Source: Nostoc sp. FACHB-152
GTDB lineage: Bacteria; Cyanobacteriota; Cyanobacteriia; Cyanobacteriales; Nostocaceae
Reading direction: 5' to 3'
DNA: 53,411 nt
Assembly (NCBI RefSeq): GCF_014697475.1
Contig: NZ_JACJRV010000050.1
Location: forward strand, 1 to 53,411
The position numbers and the translations under genes are program-made. Below the pieces are notes generated by a model that did not search any database, had not been told where the DNA came from, and saw only the letters and a list, made by a program, of their open reading frames with translations. This document shows positions 1 to 53,411 of this stretch, piece after piece; position 1 is the first letter of the stretch, and each line of letters begins with the position of its first letter.

Positions 1-75
1 AGAAGAGCTTATGGTTTAACTAACTTTGATAATTTTAGAAGAAGAATTCTACTCAATTGGTATTTCTGCTACTAA
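1..75 (+). pseudogene. ISL3-family transposase, C-terminal tail (cut by window edge)
   Basis: Frame 1 is open from the first base and ends with TAA at 73-75. The 24 residues include the RRAYGLTNFDNFRRR pattern, which I recognise as the usual C-terminus of ISL3-type DDE transposases (RRAYG..NF.NFR). Only the tail is in the window, so I cannot say whether the element is intact. I could not place its right terminal repeat. A 7-bp palindrome, TACCCTA-C-TAGGGTA, lies at 163-177 downstream and might belong to the element or to its old target. Confidence 0.55.
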
Positions 76-224
76 TTTATCATATCTAGTCTGGGAGAGC
101 CATCTTTTTTTACCTAAATCATTCATGATTTTATCTCCTGCTGATTGATGAGGCTATATACATACCCTACTAGGGTAAACTATCCTAAAAATAGCTACAT
201 TACCAGCAGAGACACTGAAATTAA

Positions 225-329
225 TACCATTTCACAAGCAAGTTGATTGATACATAGTCAAAACAATACGATAAGTCCATAGCATTGCTTGAGCGGATCT
301 GTATGATTCAAAAATTTTGTGAAATGGTA
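225..329. mobile_element. MITE with 13-bp perfect terminal inverted repeats
   Basis: TACCATTTCACAA at 225-237 is repeated in inverse orientation as TTGTGAAATGGTA at 317-329. The unit is 105 bp, begins and ends with TA, and has no coding capacity. TA at both ends and this size fit a non-autonomous IS630/Tc1-type element. It lies between the transposase tail and a small minus-strand gene. Confidence 0.65.
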
Positions 330-350
330 TAACAGAAGACTGTTGTAATT

Positions 351-569
351 TTACTTCTCTTCGTTCTTAGTTTCGGTTTCCTCATCTGGACGTTGGGTAG
401 CTGGAGGATAATCAACAAATTCTTGGGTTCTCGTGATATTTGTAGTAGCCCCTTCTAGTAATACATCTTCAGGATTCACGTTATCATCGGCTGCCATATC
501 CAGAATACCGTCAGCATTAGTATTAGGTTTGTTTCCAGTTCCTTTATGACTCGCATGACCACTAGGCAT
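351..569 (-). CDS. Hypothetical small acidic protein
   Basis: This 72-residue protein starts at ATG 569-567, which has a GGAG ribosome-binding site 9 bases upstream. A longer in-frame version to 725 exists, but its extra N-terminus has no good start context. The protein is hydrophilic, rich in Asp, Glu, Asn and Thr, and has no Cys, no signal peptide and no membrane segment. It ends in a charged tail (DEETETKNEEK). I do not recognise the family; the composition suggests a disordered cytoplasmic protein. The upstream neighbour at 857 is divergent. Confidence 0.55.
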   Translation of the reverse strand: MPSGHASHKGTGNKPNTNADGILDMAADDNVNPEDVLLEGATTNITRTQEFVDYPPATQRPDEETETKNEEK

Positions 570-856
570 AAATTTTTTCTCCGCAATGATATGGTAGATA
601 CATACTCTCAATCTAAACTGACTGACTGTGTAGAAGACACTATCAGAAGGCTCAAATCTAAGTTGGAAGAATACTGATTTCTCTGTCGTAAGATAGCTAA
701 TTGATAGGTCTGTAGTTTCCCTCATTCAATATTTGCAACTCCAGTTTTTGAAATTAATCACCCGCTTGAATACAACTTACAATTCAACACACACTGATTC
801 AATTTCATTTGCTTGAATAGCTATATTGATAGAACTAAAATTCATGATTCTGAACT

Positions 857-1102
857 ATGGCAAGTAAATACGTTGACGTGCATGAGTACACGGTTAGAGC
901 GCATAAACGACTAATTCAGACTAGGGTTTTTCATTTTGTCTGTAAAGAGTGTAATCAGACAACTAAACGCGAGACTTATGGGCCGCGTCCTCTATATTGC
1001 GAAAGTTGTCGTCCACCGCAAGCACCGCGCAAGTCTTTGCAGCCATCTCAAAAAGCTAAACCAAGGCCAATGACTTATAAAAGTGACACTGATTTGGGTT
1101 AA
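857..1102 (+). CDS. Small zinc-ribbon-like protein, function unknown
   Basis: This 81-residue basic protein has two CxxC knuckles, C29/C32 and C48/C51, separated by 15 residues. That arrangement suggests one structural zinc site. The C-terminal third is rich in Pro, Lys and Ser ([16 protein letters not shown]) and probably disordered. Small zinc-ribbon proteins of this kind often bind RNA or DNA, but nothing here shows a specific role. The next gene starts 11 bases after the stop, so the two are probably co-transcribed. Confidence 0.6.
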
Positions 1103-1113
1103 TTTAACGATTT

Positions 1114-2064
1114 ATGAAAGAACAATTGCAAATAGAACCTCCTTCTCAGACTTTAATCTCCCCTCTATTGGAATTACGAGACTACTATGCTGGGCTTGCA
1201 CAAGAGTACGAAAAACTTTACCATCAGGCGCGATCGCAACTCACCAATGTAGAATCTTTGTTGTCTAGTTGGTCTTCGCAGTCAGAAGCTAATAACAGGC
1301 TACTTACTGTTGAAGTAATGAATGGAATGCTGTCGGGTTCTAAAGAAGACTTGCTCTTATCGCCATCAGACGAAGGCAATTTACCAGAGTCTGACAAGTT
1401 AGAAACTAATGATTCTGCTTCGGCTGCAACAGACACCAAAGAGTTTCCCCTAAACGACAATAACTCCCTCAATAATGTAGACATTCCGATGATTGGTGAG
1501 TATGCATCTCTAACTCGGATGGATGCAATTATCAAGCTGTTGCAAGAACATCTTGGTAGTGTTTGCCATATAGATTTTATTGTGCGATCGCTTTATGGTG
1601 AGTTACCACCTCATGTGTTTAAAGTAGTCAAAGGTAGAGTCCAATCTTCACTCACACAGGGTAAAGAAAGGCAAGCTTGGTTTGGGATTAAAAATGAACC
1701 AGGTTGTTACACTCTGGATTTGAGTTTGGTAAATGCCAATAATTCTAATGGTCGCTCTAAGTCTACCAACGCTAAAAAGAAACCACCTGTAGTCCAACCG
1801 CAAACAGAAGTTGTTCCTATGCTTAAGCCATATGAGGGGCTATTTTTGATTGATGCTCTGACTGCTTTCTTTCGCCAAAATCCGGGGAAAGTTTTTAGCG
1901 TTGCAGAAGTCATCAGTGGAATCTATGGAAAACTGGATGCAGAAGAAATTAAAGAAGTCAAAAGTAAGGTATTGAATGAGTTATCACGAGGTTTTAGGAC
2001 AGGAAGATTCTCCAGAATGCCGAATCAAGTGGGCTTGTATACTTTGGATTTCAAGCTAATTTGA
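1114..2064 (+). CDS. Protein with two winged-helix-like repeats, function unknown
   Basis: The protein has 316 residues. An N-terminal helical stretch (about 10-60) and a polar low-complexity linker precede two homologous repeats of about 70 residues, near 135-205 and 243-316. Each repeat runs as hydrophobic helix, F..V....YG.L, a basic V(K/S)GR/SKV helix, then a final G.YTLD.(S/K)L strand. The order helices, basic helix, hairpin resembles a winged helix such as the HARE-HTH type. I infer nucleic-acid binding but recognise no named family. The gene directly follows the zinc-ribbon gene and ends in a double TGA TGA. Confidence 0.6.
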   Translation: MKEQLQIEPPSQTLISPLLELRDYYAGLAQEYEKLYHQARSQLTNVESLLSSWSSQSEANNRLLTVEVMNGMLSGSKEDLLLSPSDEGNLPESDKLETNDSASAATDTKEFPLNDNNSLNNVDIPMIGEYASLTRMDAIIKLLQEHLGSVCHIDFIVRSLYGELPPHVFKVVKGRVQSSLTQGKERQAWFGIKNEPGCYTLDLSLVNANNSNGRSKSTNAKKKPPVVQPQTEVVPMLKPYEGLFLIDALTAFFRQNPGKVFSVAEVISGIYGKLDAEEIKEVKSKVLNELSRGFRTGRFSRMPNQVGLYTLDFKLI

Positions 2065-2067
2065 TGA

Positions 2068-2211
2068 TCAAAAACCTTTCTCCTGGCAGGAGGAGCCACG
2101 GCGTTGGGCGGGTTCGCCGCTTTGTATCAAGTGGCGCGCGACTTCAGTCATTTGGTGCAAGAGGTGAATGAAGAGGACTTCAGTAGCGAAGCCCTGAAGA
2201 AAGCAAGTTAA
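2068..2211 (+). pseudogene. Gene remnant without start codon
   Basis: Straight after the TGA TGA that ends the preceding gene, the same frame stays open for 47 codons to TAA at 2209-2211. It reads like protein: a hydrophobic Gly/Ala-rich stretch (LLAGGATALGGFAALYQ) and then an acidic helix (HLVQEVNEEDFSSEALKKAS). There is no ATG, GTG or TTG at its head. It is probably the 3' end of a lost gene fused here by deletion. The interspersed repeat at 2092-2136 lies inside this frame. Confidence 0.3.
2092..2136 (+). repeat. Interspersed repeat, copy 1
   Basis: This 45-base segment, from GGAGCCACG to CAAGTGGCG, matches the reverse complement of 13807-13851 at about 37 of 45 positions without gaps (counted by eye). 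A piece of the same family, GCCAACGCCAC, also occurs at 17609-17619. GC content is far above the flanks. Confidence 0.55.
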
Positions 2212-2271
2212 GACCACAGAGAACCAGAGGAGCGAGAAAGAAGACAATCATTTTTAGCTCCTCAAACTCTC

Positions 2272-3786
2272 TCAATCTGCCCAATCTAGGCTGCGCTGAA
2301 CTGCTTTTTGCCAGGTAGCAAAGTTAGCGACAATCTGATATCTGCTTTGGTGTGGCTCAAATATACGGTCTATCTGCCGTTGGCTGACTAATTTTGTGTA
2401 GCTATCCCAAAATCCAGCTACTAAACCAGAGGCAAATGCTGCACCTTGTACGGTTGTATCGCGCATTTTTGGGCGTTCTACAGGGATATCTAAGACATCT
2501 GCTTGGAATTGCATCAGAAAGTTGTTTTCACAAGCACCGCCATCTACAATTAACCGTCCCATCGGTGTAGGAGAACAAGCATTGATGGCTTGAACTACTT
2601 CCACCACTTGATAAGCGATCGCTTCTAAGACCGCACGAACTAAATGTTGGGGTTGGACGCTGGCGGTAATCCCAAAAAAGGCTCCTCTAGCAGACATATC
2701 CCAATAGGGCGCACCTAGTCCGCTAAAGGCTGGGACAAAATACACGCCGCCATTATCGGTCACTTGATTAGCCATTGCTTCGGTTTCGGCAGCAGTAGTT
2801 ATCAGTTTGATACCATCACGCAACCATTGAATACAAGCACCACTGGTAAACATACTGCCTTCTAGGGCATAACCAATATCTAAATTCCCCCTGTCGTTTG
2901 TTTGTGTCCATGCCAAGGTCGAAATCAGCCTATTTTGAGAACGCACAATTTCAGTGCCAGTGTGAGCTACTAAAAAGCTACCTGTGCCATAAGTGCATTT
3001 CATTAAACCAGGGCGATCGCATCCATGACCAAACAGTGCTGCTTGCTGGTCGCCTAAAATCGCGGTAATCGGAATTTCTGCACCCAGCAAGGCTTTATCT
3101 GTAACGCCAAATTTGCCTAAGCTGGGTTGAATTTGGGGAAGAATCTGAGCGGGAATTTGAAAGATTTCTAATAATGCTTCATCCCAGGCGCAGGTTTTGA
3201 GATTCATTAACATAGTACGACTGGCGTTGCTGTGGTCAGTGGCGTGGACTTTCCCACCTGTCAGGTTCCACAACACCCAAGTATCAATAGTTCCTGCCAA
3301 GATGTTGTTGAGGTCAATACCTGTAACGTTGTCTAATAACCATCTCAGCTTGGTGGCAGAAAAGTAAGCATCAATAACTAAGCCAGTACGTTCATAAATT
3401 TCCGCAGCGTAGCCTTGTTCTTGTAATTGATGACAAAGTGGGGCAGTGCGGCGGTCTTGCCAGACAATGGCTTTATGTAGTGGTTTACCTGTGGTTTTAT
3501 CCCAGATTAAGCAAGTTTCTCGCTGTACAGTTAATCCCAAGGCGGCTATTTCTGCTGGGGAAATTTCGGCATTAGCGATCGCATTCTGCATTACCCTGAA
3601 AGTATCTTGCCAAATTTCTTTAGGGTCATGCTCTAACCATCCCGGCTGAGGATAATACTGTGTTAGCTCTTTATATGCTTGTCCAACAATCTGGCCGGCT
3701 GCGTTAAACACAAAAGCACGGTTGCCTGTTGTACCCAAGTCCAATGCCAAGATATAGCCTGATGCTGTTGTGCTGTCCAAGGTCAC
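2272..3786 (-). CDS. glpK: Glycerol kinase
   Basis: The enzyme phosphorylates glycerol to glycerol-3-phosphate with ATP, feeding glycerolipid synthesis and glycolysis in the cytoplasm. The 504-residue length is normal for GlpK. Visible FGGY-kinase motifs are the N-terminal phosphate loop DLGTTGNR (16-23), QRET at 88-91 followed by AIVWQDRRT (106-114), GDQQAALFGHG in the middle, and the C-terminal GGACENNFLMQFQADVL adenosine region. No transporter or G3P dehydrogenase is adjacent. The gene lies 82 bases downstream of a GNAT gene on the same strand, but an STRR between them makes a tight operon uncertain. Confidence 0.95.
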   Translation of the reverse strand: MTLDSTTASGYILALDLGTTGNRAFVFNAAGQIVGQAYKELTQYYPQPGWLEHDPKEIWQDTFRVMQNAIANAEISPAEIAALGLTVQRETCLIWDKTTGKPLHKAIVWQDRRTAPLCHQLQEQGYAAEIYERTGLVIDAYFSATKLRWLLDNVTGIDLNNILAGTIDTWVLWNLTGGKVHATDHSNASRTMLMNLKTCAWDEALLEIFQIPAQILPQIQPSLGKFGVTDKALLGAEIPITAILGDQQAALFGHGCDRPGLMKCTYGTGSFLVAHTGTEIVRSQNRLISTLAWTQTNDRGNLDIGYALEGSMFTSGACIQWLRDGIKLITTAAETEAMANQVTDNGGVYFVPAFSGLGAPYWDMSARGAFFGITASVQPQHLVRAVLEAIAYQVVEVVQAINACSPTPMGRLIVDGGACENNFLMQFQADVLDIPVERPKMRDTTVQGAAFASGLVAGFWDSYTKLVSQRQIDRIFEPHQSRYQIVANFATWQKAVQRSLDWAD

Positions 3787-3787
3787 T

Positions 3788-3835
3788 ATTAAGTATGAAG
3801 TGTAAAGTGTAAAGTATGAAATACACTTTATAACA
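3788..3835. repeat. Short tandem repeat tract (STRR)
   Basis: Imperfect repeats of the AAGTATGAAGTGTAAAGTGTAAAGTATGAA type fill most of the gap between glpK and the acetyltransferase gene. This is a typical intergenic STRR of heterocystous cyanobacteria. Confidence 0.5.
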
Positions 3836-3868
3836 AGAGGTTGGCTGGAAATAACACTTGATGTATTT

Positions 3869-4390
3869 CTACATCATTTGCCACTCTTGTTGGCTAATGC
3901 CGTAAACTAACACTTCGGTTCCGAAAATCTTGGTTGTGCCTTGTAGTTTTTCGCCTAATTTTTGAGCAACGCGGATCGAGGCAATATTTTGGGGATTAAT
4001 CAAACTAATTAAATGCGATCGCTTTAACTGAGTAAAAGCATAGTTCATTGCTGCTGTTGCTGCCTCTGTCGCAAAACCAAATCCCCAATAAGACCGTCGC
4101 AACGACCAGCCAATTTCAAAGCCAGGCCAGCCTTCTGGTTGCCAAAAGCCCACCCGACCAATCATTTCACCCGTTTGACTTTCCTCAACTGCCCACATTC
4201 CATAACCCCGTAGCTGCCAATGACCAACTATCATTGCCATATTCCGCCAAGCATCACTACGGGATAAAGGTTGACCTGCACCAATATAACGCATCACTTC
4301 TGGATTACCGCACATATCGGCGTAAGCATCCAGGTCTGATTCACAAAATCCCCGCATAACTAAACGTTGGGTGGCAATTTGAGGAATCAT
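3869..4390 (-). CDS. GNAT family N-acetyltransferase (RimJ/RimL-like)
   Basis: This 173-residue protein begins with the IATQRLVMRGFCESDLDAY pattern typical of RimJ/RimL-type acetyltransferases. It has the central strand MIGRVGFW, the acetyl-CoA loop region RSYWGFGFATEAATAAMNY and the late N.ASIRVAQKLGE motif. These enzymes acetylate N-terminal or side-chain amines with acetyl-CoA; the substrate here is unknown. It lies 17 bases downstream of a PAS/Crp-type regulator on the same strand, so the two may share a transcript. Confidence 0.85.
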   Translation of the reverse strand: MIPQIATQRLVMRGFCESDLDAYADMCGNPEVMRYIGAGQPLSRSDAWRNMAMIVGHWQLRGYGMWAVEESQTGEMIGRVGFWQPEGWPGFEIGWSLRRSYWGFGFATEAATAAMNYAFTQLKRSHLISLINPQNIASIRVAQKLGEKLQGTTKIFGTEVLVYGISQQEWQMM

Positions 4391-4407
4391 TATTAGGAAT
4401 TTGAATT

Positions 4408-5571
4408 TTAATGTTTCAATATAATATGTTTTTTGGCATCAAAGCAAATTAAATTTTGTTGTTGTAATTTACTCAATAATCGGGTAATTGTAACTCTAGT
4501 TGTGCAGCAAGCACTGGCAAGTTCTTCGTGAGTAAAGCGAACACTCAGGCGTGTACCATTGTCTACTTGTTCACCAACTTCTTGTTTGAGAAGTTGTAAT
4601 AAAGATTGCAATCTATCTTCTACTAATTGCTTTCTCGAAATAGCTAAAAATGATTCAGTTTGTTGTAAACGTTGCGTGATTTTTGGTAACAAAATATGGC
4701 TGAGTGCTGGGTTGAGAGCTAGTTCTGTTACGTAAATCGGGACTAACTCAACATCTGATAAAGCTGTAGCTTGGTAAATTGATAGAGAAGTCATATTAGA
4801 GCCAAACACCATTTGAGTTTTTGCTAACCCTAGCAGAACTTCTTCGCCTGTTTCACCAAAAGTGCTGAGTTTGACCCAACCCCGGCAAACATACCACATC
4901 AATGAGGTGTTGAGCGGAATAGTCTCGCCTTTAGAATGTTTATAGATAGGACGATTTTGAATGAGGTCGCTGTAATTGTCTGTTAATTTTAATTCTGTTT
5001 GCTGGCGATCGCCAATATTACGCACTAGCCAAAATAAATTTGTGGCTTGTCCCTGTTGATTCCGAATTACTGTTACTGTCAAAGCTGCATCAACATATTC
5101 GCCATAACGTTGTTGCAAGCGCATCAATAACTCTTTAGATTTATTTGGATGATGTAACTGATTTAGTTCACTACGAAAGTGCTGACGTTCTTCCATACAG
5201 ACAAAGTTAACCATAGCTTTGCCTACAAGAAACTGTTTAGGTATATTCAGTAATTTTGTTATAGTCAAGTTAGCATCTTGAATGACTCCTTCTGTGTTAG
5301 TGACTAAATAGCCCTCTGGTGCAAAATCGAATAATTCCTGATAATATTCACGCTCTGTTTCTAATAGGTTTTGTGTTTTTATTAGTTCTTCGTTTTGCTG
5401 ATATAATTCCTCTGCTATTAACTGTAAAACTTTAGAATTTTCGTACAACTCTTGATAAGCTTGCGGCAGTAAATCAGATGGAATCCAAGGTAAAATGCTA
5501 GCAGTTTGATATAATTCTGCTAGAGGTTTATGCATAGATTCTAAATGTTTAATCAATCGTTCAATAGTCAC
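4408..5571 (-). CDS. PAS-domain transcription regulator with Crp/Fnr-type HTH
   Basis: The 387 residues divide into an N-terminal coiled coil (about 35-75), a PAS domain (about 80-190, starting at FDFAPEGYLVTNTEGVI), a degenerate cyclic-nucleotide-like beta barrel (about 215-300) and a Crp-type winged HTH at the end (FTHEELASACCTTRVTITRLL). Normal Crp/Fnr proteins have about 220 residues, so the PAS-coil part is an added sensor module. I see no Cys cluster or clear cAMP phosphate-binding cassette. Ligand and targets are unknown. It may control its downstream neighbour, the acetyltransferase. Confidence 0.8.
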   Translation of the reverse strand: MTIERLIKHLESMHKPLAELYQTASILPWIPSDLLPQAYQELYENSKVLQLIAEELYQQNEELIKTQNLLETEREYYQELFDFAPEGYLVTNTEGVIQDANLTITKLLNIPKQFLVGKAMVNFVCMEERQHFRSELNQLHHPNKSKELLMRLQQRYGEYVDAALTVTVIRNQQGQATNLFWLVRNIGDRQQTELKLTDNYSDLIQNRPIYKHSKGETIPLNTSLMWYVCRGWVKLSTFGETGEEVLLGLAKTQMVFGSNMTSLSIYQATALSDVELVPIYVTELALNPALSHILLPKITQRLQQTESFLAISRKQLVEDRLQSLLQLLKQEVGEQVDNGTRLSVRFTHEELASACCTTRVTITRLLSKLQQQNLICFDAKKHIILKH

Positions 5572-6715
5572 TTAAATCCCTAGCCTCTACTTGCATACAA
5601 ATTTGATAAAAATAATTCAATTCTATAATTAGATAAGTTAACGATTTTTTATCGTACACATATTAATTATTCACGATAGGACTCATATTTTATTTGTGAA
5701 GAAAACTCACTCTACCTTTATTGCTTCTTTTCTGTTCCCTACTTAAATATAATGAGGAACTACTTGAAGATGATTCAGCCATAATCTTTCTTAGTCTGAA
5801 TCTTATTGTTTAGAAGTTCTTTATGTATTTTTAAGTTTTGTTAGTACATTTGTTTTTTACGAGCTTCTATTTTTAAAATTAAGCCTTATTCTTTTGTTCG
5901 GCTTCTATCTAAAGAGTTAGGTAAATACTCTTTTAGATATAGATATAGATATAGATTTTTTGTTAATTTTTTTAACATCTTCTTTGCTTCAGTTTTAGCA
6001 GTGTGCATTTCAAGATGATTAAATTTTAGAAGCTAAAGAAACTGCACCTAAATACTAAGCATTAGGTTTATGCCTATTGATAAGCTACAGGACTAGTACC
6101 GCAAGGCGGAAGTTAAAAGTATTATGGAATAAGCTTCAATCAATAATTTGAATTATTTTTAAATTTTTCATAATTACTCATTTTTTTATAACTAATTTAA
6201 AGTATGTTTGCCTGATAAGCAGTTGAATATCAAAATTAAAACATAAAGATTTCATGAATAGATTTAAACTTTCTGTCAGTAACTAATCTTTAGCCAGCTA
6301 ATACACGCCTAGTTTGCTAATTAAGTTTTAAATTTAAGATGTAAGCTATAGTAAAAATCTTCATTGATTCAAACTTTATCAATTTAGTATATTTTGCTAG
6401 TTAAATACGCTAATAGAAAACATTCTGATAAAGATTTATAGAAGCAAAAAATCAGTAATTTTTCTCTATGGTTCTCAGTAGACTTGCTTTTATATTGCTG
6501 ATAGTTGCGTTATGAGCCTGTGTGAGCAAATCCAACATTTATTAAACAGTGTGTATCTCTAAATTACGTTTTTAGTTGCTTTTTAAGTCTTTTATATCTG
6601 ATTAATTGATTTTACATAGCAACATAATGGTTTATTTGTCCTCAGGATATAGCTCAGAATTTTAGGTATAAAACATAACGCAACTAGTGCTGAAGTTCAA
6701 AATTATCTCAAGATA
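5572..6715. other. 1.1-kb AT-rich region without genes
   Basis: No frame here looks coding on either strand. It contains a partial copy of the MITE seen at 17353 (5677-5742), a short ATATAG tandem tract near 5936-5955 and a GTACCGCAAGGCGGAAGT fragment near 6095 of the kind dispersed in Nostoc genomes. Divergent genes flank it, so promoters for both probably lie inside. I could not place them. Confidence 0.5.
5677..5742 (+). repeat. Partial copy of the TAGGAYTC-type MITE
   Basis: The segment from TAGGACTCATATTTTATTT to CTGTTCCCTA aligns without large gaps to 17353-17417, roughly 80 percent identical by eye. The right terminal inverted repeat is missing, so this is a decayed or truncated copy. 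Confidence 0.5.
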
Positions 6716-7024
6716 ATGAAGCAATATAGTTTTACTTTGCTAGTTCTGCTGTTAAGTGCAGTTTCTAACTTTATGGTCATTCCATGCCAAGCTCAAACTG
6801 CAAGCGATTCAAAGATTAACACTACTAATAATATTTCATCTGAAAAAGTATCCACTAATGATAATCGAGAATCGCAAGTGAGTAATGCAGATAATTCTGC
6901 AAATGGGAAGTCAACTGTAATCTCTGAAAATACTGAGAAAACATCTCCTGTGAGTGCTAATAAAGCTAATTCTCGGATTCCTATCGGCAGTAGAATTTTT
7001 GCTACAGCTTCTATGGAACAATAG
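6716..7024 (+). CDS. Small secreted low-complexity protein
   Basis: This 102-residue protein begins with a clear signal peptide: MKQYSF, a hydrophobic core LLVLLLSAVSNFMVIP, then C-QAQT, with likely cleavage after AQ or A. The mature part is rich in Asn, Ser, Thr and Lys and looks disordered, ending in a short conserved-looking IPIGSRIFATA. I recognise no family. A periplasmic or extracellular location is inferred from the signal sequence. A strong terminator hairpin follows 31 bases after the stop. Confidence 0.55.
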   Translation: MKQYSFTLLVLLLSAVSNFMVIPCQAQTASDSKINTTNNISSEKVSTNDNRESQVSNADNSANGKSTVISENTEKTSPVSANKANSRIPIGSRIFATASMEQ

Positions 7025-7055
7025 AATCGAGATTTTGGTTAATATGCGAAAAAAG

Positions 7056-7088
7056 AAACCCCCAACTTTTCTAAAAAGTTGGGGGTTT
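7056..7088. terminator. Bidirectional intrinsic terminator
   Basis: A perfect 15-bp stem (AAACCCCCAACTTTT paired with AAAAGTTGGGGGTTT) closes a 3-base CTA loop. On the minus strand it is followed by TTCTTTTTT, so it should end transcription of the glycosyltransferase at 7100-8350. It can also serve the plus-strand secreted-protein gene, since the two genes converge here. Confidence 0.9.
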
Positions 7089-7099
7089 CAGCCTTTTAT

Positions 7100-8350
7100 T
7101 TAGTTAATTGATCTGGAAGCATTGTTTTGCAGAAGAACTTGCTCATAGAGTTTTCCGGCGGTATCCCAAGTAAATTCTGTTTCTACTAATTGTCTGCCGT
7201 TGTGAGACAATTCATGACGCAGTTGGGGATGATTAAATAATTCGCTAATAGCTGTAACGTACTGGGTTGGTGTATTTGCTCTTAAAGCACGTAATGGTTT
7301 ACCAGCAATATCTACAGCTAATCCTTCTAAACCGCGATCGCTTGCTACTACTGGTACACCAGAGGCCATTGCTTCTAGGGTTTTGTTTTTAATTCCAAAC
7401 CCAGTTCTAAGTGGAACAACGCAGACACAAGACTGATGCAAATATTCTGCCATTGAAGGTACGCGACCTGTCACGACAACTCCCGGAATTTTCTGCAAGT
7501 CAAGAACTTCTGGTGTCGGTCTAGCACCAACAATACTAAATGTGGTTTCTGGATAATGTTGTTGCAGTTTAGGTAAGACTTCCACCGCAAAAAAGCGTGC
7601 GGCATCAATATTATGGGATGCATCCATTGCACCGACAAAAATTAACTTATGTCCACCAGGGTCTTGCTGACGGTAGGGAAATAGTTCTAAATCTACACCG
7701 TTAGGAATGACTTCGATTTCAATATCAGGACGCAGTTTCAGAAATTCTTGGCGATCATCTTCTGTCGTAACCACAATATTAGAAAATTTATTGCAGTAAC
7801 GCTGCTCGTAGCGTTTGAGAACAAGAGAGAGATAAAGGCGATCGCGCATTGCATTTTGCGCCGCACCCATTTCTAAATGGTCACGAATCCAGCCATAAAC
7901 CGAACTGTGAACATCGACAACCGTATTTACACGGTGACGAAATTCCGGTCTAATATAAATTTCATTTACACTGTGTTCACAAGTAATTACATCACACTTT
8001 TGAGAACGCACATAATCATCGACAAAAGCTTGAATCTCCGGGGAATAGCGATACAGAACGTTTGGCGGCGTGGCTTTTAGCACAGATTCCACAAAGCGCG
8101 TAGTTTTGCCTAACAAACGAGCGATCGCATTTTTTTCTTGGGGTTGTGCTGGTATCGGGAAAACTATCAGTTCACTTACATATTTTCTTAATTCCTCTAC
8201 CTCTGCACTTGAAACATCCTTATGAGTTTGCGTAATTAAAGTTACACAATGTGTGCCTTGAAGGTACTTAAGTAAATTAAACGTTCTAATTTCTGTTCCA
8301 CCGCGACTAGGGGGATATGGGAAAGTAGAAGAAAGCATCAGGATGTGCAT
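7100..8350 (-). CDS. Glycosyltransferase family 4
   Basis: This 416-residue GT-B glycosyltransferase has an N-terminal Rossmann half starting MHILMLSSTFPYPPSRGGTE (acceptor side, glycine-rich GGTE loop). The C-terminal nucleotide-sugar half contains IPNGVDLELF, LIFVGAMDASHN, the VVPLRTGFGIKNKTLEAMA motif with the donor-binding Glu, and GVPVVASDRGLEGL. It probably adds a sugar in exopolysaccharide or cell-surface glycan synthesis; donor and acceptor are unknown. Transcription ends at the strong hairpin at 7056-7088. A GT2 gene lies divergently upstream, suggesting a small glycan locus. Confidence 0.88.
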   Translation of the reverse strand: MHILMLSSTFPYPPSRGGTEIRTFNLLKYLQGTHCVTLITQTHKDVSSAEVEELRKYVSELIVFPIPAQPQEKNAIARLLGKTTRFVESVLKATPPNVLYRYSPEIQAFVDDYVRSQKCDVITCEHSVNEIYIRPEFRHRVNTVVDVHSSVYGWIRDHLEMGAAQNAMRDRLYLSLVLKRYEQRYCNKFSNIVVTTEDDRQEFLKLRPDIEIEVIPNGVDLELFPYRQQDPGGHKLIFVGAMDASHNIDAARFFAVEVLPKLQQHYPETTFSIVGARPTPEVLDLQKIPGVVVTGRVPSMAEYLHQSCVCVVPLRTGFGIKNKTLEAMASGVPVVASDRGLEGLAVDIAGKPLRALRANTPTQYVTAISELFNHPQLRHELSHNGRQLVETEFTWDTAGKLYEQVLLQNNASRSIN

Positions 8351-8757
8351 ATAAATTCGATATTCCTTTTAAAAGTTAGTATTTTTTCTACTCAGTAGAT
8401 GCTATCTGTAAACTATAACTGCAAATAATCAAATCATCCAATTTTTGGTCTGAGTCGCTTGAAAGCATTCAGACATAATCCTTCTAATGTGTATAGCCAG
8501 ATTTTACATATACCTGTAAAGCAGACATCTTACTTACCGCTACATTGATATTAAGAATCTGGCTTGATTACCGAAAATACTTGTGTAGTCAGGCAATAAG
8601 TAACAAGCAATAATGTAGGTAAAATCAGTAAATTTTTAAAAAAATAAAATCTAATTTCTAAATTTAAATATTTTTTTGATTAAAAATATAGACTAAACCT
8701 AGCAAACATGATAAATAAACTTAAATCAGCTTAAATTAAAACTTATATCATCAACAG
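8351..8757. other. AT-rich divergent promoter region
   Basis: This stretch of about 400 bases separates two divergent glycosyltransferase genes. I see no coding frame, RNA gene or strong hairpin. It presumably carries both promoters, but no box is clear enough to place. Confidence 0.4.
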
Positions 8758-9717
8758 ATGAATAATAAACCGCTTCTATCAATAGTTACTCCCACCTTAG
8801 GAAAATTTTCTAATTATTGGTTAGAGAATCTTTTAAAAGTAGAAGGTTCTGTTCAGTTCATTTTAGTTTATCCACCTCAAGTAAAGATTAAAGTTATAGA
8901 TGACCCCAGAGTTACAGTAATAGTTAGCCCATATAAAGGCGAAATGCCTCAAAGATTCTTAGGTTTGCTGAATGCTCAAGGTGAATATGTTTTAGCTTTA
9001 GATGATGATGATTTTGTTCATCCGCAAGTATGCGAATTAATTAGCAAATACTTTAGTAGATTTCCTACAAGCTGGATTCTCAGATTACAAAAAGCCAATA
9101 TAGATTTTAAAGATGAACAGCGCATCAAACAACCTTGGGCAGCAATTCCTGAGGCTAATCAATTAGAAATCTGCAAAAAAACACCAGAAAACCCTTATCC
9201 CTACCAAAGAGGTAATTATAAAGGTTTATTAGAAGTTCCTATTGCACCTTTAAATAAAAAATTTGACTGGCGTTATCTTATTTGGCCTTTTTTAAATAGG
9301 CAAGATAATAATGGATATCATTTTGAAAATTTCAATAATATAGTTTGGAGAAACGATTTAATACAGCAAGCCCTACCTGATCTTGCAAAAGCCACAAAAG
9401 TAGTAGGTGCAGTTACTTGGATACCATCAAGTGGTTTTGATAGATTATCAGGCTTGTTTATGCAAGCCAAATTTTTCGAGCAAGAGGCGATTATTGGACA
9501 TTGGCTACCTAAGCCAGAACAAATTAGATATCTTGATAAAGACCCAGCCTTAAAACCGCCTAGATTCCATGTAATATCTGATGCTTTATTAATTAAGCAT
9601 TTTCCCCAATACGGTTATTTTTGGAATCTTGTATTTAGTAAGTTTTACGATGTGCCTAGAACTGTAGCTAAAGCAGTTAAACTCAAGTTTTTCAAAAAAG
9701 AACAGCAGTATTCTTGA
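8758..9717 (+). CDS. Glycosyltransferase family 2 (GT-A fold)
   Basis: The protein has 319 residues. It opens with the GT2 signature LLSIVTPTLGKFSNYWLENLL and carries the metal-binding acidic run YVLALDDDDF at about residue 80. The middle is rich in aromatic and basic residues, and no membrane segment is evident. GT2 enzymes transfer sugars from NDP-sugars during polysaccharide synthesis; the specific substrate is not visible. It is divergent from a GT4 gene and followed by the minus-strand ParA/ParB-type operon, with convergent ends 29 bases apart. Confidence 0.8.
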   Translation: MNNKPLLSIVTPTLGKFSNYWLENLLKVEGSVQFILVYPPQVKIKVIDDPRVTVIVSPYKGEMPQRFLGLLNAQGEYVLALDDDDFVHPQVCELISKYFSRFPTSWILRLQKANIDFKDEQRIKQPWAAIPEANQLEICKKTPENPYPYQRGNYKGLLEVPIAPLNKKFDWRYLIWPFLNRQDNNGYHFENFNNIVWRNDLIQQALPDLAKATKVVGAVTWIPSSGFDRLSGLFMQAKFFEQEAIIGHWLPKPEQIRYLDKDPALKPPRFHVISDALLIKHFPQYGYFWNLVFSKFYDVPRTVAKAVKLKFFKKEQQYS

Positions 9718-9746
9718 TTACTATTTCTAAATTAATAGTTAGAAAT

Positions 9747-10058
9747 TTATTTATTTTGTGGAAGAGTTGGAGTAATTTGACGATGAGTGTTTAAGTATAG
9801 TTGAGTAATTATAAATCCTACACTTAAAGCTAAACTAATAGATAGGGCGATCGCTACATAATTCTTCTTCCAAACACTTAGCTTCCCTTGTTGATATGCG
9901 GTATTAGTTATATTAACTTCATGCCTAGCCTGTTCCAAAATAGACTGGAGAGCATTTATTTGTTCATCATCTAGCTTGGAAAATTTATCTTGATTGAAAG
10001 CTGCTTCTATAATTTTGATCTTTTCTTGTGGTGATACTTGTGCTAGTTCTTGTCTCAC
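9747..10058 (-). CDS. Small C-terminally membrane-anchored protein of the ParA/ParB operon
   Basis: The protein has about 103 residues from a GTG start. The frame stays open upstream to 10101 and still reads protein-like (KQSNPYEVVRQEL), so the true start may lie further up and overlap the ParB-like gene. The N-terminal 70 residues form charged helices (SPQEKIKIIEAAF, DDEQINALQSILEQA). One membrane helix follows (NYVAIALSISLALSVGFIIT), then a short polar tail, so the protein is mostly cytoplasmic. I recognise no family. As last gene of the operon it could tie the system to the membrane. Confidence 0.55.
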   Translation of the reverse strand: MRQELAQVSPQEKIKIIEAAFNQDKFSKLDDEQINALQSILEQARHEVNITNTAYQQGKLSVWKKNYVAIALSISLALSVGFIITQLYLNTHRQITPTLPQNK

Positions 10059-10087
10059 AACTTCGTAAGGATTACTTTGCTTAAATT

Positions 10088-10831
10088 TTAGATAACCCCC
10101 TCAGTAAAACTATCAATAATCTTGAGCATTGTTTTTTCACCTAAGCCTTCAACACGTTTAACTGTGTTACCAAAAGATTGAAAATTTCCATTTTTGCGTT
10201 CTTTAAGGATTGAATCTATTATTTTTTGGCTAACATTAGCTCTTTTTAACTTAGAAGTAAGCTCAGATATACTTAAATTGTTTAGTGCATCTAATGGTTC
10301 AATAGGCTTTGGAAGCTTACTATCAATTTCATTTATTTTATTAGTAATACTTTTAATTTCTCGTCTCCACTCTTCTTGTAATTCATCGGTGCGCTTTTCA
10401 ATTCGGGATTCTAAATTTGTTAATCGAGACTCGATATTTGTAATCCTTGATTCCATATTTATATTGTGAGATTCATAAATATTTGAATTATCGTTAATAA
10501 TTTTATTGTCAGAATGGTGTTTTTGATTTCTGAGTAATTTAACTTGTTCTTCGATAGATTCTTGATTACTAGGCTCTATGATAAACGCTCCAATCATTTC
10601 GCCCTTGCGTAAATCTATTTCTCTAGCTCTAGCCGCAGCATAGTATTCAAAGTGTCCATCAACGACCTCGTAAGATTCTATACTCGTACTCCGAAGTATT
10701 AAAGGATTAATAATTCCTTCGCCTTTTAAAACTAAATTTGCAATATGTTCTATATCTTTATCTGAGAAATTAGAACGTGGCACACTAGATGTAATTTGTT
10801 TTACAGGTACAAATGAAATAGACAGTAACAT
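10088..10831 (-). CDS. ParB-like N-terminal domain protein with coiled coil and helix-hairpin-helix
   Basis: This 247-residue protein has three parts. The first (about 5-90) resembles the ParB/Srx nuclease-like domain: INPLILR, then YEVVDGHFEYYAAARA where ParB proteins have the GxRR-type CTP/phosphate motif. The second (about 120-172) is a coiled coil with heptad-like IESRLTNLESRIEK repeats. The third (about 180-247) ends in a ComEA-like HhH, NFQSFGNTVKRVEGLGEKTM, which suggests sequence-independent DNA binding. The classical ParB central HTH is absent. It starts 2 bases after the stop of the nuclease-ParA gene, so the two are translationally coupled. Confidence 0.72.
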   Translation of the reverse strand: MLLSISFVPVKQITSSVPRSNFSDKDIEHIANLVLKGEGIINPLILRSTSIESYEVVDGHFEYYAAARAREIDLRKGEMIGAFIIEPSNQESIEEQVKLLRNQKHHSDNKIINDNSNIYESHNINMESRITNIESRLTNLESRIEKRTDELQEEWRREIKSITNKINEIDSKLPKPIEPLDALNNLSISELTSKLKRANVSQKIIDSILKERKNGNFQSFGNTVKRVEGLGEKTMLKIIDSFTEGVI

Positions 10832-10833
10832 TA

Positions 10834-12198
10834 TTAAATTCCTGTTTTTTGTAAAACTTCTATAGCTAGTAACTCAAACTCTTTAGCCGAGTCACCATGT
10901 GGCTTGTATTCAAATACAGACCTGGGATCAGGAACTTCTAAATCTCCTATTTGTTGAACTTGTTCTAGACATTTTGCAAGTTCTTCTCTTTGATAAATTA
11001 CAGTATCTAATACAGGCAAATCATAGCGTTGAGAAATTGCTGCTATTTGTTTAGGTAATGTATGTTGTACAAACTTAGGAAAAGTTGCAATTTTACATGC
11101 AAGAACTCCTAGTATTGTTAAAGGAGGTTTATTTAATGAGCTTCTAAATTGATTAACTTCATATTTAATGTATTCTTTTACATTAATTAAACCCTGATTA
11201 GCAAATGGTTTCAAATCTGAAGGGATAATTAGATAGTCTGATGTAATTAGTGCAATAAAAGCAAATAAATTTAAAGAAGGTGGTGTATCAATAATAACAA
11301 TATCATACTTATCCTGTACTTCTTTGAGTTTGTTTATTAATCTAGTATGGCTTGATCTCAATTCATTTAATTCTCTTTCCATTTTCATCAGATTAATATG
11401 TGATGGAATTATATCTATTTCTGGATTTGTAAATACAGATTTTCTAGCTACTTCCGTAATAGTATCAAGTTCTACTGAACGCAATATATGATAAACATAA
11501 TTATCTTTTATATTATCTGAAATTTCATCATCAAATTTAACCAATCCAGTAGCAAATGTAGTATTTGCTTGGCTATCTAAGTCTATTACTAAAACTCTTT
11601 TACCTTTCTTTCTAATAGCTGCGGCTAGATTGACTACAGTAGTAGTCTTGCCTACTCCGCCTTTATTATGGTAGACAGCAATAATTTTCATCGAATGTTT
11701 CTCCTTAATTTCACCCTTATAACTATCTGGCACTACTAAAGGTTCTGTTTTATCCAGAGGTTCCTTATCCTTTAAAGTATCTCTACCAATAAAACTTTTA
11801 ATTTCTTCTATTTTTGTCTCTACTTCCTTTCCGGAACATAAAAAAACTAATCTAATATCATCAGCTAATTTTTCATAAATTCTAATCTCTTTACCATTAG
11901 TTAATAATCCATATTTCACATTTAAGCTTGTTAAATAATGCCTAAGCCTGAGAAAATGATTATTTAAGTTTTGTTTAGGATGCTTTGCCTCCATCACAAC
12001 ACTCAGTGGCGAGTTAGCATCTATGACAAAGGGAAGAACTTGTGCCGCAAATGCTAGAAAATCTAAGCGGATGCTACCAACGGCGACTTCTTGATGCCAG
12101 GTATCGGGAGTATATCCTAGCTGTGGTAGCAAATATTGGACTATGAGTTTGCTTTCAACTTCGCTTTCGTTACGGCACAACTCAGGATTAAACGGCAA
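10834..12198 (-). CDS. HsdR_N-like nuclease domain fused to ParA ATPase
   Basis: I place the start at TTG 12198-12196, which has GAGGAG 6 bases upstream. The longer frame to 12267 begins with TTG at or upstream of the probable -10 box. The 454-residue protein has an N-terminal domain like the type I restriction R-subunit N-terminus (ESEVESKLIVQYLLPQLGY, then RLDF at 44-47 and VMEAKHP with E70/K72), an apparently intact PD-(D/E)XK site. After a charged linker comes a complete ParA domain: KGGVGKTT (179-186), VLVIDLDSQANT and IVIIDTPPS. It heads an operon with the ParB-like and membrane genes. An internal ATG could give ParA alone. Confidence 0.75.
   Translation of the reverse strand: MPFNPELCRNESEVESKLIVQYLLPQLGYTPDTWHQEVAVGSIRLDFLAFAAQVLPFVIDANSPLSVVMEAKHPKQNLNNHFLRLRHYLTSLNVKYGLLTNGKEIRIYEKLADDIRLVFLCSGKEVETKIEEIKSFIGRDTLKDKEPLDKTEPLVVPDSYKGEIKEKHSMKIIAVYHNKGGVGKTTTVVNLAAAIRKKGKRVLVIDLDSQANTTFATGLVKFDDEISDNIKDNYVYHILRSVELDTITEVARKSVFTNPEIDIIPSHINLMKMERELNELRSSHTRLINKLKEVQDKYDIVIIDTPPSLNLFAFIALITSDYLIIPSDLKPFANQGLINVKEYIKYEVNQFRSSLNKPPLTILGVLACKIATFPKFVQHTLPKQIAAISQRYDLPVLDTVIYQREELAKCLEQVQQIGDLEVPDPRSVFEYKPHGDSAKEFELLAIEVLQKTGI
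11689..11706 (-). promoter_or_regulatory. Internal ribosome-binding site and ATG for a ParA-only product
   Basis: AAGGAG at 11706-11701 lies 9 bases before ATG 11691-11689. That ATG begins MKIIAVYHNKGG, exactly where a free-standing ParA would start. It is a stronger initiation signal than the TTG of the full-length gene. Translation from here would give a ParA domain of about 285 residues without the nuclease domain. Confidence 0.5.
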
Positions 12199-12269
12199 TT
12201 TATTCTCCTCTATAAAGTTTAGGTTATGGGAAAAATACCTATATTTATTTGTTTGATTTTGGCACAAGT

Positions 12270-12275
12270 ATTATA
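12270..12275 (-). promoter_or_regulatory. Possible -10 box for the nuclease-ParA operon
   Basis: TATAAT reads on the minus strand at 12275-12270. A start of transcription near 12263 would leave a 5' leader of about 65 bases before the TTG at 12198. It would exclude the upstream TTG at 12267. No good -35 box at normal spacing is visible, so this is tentative. Confidence 0.3.
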
Positions 12276-12362
12276 GGTAAAAACCTTGTGTAAATATTTT
12301 TTAAGTATTTGTAAAAAAAAGAAATATCTTAAATTATGAACATAGTGATTGCTGAAAGCCTC

Positions 12363-12395
12363 AGATACCTGACTTTTTTAATAAGCCGGGTATCT
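12363..12395. terminator. Imperfect hairpin in the divergent ParA intergenic region
   Basis: AGATACCTGACTT (12363-12375) can pair with AAGCCGGGTATCT (12383-12395), with 12 of 13 positions pairing including one G-U and a 7-base loop. Hairpins of this AGATACC..GGGTATCT type recur in Nostoc intergenic DNA. Between divergent genes it is unlikely to terminate either one; it may be a repeat or an operator-like structure. Confidence 0.4.
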
Positions 12396-12397
12396 CT

Positions 12398-12427
12398 TTG
12401 CTGGCTGAGATTTGAGACTGCTATAAT
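12398..12427 (+). promoter_or_regulatory. Probable sigma70-type promoter for the ParA gene at 12541
   Basis: TTGCTG (12398-12403) and an extended -10 TGCTATAAT (TATAAT at 12422-12427) are separated by 18 bases. The predicted transcript would start near 12434 and have a leader of about 107 bases before the ATG. Confidence 0.45.
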
Positions 12428-12540
12428 CTGACAGCCTCAATTTTTGAGTTGCTGCAAATATTAAATTTAACGAAAGTTTTAGTTATTCAGGATGGGTGTA
12501 CGCTACCTAGATGGGAATGCGTCATCAGAGGAATTAACCA

Positions 12541-13425
12541 ATGGGATATGTAATTGCTACTGCAAATATGAAAGGCGGTGTCGGCAAAACTACTCTCACC
12601 GTCAACTTAGCTACCTGTTTGGCGAAAAATTACGGTAAGCGGGTGCTGGTATTAGACTTAGACACTCAAATCAGTGCCACACTCAGTTTGATGTCGCCTT
12701 TAGATTTTGCCAAGCGTCGTAAACAAAGGCTGACATTTAGGTATTTAATCGACGATGTTATCAATCCAGATCCTAACAGTAAGCTAACAATTAACGATAT
12801 TATTCAAAATCAAGTTTGTGGGCTTCCCGAACTTAATTTATTGCCGGGTGATATCGATTTGTATGATGAGTTTGTTGTGTCAGAAATGCTGCACAAACAA
12901 ACAGTTGCTTTTGGCGAACAAAACTTTGAAGCAGTTTGGAACCGTTTTGAACGAGTTTTGTTAAACAACATTTTAAAACCAGTGCGCGATCAGTATGATT
13001 TTATTCTTTTAGATTGCGCGCCTGGTTATAATTTGTTAACCCGCAGTGCTTTAGCTGCTAGTGATTTTTACATTCTCCCAGCCAAACCAGAACCTTTATC
13101 TGTGGTAGGCATTCAGCTTTTAGAAAGACGCATCGGTCAGTTAAAAGATAGTCACGAACAAGAAGCGAAAATAAATATCAAAATGTTGGGAATTGTTTTT
13201 AGTATGTGCAACACAAATATACTCACTGGCAGATATTACAAACAAGTTATGCACCGAGTTGTAGAAGATTTTGGTGTAGAACAAATTTGTAAGGCACAAA
13301 TCCCAGTTGATATTAATGTTGCTAAAGCTGTTGATAGTTTTATGCCGGCTGTTTTGAATGCACCTCAATCAGCTGGTTCTAAAGCATTTTTGCAGTTAAC
13401 TCAAGAGTTGTTGCAGAAATTATAG
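12541..13425 (+). CDS. ParA-family ATPase
   Basis: This 294-residue P-loop ATPase of the ParA/MinD group has the deviant Walker A KGGVGKTT at 11-18 with the signature Lys, the LVLDLDTQISAT motif, and Walker B FILLDCAPG. AGAGGA lies just upstream of the ATG. ParA proteins dimerise on ATP and bind DNA nonspecifically to position cargo. The cargo here (chromosome, carboxysome, other) is not shown, and no ParB follows it. It is divergent from, and clearly different in sequence from, the nuclease-fused ParA, so it is not a recent duplicate. Confidence 0.85.
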   Translation: MGYVIATANMKGGVGKTTLTVNLATCLAKNYGKRVLVLDLDTQISATLSLMSPLDFAKRRKQRLTFRYLIDDVINPDPNSKLTINDIIQNQVCGLPELNLLPGDIDLYDEFVVSEMLHKQTVAFGEQNFEAVWNRFERVLLNNILKPVRDQYDFILLDCAPGYNLLTRSALAASDFYILPAKPEPLSVVGIQLLERRIGQLKDSHEQEAKINIKMLGIVFSMCNTNILTGRYYKQVMHRVVEDFGVEQICKAQIPVDINVAKAVDSFMPAVLNAPQSAGSKAFLQLTQELLQKL

Positions 13426-13430
13426 AGGAG

Positions 13431-13500
13431 AGGTGACAGGCGATAGGTGACAGGTAATAGAAAATGATCTGTAACCTGTAACCTATCACCTATTTCCTAA
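13431..13500. repeat. STRR tract with inverted halves
   Basis: Repeats of the AGGTGACAGGCGATAGGTGACAGGT type are followed by their approximate complement (TAACCTGTAACCTATCACCT). The tract can fold into a long imperfect hairpin downstream of the ParA gene and might act as its terminator. Confidence 0.5.
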
Positions 13501-13505
13501 AAACT

Positions 13506-13594
13506 ACCAACTAAAGTAGAAACGCAGCGATCGCAAATTTATGGATGCTCTGCTGATTCTCCCACATTGGTAGAGTAGTTCCAACAGCGATCGC
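13506..13594 (-). pseudogene. Partial duplicate of the ileS 3' end
   Basis: These 89 bases align without gaps to 13921-14009, the last codons of ileS, at a constant offset of 415 bases and with about 11 mismatches counted by eye. The duplicate covers the region encoding the C-terminal zinc knuckles of IleRS. It has no start and no separate function that I can see. Confidence 0.8.
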
Positions 13595-13647
13595 GCTTAA
13601 ACTAAAATCAAGATGGTTTAGTCAAGGTATGGGTTGGAAATTGAGCA

Positions 13648-13719
13648 ATGGTCACAGAAACAATTACGCTGCAAATTCCACAAATACTCTATCAACGTTT
13701 AGTCAACTTTTTGATATAA
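13648..13719 (+). pseudogene. N-terminal fragment of a small gene
   Basis: An ATG frame of 23 residues reads MVTETITLQIPQILYQRLVN and then stops. The start resembles small Nostoc proteins beginning MTETITLKLPETLYQRL, possibly antitoxin-like or ribbon-helix-helix-like. The rest of such a protein is missing, so I regard it as a broken remnant. The family name is a recollection, not a search. Confidence 0.35.
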
Positions 13720-13806
13720 AAATACCTAAATACAGAAAATTATCCATATTTAGGTATAAGCTGTTACACATTTAAATTGCATAACCAGGGCGGGCAAGAT
13801 GCCCAA

Positions 13807-13851
13807 CGCCACTTGCTTCAAGCCGGGAAACCCGTCCAACGCAGTGGCTCC
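13807..13851 (-). repeat. Interspersed repeat, copy 2
   Basis: The reverse complement of this 45-base segment matches 2092-2136 at about 37 of 45 positions. A GC-rich outer part (GGGCGGGCAAGATGCCCAA at 13788-13806) extends it and contains its own short inverted repeat, GGGC..GCCC. Confidence 0.55.
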
Positions 13852-13911
13852 CCCACAAGAATTATTAAAGTTTCTGATATGCAAACTAAATGTGGTTTAG
13901 CTTATCAATTT

Positions 13912-16794
13912 TTAGAATTCACCAGCTAAAGCAGAAACGCACCTTTCGCAAATTAACGGATGCTCTGCTGATTCTCCCACATGGGTTGAGTAATTCCAGC
14001 AGCGATCGCATTTTTCACCGTCTGCATTCACAACCCCAATTCCCCAGCTATCAGACTGCGAGTTGTATTTCACATCTTGCAGTTTTTCAGGTGAACCTAC
14101 TAGGTCAACCTGGGAAGATAAAAATAAATAACGGAGTTCATCAATACCGTTACCTACAGCAGGATTAAGCGTATTTACAGAGGAGCGTAATTGCTCATCT
14201 TTCACGTAAAGCAAGATTTTTGACTCTAGAGAAGAACCGATTAACTTTTCTACCCTCGCTTGTTCTAATACTTTGTTCACATCGGTACGAATTTGCCGGA
14301 GTTGTTGCCAAAATTCCGCCAGTTCAGGATTGTGCCATTTATCCTCTAACTGCACCCAACCAGCTTCAAACACTGATTTGTATGGTGTTTTGTAGGGGAG
14401 ATATTGCCAGATATCTTCGGCAGTGTGGCAGAGAACAGGTGCGATCGCTCGTGCTAAATTCTCTAAAGCGATGTGTATTACTGTCTGACAACTGCGACGG
14501 CGAAAAGCATTCGGCGCACTGATATATAGCCTATCTTTGGCGATGTCTAAATAGAAGTTAGATAAATCCACCACACAGAAATTCTGCACAGTTTGGAAGA
14601 AGCGGAAGAATTGGAAACTATCAAACGCTTCCGTTACTTCTTGAAACACCTCACGAATGCGGTGCAGCATATATTTATCTAACTGTGGCAAATCTTCAAA
14701 AGGAATAGCATCTTTTTCGGGGTCGAAATCGTGCAAGCTACCCAACAAGAACCGCGCTGTATTGCGAATCTTGCCGCGCACATCGTTAAGTTGCTTGATG
14801 ATATTTTTACCAATACGGACATCACCGGAATAGTCTACTGATGATACCCACAATCTCAATACATCTGCACCATAAGCTGGGTCTGATTTTTGATTTTTCC
14901 CACCTTCAATGATTGCATTGGGGTCAACCACATTTCCTTCAGACTTGCTCATTTTCCGCCCTTGCTCATCCAAAGCAAAGCCGTGAGTTAACACAGTTTT
15001 GTAAGGCGCAATTCCATTTACCGCCACACTGGTTAGCAAACTCGACTGGAACCAACCGCGATGTTGGTCGGAACCTTCCAAATATATATCGGCGGGGTAG
15101 CGTAACTCTGGACGTTGCTTAACTACAGCTGCCCAAGATGAACCAGAATCAAACCATACGTCCATTGTGTCTGTACCTTTGCGGTAAGATTTGCCGTTGT
15201 TACGATAAGACTCTGGTAACAATTCTGCTACTGACAATTCCCACCAAGCATCAGAACCTTTCTCAGCGATGATGGCTTGAACATAGGTGATAGTTTCCTC
15301 ATTTAGTAGAGGTTCGCCTGTGGCTTCATCGTAGAACACTGGAATTGGCACACCCCAAGCACGCTGACGAGAAATACACCAGTCAGAACGTTCCGCCACC
15401 ATTGGCGTGATGCGATTTTCACCTTGGGCTGGTATCCATTTTACCGATGCGATCGCCTTTAATGCCTCTTCCCTAAATCCTTCCACTGAAGCAAACCACT
15501 GTTCCGTCGCCCGGAAAATCGTTGGTTTCTTCGTCCGCCAGTCATAAGGATACTTGTGTGCGTAAGCTTCTTCCTTCAACAGCGAACCCGCCGCCGCCAG
15601 CGCATCAATTACCGCCTGATTTCCATCACCCAACACATTTAACCCAGCAAACTGTCCCGCCTCTTCGGTAAAGTTGCCGTTGTCATCCACTGGCGCAAGG
15701 ATAGGCAAGCCGTAACGCTGACCCACAATGTAGTCTTCTTGACCGTGACCAGGCGCAGTATGTACCAACCCAGTACCCGACTCAGTAGTAATGTAGTCAC
15801 CACCAACTACAACCGCACTTTCGCGGTCATATAAAGGATGACGGTAAGTAGTATGTTCTAAATCCTTACCCTTAAAAGTCGCCTTCACCGTCAACTCAGC
15901 CACGATAGTCGCTGCCAACCGTTCCACCAAATCCGCCGCCACAATGAGATATTTGAAATTACTTTGCGTCTCTGCGCCTTTGCGTGAGATTTCCACCACC
16001 GCGTAATTCAAATCCCCATTTACCGCCACAGCCAAGTTACCGGGAATTGTCCAAGGCGTAGTAGTCCAGACAGCCACACCCAACTCTGACTGATATTCGC
16101 CCAAAGCCGATTTTGCTGCTTCCGACAAACCCGTAACAGGGAACGCAGCATAGATACTGCGTGAAGTATGACCTTCTGGATATTCCAACTCCGCCTCAGC
16201 CAACGCTGTCTTAGAACTCGGACTCCAGTGAACAGGCTTCAACCCACGATAGATGTATCCTTTCAACACCATCTGCCCGAAAACACCAATCTGTGCCGCC
16301 TCGTATTCCGGCTTCAGCGTCAAATATGGGTTATCCCAGTCACCCCAAACACCATAGCGTTGGAAACTTTTACGTTGGTCATCTACCGTTGCTAAAGCAA
16401 ATTCTTTCGCTTTCTGACGCAATTGCAAAGGCGTTAAATTTTGCCGTTCTGCTGACTTGAGATTTTGCAAAACTTTCAGTTCAATTGGTAAGCCGTGGCA
16501 GTCCCAACCAGGCACATAACGAACCTTACGCCCTTGTAACAACTGGTAGCGATTAATAATATCTTTAAGAATTTTATTTAAGGCATGACCAATATGCAGA
16601 GAGCCATTTGCGTAGGGAGGGCCATCATGCAGTATAAATAATTCGCCTGGATTTTCTTGCGACAGGCGTTCAAAAATTTGATTTTCTGCCCAAAACTTTT
16701 GAATTTCGGGTTCACGCTTGATGGCGTTAGCCCGCATCTCAAAATTAGTTTTAGGTAGATTTACAGTGTCTTTGTAACTTCCAGTTTCCGTCAC
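13912..16794 (-). CDS. ileS: Isoleucyl-tRNA synthetase
   Basis: This class I synthetase charges tRNA-Ile with isoleucine in the cytoplasm. The 960-residue length is normal for bacterial IleRS. The HIGH motif reads HIGH inside YANGSLHIGHALNK (about 60-73) and the KMSKS loop is GRKMSKSEGNVVDP (about 600). An editing domain with WTTTPWTIPGNLAV and the C-terminal zinc finger CDRCWNYS...CERC are present. The ATG at 16794 begins MTETGSYKDTVNLPKT, a usual cyanobacterial N-terminus. An 89-base duplicate of its 3' end lies downstream at 13506-13594. Confidence 0.97.
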   Translation of the reverse strand: MTETGSYKDTVNLPKTNFEMRANAIKREPEIQKFWAENQIFERLSQENPGELFILHDGPPYANGSLHIGHALNKILKDIINRYQLLQGRKVRYVPGWDCHGLPIELKVLQNLKSAERQNLTPLQLRQKAKEFALATVDDQRKSFQRYGVWGDWDNPYLTLKPEYEAAQIGVFGQMVLKGYIYRGLKPVHWSPSSKTALAEAELEYPEGHTSRSIYAAFPVTGLSEAAKSALGEYQSELGVAVWTTTPWTIPGNLAVAVNGDLNYAVVEISRKGAETQSNFKYLIVAADLVERLAATIVAELTVKATFKGKDLEHTTYRHPLYDRESAVVVGGDYITTESGTGLVHTAPGHGQEDYIVGQRYGLPILAPVDDNGNFTEEAGQFAGLNVLGDGNQAVIDALAAAGSLLKEEAYAHKYPYDWRTKKPTIFRATEQWFASVEGFREEALKAIASVKWIPAQGENRITPMVAERSDWCISRQRAWGVPIPVFYDEATGEPLLNEETITYVQAIIAEKGSDAWWELSVAELLPESYRNNGKSYRKGTDTMDVWFDSGSSWAAVVKQRPELRYPADIYLEGSDQHRGWFQSSLLTSVAVNGIAPYKTVLTHGFALDEQGRKMSKSEGNVVDPNAIIEGGKNQKSDPAYGADVLRLWVSSVDYSGDVRIGKNIIKQLNDVRGKIRNTARFLLGSLHDFDPEKDAIPFEDLPQLDKYMLHRIREVFQEVTEAFDSFQFFRFFQTVQNFCVVDLSNFYLDIAKDRLYISAPNAFRRRSCQTVIHIALENLARAIAPVLCHTAEDIWQYLPYKTPYKSVFEAGWVQLEDKWHNPELAEFWQQLRQIRTDVNKVLEQARVEKLIGSSLESKILLYVKDEQLRSSVNTLNPAVGNGIDELRYLFLSSQVDLVGSPEKLQDVKYNSQSDSWGIGVVNADGEKCDRCWNYSTHVGESAEHPLICERCVSALAGEF

Positions 16795-16973
16795 AGCTTC
16801 ATGCCTAAGAATATATGTGCAGGTTTTATCAATTATAGAAGATGGCCGGAAGTCTAAAATTACCTCTTTTGCTCAACCGCATAGACTGCGGTAATTATTA
16901 GCACTTTAAATATGAGAAATTGAAAAAGTACGGATTCCATCTCACAGAAATTATTAGATTATCTTCAGTTAAT

Positions 16974-17216
16974 ATGCTGCCAAATGCTGAAAATGCAGTT
17001 GTTGATATTCGTAAACTACGAGATTACTGTCTTAATCCAGAACATCCGTCAGGAAAGAATAAAGCTCGTCTGTTTTTATCAATTCTAGGCATGACTGCTG
17101 ATAATGCAGCAGAATTACGCCAGATTATTTTAGAAAAAGTTAAAACTCAAGAAGCGATTTTAAATCGGTGTGATGAATTTGGTCAACGCTACACAGTAGA
17201 CTTTACTCTGCAATAG
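16974..17216 (+). CDS. DUF6883 family protein
   Basis: Eighty residues start at ATG 16974. A TTG at 16920 would add 18 residues of poor coding quality, and neither start has a clear ribosome-binding site. The pattern LPNAENAVVDIRKLRDYCLN, then HPSGKNKARLF...LG, and the terminal FGQRYTVDF is what I remember for DUF6883. These small proteins are often encoded beside DUF4926 proteins in cyanobacteria, and the arrangement has been suspected to be toxin-antitoxin-like; the function is unproven. The DUF4926 partner just downstream is broken, so this gene may be an orphan on its way out. Confidence 0.65.
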   Translation: MLPNAENAVVDIRKLRDYCLNPEHPSGKNKARLFLSILGMTADNAAELRQIILEKVKTQEAILNRCDEFGQRYTVDFTLQ

Positions 17217-17352
17217 CAAGATAGAAGCGCGACTATTCACACTGGTTGGATTATAGAAAATAATTCTGATTTTCCAAGGTAAACAAGTTGCTATATTAAG
17301 TTGTAGAATTCCTAGATTATACGCAATGAGTAATAGTACAACTAAGTTACTA

Positions 17353-17476
17353 TAGGATTCATATTTGATTTCTGAAAAAAACTCAGTATCCTTTTATTCC
17401 TTCTTTCCTGTTCCCTATTGCCTATTGCCTGTTGCCTCTCTACACAAGTATGTTCAGTAATCAAATTGGATTCCTA
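17353..17476. mobile_element. MITE inserted in the DUF4926 gene, with TA target duplication
   Basis: The 124-bp core starts TAGGATTCATATTTGATT and ends with the inverse of TAGGAATCCAATTTGATT (15 of 18 positions match). TA flanks it at 17351-17352 and 17477-17478. There is no coding frame; the interior has an STRR-like CCTATTGCCTATTGCCTGTTGCC run. Removing the core plus one TA rejoins the DUF4926 frame. IS630/Tc1-type transposition is inferred from the TA duplication. Confidence 0.85.
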
Positions 17477-17592
17477 TAGATATAGTAGCACTTACAATTG
17501 ATCTGCCTGAATATAATTTGTTGCGTGGTCAAGTTGGTACGATAGTCAAAATATTAGCGGATGGTGCTGCATTTGAAGTAGAATTTAGCGAT

Positions 17593-17619
17593 GCCTGCGG
17601 CGGGCTATGCCAACGCCAC
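17593..17619. repeat. 27-base repeat insert inside the DUF4926 remnant
   Basis: GCCTGCGGCGGGCTATGCCA plus ACGCCAC sits between codons EFSD and GQTY, where the family has no such residues. It is an exact multiple of three and shares CCAACGCCAC with the interspersed repeat at 13803-13811. It is probably a short dispersed repeat that invaded the gene without breaking the frame. Confidence 0.5.
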
Positions 17620-17747
17620 GGTCAAACATACGAATCTGTTGGTGTCTAAGTCCAGAGCAAATTATGGTGTTACATTTTGAGCCAGCATCACCTAATTCAG
17701 TTGCGGAAATGGTTACAGCATAAGTCAAGTTTAGGCTAGAGTCAGGC

Positions 17748-17852
17748 ATGAAATTTCAAGCGATCGCAACAGAAGAAGAATACGATCGCACTCTAGAAAC
17801 TGTTGAAAAATTAAGAGCAATTAGTAAAGCTCAAGCAAAAGCATTAGGATAA
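17748..17852 (+). pseudogene. Short antitoxin-like N-terminal fragment
   Basis: A 34-residue frame reads MKFQAIATEEEYDRTLETV... and stops soon after. The PI.TEEEYD..L..VE.L opening resembles HigA-type HTH antitoxins, whose remaining DNA-binding part is missing here. It may be a remnant, or a very small gene in its own right. It lies 24 bases after the DUF4926 remnant. Confidence 0.4.
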
Positions 17853-17921
17853 TTTTTTCATGTTTCTCCGCATTGTTTATTTAGTAGCTAGTTTCAATTG
17901 AGCGATCGCAACTTTGATATT

Positions 17922-17963
17922 AGTAAAACCCAACATGATATTAAATTCAAGCTGGGTTTTACT
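17922..17963. terminator. Hairpin between convergent genes
   Basis: AGTAAAACCCA (17922-17932) pairs perfectly with TGGGTTTTACT (17953-17963) across a 20-base loop. On the plus strand TTATTT follows. It lies 14 bases beyond the end of ycf66 (minus strand) and probably separates it from the plus-strand remnants. Confidence 0.5.
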
Positions 17964-17976
17964 TTATTTAACCAGC

Positions 17977-18705
17977 CTAACTATTTGGCGGTATTTGTTC
18001 TGGTGGTGCTTCCGCAGGGGGAGCAAGCACCGCATCAGGCGCAATTTCTTCTACAGGGATTGGTTCTTTATTTTCCGGTTCAGGATGTGCCTGTGCAGCT
18101 TCTACCAATTCGGGAGATGGTGGATGAGGTGGAATTACTTCCGGTACAGTTTCAGTGTCTGTAGTAGTAGTTGCTGCCTCTGGAGTTTGTTCAGGTACAG
18201 TTACTTCCTCTTGAGGTTGTTCTGGTGTTGCAGTGGTCTTATCGATAATTTCTACAGCAGGTTTCTCAGGTGGTGCAGTTTCAGGAGTCCTTTTAATGAT
18301 AGGCTTTTGTACTTTATTCTTGGCTCCACCAAAAACGCCACCCAAACCCTGTTGCAACTTACCTAAGCGTTCTTGAAGAGATAACTTATTCACTTGTTGC
18401 TGAAGCGAGGCTGTTACTTGCTCAGAACTAGGTACGGGAGTTTGTTGTATCTGTGGTGTGACTTGTCTCCGGAGTGATAAAGTTTGCCAACCAAACCAAA
18501 CTAAAAGTGCCACACTCGCTACATGGCCTAGTAATAAACCTCCCCCAATCCGAGGTGCAAAAATCCATAATACTAAGGCATAAAACAGACCAATACCACT
18601 CCAAATAAAATCATTCTTACGGTGGATTTCGGGAAAAAAGAAAGCTGATATGTAAAGGGCTAAACTACCAAGACCAACTACCAAAGCTAGGATGTATGCC
18701 AGCAT
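17977..18705 (-). CDS. Ycf66 family protein
   Basis: This 242-residue protein has four hydrophobic segments in its first 90 residues. They include LALYISAFFFPEIHRKNDF and FIWSGIGLFYALVLW, which is the Ycf66 signature shared by cyanobacteria and some plastids. The rest is a Pro/Glu/Thr-rich tail, probably disordered. Ycf66 is a thylakoid or cell-membrane protein of unknown function. AAGGAG lies just upstream of the ATG. The next gene upstream (gnd) is divergent. Confidence 0.85.
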   Translation of the reverse strand: MLAYILALVVGLGSLALYISAFFFPEIHRKNDFIWSGIGLFYALVLWIFAPRIGGGLLLGHVASVALLVWFGWQTLSLRRQVTPQIQQTPVPSSEQVTASLQQQVNKLSLQERLGKLQQGLGGVFGGAKNKVQKPIIKRTPETAPPEKPAVEIIDKTTATPEQPQEEVTVPEQTPEAATTTTDTETVPEVIPPHPPSPELVEAAQAHPEPENKEPIPVEEIAPDAVLAPPAEAPPEQIPPNS

Positions 18706-18740
18706 TTTTGGTTACTCCTTAATTGTTCATTAGAGGCTAG

Positions 18741-18812
18741 GATGCTCAAGGTTAGAGATTAGAATCAGAAGTTACTATAGTCCCTAACCCTTAGTCTCTA
18801 GCCTCTTTAACT
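18741..18812. repeat. STRR tract
   Basis: Degenerate heptamers of the CTAGCCT/CCTAACC kind lie in the ycf66-gnd divergent intergenic region and include an inverted pair (AGGCTAGGATGC / TCTAGCCTC). Similar tracts are at 30560-30722 and 32775-32812. Confidence 0.45.
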
Positions 18813-19003
18813 AGTTATTCCAATTTTGCAAATTTTGCACGAAAATTGTTGAATTAGATACAATTTAAAATTTGTTATATGTGATGTTAGTTCTGAGCTT
18901 TTGTCAGTCAAAGCAACTCTTAATGTCTTCTTTAGGGGAGAAGAGAAAATCTCGGATTACCCTTAAAGATGAGAAAGAAACTGCAAGAGTTAGCCAATAA
19001 GTT

Positions 19004-20434
19004 ATGACACTACAAAGCTTTGGTGTGATTGGATTAGCCGTTATGGGCGAGAATATCGCTCTGAACGTAGAGCGTAATGGCTTTCCAATTGCAGTATACA
19101 ACCGCTCCCGCGAAAAAACCGATGCCTTCATGGCACACCGCGCGCCAGGAAGGAACGTCAAAGCCGCCTTTACTTTAGAAGAATTTGTCGCCTCATTGGA
19201 ACGTCCCCGCAAAATTCTGGTAATGGTACAAGCTGGTAAACCCGTAGATGCGGTGATTCAACAGCTAAAACCCTTGCTAGATGAAGGTGATATCATCATC
19301 GACGGTGGCAACTCTTGGTTTGAAGATACCCAAAGACGTACTGAAGAATTAGAACCACTAGGTTTGCGCTTTCTCGGTATGGGCGTGAGTGGTGGTGAAG
19401 AAGGTGCGCTCAACGGCCCTTCACTCATGCCTGGTGGTACACAAAGTTCTTATGAGTACCTCTCGCCAATTTTCAACAAAATTGCTGCTCAAGTCGATGA
19501 TGGCCCTTGTGTAACTTACGTTGGCCCTGGTGGTTCTGGTCACTACGTGAAGATGGTACACAACGGTATTGAGTACGGCGATATGCAATTGATTGCTGAA
19601 GCCTACGACTTGCTGAAAAATGCTGGTGGACTTGACCACAATCAGCTTCACGAAGTATTTGCCCAATGGAACACCACTGACGAACTCAATTCATTTTTGA
19701 TTGAGATTACAGCAAATATCTTCCCCTACATTGACCCAGAAACCAGTCTACCCCTAGTAGATTTAATTGTGGATGCGGCAGGTCAAAAAGGTACTGGTCG
19801 TTGGACTGTACAAACTGCTTTGGAATTAGGCGTTTCTATTCCTACAATTACAGCCGCCGTGAATGCGCGGATCATCTCTTCCATTAAAGATGAGCGTGTA
19901 GCAGCATCTAAGCAGCTGACAGGCCCCACTGGCAAGTATAGCGGTGATACCAAAGAGTTTATCAACAAAGTACGTGATGCTCTGTACTGCTCTAAAATTT
20001 GTTCATACGCTCAAGGTATGGCGTTGCTATCTACAGCTTCTAAAACCTTTAATTGGAATCTAAATCTGAGTGAATTGGCTCGCATTTGGAAAGGTGGCTG
20101 TATTATTCGCGCTGGCTTCTTGAATAAGATTAAGAAGGCATTTAACGAAAATCCTGCATTACCCAACTTGTTATTAGCTCCCGAATTTAAGCAAACAATT
20201 CTAGATAGACAAACAGCTTGGCGGGACGTAATCGTAACAGCTGCACAACTGGGTATTCCAGTACCAGCGTTTAGCGCATCTTTAGATTATTTTGACAGCT
20301 ATCGCCGCGATCGCCTACCTCAAAACCTCACTCAAGCACAACGCGACTACTTCGGCGCACACACCTATCTGCGTCTTGACAAACCAGGTGCTTTCCACAC
20401 AGAATGGGTTCCCATCGAAGAGGCTAAAAAGTAA
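19004..20434 (+). CDS. gnd: 6-phosphogluconate dehydrogenase, decarboxylating
   Basis: The enzyme converts 6-phosphogluconate and NADP to ribulose-5-phosphate, CO2 and NADPH in the oxidative pentose phosphate pathway. Its 476 residues are the normal length. Motifs seen are the N-terminal nucleotide fold GLAVMGENIALNVERNGF with VYNRSREK (NADP 2'-phosphate site), the family signature GNSWFEDTQRR, GVSGGEEGALNGPSLMPGG, and the catalytic Lys region GHYVKMVHNGIEYGDMQ. In heterocystous cyanobacteria this pathway feeds reductant to nitrogenase. A perfect terminator hairpin follows. Confidence 0.97.
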   Translation: MTLQSFGVIGLAVMGENIALNVERNGFPIAVYNRSREKTDAFMAHRAPGRNVKAAFTLEEFVASLERPRKILVMVQAGKPVDAVIQQLKPLLDEGDIIIDGGNSWFEDTQRRTEELEPLGLRFLGMGVSGGEEGALNGPSLMPGGTQSSYEYLSPIFNKIAAQVDDGPCVTYVGPGGSGHYVKMVHNGIEYGDMQLIAEAYDLLKNAGGLDHNQLHEVFAQWNTTDELNSFLIEITANIFPYIDPETSLPLVDLIVDAAGQKGTGRWTVQTALELGVSIPTITAAVNARIISSIKDERVAASKQLTGPTGKYSGDTKEFINKVRDALYCSKICSYAQGMALLSTASKTFNWNLNLSELARIWKGGCIIRAGFLNKIKKAFNENPALPNLLLAPEFKQTILDRQTAWRDVIVTAAQLGIPVPAFSASLDYFDSYRRDRLPQNLTQAQRDYFGAHTYLRLDKPGAFHTEWVPIEEAKK

Positions 20435-20499
20435 ACTTTCACTTCTCTAAATTATGAGTATATTGTGAAAGTTTAAATTGCTCCGGACTGAACACTAGC

Positions 20500-20526
20500 A
20501 AGTGACTCTGAGATTCAGAGTCACTT
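20500..20526 (+). terminator. Intrinsic terminator of gnd
   Basis: A perfect 12-bp stem (AAGTGACTCTGA paired with TCAGAGTCACTT) has a 3-base GAT loop and is followed by TCTTATT. It lies 65 bases after the gnd stop. Confidence 0.8.
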
Positions 20527-20657
20527 TCTTATTCAGAATTAAGAATTAATAAATATAGCAATAATTAATTAGCTAGGATATCGATAAATGACAAAACTTA
20601 AAAACTTAAAAACTTTTACCTCTGTTCTCTGTCACCTGTAACCTGTTCCCTGCTTAT

Positions 20658-21782
20658 TTACGGATTTTGGTTATTACCCAAATATTTAGCTTTTAATTCT
20701 TCTAATTCTTTATCTATTTCACTTTTACTAGCAGGCTGAGAATTTTGATTTGCTGGCTGTACTTTATTGGGTTGAGGTTGATTGTTTCCAACTATAAATT
20801 GTGTTTTCAATTCTTCTAATTCTAAATCAATTTGGCTGGGTGTGCTGCTCACAGATGTAGGCGGTAGAGTGGGAGTTGATATCGCTGGGGAATTAACTTT
20901 TGGTGGTTGTTGATTTAAATCTTGCAAAACTTCATCTACTGTTTGATAGCGTCTGGCTGGGATGCTTTCTAGCATTTTATTCAGAATGCAACTTAAATGA
21001 TTACTGACAGGAGTTTTAAGATATTGCTGCCAAACCCAAGTGCCATGATTAGTATCATAAGAATCGAATGGCGATCGCCCAGTCAACAAATTAATACAAG
21101 TAGCTCCCAAACTATAAATATCACTGGCAAATAATGCCCTACCTCTAATTTGTTCTGGGGCAACATATTCAGGACTACCAATACTAGTACCAGTTCTATT
21201 TAAAGCTGTACCCGCAGCAGATTTAGCCGCACCAAAATCTACTAAAACTAGTTTGCGATCCTGTTCTCGTAAAATAATATTCTCTGGCTTAATATCGCGG
21301 TGAATTACTTGTCTAGCATGGCAAAATTGCAGCACTGGCAATAAATCATGCAACAGTTGCCAAATCTGCATTTCATTAAAAGCCCCCTGTTGTGCCAATT
21401 CCTGCGCTAAATTCTGCCCATTAATAAATTCTTGTACTAAATACTGCCGATCATCTTGGGTAAAATATGCCAGCAATTCAGGAATTTGGGAATGTTTGCC
21501 CAATTCATCCAACTGCACTGCTTCTTGGTTAAACAACTCCACAGCTTTCTGCACAGTATTTGTGCCTTGAGCTTGCGGATAAAATTGCTTAATAACACAA
21601 GGTGGTTTTGACGGTTTATCCTCATCAACTGCTAAGAAAGTTCTGCCAAAACCACCTTGTCCTATCGGTTTGATAGCACGGTAGCGTTCTTTAAGAAGTA
21701 ACTTAGCACCACAAGTTAGGCAAAACCTGACATCATTCGGGTTTCGCGGCTTTGGACAACGGGGATTAAGGCAATAACTCAT
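20658..21782 (-). CDS. Serine/threonine protein kinase with N-terminal zinc ribbon
   Basis: This 374-residue Hanks-type kinase begins with a small zinc ribbon (C4, C9, C21, C24). The kinase domain follows: glycine loop IGQGGFGRTF (about 40), VIKQFYP with the ATP-binding Lys, catalytic HRDIKPENI (about 160), DFGAAK and SPEYVAPEQIRG. After the domain is a Pro/Gln-rich linker with two near-identical segments, IDLELEELKTQ and IDKELEELKAK. There is no membrane helix, so it is cytoplasmic. This architecture is common in Nostoc; substrates are unknown. Confidence 0.92.
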   Translation of the reverse strand: MSYCLNPRCPKPRNPNDVRFCLTCGAKLLLKERYRAIKPIGQGGFGRTFLAVDEDKPSKPPCVIKQFYPQAQGTNTVQKAVELFNQEAVQLDELGKHSQIPELLAYFTQDDRQYLVQEFINGQNLAQELAQQGAFNEMQIWQLLHDLLPVLQFCHARQVIHRDIKPENIILREQDRKLVLVDFGAAKSAAGTALNRTGTSIGSPEYVAPEQIRGRALFASDIYSLGATCINLLTGRSPFDSYDTNHGTWVWQQYLKTPVSNHLSCILNKMLESIPARRYQTVDEVLQDLNQQPPKVNSPAISTPTLPPTSVSSTPSQIDLELEELKTQFIVGNNQPQPNKVQPANQNSQPASKSEIDKELEELKAKYLGNNQNP

Positions 21783-21869
21783 TGACAGGATGGCGCATTA
21801 CATCGCTTTTACTGTCTTTATTTTGCCCTGTGCTAGTCCAATAGTGGTTATATTCGCAAATTATCTATA

Positions 21870-22919
21870 TTAAGACTGCTCAACTTGACTTCTCATCAAC
21901 CTCTGCACACTTACCAACGCCCGATTTAATTCGTAATTTCGCCTTTGAGGATTTTGTAAATAAGCTTGTTGTTCTTCCTCAATCATCTGCACATCTTGAA
22001 CTACCAAGCCTTCAAGTAACTTTTGTGCAGCATTGAATAAACTATCTTTAATAAACCTCCGAAACCAGATAGGTAATTTATGCAACCGCCAAAAGGCATT
22101 TAAGGATGTGAAATGAATTAAGTAAGCCTTAGTCTGTGTTTCATCCACCGGACATAGTAAACAGTAAATTTTAAAATCTTTGCCTAATGTAGAAACCCAA
22201 TGCGGATAAACATAACTCACCTCTAAAGGTTCTGGATGCAACCGCCGCAACGCTGGAAAAAATAATTGTGATATAGACCAAATTTTGTCTATTTTGTAAT
22301 AGCTTTGGGCTGTATAATGAACATATACACGGTTCTCATCTTCATCAATATCTTGTAATGAGGCTTCTGCCCAAGCTTGCAAATCCTGATGCAAATGTCC
22401 ATGATACATATCCATCAGGTTTTCAATTAAATAAGAATAATGGGCTTTACAGTTAATTACTGCAACTGAAGCAATATAATTTAAATGCTCCCACTCTGGT
22501 AAACCTAAAGGTTCTACAGATGGTTCTAAATTACTAGGAAATAACCAGATAAAACCGTCTTGTTCTTTAACTGGATAACGGCGAATTTTACAATTTGGTA
22601 GTTTCTGATTTGCAGCTAAATAAGGAACAACTGCACACTCTCCAGATGAATTGAAACGCCAACCGTGATAAGCACATTCCAATTCATTACCTATAACTTG
22701 CCCGTGACTCAGTTTAACTTGGCGATGAGGACAACGATCTTCTAAAGCGTGAACTCTGCCTGTACTATCACGGTAAAGTGCGATCGCCTGATGCCAAAGT
22801 GTTACTCCCAAAGGCTTATTTGTGACTTCGCTACTACGTGCAACTACATACCAATGATTAGGATTAATACCCAATTGGCGAACATCACAAGTTTGCACAG
22901 CTTGAGAGAGAGATGACAT
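21870..22919 (-). CDS. Rieske 2Fe-2S oxygenase (PaO/CAO-like)
   Basis: The 349-residue protein has a Rieske domain with C63-x-H65 and C82-x2-H85 (CPHRQVKL...CAYHGWRF), ligating a [2Fe-2S] cluster. The mononuclear iron site is in NLMDMYHGHLHQD. The layout fits the pheophorbide a oxygenase / chlorophyllide a oxygenase-like group of ring-hydroxylating oxygenases. I see no C-terminal membrane helix as in plant PaO. The substrate is unknown; a pigment or aromatic compound is plausible. No ferredoxin or reductase gene is adjacent. Confidence 0.85.
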   Translation of the reverse strand: MSSLSQAVQTCDVRQLGINPNHWYVVARSSEVTNKPLGVTLWHQAIALYRDSTGRVHALEDRCPHRQVKLSHGQVIGNELECAYHGWRFNSSGECAVVPYLAANQKLPNCKIRRYPVKEQDGFIWLFPSNLEPSVEPLGLPEWEHLNYIASVAVINCKAHYSYLIENLMDMYHGHLHQDLQAWAEASLQDIDEDENRVYVHYTAQSYYKIDKIWSISQLFFPALRRLHPEPLEVSYVYPHWVSTLGKDFKIYCLLCPVDETQTKAYLIHFTSLNAFWRLHKLPIWFRRFIKDSLFNAAQKLLEGLVVQDVQMIEEEQQAYLQNPQRRNYELNRALVSVQRLMRSQVEQS

Positions 22920-23130
22920 AGTTTAAGATATCCTTTTTGTGTGCTTGAGGTGCAGTAAAAGTATCTTACAAGCAATGTTTGGGAAAATAAATTGTATTGT
23001 TTTTAACTAATCAATACCCTAGATGGTGACTGATGACCAGATTATCACCTAGGGAGCTAAAACTAATTTTGCGTACAAGTTATAAAGTATGTGTAGATAA
23101 ACTAGTAAACTTATTGGGTCAAAAATCTGT

Positions 23131-23610
23131 ATGACAAGCTACCAAGAAACCTTATCTAACGACGAATTACTTAAGGATTTAATTGAGGAGACAGCAACTA
23201 TCAATCATGTAGAAGTAATTGAAAACGTCATCGACTCTTTAGAACAAGATGACAGTGCGATGGTTAGCCACACGCCAGAGGGTGGTTATCTCTGGAAGTT
23301 TAACTACGGTAGCGTGGAAGTGTTTGTCCAACTCACTGGAACAACCGATGAAGACACAATCACAGTTTGGTCTGTGGTGCTAAAGTTACCTGTCAAAGAT
23401 GAACCCAAATTGATGCGCCAACTTTTGGAAATGAACTGTTCCAGCACTTTTGAAGCTCGTTTTGGGATAATTGACGACAAAGTAGTGGTGATCTCAACAC
23501 GCACCCTAGCTGAATTGTCGCCTGGAGAAGTTTCGCGGTTAATTACGATTGTGGCGACGATCGCCGATAACAACGATGAAGTCTTACAATTTGAGTTTGG
23601 TATAGCTTAA
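23131..23610 (+). CDS. YbjN domain-containing protein
   Basis: These 159 residues have the YbjN-like alpha/beta pattern: an N-terminal acidic helix region, the VFVQLTGTTDEDTITVWS strands, LMRQLLEMNCSSTFEARFGI, and a long C-terminal helix around SPGEVSRLITIVATIADN. YbjN proteins resemble type III secretion chaperones and have been linked to stress and motility in E. coli; in cyanobacteria the role is open. The lipoate-ligase-like gene begins 10 bases after the stop, so they form a two-gene operon. Confidence 0.8.
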   Translation: MTSYQETLSNDELLKDLIEETATINHVEVIENVIDSLEQDDSAMVSHTPEGGYLWKFNYGSVEVFVQLTGTTDEDTITVWSVVLKLPVKDEPKLMRQLLEMNCSSTFEARFGIIDDKVVVISTRTLAELSPGEVSRLITIVATIADNNDEVLQFEFGIA

Positions 23611-23620
23611 GTATTATTTA

Positions 23621-24346
23621 ATGTCCAAAAAGCAGGTTTGGCGACTGATTCCTTTACTAGAATCCTCTGGTACAGTGCAGATGGCGATTGATAAATGGCT
23701 ATTAGAACAGCACTCTTTGGGAAAACAACCCTCTACTCTGCGCTTTTATACTTGGTCGCCACCTGCTATTTCTCTTGGTTATCATCAACGCCAGTATCCT
23801 CAAGCTTGGCAGAATTTAACTTGGCAAGGTAAAAAACTCCATTTAGTTCGCCGTCCAACTGGGGGACGAGCAGTATTACATCAAGGTGATTTGACGTATG
23901 CTGTGATTACATCGGGATTAGCTGGGAAGCGTTTAGAAGCATACGCAAAAATTTGTGAGTTTTTAATTCAAGGATGGCGATCGCTCGGTGTGGAATTAAG
24001 CTATGGTACAGCTGGGCGAGGCTATATTCATAACCCTAATTGTTTTGGAACTGCGACAGGTGCAGATTTAGTTTTACCTAATGGTGCGAAATTTATTGGT
24101 AGCGCGCAGATGCGGCGGGGTGGTGTAATTTTGCAGCATGGTTCTATGCGTTTGCAACCTGATGCGGAATTATTTGCGAAGGTGTTTGGTGCAGAGTCGT
24201 TGAGTGATGTGCAGTTTCTTTTGAGTTTAGAAGAGATTATGACGGCTTTGGTTGTTGCAGCGAAAGATTGTTTTGCGATGGAGGTTGAGGTGCAGCCTTT
24301 ATCAGAGTTGGAGTGGGGGGAGATTTTAAACGCAGAGGTACGCTAA
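23621..24346 (+). CDS. Lipoate/biotin-protein ligase family protein
   Basis: The 241 residues carry the LplA/BirA/LipB fold markers: RFYTWSPPAISLGYHQ, the lipoyl-AMP binding RRPTGGRAVLHQGDLTYAV, and KFIGSAQMRRGGVILQHGS, which contains the expected catalytic Lys. The protein would attach lipoate or octanoate to carrier domains, or transfer between carriers. Length fits a catalytic domain alone, without the LplA C-terminal accessory domain. It is encoded right behind the YbjN gene. Confidence 0.85.
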   Translation: MSKKQVWRLIPLLESSGTVQMAIDKWLLEQHSLGKQPSTLRFYTWSPPAISLGYHQRQYPQAWQNLTWQGKKLHLVRRPTGGRAVLHQGDLTYAVITSGLAGKRLEAYAKICEFLIQGWRSLGVELSYGTAGRGYIHNPNCFGTATGADLVLPNGAKFIGSAQMRRGGVILQHGSMRLQPDAELFAKVFGAESLSDVQFLLSLEEIMTALVVAAKDCFAMEVEVQPLSELEWGEILNAEVR

Positions 24347-24455
24347 GGTTAACGCTGAGGCGCGCTGAGGATTTTTTTAATTAGCATAATGATTTAGGTT
24401 AATGGGTAGCGAATGATTTTTATCTCACGCAGAGGCGCAGAGGCGCAGAGAATAA
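24330..24455. repeat. Direct repeats of the ACGCAGAGGCGC type
   Basis: Copies of AACGCAGAGGTACGCTAAGG, AACGCTGAGGCGCGCTGAGG and ACGCAGAGGCGCAGAGGCGC lie in and after the ligase 3' end. The complementary form (TTTGCGTCTTTGCGCCTTTG) recurs at 24889-24910 and 40847-40860. These are dispersed Nostoc-type repeats. Confidence 0.5.
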
Positions 24456-24543
24456 CGCAATAGCGATGAGTTTTATTCATTATGACAATATAGTAGAGTG
24501 AAGATAGTAAAAAAATAGTAGTTGTATTCTTCTAAATATTTAA

Positions 24544-24810
24544 ATGAACGGAATAGATTGGTTAAGAACTCTACATACAAAGCAACTTCTCAGAATCAAG
24601 AATGATTATTCTAAATATTTCCTTTACTATGGTTATATGATCTATGAGTTAGATGATTCCTCTAGGGATTCTGGCATTAAGATTACCTATGAAGAATTAA
24701 AACAGGCATTAAGTGAAAGACCTCATATACCTAATGCAGCCGAAACTAAACGCATTAGACAGATAGCAGCAAAGCAAAAAGTAAGGTCTCATCAATCTAG
24801 TAAATTCTAA
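24544..24810 (+). CDS. Hypothetical small basic protein
   Basis: The 88-residue protein has a tyrosine-rich first half (KYFLYYGYMIYELDD), an ITYEELKQALSERPHIPN stretch and a basic tail (KRIRQIAAKQKVRSHQ). It has no Cys, no signal peptide and no clear membrane segment. I recognise no family. No strong ribosome-binding site is visible. It stands alone between two repeat-bearing gaps, which suggests accessory status. Confidence 0.5.
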   Translation: MNGIDWLRTLHTKQLLRIKNDYSKYFLYYGYMIYELDDSSRDSGIKITYEELKQALSERPHIPNAAETKRIRQIAAKQKVRSHQSSKF

Positions 24811-24967
24811 AATCAAATAATAACCGCCAACACTCACGAATCATCAACTCGACTTCTTGCACAAGTCAATATTTGCGAGCTTTTCTTTGCGTCTTTGCGC
24901 CTTTGCGCGAGACAAAAAAGATTTATGCAAGAGGTCTATTCATCCGTGTGCATCGGCGGTTAAAAAT

Positions 24968-26164
24968 TTAATTAACAGTAGACTTGGCAATTACTCCTAA
25001 CTGCAACCCTGGCGGGTAACTACCTTCTTCTTTAACGCGCTTAATCTCAACATCAGTAAATGGAATACCTAACTTTTGTGCTACTGCACTGACAATATCC
25101 CCTCGGTCAATAACACCAGCTACCGCACCAGCAGGGGAAAGCACGGTGATGCGTGGTAACTGTTCATTTTCTAATTTGTTGATTACGTCAGCAATAGAAG
25201 TTGATTCGGCAACGGTCGGTATTTCTGTCAAGGGATGGACAATACTGTGTAGAGTGCGGGTTTCCCATTCACTTCTTTCTACTAAGCGTAAATCATCAAT
25301 GGCAACCATACCCCTGTAACGCCCATCAGAAGCGGCAAAATAAATTTGTGGTGCAGCACTATCTAATAGATAAGAGTCGGCAAAGGCGCGTAATGTCTGA
25401 TCAGCATCCACTACGCGAAAGTCACGAGTCATTGCATCATTAGCGACAATCTTCAGCAAGGATTCTTGTAAAGTAGTTACGCGGTCATAGGTTTTGGCGT
25501 TACGAATTCCAAACCAACCTATCAGCGCAATCCATAAACCGAGTACTAATTCTCTAGTGAAGAAATCTACAGCAAATCCTGCGGCGATCGCCACATAACC
25601 TAAAATTTGCCCTGCTGTCGCTGCCCAGTGTACCGCTTGAAAGCGATCGCCTGTTACTTTCCACAGTGCTGCTTTTAACACCTGACCGCCATCCAACGGT
25701 AAGCCAGGAATCAAGTTAAATAAAGCGACAACTAAGTTAATTCTTGCTAAGTCCCCCACCATAATACTGAGCGGGCTAGTATCAGGAATAGCCATTGCCA
25801 CCAGCCGCAATAAGAAAAATAGCCCAACACTTACCAAAGGCCCGGCGATCGCCACTTGAAAGGCTTTACCTGGAGTTTTCGATTCTTCTTCAATGGCTGC
25901 AATTCCACCAAACAAAAATAGAGTAATGGAATTAACTTTAATGCCTTGTGATCGCGCTGCTAAACTGTGACCTAATTCGTGTAACAGCACAGAAGCAAAT
26001 AGCAGCAGTGCCATGACTATTCCTGCACTCCAAGCTATAGTAGAACCCCATTCTTGGTAAGCTACCCCAAAATTTAAGGTTGCTAGCCCTAAAATCACGA
26101 ACCATAAAGGGTCTAAAAATAATGGGATTCCGAATAAATTTCCGATTTTCCAATTTGTTTGCAT
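24968..26164 (-). CDS. Site-2 protease family (M50) with CBS domains
   Basis: This 398-residue intramembrane metalloprotease has zinc ligands in HELGH (62-66) and the third ligand in NLIPGLPLDGGQ (about 151-162), within about six hydrophobic segments. Two CBS motifs follow at about 240-370 (VANDAMTRDFRVV, PTVAESTSIADVINKL), which may bind adenosine nucleotides. S2P enzymes cut membrane-bound anti-sigma factors or regulators; the target is unknown. The gene stands alone, with plus-strand genes upstream in the window. Confidence 0.92.
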   Translation of the reverse strand: MQTNWKIGNLFGIPLFLDPLWFVILGLATLNFGVAYQEWGSTIAWSAGIVMALLLFASVLLHELGHSLAARSQGIKVNSITLFLFGGIAAIEEESKTPGKAFQVAIAGPLVSVGLFFLLRLVAMAIPDTSPLSIMVGDLARINLVVALFNLIPGLPLDGGQVLKAALWKVTGDRFQAVHWAATAGQILGYVAIAAGFAVDFFTRELVLGLWIALIGWFGIRNAKTYDRVTTLQESLLKIVANDAMTRDFRVVDADQTLRAFADSYLLDSAAPQIYFAASDGRYRGMVAIDDLRLVERSEWETRTLHSIVHPLTEIPTVAESTSIADVINKLENEQLPRITVLSPAGAVAGVIDRGDIVSAVAQKLGIPFTDVEIKRVKEEGSYPPGLQLGVIAKSTVN

Positions 26165-26644
26165 TACATTGTCCTAAAACTAGATATGTTCAGCAGTTAA
26201 TCCTAGATTTATGTATTTTTTGAAACTCAAAATCTCCAATTAATCAAAACCCTAGAGAACAACCACCTAATTAACGGTTGTTGAATAGGCCCCTACTTCC
26301 AGAATAGACAATTAAGTCTCTGGAATACTAGATTCTATGAGCGGTAACAAAAATTAGAAATAATGTTTAAACTATTGTTTTGCAGAGATTTTTAGTATTA
26401 ATCAGCTTTAGCCTTGTAAAATTTTTATCCAAGAAATGATTGTTAAAATCGTTGTTCTTTCTCCAGTAAGAACAAATAAATTTAGTTGTCAGTAAAAATA
26501 TGCTATTCCATCTGTCTTTAGTTAACAAAAGGAGCAAAATTTCAACTGAACTACAAATCAAAGTCGCATTACCGGAGAAAGAACAAGAATGAGTTTTCAG
26601 AATTGGGGATTTGCAGAGAGTTTTAGTTCTCTGTCAACTCCGAT
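26165..26644. other. 480-base non-coding region downstream of psaK
   Basis: No convincing gene is seen on either strand. It holds an imperfect hairpin (TTCCAGA at 26297-26303 with TCTGGAA at 26319-26325) and a pair of 18-base inverted repeats at 26452 and 26569, described separately. Confidence 0.4.
26452..26586. repeat. 18-bp inverted repeat pair, possible MITE
   Basis: TTGTTCTTTCTCCAGTAA at 26452-26469 is repeated inversely at 26569-26586 with one mismatch (TTACCGGAGAAAGAACAA). The 135-bp unit has no coding frame. It could be a small inverted-repeat element or a long-loop structure near the psaK 3' end. I see no clear target duplication. Confidence 0.4.
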
Positions 26645-26896
26645 TTACAGACGACCAATATTAGTCAGCCCTAAAACAATACCAACGCCGATAATATGAC
26701 CAAAAGCCATAGCCGCGATAAATGTAGGCACACTCACGGGTAATACAGGTAACTTTGGCCCTACTTGAGGTTTTTCAATTCTGGTAGATAGCAAAAGGAT
26801 GACTATGCAGCTGATGCTAATAATGATTCCGACTGTAGGAGTCCACGCGGGGGTAGCGGGAACAGTGTCAACTGCTGCCAGTAAATTTGATAACAT
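26645..26896 (-). CDS. psaK: Photosystem I reaction centre subunit PsaK
   Basis: I chose ATG 26896-26894, which has GGAG a few bases upstream; the preceding TTG is less likely. The 83-residue protein has two membrane helices (VGIIISISCIVILLL and FIAAMAFGHIIGVGIVLGL) joined by a charged loop, with the PATPAWTPTVG start and FGHIIG motif of PsaK. PsaK sits at the edge of photosystem I in the thylakoid and helps couple antenna and trimer or tetramer contacts. Nostocs carry several psaK copies; which this is I cannot say. trpF is divergent upstream. Confidence 0.85.
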   Translation of the reverse strand: MLSNLLAAVDTVPATPAWTPTVGIIISISCIVILLLSTRIEKPQVGPKLPVLPVSVPTFIAAMAFGHIIGVGIVLGLTNIGRL

Positions 26897-27002
26897 CAAG
26901 GTCTCTTCTCCTAAATGACAAAATTCATGAAACCTTCAAAATTATAGAATTACTGAGTAAGCAACCAAAGATTATTAGCAAAAATTCGCTCTTTAGAATT
27001 AT

Positions 27003-27635
27003 ATGCGGGTCAAAATTTGCGGCATCACTCAACCACACCAGGCTACGGCGATCGCTTCTTGCGGCGCAACAGCCCTAGGATTTATTTGTGTACCAGCCTC
27101 GCCCCGTTATGTTACTGCAACCCAAATTCGGAAAGCCGTGACACAGCTACCAGACGATATTGACAAAATCGGTGTGTTTGCCAACGCTGAAATTGAGGAG
27201 ATTAGTCAAGTCGTTCATGATTCTGGTTTAACTGGTGTGCAGTTACACGGAGATGAAACACCAGATTTTTGCAACCAAGTACGTCAACAAATTCCTAATG
27301 TAGAAATTCTAAAAGCTTTAAGGATACGTAATTTAGAGCATCTTGAGCAGGCATCTATCTACAGTCAACACGTAGATACTTTATTACTAGATGCCTATCA
27401 TCCTCAGCAGTTGGGTGGTACAGGTCAAACATTAGATTGGGCAATGCTAGAAAAATTTAATCCTAGTAGCCCGTGGTTTTTAGCTGGGGGATTAACACCA
27501 GAAAATATCTTAGAAGCTTTAAGCCAGGTTCAACCTCACGGTATAGATTTATCAAGCGGCGTAGAAATTCAACCTGGAGATAAAGATTTAAATAAAGTAG
27601 CAGAATTATTCAAAAAATTAGGGAGTAGGAAGTAG
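27003..27635 (+). CDS. trpF: Phosphoribosylanthranilate isomerase
   Basis: The enzyme isomerises N-(5-phosphoribosyl)anthranilate in tryptophan synthesis. At 210 residues it is a complete TIM barrel. The catalytic Cys lies in [10 protein letters not shown] and the catalytic Asp in [15 protein letters not shown]; the phosphate-binding end is [11 protein letters not shown] and [13 protein letters not shown]. The gene stands alone, divergent from psaK, and an STRR follows it. Confidence 0.96.
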
Positions 27636-27686
27636 GGAGTGGGGAGTGGTTTCACTACTCCCGATTCCCCATTCGCCATTCCCTAC
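27630..27686. repeat. STRR tract between trpF and folE
   Basis: AGGAAGTAGGGAGTGGGGAG is followed by roughly complementary CTACTCCCGATTCCCCATTC and CATTCCCTACC. The tract can form an imperfect hairpin between these convergent genes and may end both transcripts. Confidence 0.5.
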
Positions 27687-28394
27687 CTAAAAGAATGATG
27701 GTTGGTGACGAATCAAGTTAAAGAATTCTTCGCGGGTTTTCTGTTCTTCTTGGAATACACCTAGCATGGCACTGGTGACAGTCCAGGAACCAGGTTTCTG
27801 CACTCCCCGCATTACCATGCACATATGACTAGCTTCCATGACTACTGCCACACCTTGAGGTTCTAAAATCGTCTGAATCGCTTCGGCAATTTGGCGAGTT
27901 AGCCTTTCCTGAACTTGCATCCGCCGAGAATACATTTCCACAATTCGGGCTAGCTTACTTAAGCCGACCACTTTCTGGTTGGGGATGTAAGCAACGTGCG
28001 CTCTACCCATAAAAGGCAACATATGGTGTTCACACAGGCTAAAAAAGTTAATATCCCGAACTAATACCATCTCGTTATGGCCTTCATCGAAGATGGCACC
28101 GTTTACAAGTTCTTCTAATGATTGGTTGTAGCCACTGGTTAAAAAGCGCATAGCCTCAGCAACGCGTTTGGGAGTTTTCAAAAGTCCTTCGCGGTCTGGG
28201 TCTTCGCCAACGCCAATGATCATGGTTCTAACGGCATCCATCATTTGCTCCATCTGTTCCTCAGAAGGCGTGTGCAAATCTGGTTGTCGTCCGTCGTGGG
28301 TGTTGCGATCGGGTCTGGTATCGATGGCATCTGCCAAATCAGGAATCAGTGGAGATTGAGAACGATTGGAACCGTTAGAACTAGCAATAGTCAT
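27687..28394 (-). CDS. folE: GTP cyclohydrolase I
   Basis: The enzyme turns GTP into dihydroneopterin triphosphate, the first step to folate and pterins. The 235-residue protein has a polar N-terminal extension of about 45 residues and then the conserved core: [19 protein letters not shown], zinc-site [35 protein letters not shown], and the second Cys in [14 protein letters not shown]. It is followed upstream by an SDR gene on the same strand, 94 bases away. Confidence 0.96.
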
Positions 28395-28424
28395 GATGTA
28401 ACTTACAGTTAGATTTTGGATGTT

Positions 28425-28490
28425 TGTTATCGGTCAATAGTCAATAGTCATTGGTCATTTGTTTTTGTGATTCACTCATGACTAATGACT
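28425..28490. repeat. STRR tract
   Basis: GTCAATAGTCAATAGTCATTGGTCAT and ATGACTAATGACTAA form inverse-related short repeats between folE and the SDR gene. The same kind recurs at 41795-41868. Confidence 0.45.
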
Positions 28491-29214
28491 AAAAAGTGCC
28501 TGCATTGGGCATTAAAATCAATTCCTCAATCACTGCTTGTGATGGTAACAAAGCAGTATGGAGAATTGAGTCAGCCACAATTTCTGGAGTTAACATTTTT
28601 GAACGGTCAAAGTTGGCATTAACAGTTTCACTGTCCCAAGCTTCTGTGTTAACAGAACCAGGACAAATGGCAGTAACGCGGATACCGTGAGGGCGTTCTT
28701 CTTGTGCCAGAATTTGGGAAAGGGTTAGGATTCCTGCTTTACTGACACAATAGGCTCCCCATCCAGGAAAGGCTTGCTTGGCCGCAATTGAGGCCACATT
28801 GATGATTATGCCTGTGCCACGATCGCGCATTCCTGGCAAAATTCCTTTAATGCACTCAAATACGCTGGTAAGATTCACGTTAATAACTTGCTGCCAGTCG
28901 GCTAAACTGGTTTCACTTAAAGTGCCTGTGTAGACTATTCCGGCATTGTTTACCAAAATATCTATGTTGCCAAAATCTTGGGCGATCGCTTTTATTCTTG
29001 CTTCTACTTGCGATAAATCGGCTAAGTCCAGCGTATAAGCTTTAGCTTCTACTCCGGTTTGCTTGGCTGCTGTTGCTACCGCCTCTAACTTATCAAAAGA
29101 ACGGCTGACTAAGGCAACATCTATACCTGCCTTGGCAAATGCCAAAGCGGTAGCTTTGCCAATTCCGCTACTTGCCCCAGTAATTAAGGCACGTCGTTTC
29201 TGCTCAATACTCAT
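28489..29214 (-). CDS. Short-chain dehydrogenase/reductase
   Basis: This 241-residue classical SDR has the NAD(P) loop TGASSGIGKATALAFAKAG (about 13-31), the NNAG motif in DILVNNAGIVYTG, catalytic Ser in NVASIAAK, and YCVSKAG (Tyr/Lys pair). PGSVNTEAW matches the PG motif. Substrate is unknown. SDR genes of this kind often lie next to accA and the alkane genes in cyanobacteria, as here. GGAGAAAGC precedes the ATG. Confidence 0.92.
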   Translation of the reverse strand: MSIEQKRRALITGASSGIGKATALAFAKAGIDVALVSRSFDKLEAVATAAKQTGVEAKAYTLDLADLSQVEARIKAIAQDFGNIDILVNNAGIVYTGTLSETSLADWQQVINVNLTSVFECIKGILPGMRDRGTGIIINVASIAAKQAFPGWGAYCVSKAGILTLSQILAQEERPHGIRVTAICPGSVNTEAWDSETVNANFDRSKMLTPEIVADSILHTALLPSQAVIEELILMPNAGTF

Positions 29215-29483
29215 GCTTTCTCCAAATTTTTTGGCAGTTCCGCAAGCACCTGGCCACCAAATTATTCAAGTCTTTCGGATTGGATAGATTAAACTAACCT
29301 TAAATTCCGATAATTTTTTTTGACAATTGCTATAGTTAATTGTCAATGTAGGTATTTTTCTCGTCAGTTTTTCCCAGTTATGACACTAAATTGTTCATCT
29401 GGAAATTTAGACTGTCTACTTGCCGCAAACTAAATACTACACAAATCTCTCATTTAACTGAGCCGATTTACCATACATAAGAA

Positions 29484-29530
29484 TACCTGTGAATGAAAAG
29501 ATTGTTAAAAATCTTTACGAATCACAGGTA
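29484..29530 (-). terminator. Two-part hairpin downstream of accA
   Basis: An outer stem TACCTGTGA/TCACAGGTA (29484-29492 with 29522-29530) encloses an inner stem AAAGATT/AATCTTT (29497-29503 with 29510-29516). It lies 42 bases past the accA stop and probably ends its transcript. The remaining 270 bases up to the SDR gene show no other feature. Confidence 0.55.
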
Positions 29531-29571
29531 ATTATAACATTGCTATTCAACTAATGCTCATCTTTAACTTT

Positions 29572-30552
29572 TTAGTGGGCAACGTCTGTAAAAACGCCAA
29601 TTTTGCGGAATTTATCGTAACGCAGTTGCCGTCTTTCCTGAGATGTTAATCGTTTGAGTTCGTCCAAGTTATCTAAAAGTGCTTGCTTGAGGATGGTTGC
29701 CGCTTCTAGAGGGTCAGAATGAGCGCCACCAATAGGTTCAGGCAATATTTGGTCAATAATCCCTAAATTTTTTAAATCGTGGGAGGTAATTTTTAAAGCG
29801 ACAGCCGCTTGCGGAGCCTTGCTAGCATCTTTCCACAAAATCGCTGCACAGGCTTCAGGGGTAGCAACAGTGTAGACAGAGTGTTCAAACATAAGAAGCC
29901 TATCGCCGACACCAACACCCAATGCGCCACCAGAACCACCCTCACCGATAACTGTGCAGATAATCGGCACATCAAGCGAGAACATTTCCCGCAAATTATA
30001 AGCGATGGCTTCGCCTGCACCTTGCCTTTCCGCGACTACAGTTGGCAAAGCCCCTGGCGTATCAATAAATGTTAAAATTGGCATCCCAAACTTGTTGGCG
30101 TGTTCCATCAGTCGCATTGCTTTACGATAGCCGCCAGGGGTAGCCATACCGAAGTTTCGGGCAATATTATCTTTAGTGTCGCGCCCTTTTTGATGGCCCA
30201 ACATGACTACAGGTTGTCCACCTAAACGAGCCACTCCACCAATTAAAGCAGGATCATCACCACCACAGCGATCGCCATGCAACTCCATCCATTCATCGGT
30301 AATTGCCTGAATGTAGTCAAGAGTACTAGGGCGACGGGGATGACGGGCAACTTGCAGTCTTTGAGCCGGGGATAGCGTACTGAAAATCTCCTCGCGTAAT
30401 TTTGTGGCGCGTGCTTCTAGTTTGCGAATTTCACCAGATACATCAACACCATTTTCATCTGCAAGTTGCCGAATCTGATCAATTCGGTTTGTGAGTTCTG
30501 CTAACGGCTTTTCAAAATCCAACAGTAGTGGTTTACGCTCGGTAGTAGCCAT
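29572..30552 (-). CDS. accA: Acetyl-CoA carboxylase carboxyltransferase subunit alpha
   Basis: Together with AccD it transfers CO2 from carboxybiotin to acetyl-CoA, making malonyl-CoA. The 326-residue length is standard. The N-terminal [18 protein letters not shown] coil, the [16 protein letters not shown] region, [18 protein letters not shown], and the oxyanion-loop [16 protein letters not shown] are all present. It lies downstream of aar and ado on the same strand, linking fatty acid synthesis to alkane production. An STRR-rich 170-base gap separates it from aar. Confidence 0.97.
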
Positions 30553-30559
30553 AGTTAGG

Positions 30560-30722
30560 AATTGGAATTTAGGGACTAGAAGTTAGGGGCTAGGGACTAG
30601 AGATTAAATAGTGCTAAGGATTAGGGTTTCAGGATGAGAAATAATTGCCAGCAAGCTGATTTTAATTTTAAAGGTCTAAACTCCAGTCTCTAGCCTCTAG
30701 CCTCTAACCCCTAGCCCCGATT
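30560..30722. repeat. STRR tract with inverse halves between accA and aar
   Basis: TTAGGGACTAGAAGTTAGGG near 30568 and CTCTAGCCTCTAGCCTCTAA near 30690 are heptamer-based and mutually complementary. They can form a long imperfect hairpin. Confidence 0.5.
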
Positions 30723-30724
30723 TA

Positions 30725-31744
30725 CTAAAGCAACAGTGGTCTAAAGCCATGTTTCACCGATGCTTGACCAATCTGCTCCATTTTGTCTACGGTAATCTGA
30801 TTACGCCCCCAAGAAAAGTTCGTATGTAACTTCTCAAATTCCAGTAGCATAGCTTCGGCGAAACAAGCAAATAGCTGACGTTCTGGCACTTCCATATTGA
30901 CGATTTGCATGATTTTCCAGTCAATATCCAAAGAATGCTCAACAATGCCGCCGTTGAGTATATGAACACCAGGATGCTGAATTTTCGTCGCTAAATTTTT
31001 GGGATAGCCGCCATCAATAAGTATACAGGGTTGTTTCAATACCTTAGGGTCAATTTCTACACCTTTGGGCATACTTGCTACCCAAACTACAATATCAGCT
31101 TCCGGCAAGGCTTCATCCAAAGCCATGATTTTTCCCCGCCCTAGTTCGTCTTGTAAATTTTTGAGGCGTTCTTGGTTACGGGCGATGAGCAAAAGCTCTT
31201 TGACATCAGTTTTGGCATCTATCCAACGTGTGACTGCACTACCAATATCCCCAGTTGCGCCACATATAGCAATAGTTGCTTTCGACAGTTCAATTCCTAC
31301 CTGTTGTGCTGCTGCCTCGACCTGCCGACAAATAATATAAGCGGTGTGTGTATTGCCTGTAGTGAAGCGTTCAAATTCTAATGTGACGTTGCGGACTTGG
31401 CTAAATTGTTCTAAATTAAAGTTCTCAAAAATTATTGATGAAAAACCACCTAAAGCTGTGATATCAATACCATGCTTCTGAGCATGAGCCATAGCATTCA
31501 GAATTTTCCGGGTTGCTGCTTTAATCCGACGGTTAGCCAGCATTTCAGGCAGAAAGCAGGATTCTACATACTTGCCTTCTATTGTTTCTCCAGTCAGACT
31601 GGTAACTTTAATATGATCAACAATTTGCGGCGGGGCGCTGCACCAAAAATCTAGCCCTTGATCGGCGTATTCTGGGTATCCCAATTGTTGAGCTACCGCT
31701 TGCGCGTGTTCTAAACTAGTCAGATGTCCAATTAGACCAAACAT
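30725..31744 (-). CDS. aar: Long-chain acyl-ACP reductase (alkane pathway)
   Basis: The enzyme reduces fatty acyl-ACP to fatty aldehyde with NADPH, the first step of cyanobacterial alkane synthesis. The 339 residues match [22 protein letters not shown] start, nucleotide-binding [15 protein letters not shown] (about 162-176), and [14 protein letters not shown], whose Cys I take to be the acyl-thioester nucleophile from memory of the family. It lies between ado (upstream) and accA (downstream) on the same strand, the usual arrangement. Confidence 0.95.
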
Positions 31745-31825
31745 TAGTGATTTATTAGGCGTGTGCTGCGTCGAAAGCGTGGAAGTTAGTAGCTAAGTGA
31801 CAATACTCAACTTTAAAAATACAAT

Positions 31826-31874
31826 AAAGTACGAAGTCTAAAATTTCATACTTCAGACTTCATACTTCAGACTT
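31826..31874. repeat. STRR tract between ado and aar
   Basis: Three units of the CATACTTCAGACTT kind are preceded by the inverse GAAGTCT at 31833-31839. The tract could form a weak hairpin just past the ado stop. Confidence 0.45.
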
Positions 31875-31877
31875 GTT

Positions 31878-32573
31878 TTAAGCAGCGGTAAGTCCGTAGG
31901 CTGATAAGCGCATGATATCTCTTGTTGTGAAGCCAATGTTACTTAAAGCTTCACCGTATTGAATCATGAAGTCTTCGACTAAAGCATCTTTTTCCATTGC
32001 TAAAATCTGGGCATCGTCTGCTACTTGATTGAGCATTTTCCAAACTATAGGTAAGTTTTGGCGATTTGCTTCCTCAAGTTCAGCTTTGGATGCTTCAAAG
32101 TTTTCTTTGAGCCAAACTTCACCAAAGTTTAAATGGCTGTATTCATCTTTAACTACGCCCTCAGTAATCTTCCGAGCAAAATCATCGGCAACGGGAATGT
32201 AAATGTTATATGCAGCGATCGCAAAACATTCAATAATCAAAGATTGAATTAGTAAGCAAGTAACGACTTTACCTTCAGCTGCTGCTTGTTTAAAATTATC
32301 GTGCAGAGGTGCAAAAAACTCCTTAGCAAATTGTAGATCTGGTACAACTTGCAAATTCCGCCCACAAGCTTCAAAGCCTTTTTTGTGGCGGCTTTCCATT
32401 TTTGACAAGCGAATCAGTTCATCATGATTATCTGGCAGCAGTTCGGCTAGTTTAATGTAATTTTCGTAGGCTTCTTGTTCCCCTTCAATCACGATCGCAT
32501 TAATGCGGCTATAGGCATCTTTGTAAGTTTCACTGTGGAAATCAATTGCTAATTCGGCTGCCACCTGCTGCAT
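31878..32573 (-). CDS. ado: Aldehyde-deformylating oxygenase (alkane pathway)
   Basis: This di-iron enzyme converts Cn fatty aldehydes to Cn-1 alkanes plus formate, mostly heptadecane in Nostocs. I chose ATG 32573-32571, with GGAG 10 bases upstream, over the TTG at 32594; the product [12 protein letters not shown]... has 231 residues, as usual. The iron ligands are visible: Glu in [10 protein letters not shown], ExxH in KMESRHKKG, Glu in [11 protein letters not shown], ExxH in [11 protein letters not shown]. aar follows downstream. Confidence 0.96.
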
Positions 32574-32774
32574 GGTATGTTCACTCCTGTACAATGAATT
32601 AATTGATACTAACGTTTAATTTACCCTAGGAATTTCGAGTAATCTTCACTGTTGTTTAATTTAACTTAACAAGTCACCATGTAATAGATTAGCTTTTGCT
32701 GGGGGCGATGCTCTACTACTAAAGCAACAAATGTTGAGTCATCGTTATTTGTCAATGCTCAATATTGCTATTAT

Positions 32775-32812
32775 CTCTAGCCCCTAACCTCTAATCTCTA
32801 GGCCCCGCTGTC
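32775..32812. repeat. STRR tract upstream of the ABC permease
   Basis: TCTAGCCCCTAACCTCTAAT and TCTAGGCCCCG are units of the same family as 30560-30722, ending 8 bases before the permease ATG. Confidence 0.45.
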
Positions 32813-32819
32813 TCTAATT

Positions 32820-33644
32820 ATGACCAAATCAAATTGGAATCAAACATCTGGCGATATTGTTAGCTTAGTAGTGCTGCTACTTGGAGCATCGATTGTCTTA
32901 CTACCGCTTTTGATTGTTTTTCTCATATCTTTTGCACCCCCAGGCGCAACTCCAGAACTATGGTCTAAAAATTGGTCTTTAGGTAACTACCATGATGCAT
33001 GGCAACGAGGGAAGTTCCTGTTGGCATTTGCTAATTCTACGTTAGTTGCAATCGCAGTGACCGCATTTGGGTTAATTACTTCTGCATTGGCTGGTTACGC
33101 CCTGGCTAGATTAAAATTTCGCGGCAGACAGGCCCTGCTACTAATTGTCTTAGCTACCTTAGTAATACCTTTTCAGTTGTTGGTCATACCTATATTTTTG
33201 GTATTAAAGTGGGGAAGCCTGATCAATACTTACGGGGCACTGATTTTACCCACTGCTGCCAATGGCTTTGGCATATTTTTATTAAGGCAGTATTTTCAAA
33301 CTATTCCTGTAGAACTGGAAGAAGCAGCCACTATTGACGGCGCGAACAGGTGGCAAATATTGTGGCGAATATTATTACCTCTAGCCCGCCCTGCTTTAGT
33401 AACGTTATTTTTGTTCACCTTTATTGGTGAGTGGAACGATTTGTTTAAACCTTTAGTATTTACCACCCGCCCAGAGTTAAGAACTGTACAGTTGGCGTTG
33501 GCAGAGTTTCAAGAGCAATTTACAAATAATTGGCCTTTGATGATGGCAGCAGTGACGATTGCCACAGTACCAGTGATCATACTGTTTTTTATTGGTCAGC
33601 GTCAGTTGATTCGCGGTATTGCCACCACAGGCATCAAAAATTAA
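32820..33644 (+). CDS. Carbohydrate ABC transporter permease (MalG-like)
   Basis: This 274-residue inner-membrane protein has six hydrophobic segments and the EAA loop EEAATIDGANRWQILWRI, followed by LPLARPALVTL. It is the second permease type (MalG/GGT group) of sugar importers. A partner permease, binding protein and ATPase are not encoded nearby, so it must assemble with subunits from elsewhere. It is divergent from ado. The substrate is unknown, possibly glycerol phosphate or a disaccharide. Confidence 0.9.
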   Translation: MTKSNWNQTSGDIVSLVVLLLGASIVLLPLLIVFLISFAPPGATPELWSKNWSLGNYHDAWQRGKFLLAFANSTLVAIAVTAFGLITSALAGYALARLKFRGRQALLLIVLATLVIPFQLLVIPIFLVLKWGSLINTYGALILPTAANGFGIFLLRQYFQTIPVELEEAATIDGANRWQILWRILLPLARPALVTLFLFTFIGEWNDLFKPLVFTTRPELRTVQLALAEFQEQFTNNWPLMMAAVTIATVPVIILFFIGQRQLIRGIATTGIKN

Positions 33645-33666
33645 TCACCATAATAAAAAAATAAAT

Positions 33667-33685
33667 GCCTCCATGAACCGGAGGC
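33667..33685 (-). terminator. Intrinsic terminator for the dienelactone hydrolase gene
   Basis: GCCTCC (33667-33672) pairs with GGAGGC (33680-33685) around a 7-base loop. On the minus strand the hairpin is followed by ATTTATTTTTTT. The gene at 33797-34540 reads towards it; the permease gene converges from the other side. Confidence 0.7.
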
Positions 33686-33748
33686 AAAGCGTAAAGCATC
33701 CTAAATATTTCTAGTAAAAAAATAACATAGACTTACTGATCTTCAATG

Positions 33749-33762
33749 AGGGTGATCACCCT
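33749..33762. promoter_or_regulatory. 14-bp perfect palindrome
   Basis: AGGGTGATCACCCT lies 35 bases beyond the 3' end of the dienelactone hydrolase gene. Perfect dyads of this length are often protein-binding sites, but its place between convergent genes makes an operator role doubtful; it could also be a short hairpin. Confidence 0.35.
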
Positions 33763-33796
33763 TCACTGTAGGTATGTACGTTTGTGCATTACTACC

Positions 33797-34540
33797 TTAG
33801 AGGTTGGAAAACCTACGTTCTAAAAAACTGATAATTTCTGCCCAAGCAGAGGTGGCCGCAGCTGCATCGTAGCGATAACCATCATCACGCATGAAGGTGT
33901 GTTCTGCTTCATATAAGAATACTTGATGAGTTATATTAGCATCTTCAATTGCTTTAATTAAGGTGAGGCGATCGCTTTCAGGGATATGAGGATCAAGAGT
34001 ACCAAGTATCAGCAGCATTTCGCCTTTAATTTCATTAACTCTATGGATAGTATCAGCTATTCCTTTACCGAGTTTGCAACTGGCAATACCAGTTGGGTAG
34101 CAGCAGACAGCAGTTTTAATTTCGCTGTGGAAGGCGGCGCGAAAAGATAAATGTCCGCCAATGCAAAAGCCGAGAGTCCCGATTTTATTAGGATTAATCG
34201 CAGTTTCCGTTTTGAGGAAATCAATTACAGCACGACAATCTGCATCATACTCTGCGATCGCTGTTCGCCGCGCATCATCATTACCCCGCATTCTACCCAG
34301 ATCATCCGGCTCAATAACTGTACCTATTGGTTCCAGCCGATGAAAAATTTCTGGTGCAGCTACAACATAACCAAATCCTGCTAGGTAGTTAACCAGACGA
34401 ATCATTGGGCTACCTAATTGATAAATATCGCTATAAAACAAAATGCCTGGGTAAGTTCCATCTGGTTTGGGAGAGGCGACATAAACACGCATTAAGCTGT
34501 CATCGACTCTTAACTCGACATTGCGCTTAGTAATTTGCAC
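33797..34540 (-). CDS. Dienelactone hydrolase family protein
   Basis: This 247-residue alpha/beta hydrolase has the Cys nucleophile in GTLGFCIGGHLSF, an Asp in LGTLDPHIPE and a His in EAEHTFMRDDGYRYD, the Cys-Asp-His triad of this family. Members hydrolyse dienelactone in chlorocatechol breakdown, but most cyanobacterial ones have unknown esterase substrates. There is no aromatic-degradation cluster nearby. A terminator lies 112 bases downstream. Confidence 0.9.
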   Translation of the reverse strand: MQITKRNVELRVDDSLMRVYVASPKPDGTYPGILFYSDIYQLGSPMIRLVNYLAGFGYVVAAPEIFHRLEPIGTVIEPDDLGRMRGNDDARRTAIAEYDADCRAVIDFLKTETAINPNKIGTLGFCIGGHLSFRAAFHSEIKTAVCCYPTGIASCKLGKGIADTIHRVNEIKGEMLLILGTLDPHIPESDRLTLIKAIEDANITHQVFLYEAEHTFMRDDGYRYDAAAATSAWAEIISFLERRFSNL

Positions 34541-35011
34541 TTGTTTAACTCCCAGTCATAGGTGTTTTGATTAGCTTTGACGAAATTGGATAATGAAATC
34601 TAGATATTTAAGATATTGACTTCTAATGTTGAAACTTGCGGTATTTACTGTAACCCTTGCTGATGATCTGACTAATTTCACATTGATCAATTAGCTTTCT
34701 AACATTAACTGCATTGCAGTGCTATTTTGGACACTTAATTTTCGATGAACTCTGATTTGATTTTGCTGAAATTGATATAAGAACAATGTAAAAAATAGTT
34801 AAGTCTATACTTGGTTTTACTTATTAATAACGCATTATTTACTGTTTTAATTAGTTCTCAGTACCATATCAGTAGTAATAAACAAATTTTACTTAATCTT
34901 CAATGAATGCTACTGACATACCAAGAAACTAAAGACACAATTAAATTTAGGCTGATCAAAATGCAGAAAAATAATTTTGCAATTAAAGCTAGGAACTTTA
35001 ACTGATTTATT
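34541..35011. other. 470-base AT-rich divergent intergenic region
   Basis: It separates the hydrolase gene from a plus-strand glycosyltransferase gene and must hold promoters for both. I see no coding frame, RNA gene or strong hairpin. Confidence 0.4.
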
Positions 35012-36283
35012 ATGCGGATATTAATTTATTCTTACAACTACTATCCAGAACCAATTGGTATTGCACCGTTGATGACAGAATTAGCTGAAGGGCTAGTCAA
35101 GCGAGGTCACGAAGTGCGGGTTGTTACAGCTATGCCCAATTATCCTGAACGCCAAATTTACGAAGGTTATCGGGGCAAATTTTATCTAAATGAATATAAA
35201 AATGGTGTTCAAATCCAACGCAGTTATGTTTGGATTCGCCCTCAACCGAATCTATTAGATCGGATAATGCTAGATGCCAGTTTCGTGGTCACAAGTTTCT
35301 TTCCTGCTTTGCTTGGCTGGCGACCAGATGTGATTCTTTCAACATCACCATCACTACCTGTGTGCATTCCTGCTGCTTTGTTGGGGTGGTTACGTGCTTG
35401 CCCTGTAGTACTTAATCTGCAAGACATCCTCCCAGAAGCAGCCGTTCATGTCGGACTTCTGAAAAATAAATTTCTGATTAAAGTATTTGCTGCATTAGAA
35501 AAATTTGCTTACCATTCAGCCTCAAAAGTTAGCGTTATTGCTGATGGGTTTGTGGAAAATTTGCTGACTAAGGGTGTAAAAGCAGACAAAATTGAGCAAA
35601 TTCCTAACTGGGTTGATGTGAACTTTATTCGCCCTTTGCCCAAAGAAAACAATCCTTTTCGGGAAGCACATAATCTCAACGGTAAGTTTGTAGTGCAGTA
35701 TTCTGGAAACATTGCTTTAACTCAAGGCTTAGAAACTGTAATTCAAGCTGCCGCTACGTTACGTGATATCCCAGAAATTGCTTTTGTAATTGTTGGTGAA
35801 GCTAAAGGTTTACAAAGATTACAGCAGTATTGTTTAGACTGCGGTGCAGATAATGTCATTTTACTGCCATTTCAACCTCGTGAACATTTACCCCAAATGT
35901 TAGCTGCGGCTGATGTTGGTTTAGTTGTGCAGAAGAAGAATGTTATCTCTTTCAATATGCCTTCAAAAATCCAAGTTCTGCTTGCTAGTGGTCGGGCATT
36001 AGTTGCATCTGTACCCGAAAATGGTACCGCAGCCAGGGCTGTCAGGCAGAGTGGCGGTGGGGTTATCGTTCCTCCAGAAAATGCCCAATCTTTGGCAAAT
36101 GCTATTTTAGAACTTTATAAACACCCAGAAAAAGTAAAAACTTTGGGATACAACAGCCGTCAATATGCTGTAGAGCAATATGCTTTTGATCAAGCTTTAA
36201 ATCACTATGAGACTTTATTTGAATCCGTGACCTCTGATAGCCAAGCAATTGAGGTTAAGGTTATTTCCAAACAAGAAGTGTAA
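35012..36283 (+). CDS. Glycosyltransferase family 4 (WcaI/WbuB-like)
   Basis: This 423-residue GT-B enzyme starts MRILIYSYNYYPEPIGIAP, the pattern of WcaI/WbuB-type enzymes of colanic acid and O-antigen synthesis. The C-terminal half has IPNWVDVNFIRP, VVQYSGNIALTQGLE, FQPREHLPQMLAAADVGLV and SFNMPSKIQVLLASGRALVA (donor-binding region). It probably acts in exopolysaccharide synthesis at the inner face of the membrane. No other glycan gene is adjacent. Confidence 0.88.
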   Translation: MRILIYSYNYYPEPIGIAPLMTELAEGLVKRGHEVRVVTAMPNYPERQIYEGYRGKFYLNEYKNGVQIQRSYVWIRPQPNLLDRIMLDASFVVTSFFPALLGWRPDVILSTSPSLPVCIPAALLGWLRACPVVLNLQDILPEAAVHVGLLKNKFLIKVFAALEKFAYHSASKVSVIADGFVENLLTKGVKADKIEQIPNWVDVNFIRPLPKENNPFREAHNLNGKFVVQYSGNIALTQGLETVIQAAATLRDIPEIAFVIVGEAKGLQRLQQYCLDCGADNVILLPFQPREHLPQMLAAADVGLVVQKKNVISFNMPSKIQVLLASGRALVASVPENGTAARAVRQSGGGVIVPPENAQSLANAILELYKHPEKVKTLGYNSRQYAVEQYAFDQALNHYETLFESVTSDSQAIEVKVISKQEV

Positions 36284-36767
36284 GGAAAATACATAAAACA
36301 CTGAGAAAACTCATCATGGCGCATTAGAGAAGTCGGCTTTGGAAAACTTAATAGCTGTAATGCGCTTAAATGAATCCTGAAAAATATCATGGGTGCTTGA
36401 ATTTTATCAATGATTCCCAGTATAGGTTGCCGAAATATGCTATCTGGGCAAACATAATTCGATTAAATTTGAAAGTTTAGATGAGTAAATAATATTATTT
36501 ACTCATACTTTAGGTAGAATATTGGATCTCCTAAGGTTTTCATCGGGAAATTATTCGCTACAATTCTTGGTAAAAGTTTACTGTTCCATAGTGATCGGCA
36601 CATTAGGTAGTAGCTATTTGGCGTGATTCTGATTACAATCCAGACAGTTAATTGAAAATCAACTCCATAAACATACGTTTTTTTGTTAGTATTCAAAAAA
36701 ACAGTTGTTGTTCAATTGTTGTTTGTGAGTAATTGTAAAACAAAAGGAATCAAGCACCTGAGGTTGA
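36284..36767. other. 480-base intergenic region without gene
   Basis: No coding frame with protein-like composition is seen. A 65-codon minus-strand frame at 36499-36696 looks random. The rsfS promoter should lie in the last 150 bases. Confidence 0.4.
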
Positions 36768-37229
36768 ATGTCTGATTATATCCAAGGAAATTTCCCATTA
36801 AAATCTGTGTCGGAGATGAACAGTTCACTTAAAAGCCTAGAGGCTGGAATAGAAGATTTGAGTGGACAATTAGCTGTGACTGTTGCTGAAGCAGCAGCAG
36901 ACCGCAAAGCAGGGGATATTTTGGTACTGAGGGTAGCAGATGTATCTTACCTAGCAGATTATTTTGTGATGATGACAGGCTACTCTAGAGTGCAAGTCAG
37001 AGCGATCGCCCAAGCAGTAGAAGATAAAGTAGAAACCGAATTACAACGTCGTCCCTTGCGAACAGAAGGCAAAGCCGAAGGGAGTTGGGTACTCCAAGAT
37101 TACGGTGATGTAATCGTCCACATCATGATGCCTAAAGAGCGGGAGTTTTATAATTTAGAAGCGTTCTGGGTTCATGCAGAACGTATTGCCGTTCCAGAAG
37201 CTGATGATGGTGAGGGTAAGCCAACATGA
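36768..37229 (+). CDS. rsfS: Ribosomal silencing factor RsfS
   Basis: RsfS (Iojap/YbeB) binds ribosomal protein uL14 and blocks joining of subunits when nutrients are scarce. The 153 residues include a 25-residue N-terminal extension and then the core [49 protein letters not shown] and YNLEAFW. The stop overlaps the start of the next gene (ATGA), so the two are translationally coupled. Confidence 0.94.
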
Positions 37230-37726
37230 TGAGGTCTTCGGTGTCAAATTGCCCAGTTCCTACAGACCAACAACCACTTAATGAGTATGAAGAATTAAAA
37301 ACTTCCTGGCTGTTTCGTGATTGCACCTTAAATTGGCGGGAATTCATCACGAACATAGCTTGGGTTTGGGGTTTTTCATGGCTAGTCTCTGGGCCAGTAG
37401 CAGCCGCAAGCTTTCCACCACAAAAATATAGTCTACATTTTGTCCTGTGTGGAGCCGCAGGAGCCAGCCTAGGCGTAATCTTCGTATTAGTACGTATGTA
37501 TCTAGGCTGGCTTTATGTACGCGATCGCCTCTACAGCACAACTGTCTTTTATGAAGAGTCCGGTTGGTATGATGGTCAAACCTGGATCAAGCCGCAAGAA
37601 ATTTTAACTCGCGATCGCTTAATTGTTACATATGAGATTAAGCCAATTATCCAACGGTTACAATTTACATTCGCTGGCTTGGCGGGAATGTACGTAATTG
37701 GTACTATAGTTTGGCATTTGTTTTAA
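37226..37726 (+). CDS. CGLD27 family membrane protein
   Basis: This 166-residue protein of the CGLD27/DUF1230 family, conserved in cyanobacteria, algae and plants, has two or three hydrophobic segments ([51 protein letters not shown]). [20 protein letters not shown] is the conserved stretch. The plant and algal homologues are linked to chloroplast function and metal homeostasis; the exact role is unclear. It overlaps rsfS by four bases. Confidence 0.88.
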
Positions 37727-37727
37727 A

Positions 37728-37790
37728 GAGTCCACAGTCAAGAGTCAACAGTCAATAAACTCTAGACTATAGACTGTTGACTTTTAACTA
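37728..37790. repeat. STRR tract
   Basis: GAGTCCACAGTCAAGAGTCA with ACAGTCAATAA, then the inverse TAGACTGTTGACTTTT, forms an imperfect hairpin between the CGLD27 and asparaginase genes. Confidence 0.45.
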
Positions 37791-37817
37791 AATAATAAAA
37801 GAGATAAATTTTAACCC

Positions 37818-38771
37818 ATGACAATGGGAAAACGCACTCAAGCCACAGTACTGGAAGTACGTCTACTACGAGAAGGGATTATCGAATCGCGGCATATAGT
37901 CCAAGCGGCTGTATGTGATGACAGAGGACGGGTGTTATCCGTTGCGGGTAATGCTGAAACTGCTACATTTGTTCGTTCAGCCCTTAAACCGTTTCAGGCA
38001 CTAGCTGTTACCACTACCGGAACACTAGAACGCTACGATTTAAGTGATCGCGATTTAGCAATTATTACAAGTTCTCATAAAGGAAGAATAGAGCAAGTCA
38101 GACAGGTATTTAACATCCTTTGGCGTGCCGATGTTGATCCCACAGCTCTTCAATGCCCAATTCCTGAAGGTAAACGGAGTCCACTGGAATACAATTGCTC
38201 TGGTAAACACGCCGGAATGTTAGCTGTGTCTCAGCAACGCCACTGGCCTTTAAATAACTACTTAGACCGTAAGCACCCCGTACAGCAGTTAATTTTGGGT
38301 AAGGTTGCAGAGTTATTGCGAATGCCTGCTGAAGAATTTATCAGCGCGCACGATGACTGTGGCGCACCAACATATCTAATGCAACTTGGGCAAATGGCAT
38401 CTTTATATGCGCTGCTAGCCTCTAGTAACAATTTGGATATGGAGCGCATCGTTCGTGCGATGACTCATCATCCATCCTTGGTGGCAGGAGATGGAGAATT
38501 TGATACAGAACTGATGCGTTTAGCTCCTGGGGAAGTAGTCAGTAAATCTGGTGCTGAAGGCGTACAGTGCATTGGTAGGTTGGGTGAAGGTATGGGGTTA
38601 GCAATCAAAGTCGTAGATGGGGCAAAGCGGGCAAAGTATGCAGTAGCTATCCACCTACTGCAACAGATGGGTTGGATTAGCCCTAGTGCCGCAGAAACCC
38701 TCGCAGAAAAGTTTATGACCTTCGGCAAATACAAGCGTTTAGAAGTTGTTGGAGAATTATCGCTTTTATAG
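37818..38771 (+). CDS. L-asparaginase II family protein
   Basis: The 317 residues match the AnsA/Asparaginase_II group (Rhizobium etli type): VRLLREGIIESRHIVQAAV, SALKPFQALA, ITSSHKGRIEQV, the NCSGKHAGMLA motif, and HDDCGAPTYLMQL. The enzyme would release ammonia from L-asparagine in the cytoplasm. It is not related to the E. coli AnsB fold. It may use a MTMG or MG start; I kept the first ATG. Initiator tRNA follows. Confidence 0.92.
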   Translation: MTMGKRTQATVLEVRLLREGIIESRHIVQAAVCDDRGRVLSVAGNAETATFVRSALKPFQALAVTTTGTLERYDLSDRDLAIITSSHKGRIEQVRQVFNILWRADVDPTALQCPIPEGKRSPLEYNCSGKHAGMLAVSQQRHWPLNNYLDRKHPVQQLILGKVAELLRMPAEEFISAHDDCGAPTYLMQLGQMASLYALLASSNNLDMERIVRAMTHHPSLVAGDGEFDTELMRLAPGEVVSKSGAEGVQCIGRLGEGMGLAIKVVDGAKRAKYAVAIHLLQQMGWISPSAAETLAEKFMTFGKYKRLEVVGELSLL

Positions 38772-38818
38772 TTGCCAAACTCTAGACTTTGTGGTTATAC
38801 TAGAAAAGTCAAGAGCGA

Positions 38819-38895
<77 letters not shown>

Positions 38896-38909
38896 AATTA
38901 AATAATAAA

Positions 38910-38943
38910 TAAAAACCTGTATTCTTCCAAGAGTACGGGTTTT
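38910..38943 (+). terminator. Terminator after tRNA-fMet
   Basis: AAAAACCTGTATTCTT pairs with AAGAGTACGGGTTTTT with two G-U pairs and a CC loop, followed by ATTTTG. It begins 15 bases past the tRNA end. Confidence 0.75.
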
Positions 38944-38987
38944 TATTTTGCATATGTATCGGGAACAGGTAACAACTTTAAAGGAAG

Positions 38988-39307
38988 ATAGGAGAGCAAG
39001 CTGCCGTTATTCAAAACCTCAAGCATGGGTGGGGAGTGTTAAGACCAGTTGGCGATCGCTTACCTGACGATTTAGTATTTGACGTAGGGGGAAATATTCG
39101 GACTTCGTAATTAAGAGCGTTAACTAAGAATTACGAATCATCTTGTCTTCCTCGTAGATGTGTTCATAGGATATGGTAGCGAAATCCACCTTGTTGAAGC
39201 TGAAAAACGACAGCGTAAACATCTTTCCGCACAATACCGTGATGCTTTGAGTTTAATTTTACAAGTATCTTTCGGTAAAGAAAATTGTGTATGTTCGACT
39301 GTTTGAT
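38988..39307 (+). pseudogene. Broken PD-(D/E)XK homing-endonuclease-like gene
   Basis: Two pieces in different frames remain. 38988-39110 reads GEQAAVIQNLKHGWGVLRP and then VGDRLPDDLVFDVGG before a stop. 39143-39307 reads LVFLVDVFIGYGSEIHLVEA, then EKRQRKHLSAQYRDALSLIL. Together they match, from memory, the N- and C-terminal parts of group I intron-associated PD-(D/E)XK endonucleases common in Nostocs. The middle with the catalytic ExK strand is deleted. It starts 92 bases downstream of tRNA-fMet. The family call rests on recollection. Confidence 0.6.
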
Positions 39308-39366
39308 TTGCAAAGCAAGGTTTTGATCTATTCTGAAGTAAAACCTGCCAAAAAGCGCGGAGAATA

Positions 39367-40821
39367 ATGGTTGTGAAGTTAGACCGACCAATTTTAGTGG
39401 GAGGATTAGGTCTTTCCTTTTCCCTTTGGATACTACAAAGTTGGCATGATTCCATATTACAGCTAGGTGAATTTGGTTTATTAAGTAGCCTAGCGGTTGG
39501 TGGTGGCTTGTGGTTATGGCAGAAAAGTCGCCCAAAAGCCAGTGTAGAACAGGTAGATTGTACACCTGTAGATCGGGCAACAGCAGAAAGTGCGATCGCT
39601 AAAGCCGAAGCAGTAATTAATCAACTAGCACAAGAAGCAGAAAACCTTACTGCCTTAACTAAATTGCGAGAACAATTAACACAGTTGTTCTCTGAGTTAG
39701 ACAGACAAGAGTTAAAAATTGCTGTGACTGGCGGTAAATCTGTCGGTAAAAGTACTTTAGTGCAATTACTTAAGTCTAGTGGTTGGCAAGAAAAATTCCA
39801 ATTTCAAGAGACAGTACCTTTGTTTAGAGAGACAACTGATAAGTCAGATGCAGCCGTTTTGGCAGAAGTGTCAAAATCTGATTTAGTTCTGTTTCTTACA
39901 AACGGTGACTTGACAGATACAGAATTTCAAAGCTTACAACAACTAAAGGCAGCAAATCAATCTATAATTCTGGTGTTTAACAAACAAGACCAGTATTTAG
40001 CCGATGAACGTGCTAGTGTTTTGCTGTCGTTACAACAAAGAATGCAAAGCCATGTAGTAGCTACGACTGTATCTCCCATTCTTATCAAAGTGCGGAAACA
40101 TGAGACTGATGGTTCTGTACAAGAATGGATGCAACAACCAGCACCAGACATTGAACAACTAACGCAGCAATTAAATGCTGTTTTGGTGCAGCAAGGTCAA
40201 AAGTTAGTGTGGACAACCACCATGAGAAAAGCTTGGGCGTTGAAAGCTGAGTCAAAAAATTGGTTGAATAAAACCAGATGCGATCGCGCTACTCCAGTTA
40301 TTGAACAATATCAATGGATAGCTGCGGCTACAGCCTTTGCTAACCCAATACCAGCTTTAGATATACTGGCGACTGCGGCAATTAATGCCCAAATGGTAAT
40401 CGATTTAGGTAATATTTATCAGCAGAAGTTATCTCTAGAACAGGCACAAACTGTAGCTGGAACAATGGGAAGTTTGATGCTGAAATTAGGTTTAGTAGAA
40501 CTTTCTACTAAAGCCGTCAGCACGGTTCTTAAGAGTAACGCTATTACCTTTGTTGCTGGTGGTTTAGTACAGGGTGTTAGTGCTGCTTATCTCACCAGAG
40601 TAGCAGGGTTGAGTCTAGTTGAATATTTTGAGCAACAAGAAATAGCACTAGATTCTGGAACTGCTTTAAATCTTGATAAATTACGCCAAACACTACAAAA
40701 AGTGTTTCATAAAAATCAGCAGATGGCTTTTCTGCAAGGTTTTGTTAAGCAGGGTGTGAAGCATTTATTGCCACAGACACAGCAGGTTGAACTCGTTGGT
40801 GCTGAGAAGGCTGTTGGTTAA
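39367..40821 (+). CDS. Membrane-associated GTPase with DUF697-like C-terminus
   Basis: The 484-residue protein has two short hydrophobic segments near the N-terminus (LVGGLGLSFSLWIL, LLSSLAVGGGLWLW), a coiled region, then a GTPase domain: G1 GGKSVGKST (122-130) and G4 FNKQDQ. A clear DxxG G3 is missing (SDLVLFLTNGD follows the beta strand). The C-terminal half (FANPIPALDILATAAINAQM...) resembles DUF697, a helical domain seen with Era-like GTPases. Function is unknown; membrane or envelope stress roles are guesses. Confidence 0.8.
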   Translation: MVVKLDRPILVGGLGLSFSLWILQSWHDSILQLGEFGLLSSLAVGGGLWLWQKSRPKASVEQVDCTPVDRATAESAIAKAEAVINQLAQEAENLTALTKLREQLTQLFSELDRQELKIAVTGGKSVGKSTLVQLLKSSGWQEKFQFQETVPLFRETTDKSDAAVLAEVSKSDLVLFLTNGDLTDTEFQSLQQLKAANQSIILVFNKQDQYLADERASVLLSLQQRMQSHVVATTVSPILIKVRKHETDGSVQEWMQQPAPDIEQLTQQLNAVLVQQGQKLVWTTTMRKAWALKAESKNWLNKTRCDRATPVIEQYQWIAAATAFANPIPALDILATAAINAQMVIDLGNIYQQKLSLEQAQTVAGTMGSLMLKLGLVELSTKAVSTVLKSNAITFVAGGLVQGVSAAYLTRVAGLSLVEYFEQQEIALDSGTALNLDKLRQTLQKVFHKNQQMAFLQGFVKQGVKHLLPQTQQVELVGAEKAVG

Positions 40822-40825
40822 TTTC

Positions 40826-40854
40826 GCGCAAAGGTGCTAAGAACAACTTTGCGC
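40826..40854 (+). terminator. Hairpin after the GTPase gene
   Basis: GCGCAAAG (40826-40833) pairs with CTTTGCGC (40847-40854), and CTTTGCATTTTTA follows. It starts four bases past the stop and belongs to the TTTGCGCCTTTGC dispersed repeats, here perhaps recruited as terminator. Confidence 0.5.
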
Positions 40855-41109
40855 CTTTGCATTTTTACGCTAAAAATTTAATTTCCTAAAAAACCTAGTT
40901 TTCATTAAATACTGATTTATAAACAAATAATATTTTGTTTTGATTTTAATTAAAATAGTTACAATAATTAAAGAAAATCAAAAGCTCTGGAAGATTAAAC
41001 TATAAAAGTAGCTATTTTTGAGAGAAAATTGTCACAAATATAGTTTAAAATATAAAAAACGACTTAATATTTTATAAAGTTTAATAATCCTTTATTGGCA
41101 GAATACTCA

Positions 41110-41790
41110 ATGGCAGCAGACTATCCAGATATTGATATTGCGCCATTCATCGATCACGCCCTGCTAACGCCTACGGCTACTCCAGAGCAGGTTGAGCAAT
41201 GGTGTGAACAAGCATATAGATATAATTTTGCAACAGTTTGCATTTATCCTACCCACGTCAAGCAAGCAGCAGAATTTCTTAAGGGGAAAACGCCAAAAGT
41301 TTGTACGGTGATTGGCTTTCCGCATGGGGCGACAACTTCAGCAGTTAAGTTGTATGAGGCTCAAGAAGCTGTGGAAAATGGAGCGACTGAGTTAGATGTA
41401 GTGCTTAACTTAGGCTGGTTAAAGAGTGGGAAAACAGAGGAAGTTCATCAAGAAATTGCCGAGATTTGTGAAGAAACCGGGCAAACAGTCAAAGTAATTT
41501 TGGAAACTAGTCTGCTGACAGATGCAGAAAAAAAACTAGCCACAGAACTATGTATGGATGCGGGGGCAGCATTTATCAAAACTAGTACAGGTTTGAATGG
41601 TGGTGCTACTGTAGCAGATGTACGTCTTTTGAAAGAATTGGTACGAGAAAGTATAGGAATTAAAGCTTCAGGGGGTATTCGGACTTACGAGCAAGCTTTA
41701 GACTTAATCCTAGCGGGTGCTACTAGATTAGGCACATCTCGCGGTATCGATTTGATCCGTCAGCGCGATAACCTGGAAAAAGAAAAATAG
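41110..41790 (+). CDS. deoC: Deoxyribose-phosphate aldolase
   Basis: The enzyme splits 2-deoxyribose-5-phosphate to glyceraldehyde-3-phosphate and acetaldehyde. I chose ATG 41110 ([19 protein letters not shown], 226 residues); a TTG at 41095 would add five residues, and neither has a strong ribosome-binding site. The Schiff-base Lys is in [13 protein letters not shown] and a second Lys in [24 protein letters not shown] holds the active-site Asp. An STRR-filled 79-base gap leads to recO. Confidence 0.95.
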
Positions 41791-41794
41791 TCAT

Positions 41795-41868
41795 TTGTTG
41801 TTTGTAATTTGTTCTTTGTCTATGACTAATGAGCAGTGACTAATAACTAATGACTAATGGCTAAGAGT
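41795..41868. repeat. STRR tract between deoC and recO
   Basis: ATTTGTTGTTTGTAATTTGT and ATGACTAATGAGCAGTGACT with further TAATGACTAATGG units occupy nearly the whole gap. Confidence 0.5.
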
Positions 41869-41869
41869 A

Positions 41870-42781
41870 ATGAATAGAACTTATAAAGCAACTGGAATTA
41901 ATCTGAAAACCCAGGTACTAGGAGAGTCAGACAGAATAGTGACTATTTTGACACAAGAGTTCGGTCTAATTCGCGCAGTAGCACCTGGGGCGCGTAAGCA
42001 CAACTCTAGCCTTGGCGGTAGGAGTGGGATGTTTGTCGTAAATGAGCTATTGATTGCGAAGGGGCGATCGCTTGACAAAATTACCCAAGCCCAAACCTTA
42101 AAAACATATCCTGGTTTAGCCAAGGATTTAGGAAAATTAGCGGCTGCTCAATATTTAGCAGAAATAGTCCTGTGTCAGGCTTTGAGTGAACAACCCCAAG
42201 AAGAACTTTATGATTTGCTCAATGAACACCTTGAGCGGTTGGAAACTTTGCCAAAAACAGAAACATCAGGTATTTATGCTTACCTATCTCATGGGGTATT
42301 TCAGCTTTTGACCTTAGCAGGACTAACGCCACAAATACAAAAATGTTGTCTGACTCAACGTTCTCTTAAACCAGACCTGACAAATCCCAACTGGCAAGTA
42401 GGGTTCAGTGTCCCTACTGGTGGAGCGATTTGCTTAGAAGCCTGGGAAAGTTTACGTAAGCAACGGGAGAGGGAAAGATGGGACAATAAAGAAAATCCAA
42501 AGCTTTCTGCATCCCCGAACACTTCTATCCCTAGTTACCAGACTGTTGTCCATCGGCAGGAAATTCCAGTAATTTCTTGTCGTTTGAACGCTAAAGAATT
42601 TGTGATGCTCCAACAGATCTCACAACCAGAGATAATGCAAATTGATGCAGTTAGAGATAATGACTGGTTATCTATTGAGCAAATTTTGCGCCAGTATGCT
42701 CAATATCATTTAGGCCACTCTATTCGCTCCGCTACCCTGATTGACTCTTATTTTGCTGCCAACCATGATGCAACCATCTAA
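41870..42781 (+). CDS. recO: DNA repair protein RecO
   Basis: RecO loads RecA on SSB-coated single strands with RecF/RecR. At 303 residues it is slightly longer than E. coli RecO but usual for cyanobacteria. It starts [20 protein letters not shown] with the OB-fold ([23 protein letters not shown]), followed by the helical [18 protein letters not shown]. One CC pair (QKCC) remains of the zinc-site region. Its end overlaps the next gene by 17 bases. Confidence 0.93.
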
Positions 42782-44402
42782 TTTGGATAGAAAAATCCAG
42801 CCTTTATCACCAAGTAGTACTAAAAAACCAGATAAGCCACCATCTTCTACAGTAAATAATCATTTAAAAGTAGTTCCAACTTCTACAAATAGTGCAATGC
42901 ATAACCCCGAAATGTCAAACCAAGACATTTCGGCAAATGACACAAGCTGGGTATCAGAAAAGTCAAAAACTGATGTGACTAGAGAATATGAAGAACAAAA
43001 TGCTCCCCAGTTAATTAATGCTGATAAAAGTGACAATGGGCATCATTTGCCAGTTGATTCTAGCTTAGAAAAAATAGGATCAAATGGCTCTGGTGGGACA
43101 ATTAAACCAGAGAAATCACAACCAAAGGGATTTTTGCCTGTTTTGAAAAATCCCAATTTTTTAGCACTTTGGGGTGGACAAGTCTTTTGCCAACTGGCTG
43201 ATAAAGTTTATTTAGTATTAATGATTGCTTTAATTCATGCTAATTTCCAAGCAGGCAGTCAGAGCATTAGTGCTTGGGTTTCAGCTTTGATGATGGCGTT
43301 TACAATCCCAGCAGTATTGTTTGGTTCTGTTGCTGGAGTATTTGTAGATCGGTGGCCGAAAAAGGCAGTTTTGGTAGCAACAAATATTTGGCGGGGACTT
43401 TTGGTGCTAGCAATTCCTTTTCTGCTGTGGTTGACCCATGATTGGAAACCCATCGGAGTTTTGCCAGTAGGTTTTGCAATTATTTTAGGGTTAACATTTT
43501 TAGTTTCTACGCTGACGCAGTTTTTTGCCCCAGCAGAACAAGCAGCAATTCCTTTAGTGGTGGAACAACAAGATTTACTTTCTGCCAACTCCCTATATAC
43601 AACAACGATGATGGCATCGGTGATTATTGGATTTGCAATTGGTGAACCTATTTTAGCGATCGCTGATGGAATTTGGGAGCAACTTGGTGGTAGCAATGGA
43701 TTGGGTAAAGAAATTTTGGTGGGTGGCAGTTATGCGATCGCTGGCATAATTTTAATGCTGTTAGTTACACAGGAAAAGCCGCACGCTCCTGATACCGAAT
43801 TTCCACACGTTTTCTCAGATTTACACGATGGTTTTTCTTACCTCAAAACCAATCATTACGTCCGCAATGCTTTAGTTAGACTGATTATTTTGTTTTCTGT
43901 CTTTGCAGCATTAACTGTCTTAGCAGTTCGTATGGCAGAAATCATTCCTCATCTTAAAGCTTCACAGTTTGGTTTTTTACTAGCAGCAGGTGGTGTTGGT
44001 ATTGCGGCTGGCGCAACAATGCTTGGTCAGTTTGGACAACGCTTCTCCTATTCTCAACTGGGATTATTTGGTTGTTTAGGTATGGCTGTATCTTTAATTG
44101 GTCTGGCTTTATTTACGACACAACTATGGCTAGTTCTTTTGTTGGTGGCTACCTTGGGTATCTTTGGCGCATTAGTTGGCATTCCTATGCAAACTACCAT
44201 TCAAACAGAAACTCCACCAGAAATGCGGGGTAAAGTATTTGGGCTGCAAAATAATGTGATTAATATTGCTTTGACCTTACCTTTGGCATTAGCAGGTGTA
44301 GCAGAAACATTTGTAGGTTTAAAGGTAGTTTTTCTAGGATTAGCTGCGATCGTGTTCTTTGGTGGTATCTTCACCTGGTATAACTCTAGAAAGTATTTAT
44401 AA
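42765..44402 (+). CDS. MFS transporter with long polar N-terminus
   Basis: I chose ATG 42765 ([14 protein letters not shown]...), 545 residues, over a TTG at 42741. About 115 disordered Ser/Asn/Lys-rich residues precede 11-12 membrane helices beginning [20 protein letters not shown]. The loop [11 protein letters not shown] between helices 2 and 3 fits the MFS GxxxDRxxR-like motif. The late YNSRKYL end is short. Similar to the cyanobacterial MFS group often placed behind recO. Substrate unknown; an exporter is likely from fold. Confidence 0.88.
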
Positions 44403-44745
44403 ATCAATAGGATTTCTCACTAATAATTTGAAACAGACAATAATAAATTATTGATTTTGATTTCATGGTAAACTGAAGTCACAAATAATTTAGTGCCTAA
44501 TTGCTGAGAATAAACCTGATATCGCCCAAAAGAAAATTGCATTTTAAGTGCAGAATAGCTACTTAGTCAGTAAAATTAACCAAGCTGGAAATTAATTGTT
44601 TTTTTGAGCTAATTACTGGCTATAGAAATTTTATGTATGTGTATTTTTGATACCAAAAGCATCAAATAAAATCAGGATAGAATTAAAACAGCTAAGGCGC
44701 AAAACTAATAGATAAAACCAGCTTTCTTATTACTAACTTTAAAGA
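44403..44745. other. 340-base AT-rich intergenic region
   Basis: Between two plus-strand genes (MFS transporter and glycosyltransferase). I see no coding frame, hairpin or RNA gene. Confidence 0.4.
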
Positions 44746-45894
44746 ATGCGTATAGCTTGGATTGGAAAAAAATCACCGTTTTGTGGCAATGTCACCTACA
44801 GCCGAGAGATTACAAATGCTTTGCTAGATAGGGGACATCAAGTTAGTTTCTTACACTTTGCTCAAGAAGAGCCTGAACCGGATAACTGGCCTAAATTCCA
44901 AGAAGTTCCTCTACCCTTCATTTACAAGTCTCAGGTTTATACAATTCCCGCGCTGAAAGCAACCAAAGTTCTAACAGAATCTTTAAGAGAAATTAAGCCT
45001 GATATTGTTCATGCTTCTTTAACTTTATCTCCCCTAGATTTTTTCCTACCAGAAATTTGTGAACAAATAAATGTGCCTTTAATTGCGACTTTCCATACAC
45101 CGTTTGCAGGTAAAGGGGCAAAACTTATATCGGGAACACAACTTTTAGCTTATCAGTTGTATGCGCCTTTTTTAGATAACTACGATCGCGTAATTGTCTT
45201 TTCTCAAATTCAGCGAGAATTGCTGGCAAACATGGGTGTGCGGCGAGAAAATATTGCCGTAATTCCCAATGGTGTAGATAGTCATAAGTATTCTCCAAAA
45301 TATTCTCCAGTTAAAACAGAATTTAACGCAGAACGTTTGTTTGTTTATCAAGGGAGAATAGCACCAGAAAAAAATGTTGAAGCCCTCCTCCGTGCTTGGA
45401 AACAATCGTATATGGGTTCCGAGAGCAAGTTATTAATTGTGGGTGATGGGCCTTTAAGAGCTTCTTTAGAACCATTTTATGGTTTAGAATACGGCATCAT
45501 TTGGTTAGGGTTTGTAGCTGAAGAAGATAGACGTATTGAAATATTACGTGGTGCAGATGTATTTATTTTGCCTTCTATAGTAGAAGGTTTGTCTCTATCT
45601 TTATTAGAAGCAATGTCTTGTGGAGTTGCTTGTATAGCGACAGATGTAGGTGCAGATGGCGAAGTATTAGAAAAAGGGGCAGGTATAGTTTTAAATACTA
45701 AAACAGTGCGATCGCAATTAAAAACCCTATTACCACTTTGCCAAGACCATCCAGAGTTAACAACTCTACTAGGACAAAAAGCTAGAAATCGCGTTTTAGA
45801 GCGATATACCTTAGATAAAAATATTACTCAGCTAGAAGAATTGTATAAGGAAGTATTAGTACAGCGACCTGTACATCTTAGTTGGGGAGCTTAA
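44746..45894 (+). CDS. Glycosyltransferase family 4
   Basis: The 382-residue GT-B enzyme starts MRIAWIGKKSPFCGNVTYSR (glycine loop), contains HTPFAGKGAKLISGTQ, IPNGVDSHKYSPK, FVYQGRIAPEKNVEALLRAW, and the donor-binding LPSIVEGLSLSLLEAMSCGV. The last is the EGLSLSLLEAM form typical of alpha-mannosyl or alpha-glucosyl transferases such as phospholipid-linked glycosyltransferases. Lipid or cell-surface glycosylation is likely; donor not known. The repeated SPKYSPK segment is a small local duplication. Confidence 0.88.
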   Translation: MRIAWIGKKSPFCGNVTYSREITNALLDRGHQVSFLHFAQEEPEPDNWPKFQEVPLPFIYKSQVYTIPALKATKVLTESLREIKPDIVHASLTLSPLDFFLPEICEQINVPLIATFHTPFAGKGAKLISGTQLLAYQLYAPFLDNYDRVIVFSQIQRELLANMGVRRENIAVIPNGVDSHKYSPKYSPVKTEFNAERLFVYQGRIAPEKNVEALLRAWKQSYMGSESKLLIVGDGPLRASLEPFYGLEYGIIWLGFVAEEDRRIEILRGADVFILPSIVEGLSLSLLEAMSCGVACIATDVGADGEVLEKGAGIVLNTKTVRSQLKTLLPLCQDHPELTTLLGQKARNRVLERYTLDKNITQLEELYKEVLVQRPVHLSWGA

Positions 45895-46026
45895 AAGTTT
45901 ATTGTGGAGTACTTCGAGGCGAAAGCTGGTAAAAAGGGATATCAAGCACTAATTAATCAGATATTGACAGAATATATTCTCACCTCCTCATCTTTTCACC
46001 CATTTACCCCTAATGCCCGACATGGG

Positions 46027-46773
46027 TCAATTCATCTTTGAATTATCAATTAAAGGCCAGCCTAAACTTGTTGGCTGTTGATAAACTCGCTTCAAAGTAT
46101 TTACATCTCTAGAGGAAATAGTCGGCGGGTTGCGAACTTGGGAAAAATACAAAGCATCAGTTTGTGATAGACTATGACCCCAAATTCCCAAGGCGTGGCC
46201 AAGTTCATGGCGTGCAGCCGCAACGACATAATTACCTGTCTGACTAGGACTCAAGAGAATAGTAAAACGGTGGAATAAAAAGTTGTTGCTGGTATACAAC
46301 TGGTAACTAGTTAAAGCAGAACGCGCACGAGGGATTTTTTTATCTGGTGAAAGTTTTAATGGCGGTGCTTTTCGCTCAATTTTAATATCAGCAATCTCTG
46401 GCTTTTCTACTACTGTTAAAGGTAAGTAAACACTCCATTCCTGCACAGCCTGCAAAACACTTTTGACCCACGCTTCAGCCTGTTGATTATTTACTGCTGT
46501 TGGTTGTTCTACATAAACTCGAATTGGAAATTTTGACCAAATTAAATAACCTACTTCGGTTGTTTCAACTTGGGAAAAGTAATCACCACTGTTTGTAATA
46601 TCTTTCCACTGAACCAAGGTAGATGGTAAGGGATGGAGTTTTGGGGAAGGTAAAGAGGTAGCGTTGGATGGAAAGTTAGCCAAAATAATTAACAGCCCTG
46701 TACTTATAGTTAAGACAAAGGCTGTTAGTAATTTTCTATTATTTAATATCGGGTGTAGGGTAATTTTCCCCAT
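46027..46773 (-). CDS. Matrixin-like metalloprotease (M10A-type)
   Basis: I chose ATG 46773-46771 with AGGATAGGG just upstream; the longer GTG start at 46806 overlaps secG. The 248-residue protein has an N-terminal membrane helix (LLTAFVLTISTGLLIILA), possibly a signal anchor. The zinc site is AARHELGHALGIWGHS (HExxHxxGxxH). It is probably exported or periplasmic. It follows secG by 10 bases, so it may share its transcript with the translocon gene. Confidence 0.85.
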   Translation of the reverse strand: MGKITLHPILNNRKLLTAFVLTISTGLLIILANFPSNATSLPSPKLHPLPSTLVQWKDITNSGDYFSQVETTEVGYLIWSKFPIRVYVEQPTAVNNQQAEAWVKSVLQAVQEWSVYLPLTVVEKPEIADIKIERKAPPLKLSPDKKIPRARSALTSYQLYTSNNFLFHRFTILLSPSQTGNYVVAAARHELGHALGIWGHSLSQTDALYFSQVRNPPTISSRDVNTLKRVYQQPTSLGWPLIDNSKMN

Positions 46774-46783
46774 TTCCCTATCC

Positions 46784-47017
46784 TTATTTAGGTAGCCAAC
46801 CTGCACTCAAAACTACTGTTAAACCAAGGAAAATGACTGTTAAAGCCCAAGTAATTCGGTTTAAGGTATTTTCTGCACTCTTGGTGCTGCTAAATAATTG
46901 GGCTTGTCCACCAATAGCACCAATACCATCGCCTTTAGGACTGTGGAGCAATACTAAAACAATCATTCCCAGGGCAGCTAATGCCCAAATAATTTGTACG
47001 ATGCTTGTAACTGTCAT
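46784..47017 (-). CDS. secG: Preprotein translocase subunit SecG
   Basis: SecG joins SecYE in the Sec translocon in plasma and thylakoid membranes. The 77-residue protein has two membrane helices (IIWALAALGMIVLVLL and ITWALTVIFLGLTVVLS) separated by the conserved loop SPKGDGIGAIGGQAQLFSS. The ATG follows a purine-rich stretch. gpmI is upstream on the same strand, a common cyanobacterial order; a terminator-like hairpin separates them. Confidence 0.94.
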   Translation of the reverse strand: MTVTSIVQIIWALAALGMIVLVLLHSPKGDGIGAIGGQAQLFSSTKSAENTLNRITWALTVIFLGLTVVLSAGWLPK

Positions 47018-47062
47018 GCTAATAATCTCATTTATAACGGTTTGAAAACGAAAAAACTAGAA

Positions 47063-47090
47063 CAGAGAAAACAGCTAACTGTTTTCTCTG
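47063..47090 (-). terminator. Hairpin between gpmI and secG
   Basis: A perfect 12-bp stem (CAGAGAAAACAG with CTGTTTTCTCTG, 4-base loop) begins 9 bases past the gpmI stop. On the minus strand TTCTAGTTTTTT follows. It should end or attenuate gpmI transcripts, so secG probably has a promoter of its own as well. Confidence 0.75.
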
Positions 47091-47098
47091 AAAGTTAT

Positions 47099-48697
47099 TT
47101 ACAGACCAATTGGCATAGGGGTGCGATTCCGCTTTAAGTCAAATTCTACTGGTTTGACCAGCGATCGCCCGGTCATTTCTTCTGGCTGAGGCAGCTGTAA
47201 AATATCAAGAATGGTAGGTGCAATGTCAGCTAGCTTGCCATCGCTACGCAGTTCGACATTTGTCCCGTGTCCAGGTATTTTAGCTTTTTCGCCTTCCACC
47301 AAAATCAATGGTACTGGATTGGTAGTATGAGCCGTCCAGGAATTACCCTCTTCATCTAGCATATACTCAGCGTTGCCGTGATCGGCGGTAATAATTGTTG
47401 TACCGCCAGCTTTGATGATGCTTTCCAGGAGGCGACCTACACAACGATCTACTTCTTCAATCGCTGTGATTGTGGCTGGCATTTGACCAGTATGCCCTAC
47501 CATGTCTGGGTTGGCATAGTTAATCACAACTAAGGAGTATATGCCTTTTTGAATAGCGGCGATCGCTACATCTGTGACAGCTTCTGCTGACATAGTAGGG
47601 GCTTTGTCGTAAGTCGCTACCATCGGACTGCTGACAAGTTCGCGGTCTTCGCCAACGAAAGGTTCTTCTAAACCACCGTTAAAGAAGTAAGTGACGTGAG
47701 CGTATTTTTCTGTTTCCGCAGTCCGGAACTGATTCAGACCATGATTAGCAATGACTTCACCGAGAATATTCGTCAAATTCTGCGGCTCAAAAGCTACCGT
47801 CACTGGTAGGTCTGAATCGTACTGAGTAAATGTAACAAAGGATAGTCGCTGAATTGGCTGGCGTTCAAAACCTGTGAATTCAGTACTTACAAAGGCTTGA
47901 GTCAACTGTCTAGCACGGTCAGGCCGGAAGTTGAAAAATATTACCCCGTCTCCTGGTTCAACTGCGCCAGGAGCAATGCGGACTGGGTTAATAAACTCGT
48001 CTGTCACCCCTTCAGCGTAAGATGCTTGCAAGACTTGTGCGGCTGTTCGTCCATCGCCTGCGCCATCTTGTGTCATGATATCGTAAGCCCGCTTGACTCG
48101 ATCCCAGCGGTGATCGCGATCCATTGCATAGTAGCGGCCGCTGAGGGTAGCTATACGCCCAATCCCCACCCGATTAATGTAATCTTGCAGTTGTTGGATA
48201 GCTTTTATCCCTTCGCTAGGGGAAGTATCACGACCGTCAGTAATAGCGTGGATACAAACTTCTGAAATTCGCTGATCCTTGGCTAAGTCAAGTAGTCCAA
48301 ACAGGTGGGTAATATGCGAGTGTACCCCTCCATCAGAACAAAGACCAACTAAGTGCAGCTTGCCATTTTTAGAGCGAACTTCCTGGCAAATTTTAACCAG
48401 TGCAGGGTTACTGAGGATTGAACCGTCTTCCACGGCATCCGAGATGCGTACAAGTTCTTGTGGTACAACTCGCCCAGCGCCAATATTCAAATGACCAACT
48501 TCTGAGTTACCCATTTGACCCTCTGGCAAGCCTACGGCTTTTCCTGATGTGCGGATGAGGGTATGCGGGTACGCCGCCCATAAGCTGTCCATTATCGGCG
48601 TTTTAGCCGCCACAATAGCGTTGCCTCGCGTCTCCTCGCAGTAGCCCCATCCGTCTAAAATGACTAGCACCACAGGAGCAACAGGTGCTTTGGTCAT
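47099..48697 (-). CDS. gpmI: 2,3-bisphosphoglycerate-independent phosphoglycerate mutase
   Basis: The enzyme interconverts 3- and 2-phosphoglycerate with Mn2+ ions. I chose ATG 48697-48695 (MTKAPVAPVVLVILDGWGY, 532 residues) over the in-frame start at 48751; this matches the family length of about 510-535. Motifs: metal Asp in LDGWGY, phosphoserine in GQMGNSEVGHLNIGAGR, ITDGRDTSP, SGRYYAMDRDHRWDR, and ADHGNAEYM near the end. secG lies downstream. Confidence 0.96.
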   Translation of the reverse strand: MTKAPVAPVVLVILDGWGYCEETRGNAIVAAKTPIMDSLWAAYPHTLIRTSGKAVGLPEGQMGNSEVGHLNIGAGRVVPQELVRISDAVEDGSILSNPALVKICQEVRSKNGKLHLVGLCSDGGVHSHITHLFGLLDLAKDQRISEVCIHAITDGRDTSPSEGIKAIQQLQDYINRVGIGRIATLSGRYYAMDRDHRWDRVKRAYDIMTQDGAGDGRTAAQVLQASYAEGVTDEFINPVRIAPGAVEPGDGVIFFNFRPDRARQLTQAFVSTEFTGFERQPIQRLSFVTFTQYDSDLPVTVAFEPQNLTNILGEVIANHGLNQFRTAETEKYAHVTYFFNGGLEEPFVGEDRELVSSPMVATYDKAPTMSAEAVTDVAIAAIQKGIYSLVVINYANPDMVGHTGQMPATITAIEEVDRCVGRLLESIIKAGGTTIITADHGNAEYMLDEEGNSWTAHTTNPVPLILVEGEKAKIPGHGTNVELRSDGKLADIAPTILDILQLPQPEEMTGRSLVKPVEFDLKRNRTPMPIGL

Positions 48698-48910
48698 AGT
48701 AAAATTGCCCTTTACTTTTTGTAATACCCGAATGATACCACTGCTAACCACAGGTGCAAGTGGATTTCTGCTTATTAACTTAATTTATGACTTATTGACA
48801 AAATTTTTAGGCTTTTTTTACTTTTCGCAGCTTTTGCATATATTTTGTGATATTCCAAACCAGTTGATCAGTTAGTAGTGAAGCAGATGTGCTACTACTA
48901 ACTTGATATT

Positions 48911-50605
48911 TTATTTCTTCTTTGCAGAAGTTTTAGCAGCTTTGGAAGCTTTTTTAGCAGCTTTTTCCGCAGCTATAGCAGCTAATCTTGCTTCTTCTTT
49001 TTCCTCAGCAATTTTAGTCAGGTAATAGTGATAATCTCCTAAATAAACTCGGAATTCACCATCCCGAATTTCCACAATTTTGTTGGCTACCTGAGAAATA
49101 AAATAACGGTCGTGAGAAACTACAATTGCAGTCCCATCATAGTTTTGCAGTGCTTCTTCCAACATTTCCTTTGCTGGAATATCTAGATGATTGGTAGGCT
49201 CATCTAATATAAGCAAATTCGCTGGACGCAATAGCATTTTTGCCAAGGCTAAACGTGCTTTTTCTCCTCCGCTTAAAGCTTCAACCGATTTAAATACAGT
49301 ATCGCCTGAGAATAAAAATTTGCCGAGCAGGGTACGAACTTCCTCGTTTTTCCAGTCAGGAACCTCATCATGAATAGTTTCCATAACTGTTTTTTTCAAG
49401 TCCAAAGCTTCGGCTTGATTTTGCTCAAAATAACCTGGAATAACGTTATGATCGCCTAAATTTACTATGCCTTCGGTGGGTGTTTCCGTACCGATAATTA
49501 TTCGCAATAAGGTAGATTTTCCTGCACCGTTGGGGCCTAAAAAAGCAATGCGATCGCCCCTTTCAATAAGCAGATTTGCTCCCAAAAATAAGATTTTATC
49601 ATCGTAGGTATGAGTTAAATCTTTAATGGTCACTACTTCCCGTCCGCTACGGGGTGCGGGAGGAAAACGAAAATGCAGGGTTCTCACTCCAGAGGTGGGT
49701 GCTTCAATACGCTCAACTTTGTCCAGTTGCTTTTCCCGGCTTTTCGCCTGGGTACTGCGGGTAGCACTAGCGCGGAATCTGTCAACAAAGGCTTGCTGTT
49801 TTTCCAGTTCTTTTTGCTGACGTTCGTAAGCATTCAATTGTGCTACTTGATTTTCCGCTTTTTGTTGCAGGTATGCTGAGTAGTTACCTAAGTATGTACT
49901 AGAAACGCCGCGTTCAGTTTCCACTATTTGAGTGCAGAGGCGGTCTAAAAATTCTCGGTCGTGGGAAACTATTACCATCGGCGTTGTCAAGCCTTTCAGG
50001 TAATTTTCTAGCCACTCGATAGTTTCTAAGTCTAAATGGTTTGTAGGCTCGTCTAACAGTAACAAATCGGGTGCTTGCAGCAGGATTTTACCCAAACTCA
50101 TCCGCATCTGCCAACCACCAGAGAAAGCACTGACGAGGCGATCGCCATCTTCTTGCTCAAAACCCATCTCTGGTAAAATCTTGCCGATGCGTGCTTCTAA
50201 ACCGTAACCATCCAAAGCTTCAAACTGACGCTGCAAACGATCTAACTTGTGAATTAATTTATCCAGTTCCTCTGGTGTTGCAGTTTGCATATCGTGCTGC
50301 ACTTGCGTCAGAGATAACTGTACTTCGTTTGCTTCCTTAAATACTGTCCAAAATTCTTCTCTAACAGTGCGAGTGGGATCGACTTCAAACTCTTGATTGA
50401 GGTAAGCAATATGCAAACTAGCAGGACGAATGATTTCGCCGGCGGTAGGTTCAATTTCCCCAGAGATGATTTTTAACTGGGTAGATTTTCCTGCACCGTT
50501 AACGCCAACTAAGCCAATGCGATCGCCTGGTTTAACTTCCCAGTTGATGTCCTTCAGGACTTCGCCTGTAGGATAAATTTTACTGATATGTTCGAGTCGC
50601 AGCAT
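48911..50605 (-). CDS. ABC-F family ATPase
   Basis: This 564-residue protein has two ABC domains and no membrane part, so it acts on ribosomes rather than in transport. Domain 1: GLVGVNGAGKSTQLKII (about 32-48), FSGGWQMRMSLGKIL, LLLDEPTNHLD. Domain 2: FLGPNGAGKSTLLRII, LSGGEKARLALAKML, LILDEPTNHLD. The P-site linker between them is helical and charged (QKAENQVAQLNAYERQQKEL). The tail is Ala/Lys-rich. This is the Uup/EttA-like group; a translation or antibiotic-protection role is inferred. Confidence 0.92.
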   Translation of the reverse strand: MLRLEHISKIYPTGEVLKDINWEVKPGDRIGLVGVNGAGKSTQLKIISGEIEPTAGEIIRPASLHIAYLNQEFEVDPTRTVREEFWTVFKEANEVQLSLTQVQHDMQTATPEELDKLIHKLDRLQRQFEALDGYGLEARIGKILPEMGFEQEDGDRLVSAFSGGWQMRMSLGKILLQAPDLLLLDEPTNHLDLETIEWLENYLKGLTTPMVIVSHDREFLDRLCTQIVETERGVSSTYLGNYSAYLQQKAENQVAQLNAYERQQKELEKQQAFVDRFRASATRSTQAKSREKQLDKVERIEAPTSGVRTLHFRFPPAPRSGREVVTIKDLTHTYDDKILFLGANLLIERGDRIAFLGPNGAGKSTLLRIIIGTETPTEGIVNLGDHNVIPGYFEQNQAEALDLKKTVMETIHDEVPDWKNEEVRTLLGKFLFSGDTVFKSVEALSGGEKARLALAKMLLRPANLLILDEPTNHLDIPAKEMLEEALQNYDGTAIVVSHDRYFISQVANKIVEIRDGEFRVYLGDYHYYLTKIAEEKEEARLAAIAAEKAAKKASKAAKTSAKKK

Positions 50606-50738
50606 CGAGTTTCTCTCTGGTAGGAAATATATGGTTAAGGACGAAGTACCAACACCGTGTCCAATATTAACAAAAATTAACCAAGAATTCCTCCGAGTAA
50701 GCTGTAATAAAACTCTGATACCGCTTGATTTTAGTTAA

Positions 50739-51554
50739 TTACGAATTTTGTGCGGCTTGCTGTACTTCTTCAACAGTTAAACCAAGTTCCTCAGCCACTT
50801 GTTCCACAGATAAACCCAGCTTCAAAAAGCGAGGAACCATTCTTAACTTTTCTTGACGTTGACCTTCTTCTATACCTTCCTGTTTACCTTCTTCTTTGCC
50901 TTCCTGAAAAACATCCTGAAAATATCTGGTATTCCTTAATTCACTGAGGTTAAACATTTCCTCCATCTCCTCTTTAGTGATTGTTGGAAACTTGTACAAC
51001 AATATAGTCTCTATTAATTGTAATAATTGCTGTTGTCTGATTGGGGAGTTTATCTCTAATTTTGCCCTTTCTAGCAGTTCCCTAGCCTCTGCGATCGCTG
51101 CCTCCTCAGATGTCACAATTAATTTAACAGTGGCAATACCAATAGGTAGGGATGCTTCGGTACTTAATTCATCAAGATAAATCCGCCTAACTCGCTGACT
51201 AATAAAGAATTCTCTGTAGTGTTTGATATCTCCTATGTCTACACTTCTGTTAGGGTATAAAACTACAGCATTCCAATCATTTGCTGGTTGATTTTGCCGC
51301 AAGTACAAGCAGATTTCTGCCATCAAGCGTGCATAAATCCTTTCATCTGCTTGAAACTGCACTTCTACAAAGTAAATTGGCTGCTCACTTTCAAAATTCG
51401 GAACAAATACCCCATCAATTCTGAAGGATGTTTGTTTAATCTCAATTGACGAAAATTGGTAAATACTTGCAGTATCAGGAGAATTCCCAATCAATTCAAA
51501 GAAGATATCAGGAAATTCTTGAAACAAGCGATAAAATATGGTCTCTGTTTTCAC
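50739..51554 (-). CDS. Rpn/DUF2887 family nuclease-like protein
   Basis: The 271-residue protein starts with GTG (MKTETIFYRLFQEFPDIFFEL). The N-terminal part matches DUF2887 / Rpn-type PD-(D/E)XK proteins: RIDGVFVP, then YFVEVQFQADERIYARLM with the ExQ form of the ExK motif. The C-terminus has a charged repeat (QEGKEEGKQEGIEEGQRQE) and a small helical end, GLSVEQVAEELGLTVEEV, that resembles an HTH. Rpn proteins cleave DNA and promote RecA-independent recombination. These genes are numerous in Nostocs. Confidence 0.85.
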   Translation of the reverse strand: MKTETIFYRLFQEFPDIFFELIGNSPDTASIYQFSSIEIKQTSFRIDGVFVPNFESEQPIYFVEVQFQADERIYARLMAEICLYLRQNQPANDWNAVVLYPNRSVDIGDIKHYREFFISQRVRRIYLDELSTEASLPIGIATVKLIVTSEEAAIAEARELLERAKLEINSPIRQQQLLQLIETILLYKFPTITKEEMEEMFNLSELRNTRYFQDVFQEGKEEGKQEGIEEGQRQEKLRMVPRFLKLGLSVEQVAEELGLTVEEVQQAAQNS

Positions 51555-51588
51555 AAATTGGTACTACTAGATAATTTTCTGTAGCTAA

Positions 51589-52086
51589 TTATGTCTCTTT
51601 TTCTGCTTCTGCACCATCCCGGACTTCTTGCACACGCTCTTTAGATATTCCTAAAACCCGTGCTATTGGTGCTAACAAACTATCATCAATAGGTTCTCCA
51701 GCATAAATATTATTTAGTTCTGTAGGAGAAATTTTAAATGTATCGCAGAATTTAGTGAATTCCTGATTGTTGAGGTCAAGTTCTTTTTGTCGCTCTTGAA
51801 GTAAAAGTGCGATCGCTCTCGTCCCAAACTTAGGACGTTCACTAATTTTTATATATTTTTGTATTAAGTGGTTAACCTTACTAGTATCACCACCAGCCTT
51901 TTTTAGTAAATCAGTACAGGCTTTTTTTAGAGCTTTCTTTAAAACTTCTTCTTCATTTAAAAATTGAATAATTTCATTCGCATATTCTTGTTTAAAAAAT
52001 CCGACTAAATTACCTTGATGATATATCGGTACGTAAAGGTTATTCGTTTCAACTTGCCAATCTAAAGGTTCATTGCGTAGCGACAT
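51589..52086 (-). CDS. Hypothetical protein with C-terminal HTH-like region
   Basis: The 165-residue protein has an N-terminal alpha/beta part (LYVPIYHQGNLVGFFKQEY), a lysine-rich helical middle (VLKKALKKACTDLLKKAGGD), and a C-terminal region reading like an XRE-type helical bundle (LDLNNQEFTKFCDTFKISPT, then LLAPIARVLGISKERVQEV). I do not recognise a family. It is encoded 35 bases upstream of the DUF2887 gene on the same strand, so they may be expressed together. DNA binding is inferred only. Confidence 0.55.
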   Translation of the reverse strand: MSLRNEPLDWQVETNNLYVPIYHQGNLVGFFKQEYANEIIQFLNEEEVLKKALKKACTDLLKKAGGDTSKVNHLIQKYIKISERPKFGTRAIALLLQERQKELDLNNQEFTKFCDTFKISPTELNNIYAGEPIDDSLLAPIARVLGISKERVQEVRDGAEAEKET

Positions 52087-52197
52087 AGATAAAACCCTAA
52101 ATCATTTAATGTTTCATTATTTTAAAAGCATTTATATTTACCTACCAGTGGTTATAGTTTGATGAGATATATAAAAAGCATTTTGAGGTTAATCTAG

Positions 52198-52302
52198 ATT
52201 CTTGTTCCATTTTTGCTAGAACTCCAAACTCAACCAATCGCCTTCCTTGCTGATGAACAAGTAACTCAAAGGATACCAGAAGAGCGTTTGGCGGTTTTAT
52301 GA
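52198..52302 (+). pseudogene. Short open-frame remnant without start
   Basis: The frame is open for 34 codons, ending LLELQTQPIAFLADEQ then VTQRIPEERLAVL before TGA. No ATG is at its head. It reads like the C-terminus of a protein that I cannot name. The rest of the 290-base gap 52087-52378 shows nothing else. Confidence 0.25.
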
Positions 52303-52378
52303 GGCTTTTGTTAGTTATTTAATCATAGTGGGCATACTGTAGATATCAAGTAAATAGCATCTAAACAGAGTAAACAGT

Positions 52379-53353
52379 ATGTTGACGACAACGTGGCAAG
52401 AAGAAATTGCATCCTTAAAACAAAACTTGAACAAAGAAATAAAGCAAATTTCGGGTGGTTCAGATATTAATATACCTAATCATATTTGCATTAATAACCT
52501 GAAATCCAAGTTAGAGCGATTAGATGAAATTGAAAAAATTCTTAGTGTAGATAAATATAAGATTGCTTTTATAGGTACTATAGGTCAAGGAAAAACGACA
52601 GCTATTTGTCATCTATTTAATTTAATAAGTGAATTTAAAGTTTCCAAAACTATTGCTGGTAAAACTAAAGATGTAACAGAAATTAAAGAGTTACTTTCAA
52701 CAGGAGCAGGTAAAACTACTATATGTGAAGTAATTATTAAAGCTGCGGAAAAAACATATATAGAGATAGAACCTTATACAGTTGATGAAATGGAAGGTAT
52801 TATTCTTGAGTTTTGTGACTATATTGCAAATAAAGATAATAATCAACCAGAGCATAAAATAATTATTTCTCAAGAAATGGAGAGGGCTATTAGAAATGTT
52901 ATAGAACTAAAAAGAATTAATAAATCAGTTTCTGATAACGGTAAAACTAAAGTTATTATAATTGATAAAGCTAAGGAGCTATTTGAGGAATCAGGAGTAG
53001 AGATACTGAAAAAAACTGCCTTAAATAATGCAAACCTTGAAAGTAGAACTTTGACTCAAATTTATTTTGATAATCAAAATAATGAACAAGCATGGATCAA
53101 AAATACCTTTGCTGCACTTAATAATGTCCAGTTAAAGGAATTTGCTATTCCCAGAAAGATATATCTTTATGTGAGCTATGATGTTTTATCTGGCTCAAAC
53201 TTGTCTCAGTTCGATTCAGTAATTGATACAAAAGGACTTGATGAAAACCCAATTCGTAAAGATTTGCAGAAATATATAGAGAGTGAGGACACAATAGAAT
53301 TTGAAAAAGCTACAGCAGTTTCCTGTGTTATGAGGTACAGTAACAGCAATTAG
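52379..53353 (+). CDS. P-loop GTPase-like protein, probably 3'-truncated
   Basis: The 324 residues start MLTTTWQEEIASLKQNLNKE (coiled). A Walker A AFIGTIGQGKTTAICHLF is at about 64-81, and a second P-loop-like LSTGAGKTTICEV about 45 residues later, which may be the switch region rather than a second site. VIDTKGLDENPIRKDL (about 280) looks like a GTPase G3 (DxxG). After ESEDTI the sequence changes to an unlike tail (EFEKATAVSCVMRYSNSN) and stops, where a longer C-terminal domain would be expected. I infer truncation near 53296. Family not named. Confidence 0.5.
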   Translation: MLTTTWQEEIASLKQNLNKEIKQISGGSDINIPNHICINNLKSKLERLDEIEKILSVDKYKIAFIGTIGQGKTTAICHLFNLISEFKVSKTIAGKTKDVTEIKELLSTGAGKTTICEVIIKAAEKTYIEIEPYTVDEMEGIILEFCDYIANKDNNQPEHKIIISQEMERAIRNVIELKRINKSVSDNGKTKVIIIDKAKELFEESGVEILKKTALNNANLESRTLTQIYFDNQNNEQAWIKNTFAALNNVQLKEFAIPRKIYLYVSYDVLSGSNLSQFDSVIDTKGLDENPIRKDLQKYIESEDTIEFEKATAVSCVMRYSNSN

Positions 53354-53411
53354 TAAACCAGTTTCTTAAATGTTGAGGATTCATTAAGTTGAGTGCAACT
53401 GAGATAACTGT

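Follow-up and report, generated by a model that had tools for sequence, protein, structure and literature searches.

The core of the operon analysed here is a pair of genes, a predicted nuclease-ParA fusion (gene 1) and a ParB_N-containing adaptor (gene 2), that in the Nostoc family alternates with an FtsK-based operon, denoted here system C, and in several genomes appears to have displaced parts of it. The parts of the pair are recognisably of the ParA/ParB type, and the role that we infer for them is the one predicted for the capture systems, anti-invader devices that system C resembles. We consider the chances about even that the pair corresponds to the FtsK systems but is built on ParA, serving as a chromosomal device that would capture and cut invading DNA.

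The window that we analysed is one entire contig of 53,411 nucleotides from the 8.6 Mb genome of Nostoc sp. FACHB-152. It includes three minus-strand ORFs, at 10834-12198, 10088-10831 and 9747-10058, separated by gaps of 2 and 29 bases. The first of these, gene 1 (454 aa), starts with TTG at 12198 and has a GAGGAG site just upstream; an alternative in-frame TTG start is possible at 12267, further upstream. Residues 1-140 (11779-12198) form a predicted PD-(D/E)XK domain of the HsdR_N type, with E15, D46, E70 and K72, and residues 168-454 (10837-11697) a ParA ATPase domain with a deviant Walker A motif, KGGVGKTT (179-186), and invariant D208 and D304. The catalytic D, E and K of the nuclease domain and the ParA motifs are invariant across the gene 1 relatives compared, and the HSDR_N_2 family was matched by all 10 of 10 nuclease domains (E <= 0.01), with that of the window passing the cut-off. 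HsdR_N domains cut DNA, and ATP-state ParA dimers bind DNA and are released from it by ParB-type partners. By these sequence features, gene 1 combines a PD-(D/E)XK domain of the HsdR_N type with an entire ParA, in agreement with the sequence-only reading, which had recognised an HsdR_N-like domain with D46, E70 and K72 joined to a full ParA.

The structural model of gene 1 is weak in the nuclease domain (43-54 pLDDT in the 10-residue blocks at residues 31-60) and both structure searches with it were filled by ParA matches; the assignment of the nuclease fold therefore rests on sequence. The profile match of this domain to the solved HsdR 3h1t (E 1.2) is only suggestive, and phmmer with the nuclease domain alone matched nothing meaningful. 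Gene 1 shares with the HsdR subunit of type I restriction systems the HsdR_N nuclease domain with its conserved D, E and K, but carries a ParA instead of an SF2 helicase motor; inspection by eye revealed no HsdM, HsdS or helicase-type ORF in the window, adjoining the gene or elsewhere, and none recurring in the 25 largest neighbour clusters. A P-loop ATPase-like ORF with weak AAA matches lies near the contig end (52379-53353, plus strand).

Gene 2 (10088-10831, minus strand, 247 aa) combines a ParB_N domain (10577-10819), a coiled coil and a helical, DNA-binding-like C-terminal end (10097-10297) with a weak resemblance to HhH. ParB_N was found by Pfam in 26 of 26 gene 2 members, and the structural model, in which a ParB_N fold is followed by a helix and disordered linker, a long helix and a helical C-terminus, aligns with ParB and Noc along some 100 residues. 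GERRxR is the CTP-binding motif of true ParBs. In the window, GHFEYY replaces this motif, and all 26 aligned rows have G-x-[FL]-E-Y-[YH] at this position, with no arginine pair. The central HTH of ParB was sought in the same 26 members, and no HTH family appeared among their Pfam matches at E <= 0.001. Thus, the earlier description of gene 2 as a ParB-like domain, a coiled coil and an HhH-like end, with no central HTH, holds. The C-terminal end is HhH-like in some members and of the Rho_N/SAP kind in others, and therefore the DNA-binding-like end of gene 2 seems to be exchangeable between relatives. The protein diverges fast, with 33-67% identity to the window copy in 25 relatives. At two loci (L191 and L197), an A-type pair (subfamilies A and B are defined below) is followed by an extra gene that resembles a B-type gene 2 (364 and 362 aa, respectively), as if adaptors could be combined.

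The pair shares with the ParABS systems (Soj/Spo0J, Noc) a complete ParA with the Soj fold and the deviant Walker A motif, and an adjacent gene for a ParB_N partner. However, the ParA of the pair is fused to a nuclease, and its partner lacks both GERRxR and the central HTH and ends in an HhH- or SAP-like domain. With McdA and other ParA/MinD positioning ATPases, the pair has in common the ParA fold and, probably, partner-dependent action, so that one could envisage an ATPase that positions a protein cargo in the manner of McdA, the HsdR_N part only binding DNA. We regard this as very improbable: the pair differs from such positioners in having a nuclease domain, in which the catalytic residues of the fold are invariant, and a partner with DNA-binding-like ends of two kinds.

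Relatives of gene 1 were collected with two peptide patterns specific to the subfamily represented in the window (subfamily A), which yielded 136 matches, of which 80 were listed by name; these 80 come from cyanobacteria, including Nostoc, Anabaena, Fischerella and Calothrix. A gene 2 relative follows gene 1 in 77 of the 80 loci listed of the 136, and the other 3 stop at a contig end. The family sample comprised 192 genomes, of which 93 have gene 1, 96 have gene 2 and 92 have both; the 93 include 8 genomes in which the ParA comes without the nuclease domain and one (G037) counted by a match to residues 1-213 only. Gene 1 of subfamily A is represented in 37 of the 56 genera in this sample. A second subfamily, B, is about 33% identical to A, has a gene 2 of its own, and occurs in 15 of the 192 family genomes and in 38 of 291 genomes of the class. 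Subfamily A with all or most of the nuclease domain was found in 57 of the 291, a few of which match in part only (for example, G194, with the nuclease domain alone), and 17 further class genomes with only a nuclease-less A-like ParA were not scored as A. No class genome has both A and B, and a single family genome (G068) does. Both genes evolve under purifying selection, with dN/dS of 0.04-0.19 (four pairs, three parts each), and gene 2 was the least identical part in three of the four pairs.

The core unit is therefore the pair that the sequence-only reading had taken as part of a three-gene set: its first two members belong together as described, and the third is optional. In the window, gene 3 (9747-10058, minus strand, 103 aa, one membrane helix) is a truncated 3' end corresponding to the last part of a longer protein. 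The sequence of that longer protein can still be read in frame before the GTG, and the gene is therefore a truncated accessory. Its full-length form is a winged-helix/membrane protein of about 255 aa that begins with a winged-helix-like part, continues through a linker and carries one membrane helix in its end region; it was found in 14 of the 80 relatives listed of 136 (196-259 aa) and in 13 of the 41 loci of the neighbourhood set. Gene 3 was accordingly rejected as a core component. A match of the winged-helix accessory to the Z-alpha domain (E 0.0023) was below the cut-off, and we do not claim it.

No description of a nuclease-ParA system was recognised in the family libraries and open-access PMC papers searched, and no model in PADLOC 2023 fits the pair, the hits overlapping it only partly, in ParA-motif stretches and coiled coils; the earlier impression that no such set had been described stands within these sources. 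The pair belongs to none of ParABS, HsdR and the HerA/FtsK capture systems among the families tested. The proposal that it might be a partition module of a mobile element was not supported. The presence of ParA and ParB_N parts would suit a partition or addiction module left by a decayed element, and the operon is AT-rich (GC 0.305 at 10001-12000), but positions 5001-7000 are just as low (0.304), so that its composition says little on origin. More to the point, searches of 72,556 plasmids, 50,697 phage records and viral contigs detected no nuclease-ParA fusion. One plasmid ParA aligns with 82% of gene 1 (28% identity); the match spans query residues 78-449 and hence does not include the nuclease core. 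Given also the missing ParB HTH in gene 2, the purifying selection and the breadth of genera, we consider such an origin very improbable.

Judged by eye, the pair lies among ileS, glycosyltransferase genes and a chromosomal ParA that is widespread; the ParA and the glycosyltransferases flank system C as well. In the window, one edge of this slot is marked by the plain ParA (12541-13425, plus strand) and the other by two glycosyltransferase genes (7100-8350, minus strand, and 8758-9717, plus strand). None of these neighbours is part of the system. Among 25 genomes tested, 24 have the plain ParA, whether or not they carry the pair, and it was rejected as a member on that ground; its identity in the 23 other genomes having it is 74-97%. 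The glycosyltransferase genes were set aside as functional partners because genes related to them adjoin A and C alike.

System C consists of an RNase D-REase-FtsK protein of about 860 aa, an AAA ATPase of about 700 aa and a protein of about 280 aa with weak wHTH matches. The one large protein tested matched FtsK_SpoIIIE (2e-41), FtsK_alpha (1e-11), DNA_pol_A_exo1 (3e-27) and PDDEXK_1 (4e-13); the AAA protein matched AAA_16 (9e-8), just above the cut-off, and the third protein matched HTH_45 weakly (0.003), below it. Scored by its AAA gene, C is present in 103 of the 192 family genomes, and in the genome of the window this gene was not found at E 1e-30. The make-up of C resembles that of the Orc/Cdc6-HerA/FtsK capture systems, which have been proposed, as a prediction only, to be anti-invader defences that intercept invading DNA during segregation, transfer or packaging (Rakesh, Aravind and Krishnan 2024, PMC10853773). 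These systems share with C an FtsK with FtsK-alpha, a 3'-5' exonuclease and an REase, and a defence role for C is likewise a prediction. They further comprise an Orc/Cdc6 ATPase with an inserted inactive REase and a wHTH protein, for which the AAA and wHTH-like proteins of C are candidate counterparts. The main text of that paper contains neither the whole word ParA nor any word beginning with cyanobacteri.

In the family, A, B or C was found in 185 of the 192 genomes, A or B together with C in 25, and none of the three in 7, yielding a Fisher odds ratio of 0.027 for A/B against C. When C was shuffled within genera, which keeps the counts of each genus and hence corrects for kinship to the genus level only, the number of genomes with both averaged 41.5 (minimum 33 of 10,000 shuffles) against the 25 observed, and the number with none averaged 23.5 (minimum 15 of 10,000) against the 7 observed. 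Members with only A/B and members with only C coexist in 16 of the 32 genera with multiple genomes; in the genus of the window, eight genomes carry A (one of them, G157, without the nuclease domain), three carry C, none carries both and none lacks both. Among the seven genomes with none at the thresholds used, three (G082, G135 and G155) are less than 90% complete and four are at least 95% complete; the count becomes 8 if the eight genomes with nuclease-less A are excluded. These eight have C in 7 cases, compared to 14 of the 85 with nuclease-bearing A, a difference that is suggestive only because three of the eight belong to genus g47 and two to genus g24. In the class, the trend is weaker than in the family, with 6 of 291 genomes having both and 158 having none at the thresholds used (odds ratio 0.28, p 0.003).

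This alternation is accompanied by a shared location. In genomes without A, C is often found in the slot that the plain ParA and the glycosyltransferases delimit: all three C genes lie at the plain ParA in 13 of the 19 A-negative loci fetched (at a twentieth, L132, the genome has A elsewhere). In G161, C lies between a ParA and a GT4 that are 96% and 89% identical, respectively, to those of the window. The remaining six A-negative loci include one with fragments of C (L119), one with B (L122), one with a frame of 689 aa, as would fit an FtsK gene lacking the RNase D part (L127), and three (L126, L120 and L128) whose genomes, G005, G012 and G018, respectively, have C elsewhere. On the pair side, the plain ParA lies within 6 kb in 26 of 41 A loci, the window included. 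It could be argued that the slot is simply an insertion hotspot, and that A, B and C exclude each other by position alone. We find this unlikely. The three genomes just named have C away from the plain ParA, yet no A; in seven genomes of genus g7, A adjoins a purD-like gene (named by eye) and C is nevertheless absent, although this may reflect one event; and A/B adjoin other chromosomal genes in other lineages. Moreover, a hotspot should often be empty, but only 7 of the 192 genomes are devoid of all three. In 6 of the 7 g7 loci (L073, L077-L079, L097, L098 and L105), the pair is followed by a related glycosyltransferase gene, as in the ileS/ParA slot, and therefore a longer block may have moved.

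Traces of C next to an A/B gene were detected in 14 of the 89 loci scanned. In G030, the plain ParA is followed by a 34-residue FtsK fossil, genes 1 and 2 of subfamily B, a frame with RNase D and REase only, and the wHTH gene; the open frame ends after the REase (c20 residues 4-487) and that of the wHTH gene is shortened. In G127, from the same genus (g30), subfamily A occupies the same junction, and the AAA and wHTH frames are open. The RNase D part is all that is left of the FtsK gene of C in G040, G080 and G117, FtsK ends persist upstream of gene 1 in G102 and G066, and a few relatives still have the AAA gene of C next to the pair. Two genomes differ, G022 and G083: there, the pair adjoins a C with its parts still present. 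In the former genome (L092), system C with all three genes lies between two A-like pairs, and the second ParA has no nuclease domain. These sequence remains indicate that, in several genomes, the pair did more than settle nearby and supplanted the FtsK motor, with or without the REase. The number of independent displacement events is smaller than that of loci because several cases share a genus, as G030 and G127 do.

How, then, might the pair work? In the mechanism that we propose, the ATP-bound ParA part would dimerise and coat DNA as other ParAs do, gene 2 would mark or hold the target DNA via its HhH- or SAP-like end, and the ParB_N part of gene 2 would stimulate or retain ParA. Copies of the HsdR_N nuclease, being fused to ParA, would thus be concentrated and paired on DNA undergoing segregation, transfer or replication, chiefly that of plasmids and phages, and would cut it; the winged-helix/membrane protein could serve as an optional anchor or sensor. 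Because systems like C have been proposed to intercept invading DNA (PMC10853773), the pair most likely does likewise, with another motor. The published capture systems share with the pair the coupling of a nuclease to a segregation-derived DNA-handling ATPase, a faster-evolving DNA-binding partner and, in some loci, a winged-helix accessory; to this, the Nostoc family adds the same chromosomal slot and the mutual avoidance of the pair and C. The pair differs from them in that it has a ParA and a ParB_N adaptor rather than an FtsK motor, which is seen only as adjoining fossils in some genomes, its nuclease is of the HsdR_N type rather than PDDEXK_1 plus RNase D, and it has no AAA subunit of its own.

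A defence function, one of the options raised from the sequence alone, is thus favoured, though on indirect grounds: what the pair alternates with, and has physically displaced, is a system proposed to act against invaders. Defence systems are seldom so widespread, and the presence of one or the other in nearly all genomes of the family would suit a housekeeping role equally. The strongest rival, because an occupancy of 96% is high for defence, is that A/B and C are interchangeable devices for segregating, trimming or limiting chromosome copies, the nuclease cutting trapped or surplus DNA of the cell itself. The FtsK-alpha domain that the motor of C has in common with the cellular FtsK (PMC10853773), the common chromosomal slot beside an almost invariably present ParA, and the failure to find the fusion in the plasmids, phages and viral contigs searched are all compatible with such maintenance. 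Nevertheless, a history of recurrent swaps within genera that left fossils behind is more what one expects of conflict systems. Gene 2 also diverges fast, and at the thresholds used neither A, B nor C was found in seven of the family genomes (four of them nearly complete) or in more than half of those of the class. Accordingly, we rate chromosome maintenance as a serious but rather unlikely explanation.

Taken to its full extent, the capture reading would describe DNA interference by a machine of a new kind. A ParA equipped with a nuclease of the restriction type would exploit partition dynamics, in which ATP-dependent coating of DNA is combined with an adaptor, to find and destroy DNA, and would have repeatedly replaced an FtsK-based system, in some genomes exactly where the FtsK pump had been; we put this somewhat short of an even chance. 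If true, it would suggest that the capture engine of a near-universal safeguard of the family can be either a positioner of the gradient type or a translocating motor. Since members of one genus often differ in which of the three nuclease modules they carry, the ParA-based A and B or the FtsK-based C, a functional equivalence of the partition ATPase and the DNA pump becomes directly testable, and comparative evidence is added on the predicted HerA/FtsK capture systems. The finding may also bear on the barriers to plasmid establishment in cyanobacteria or, alternatively, on a hidden step in the handling of their many chromosome copies.
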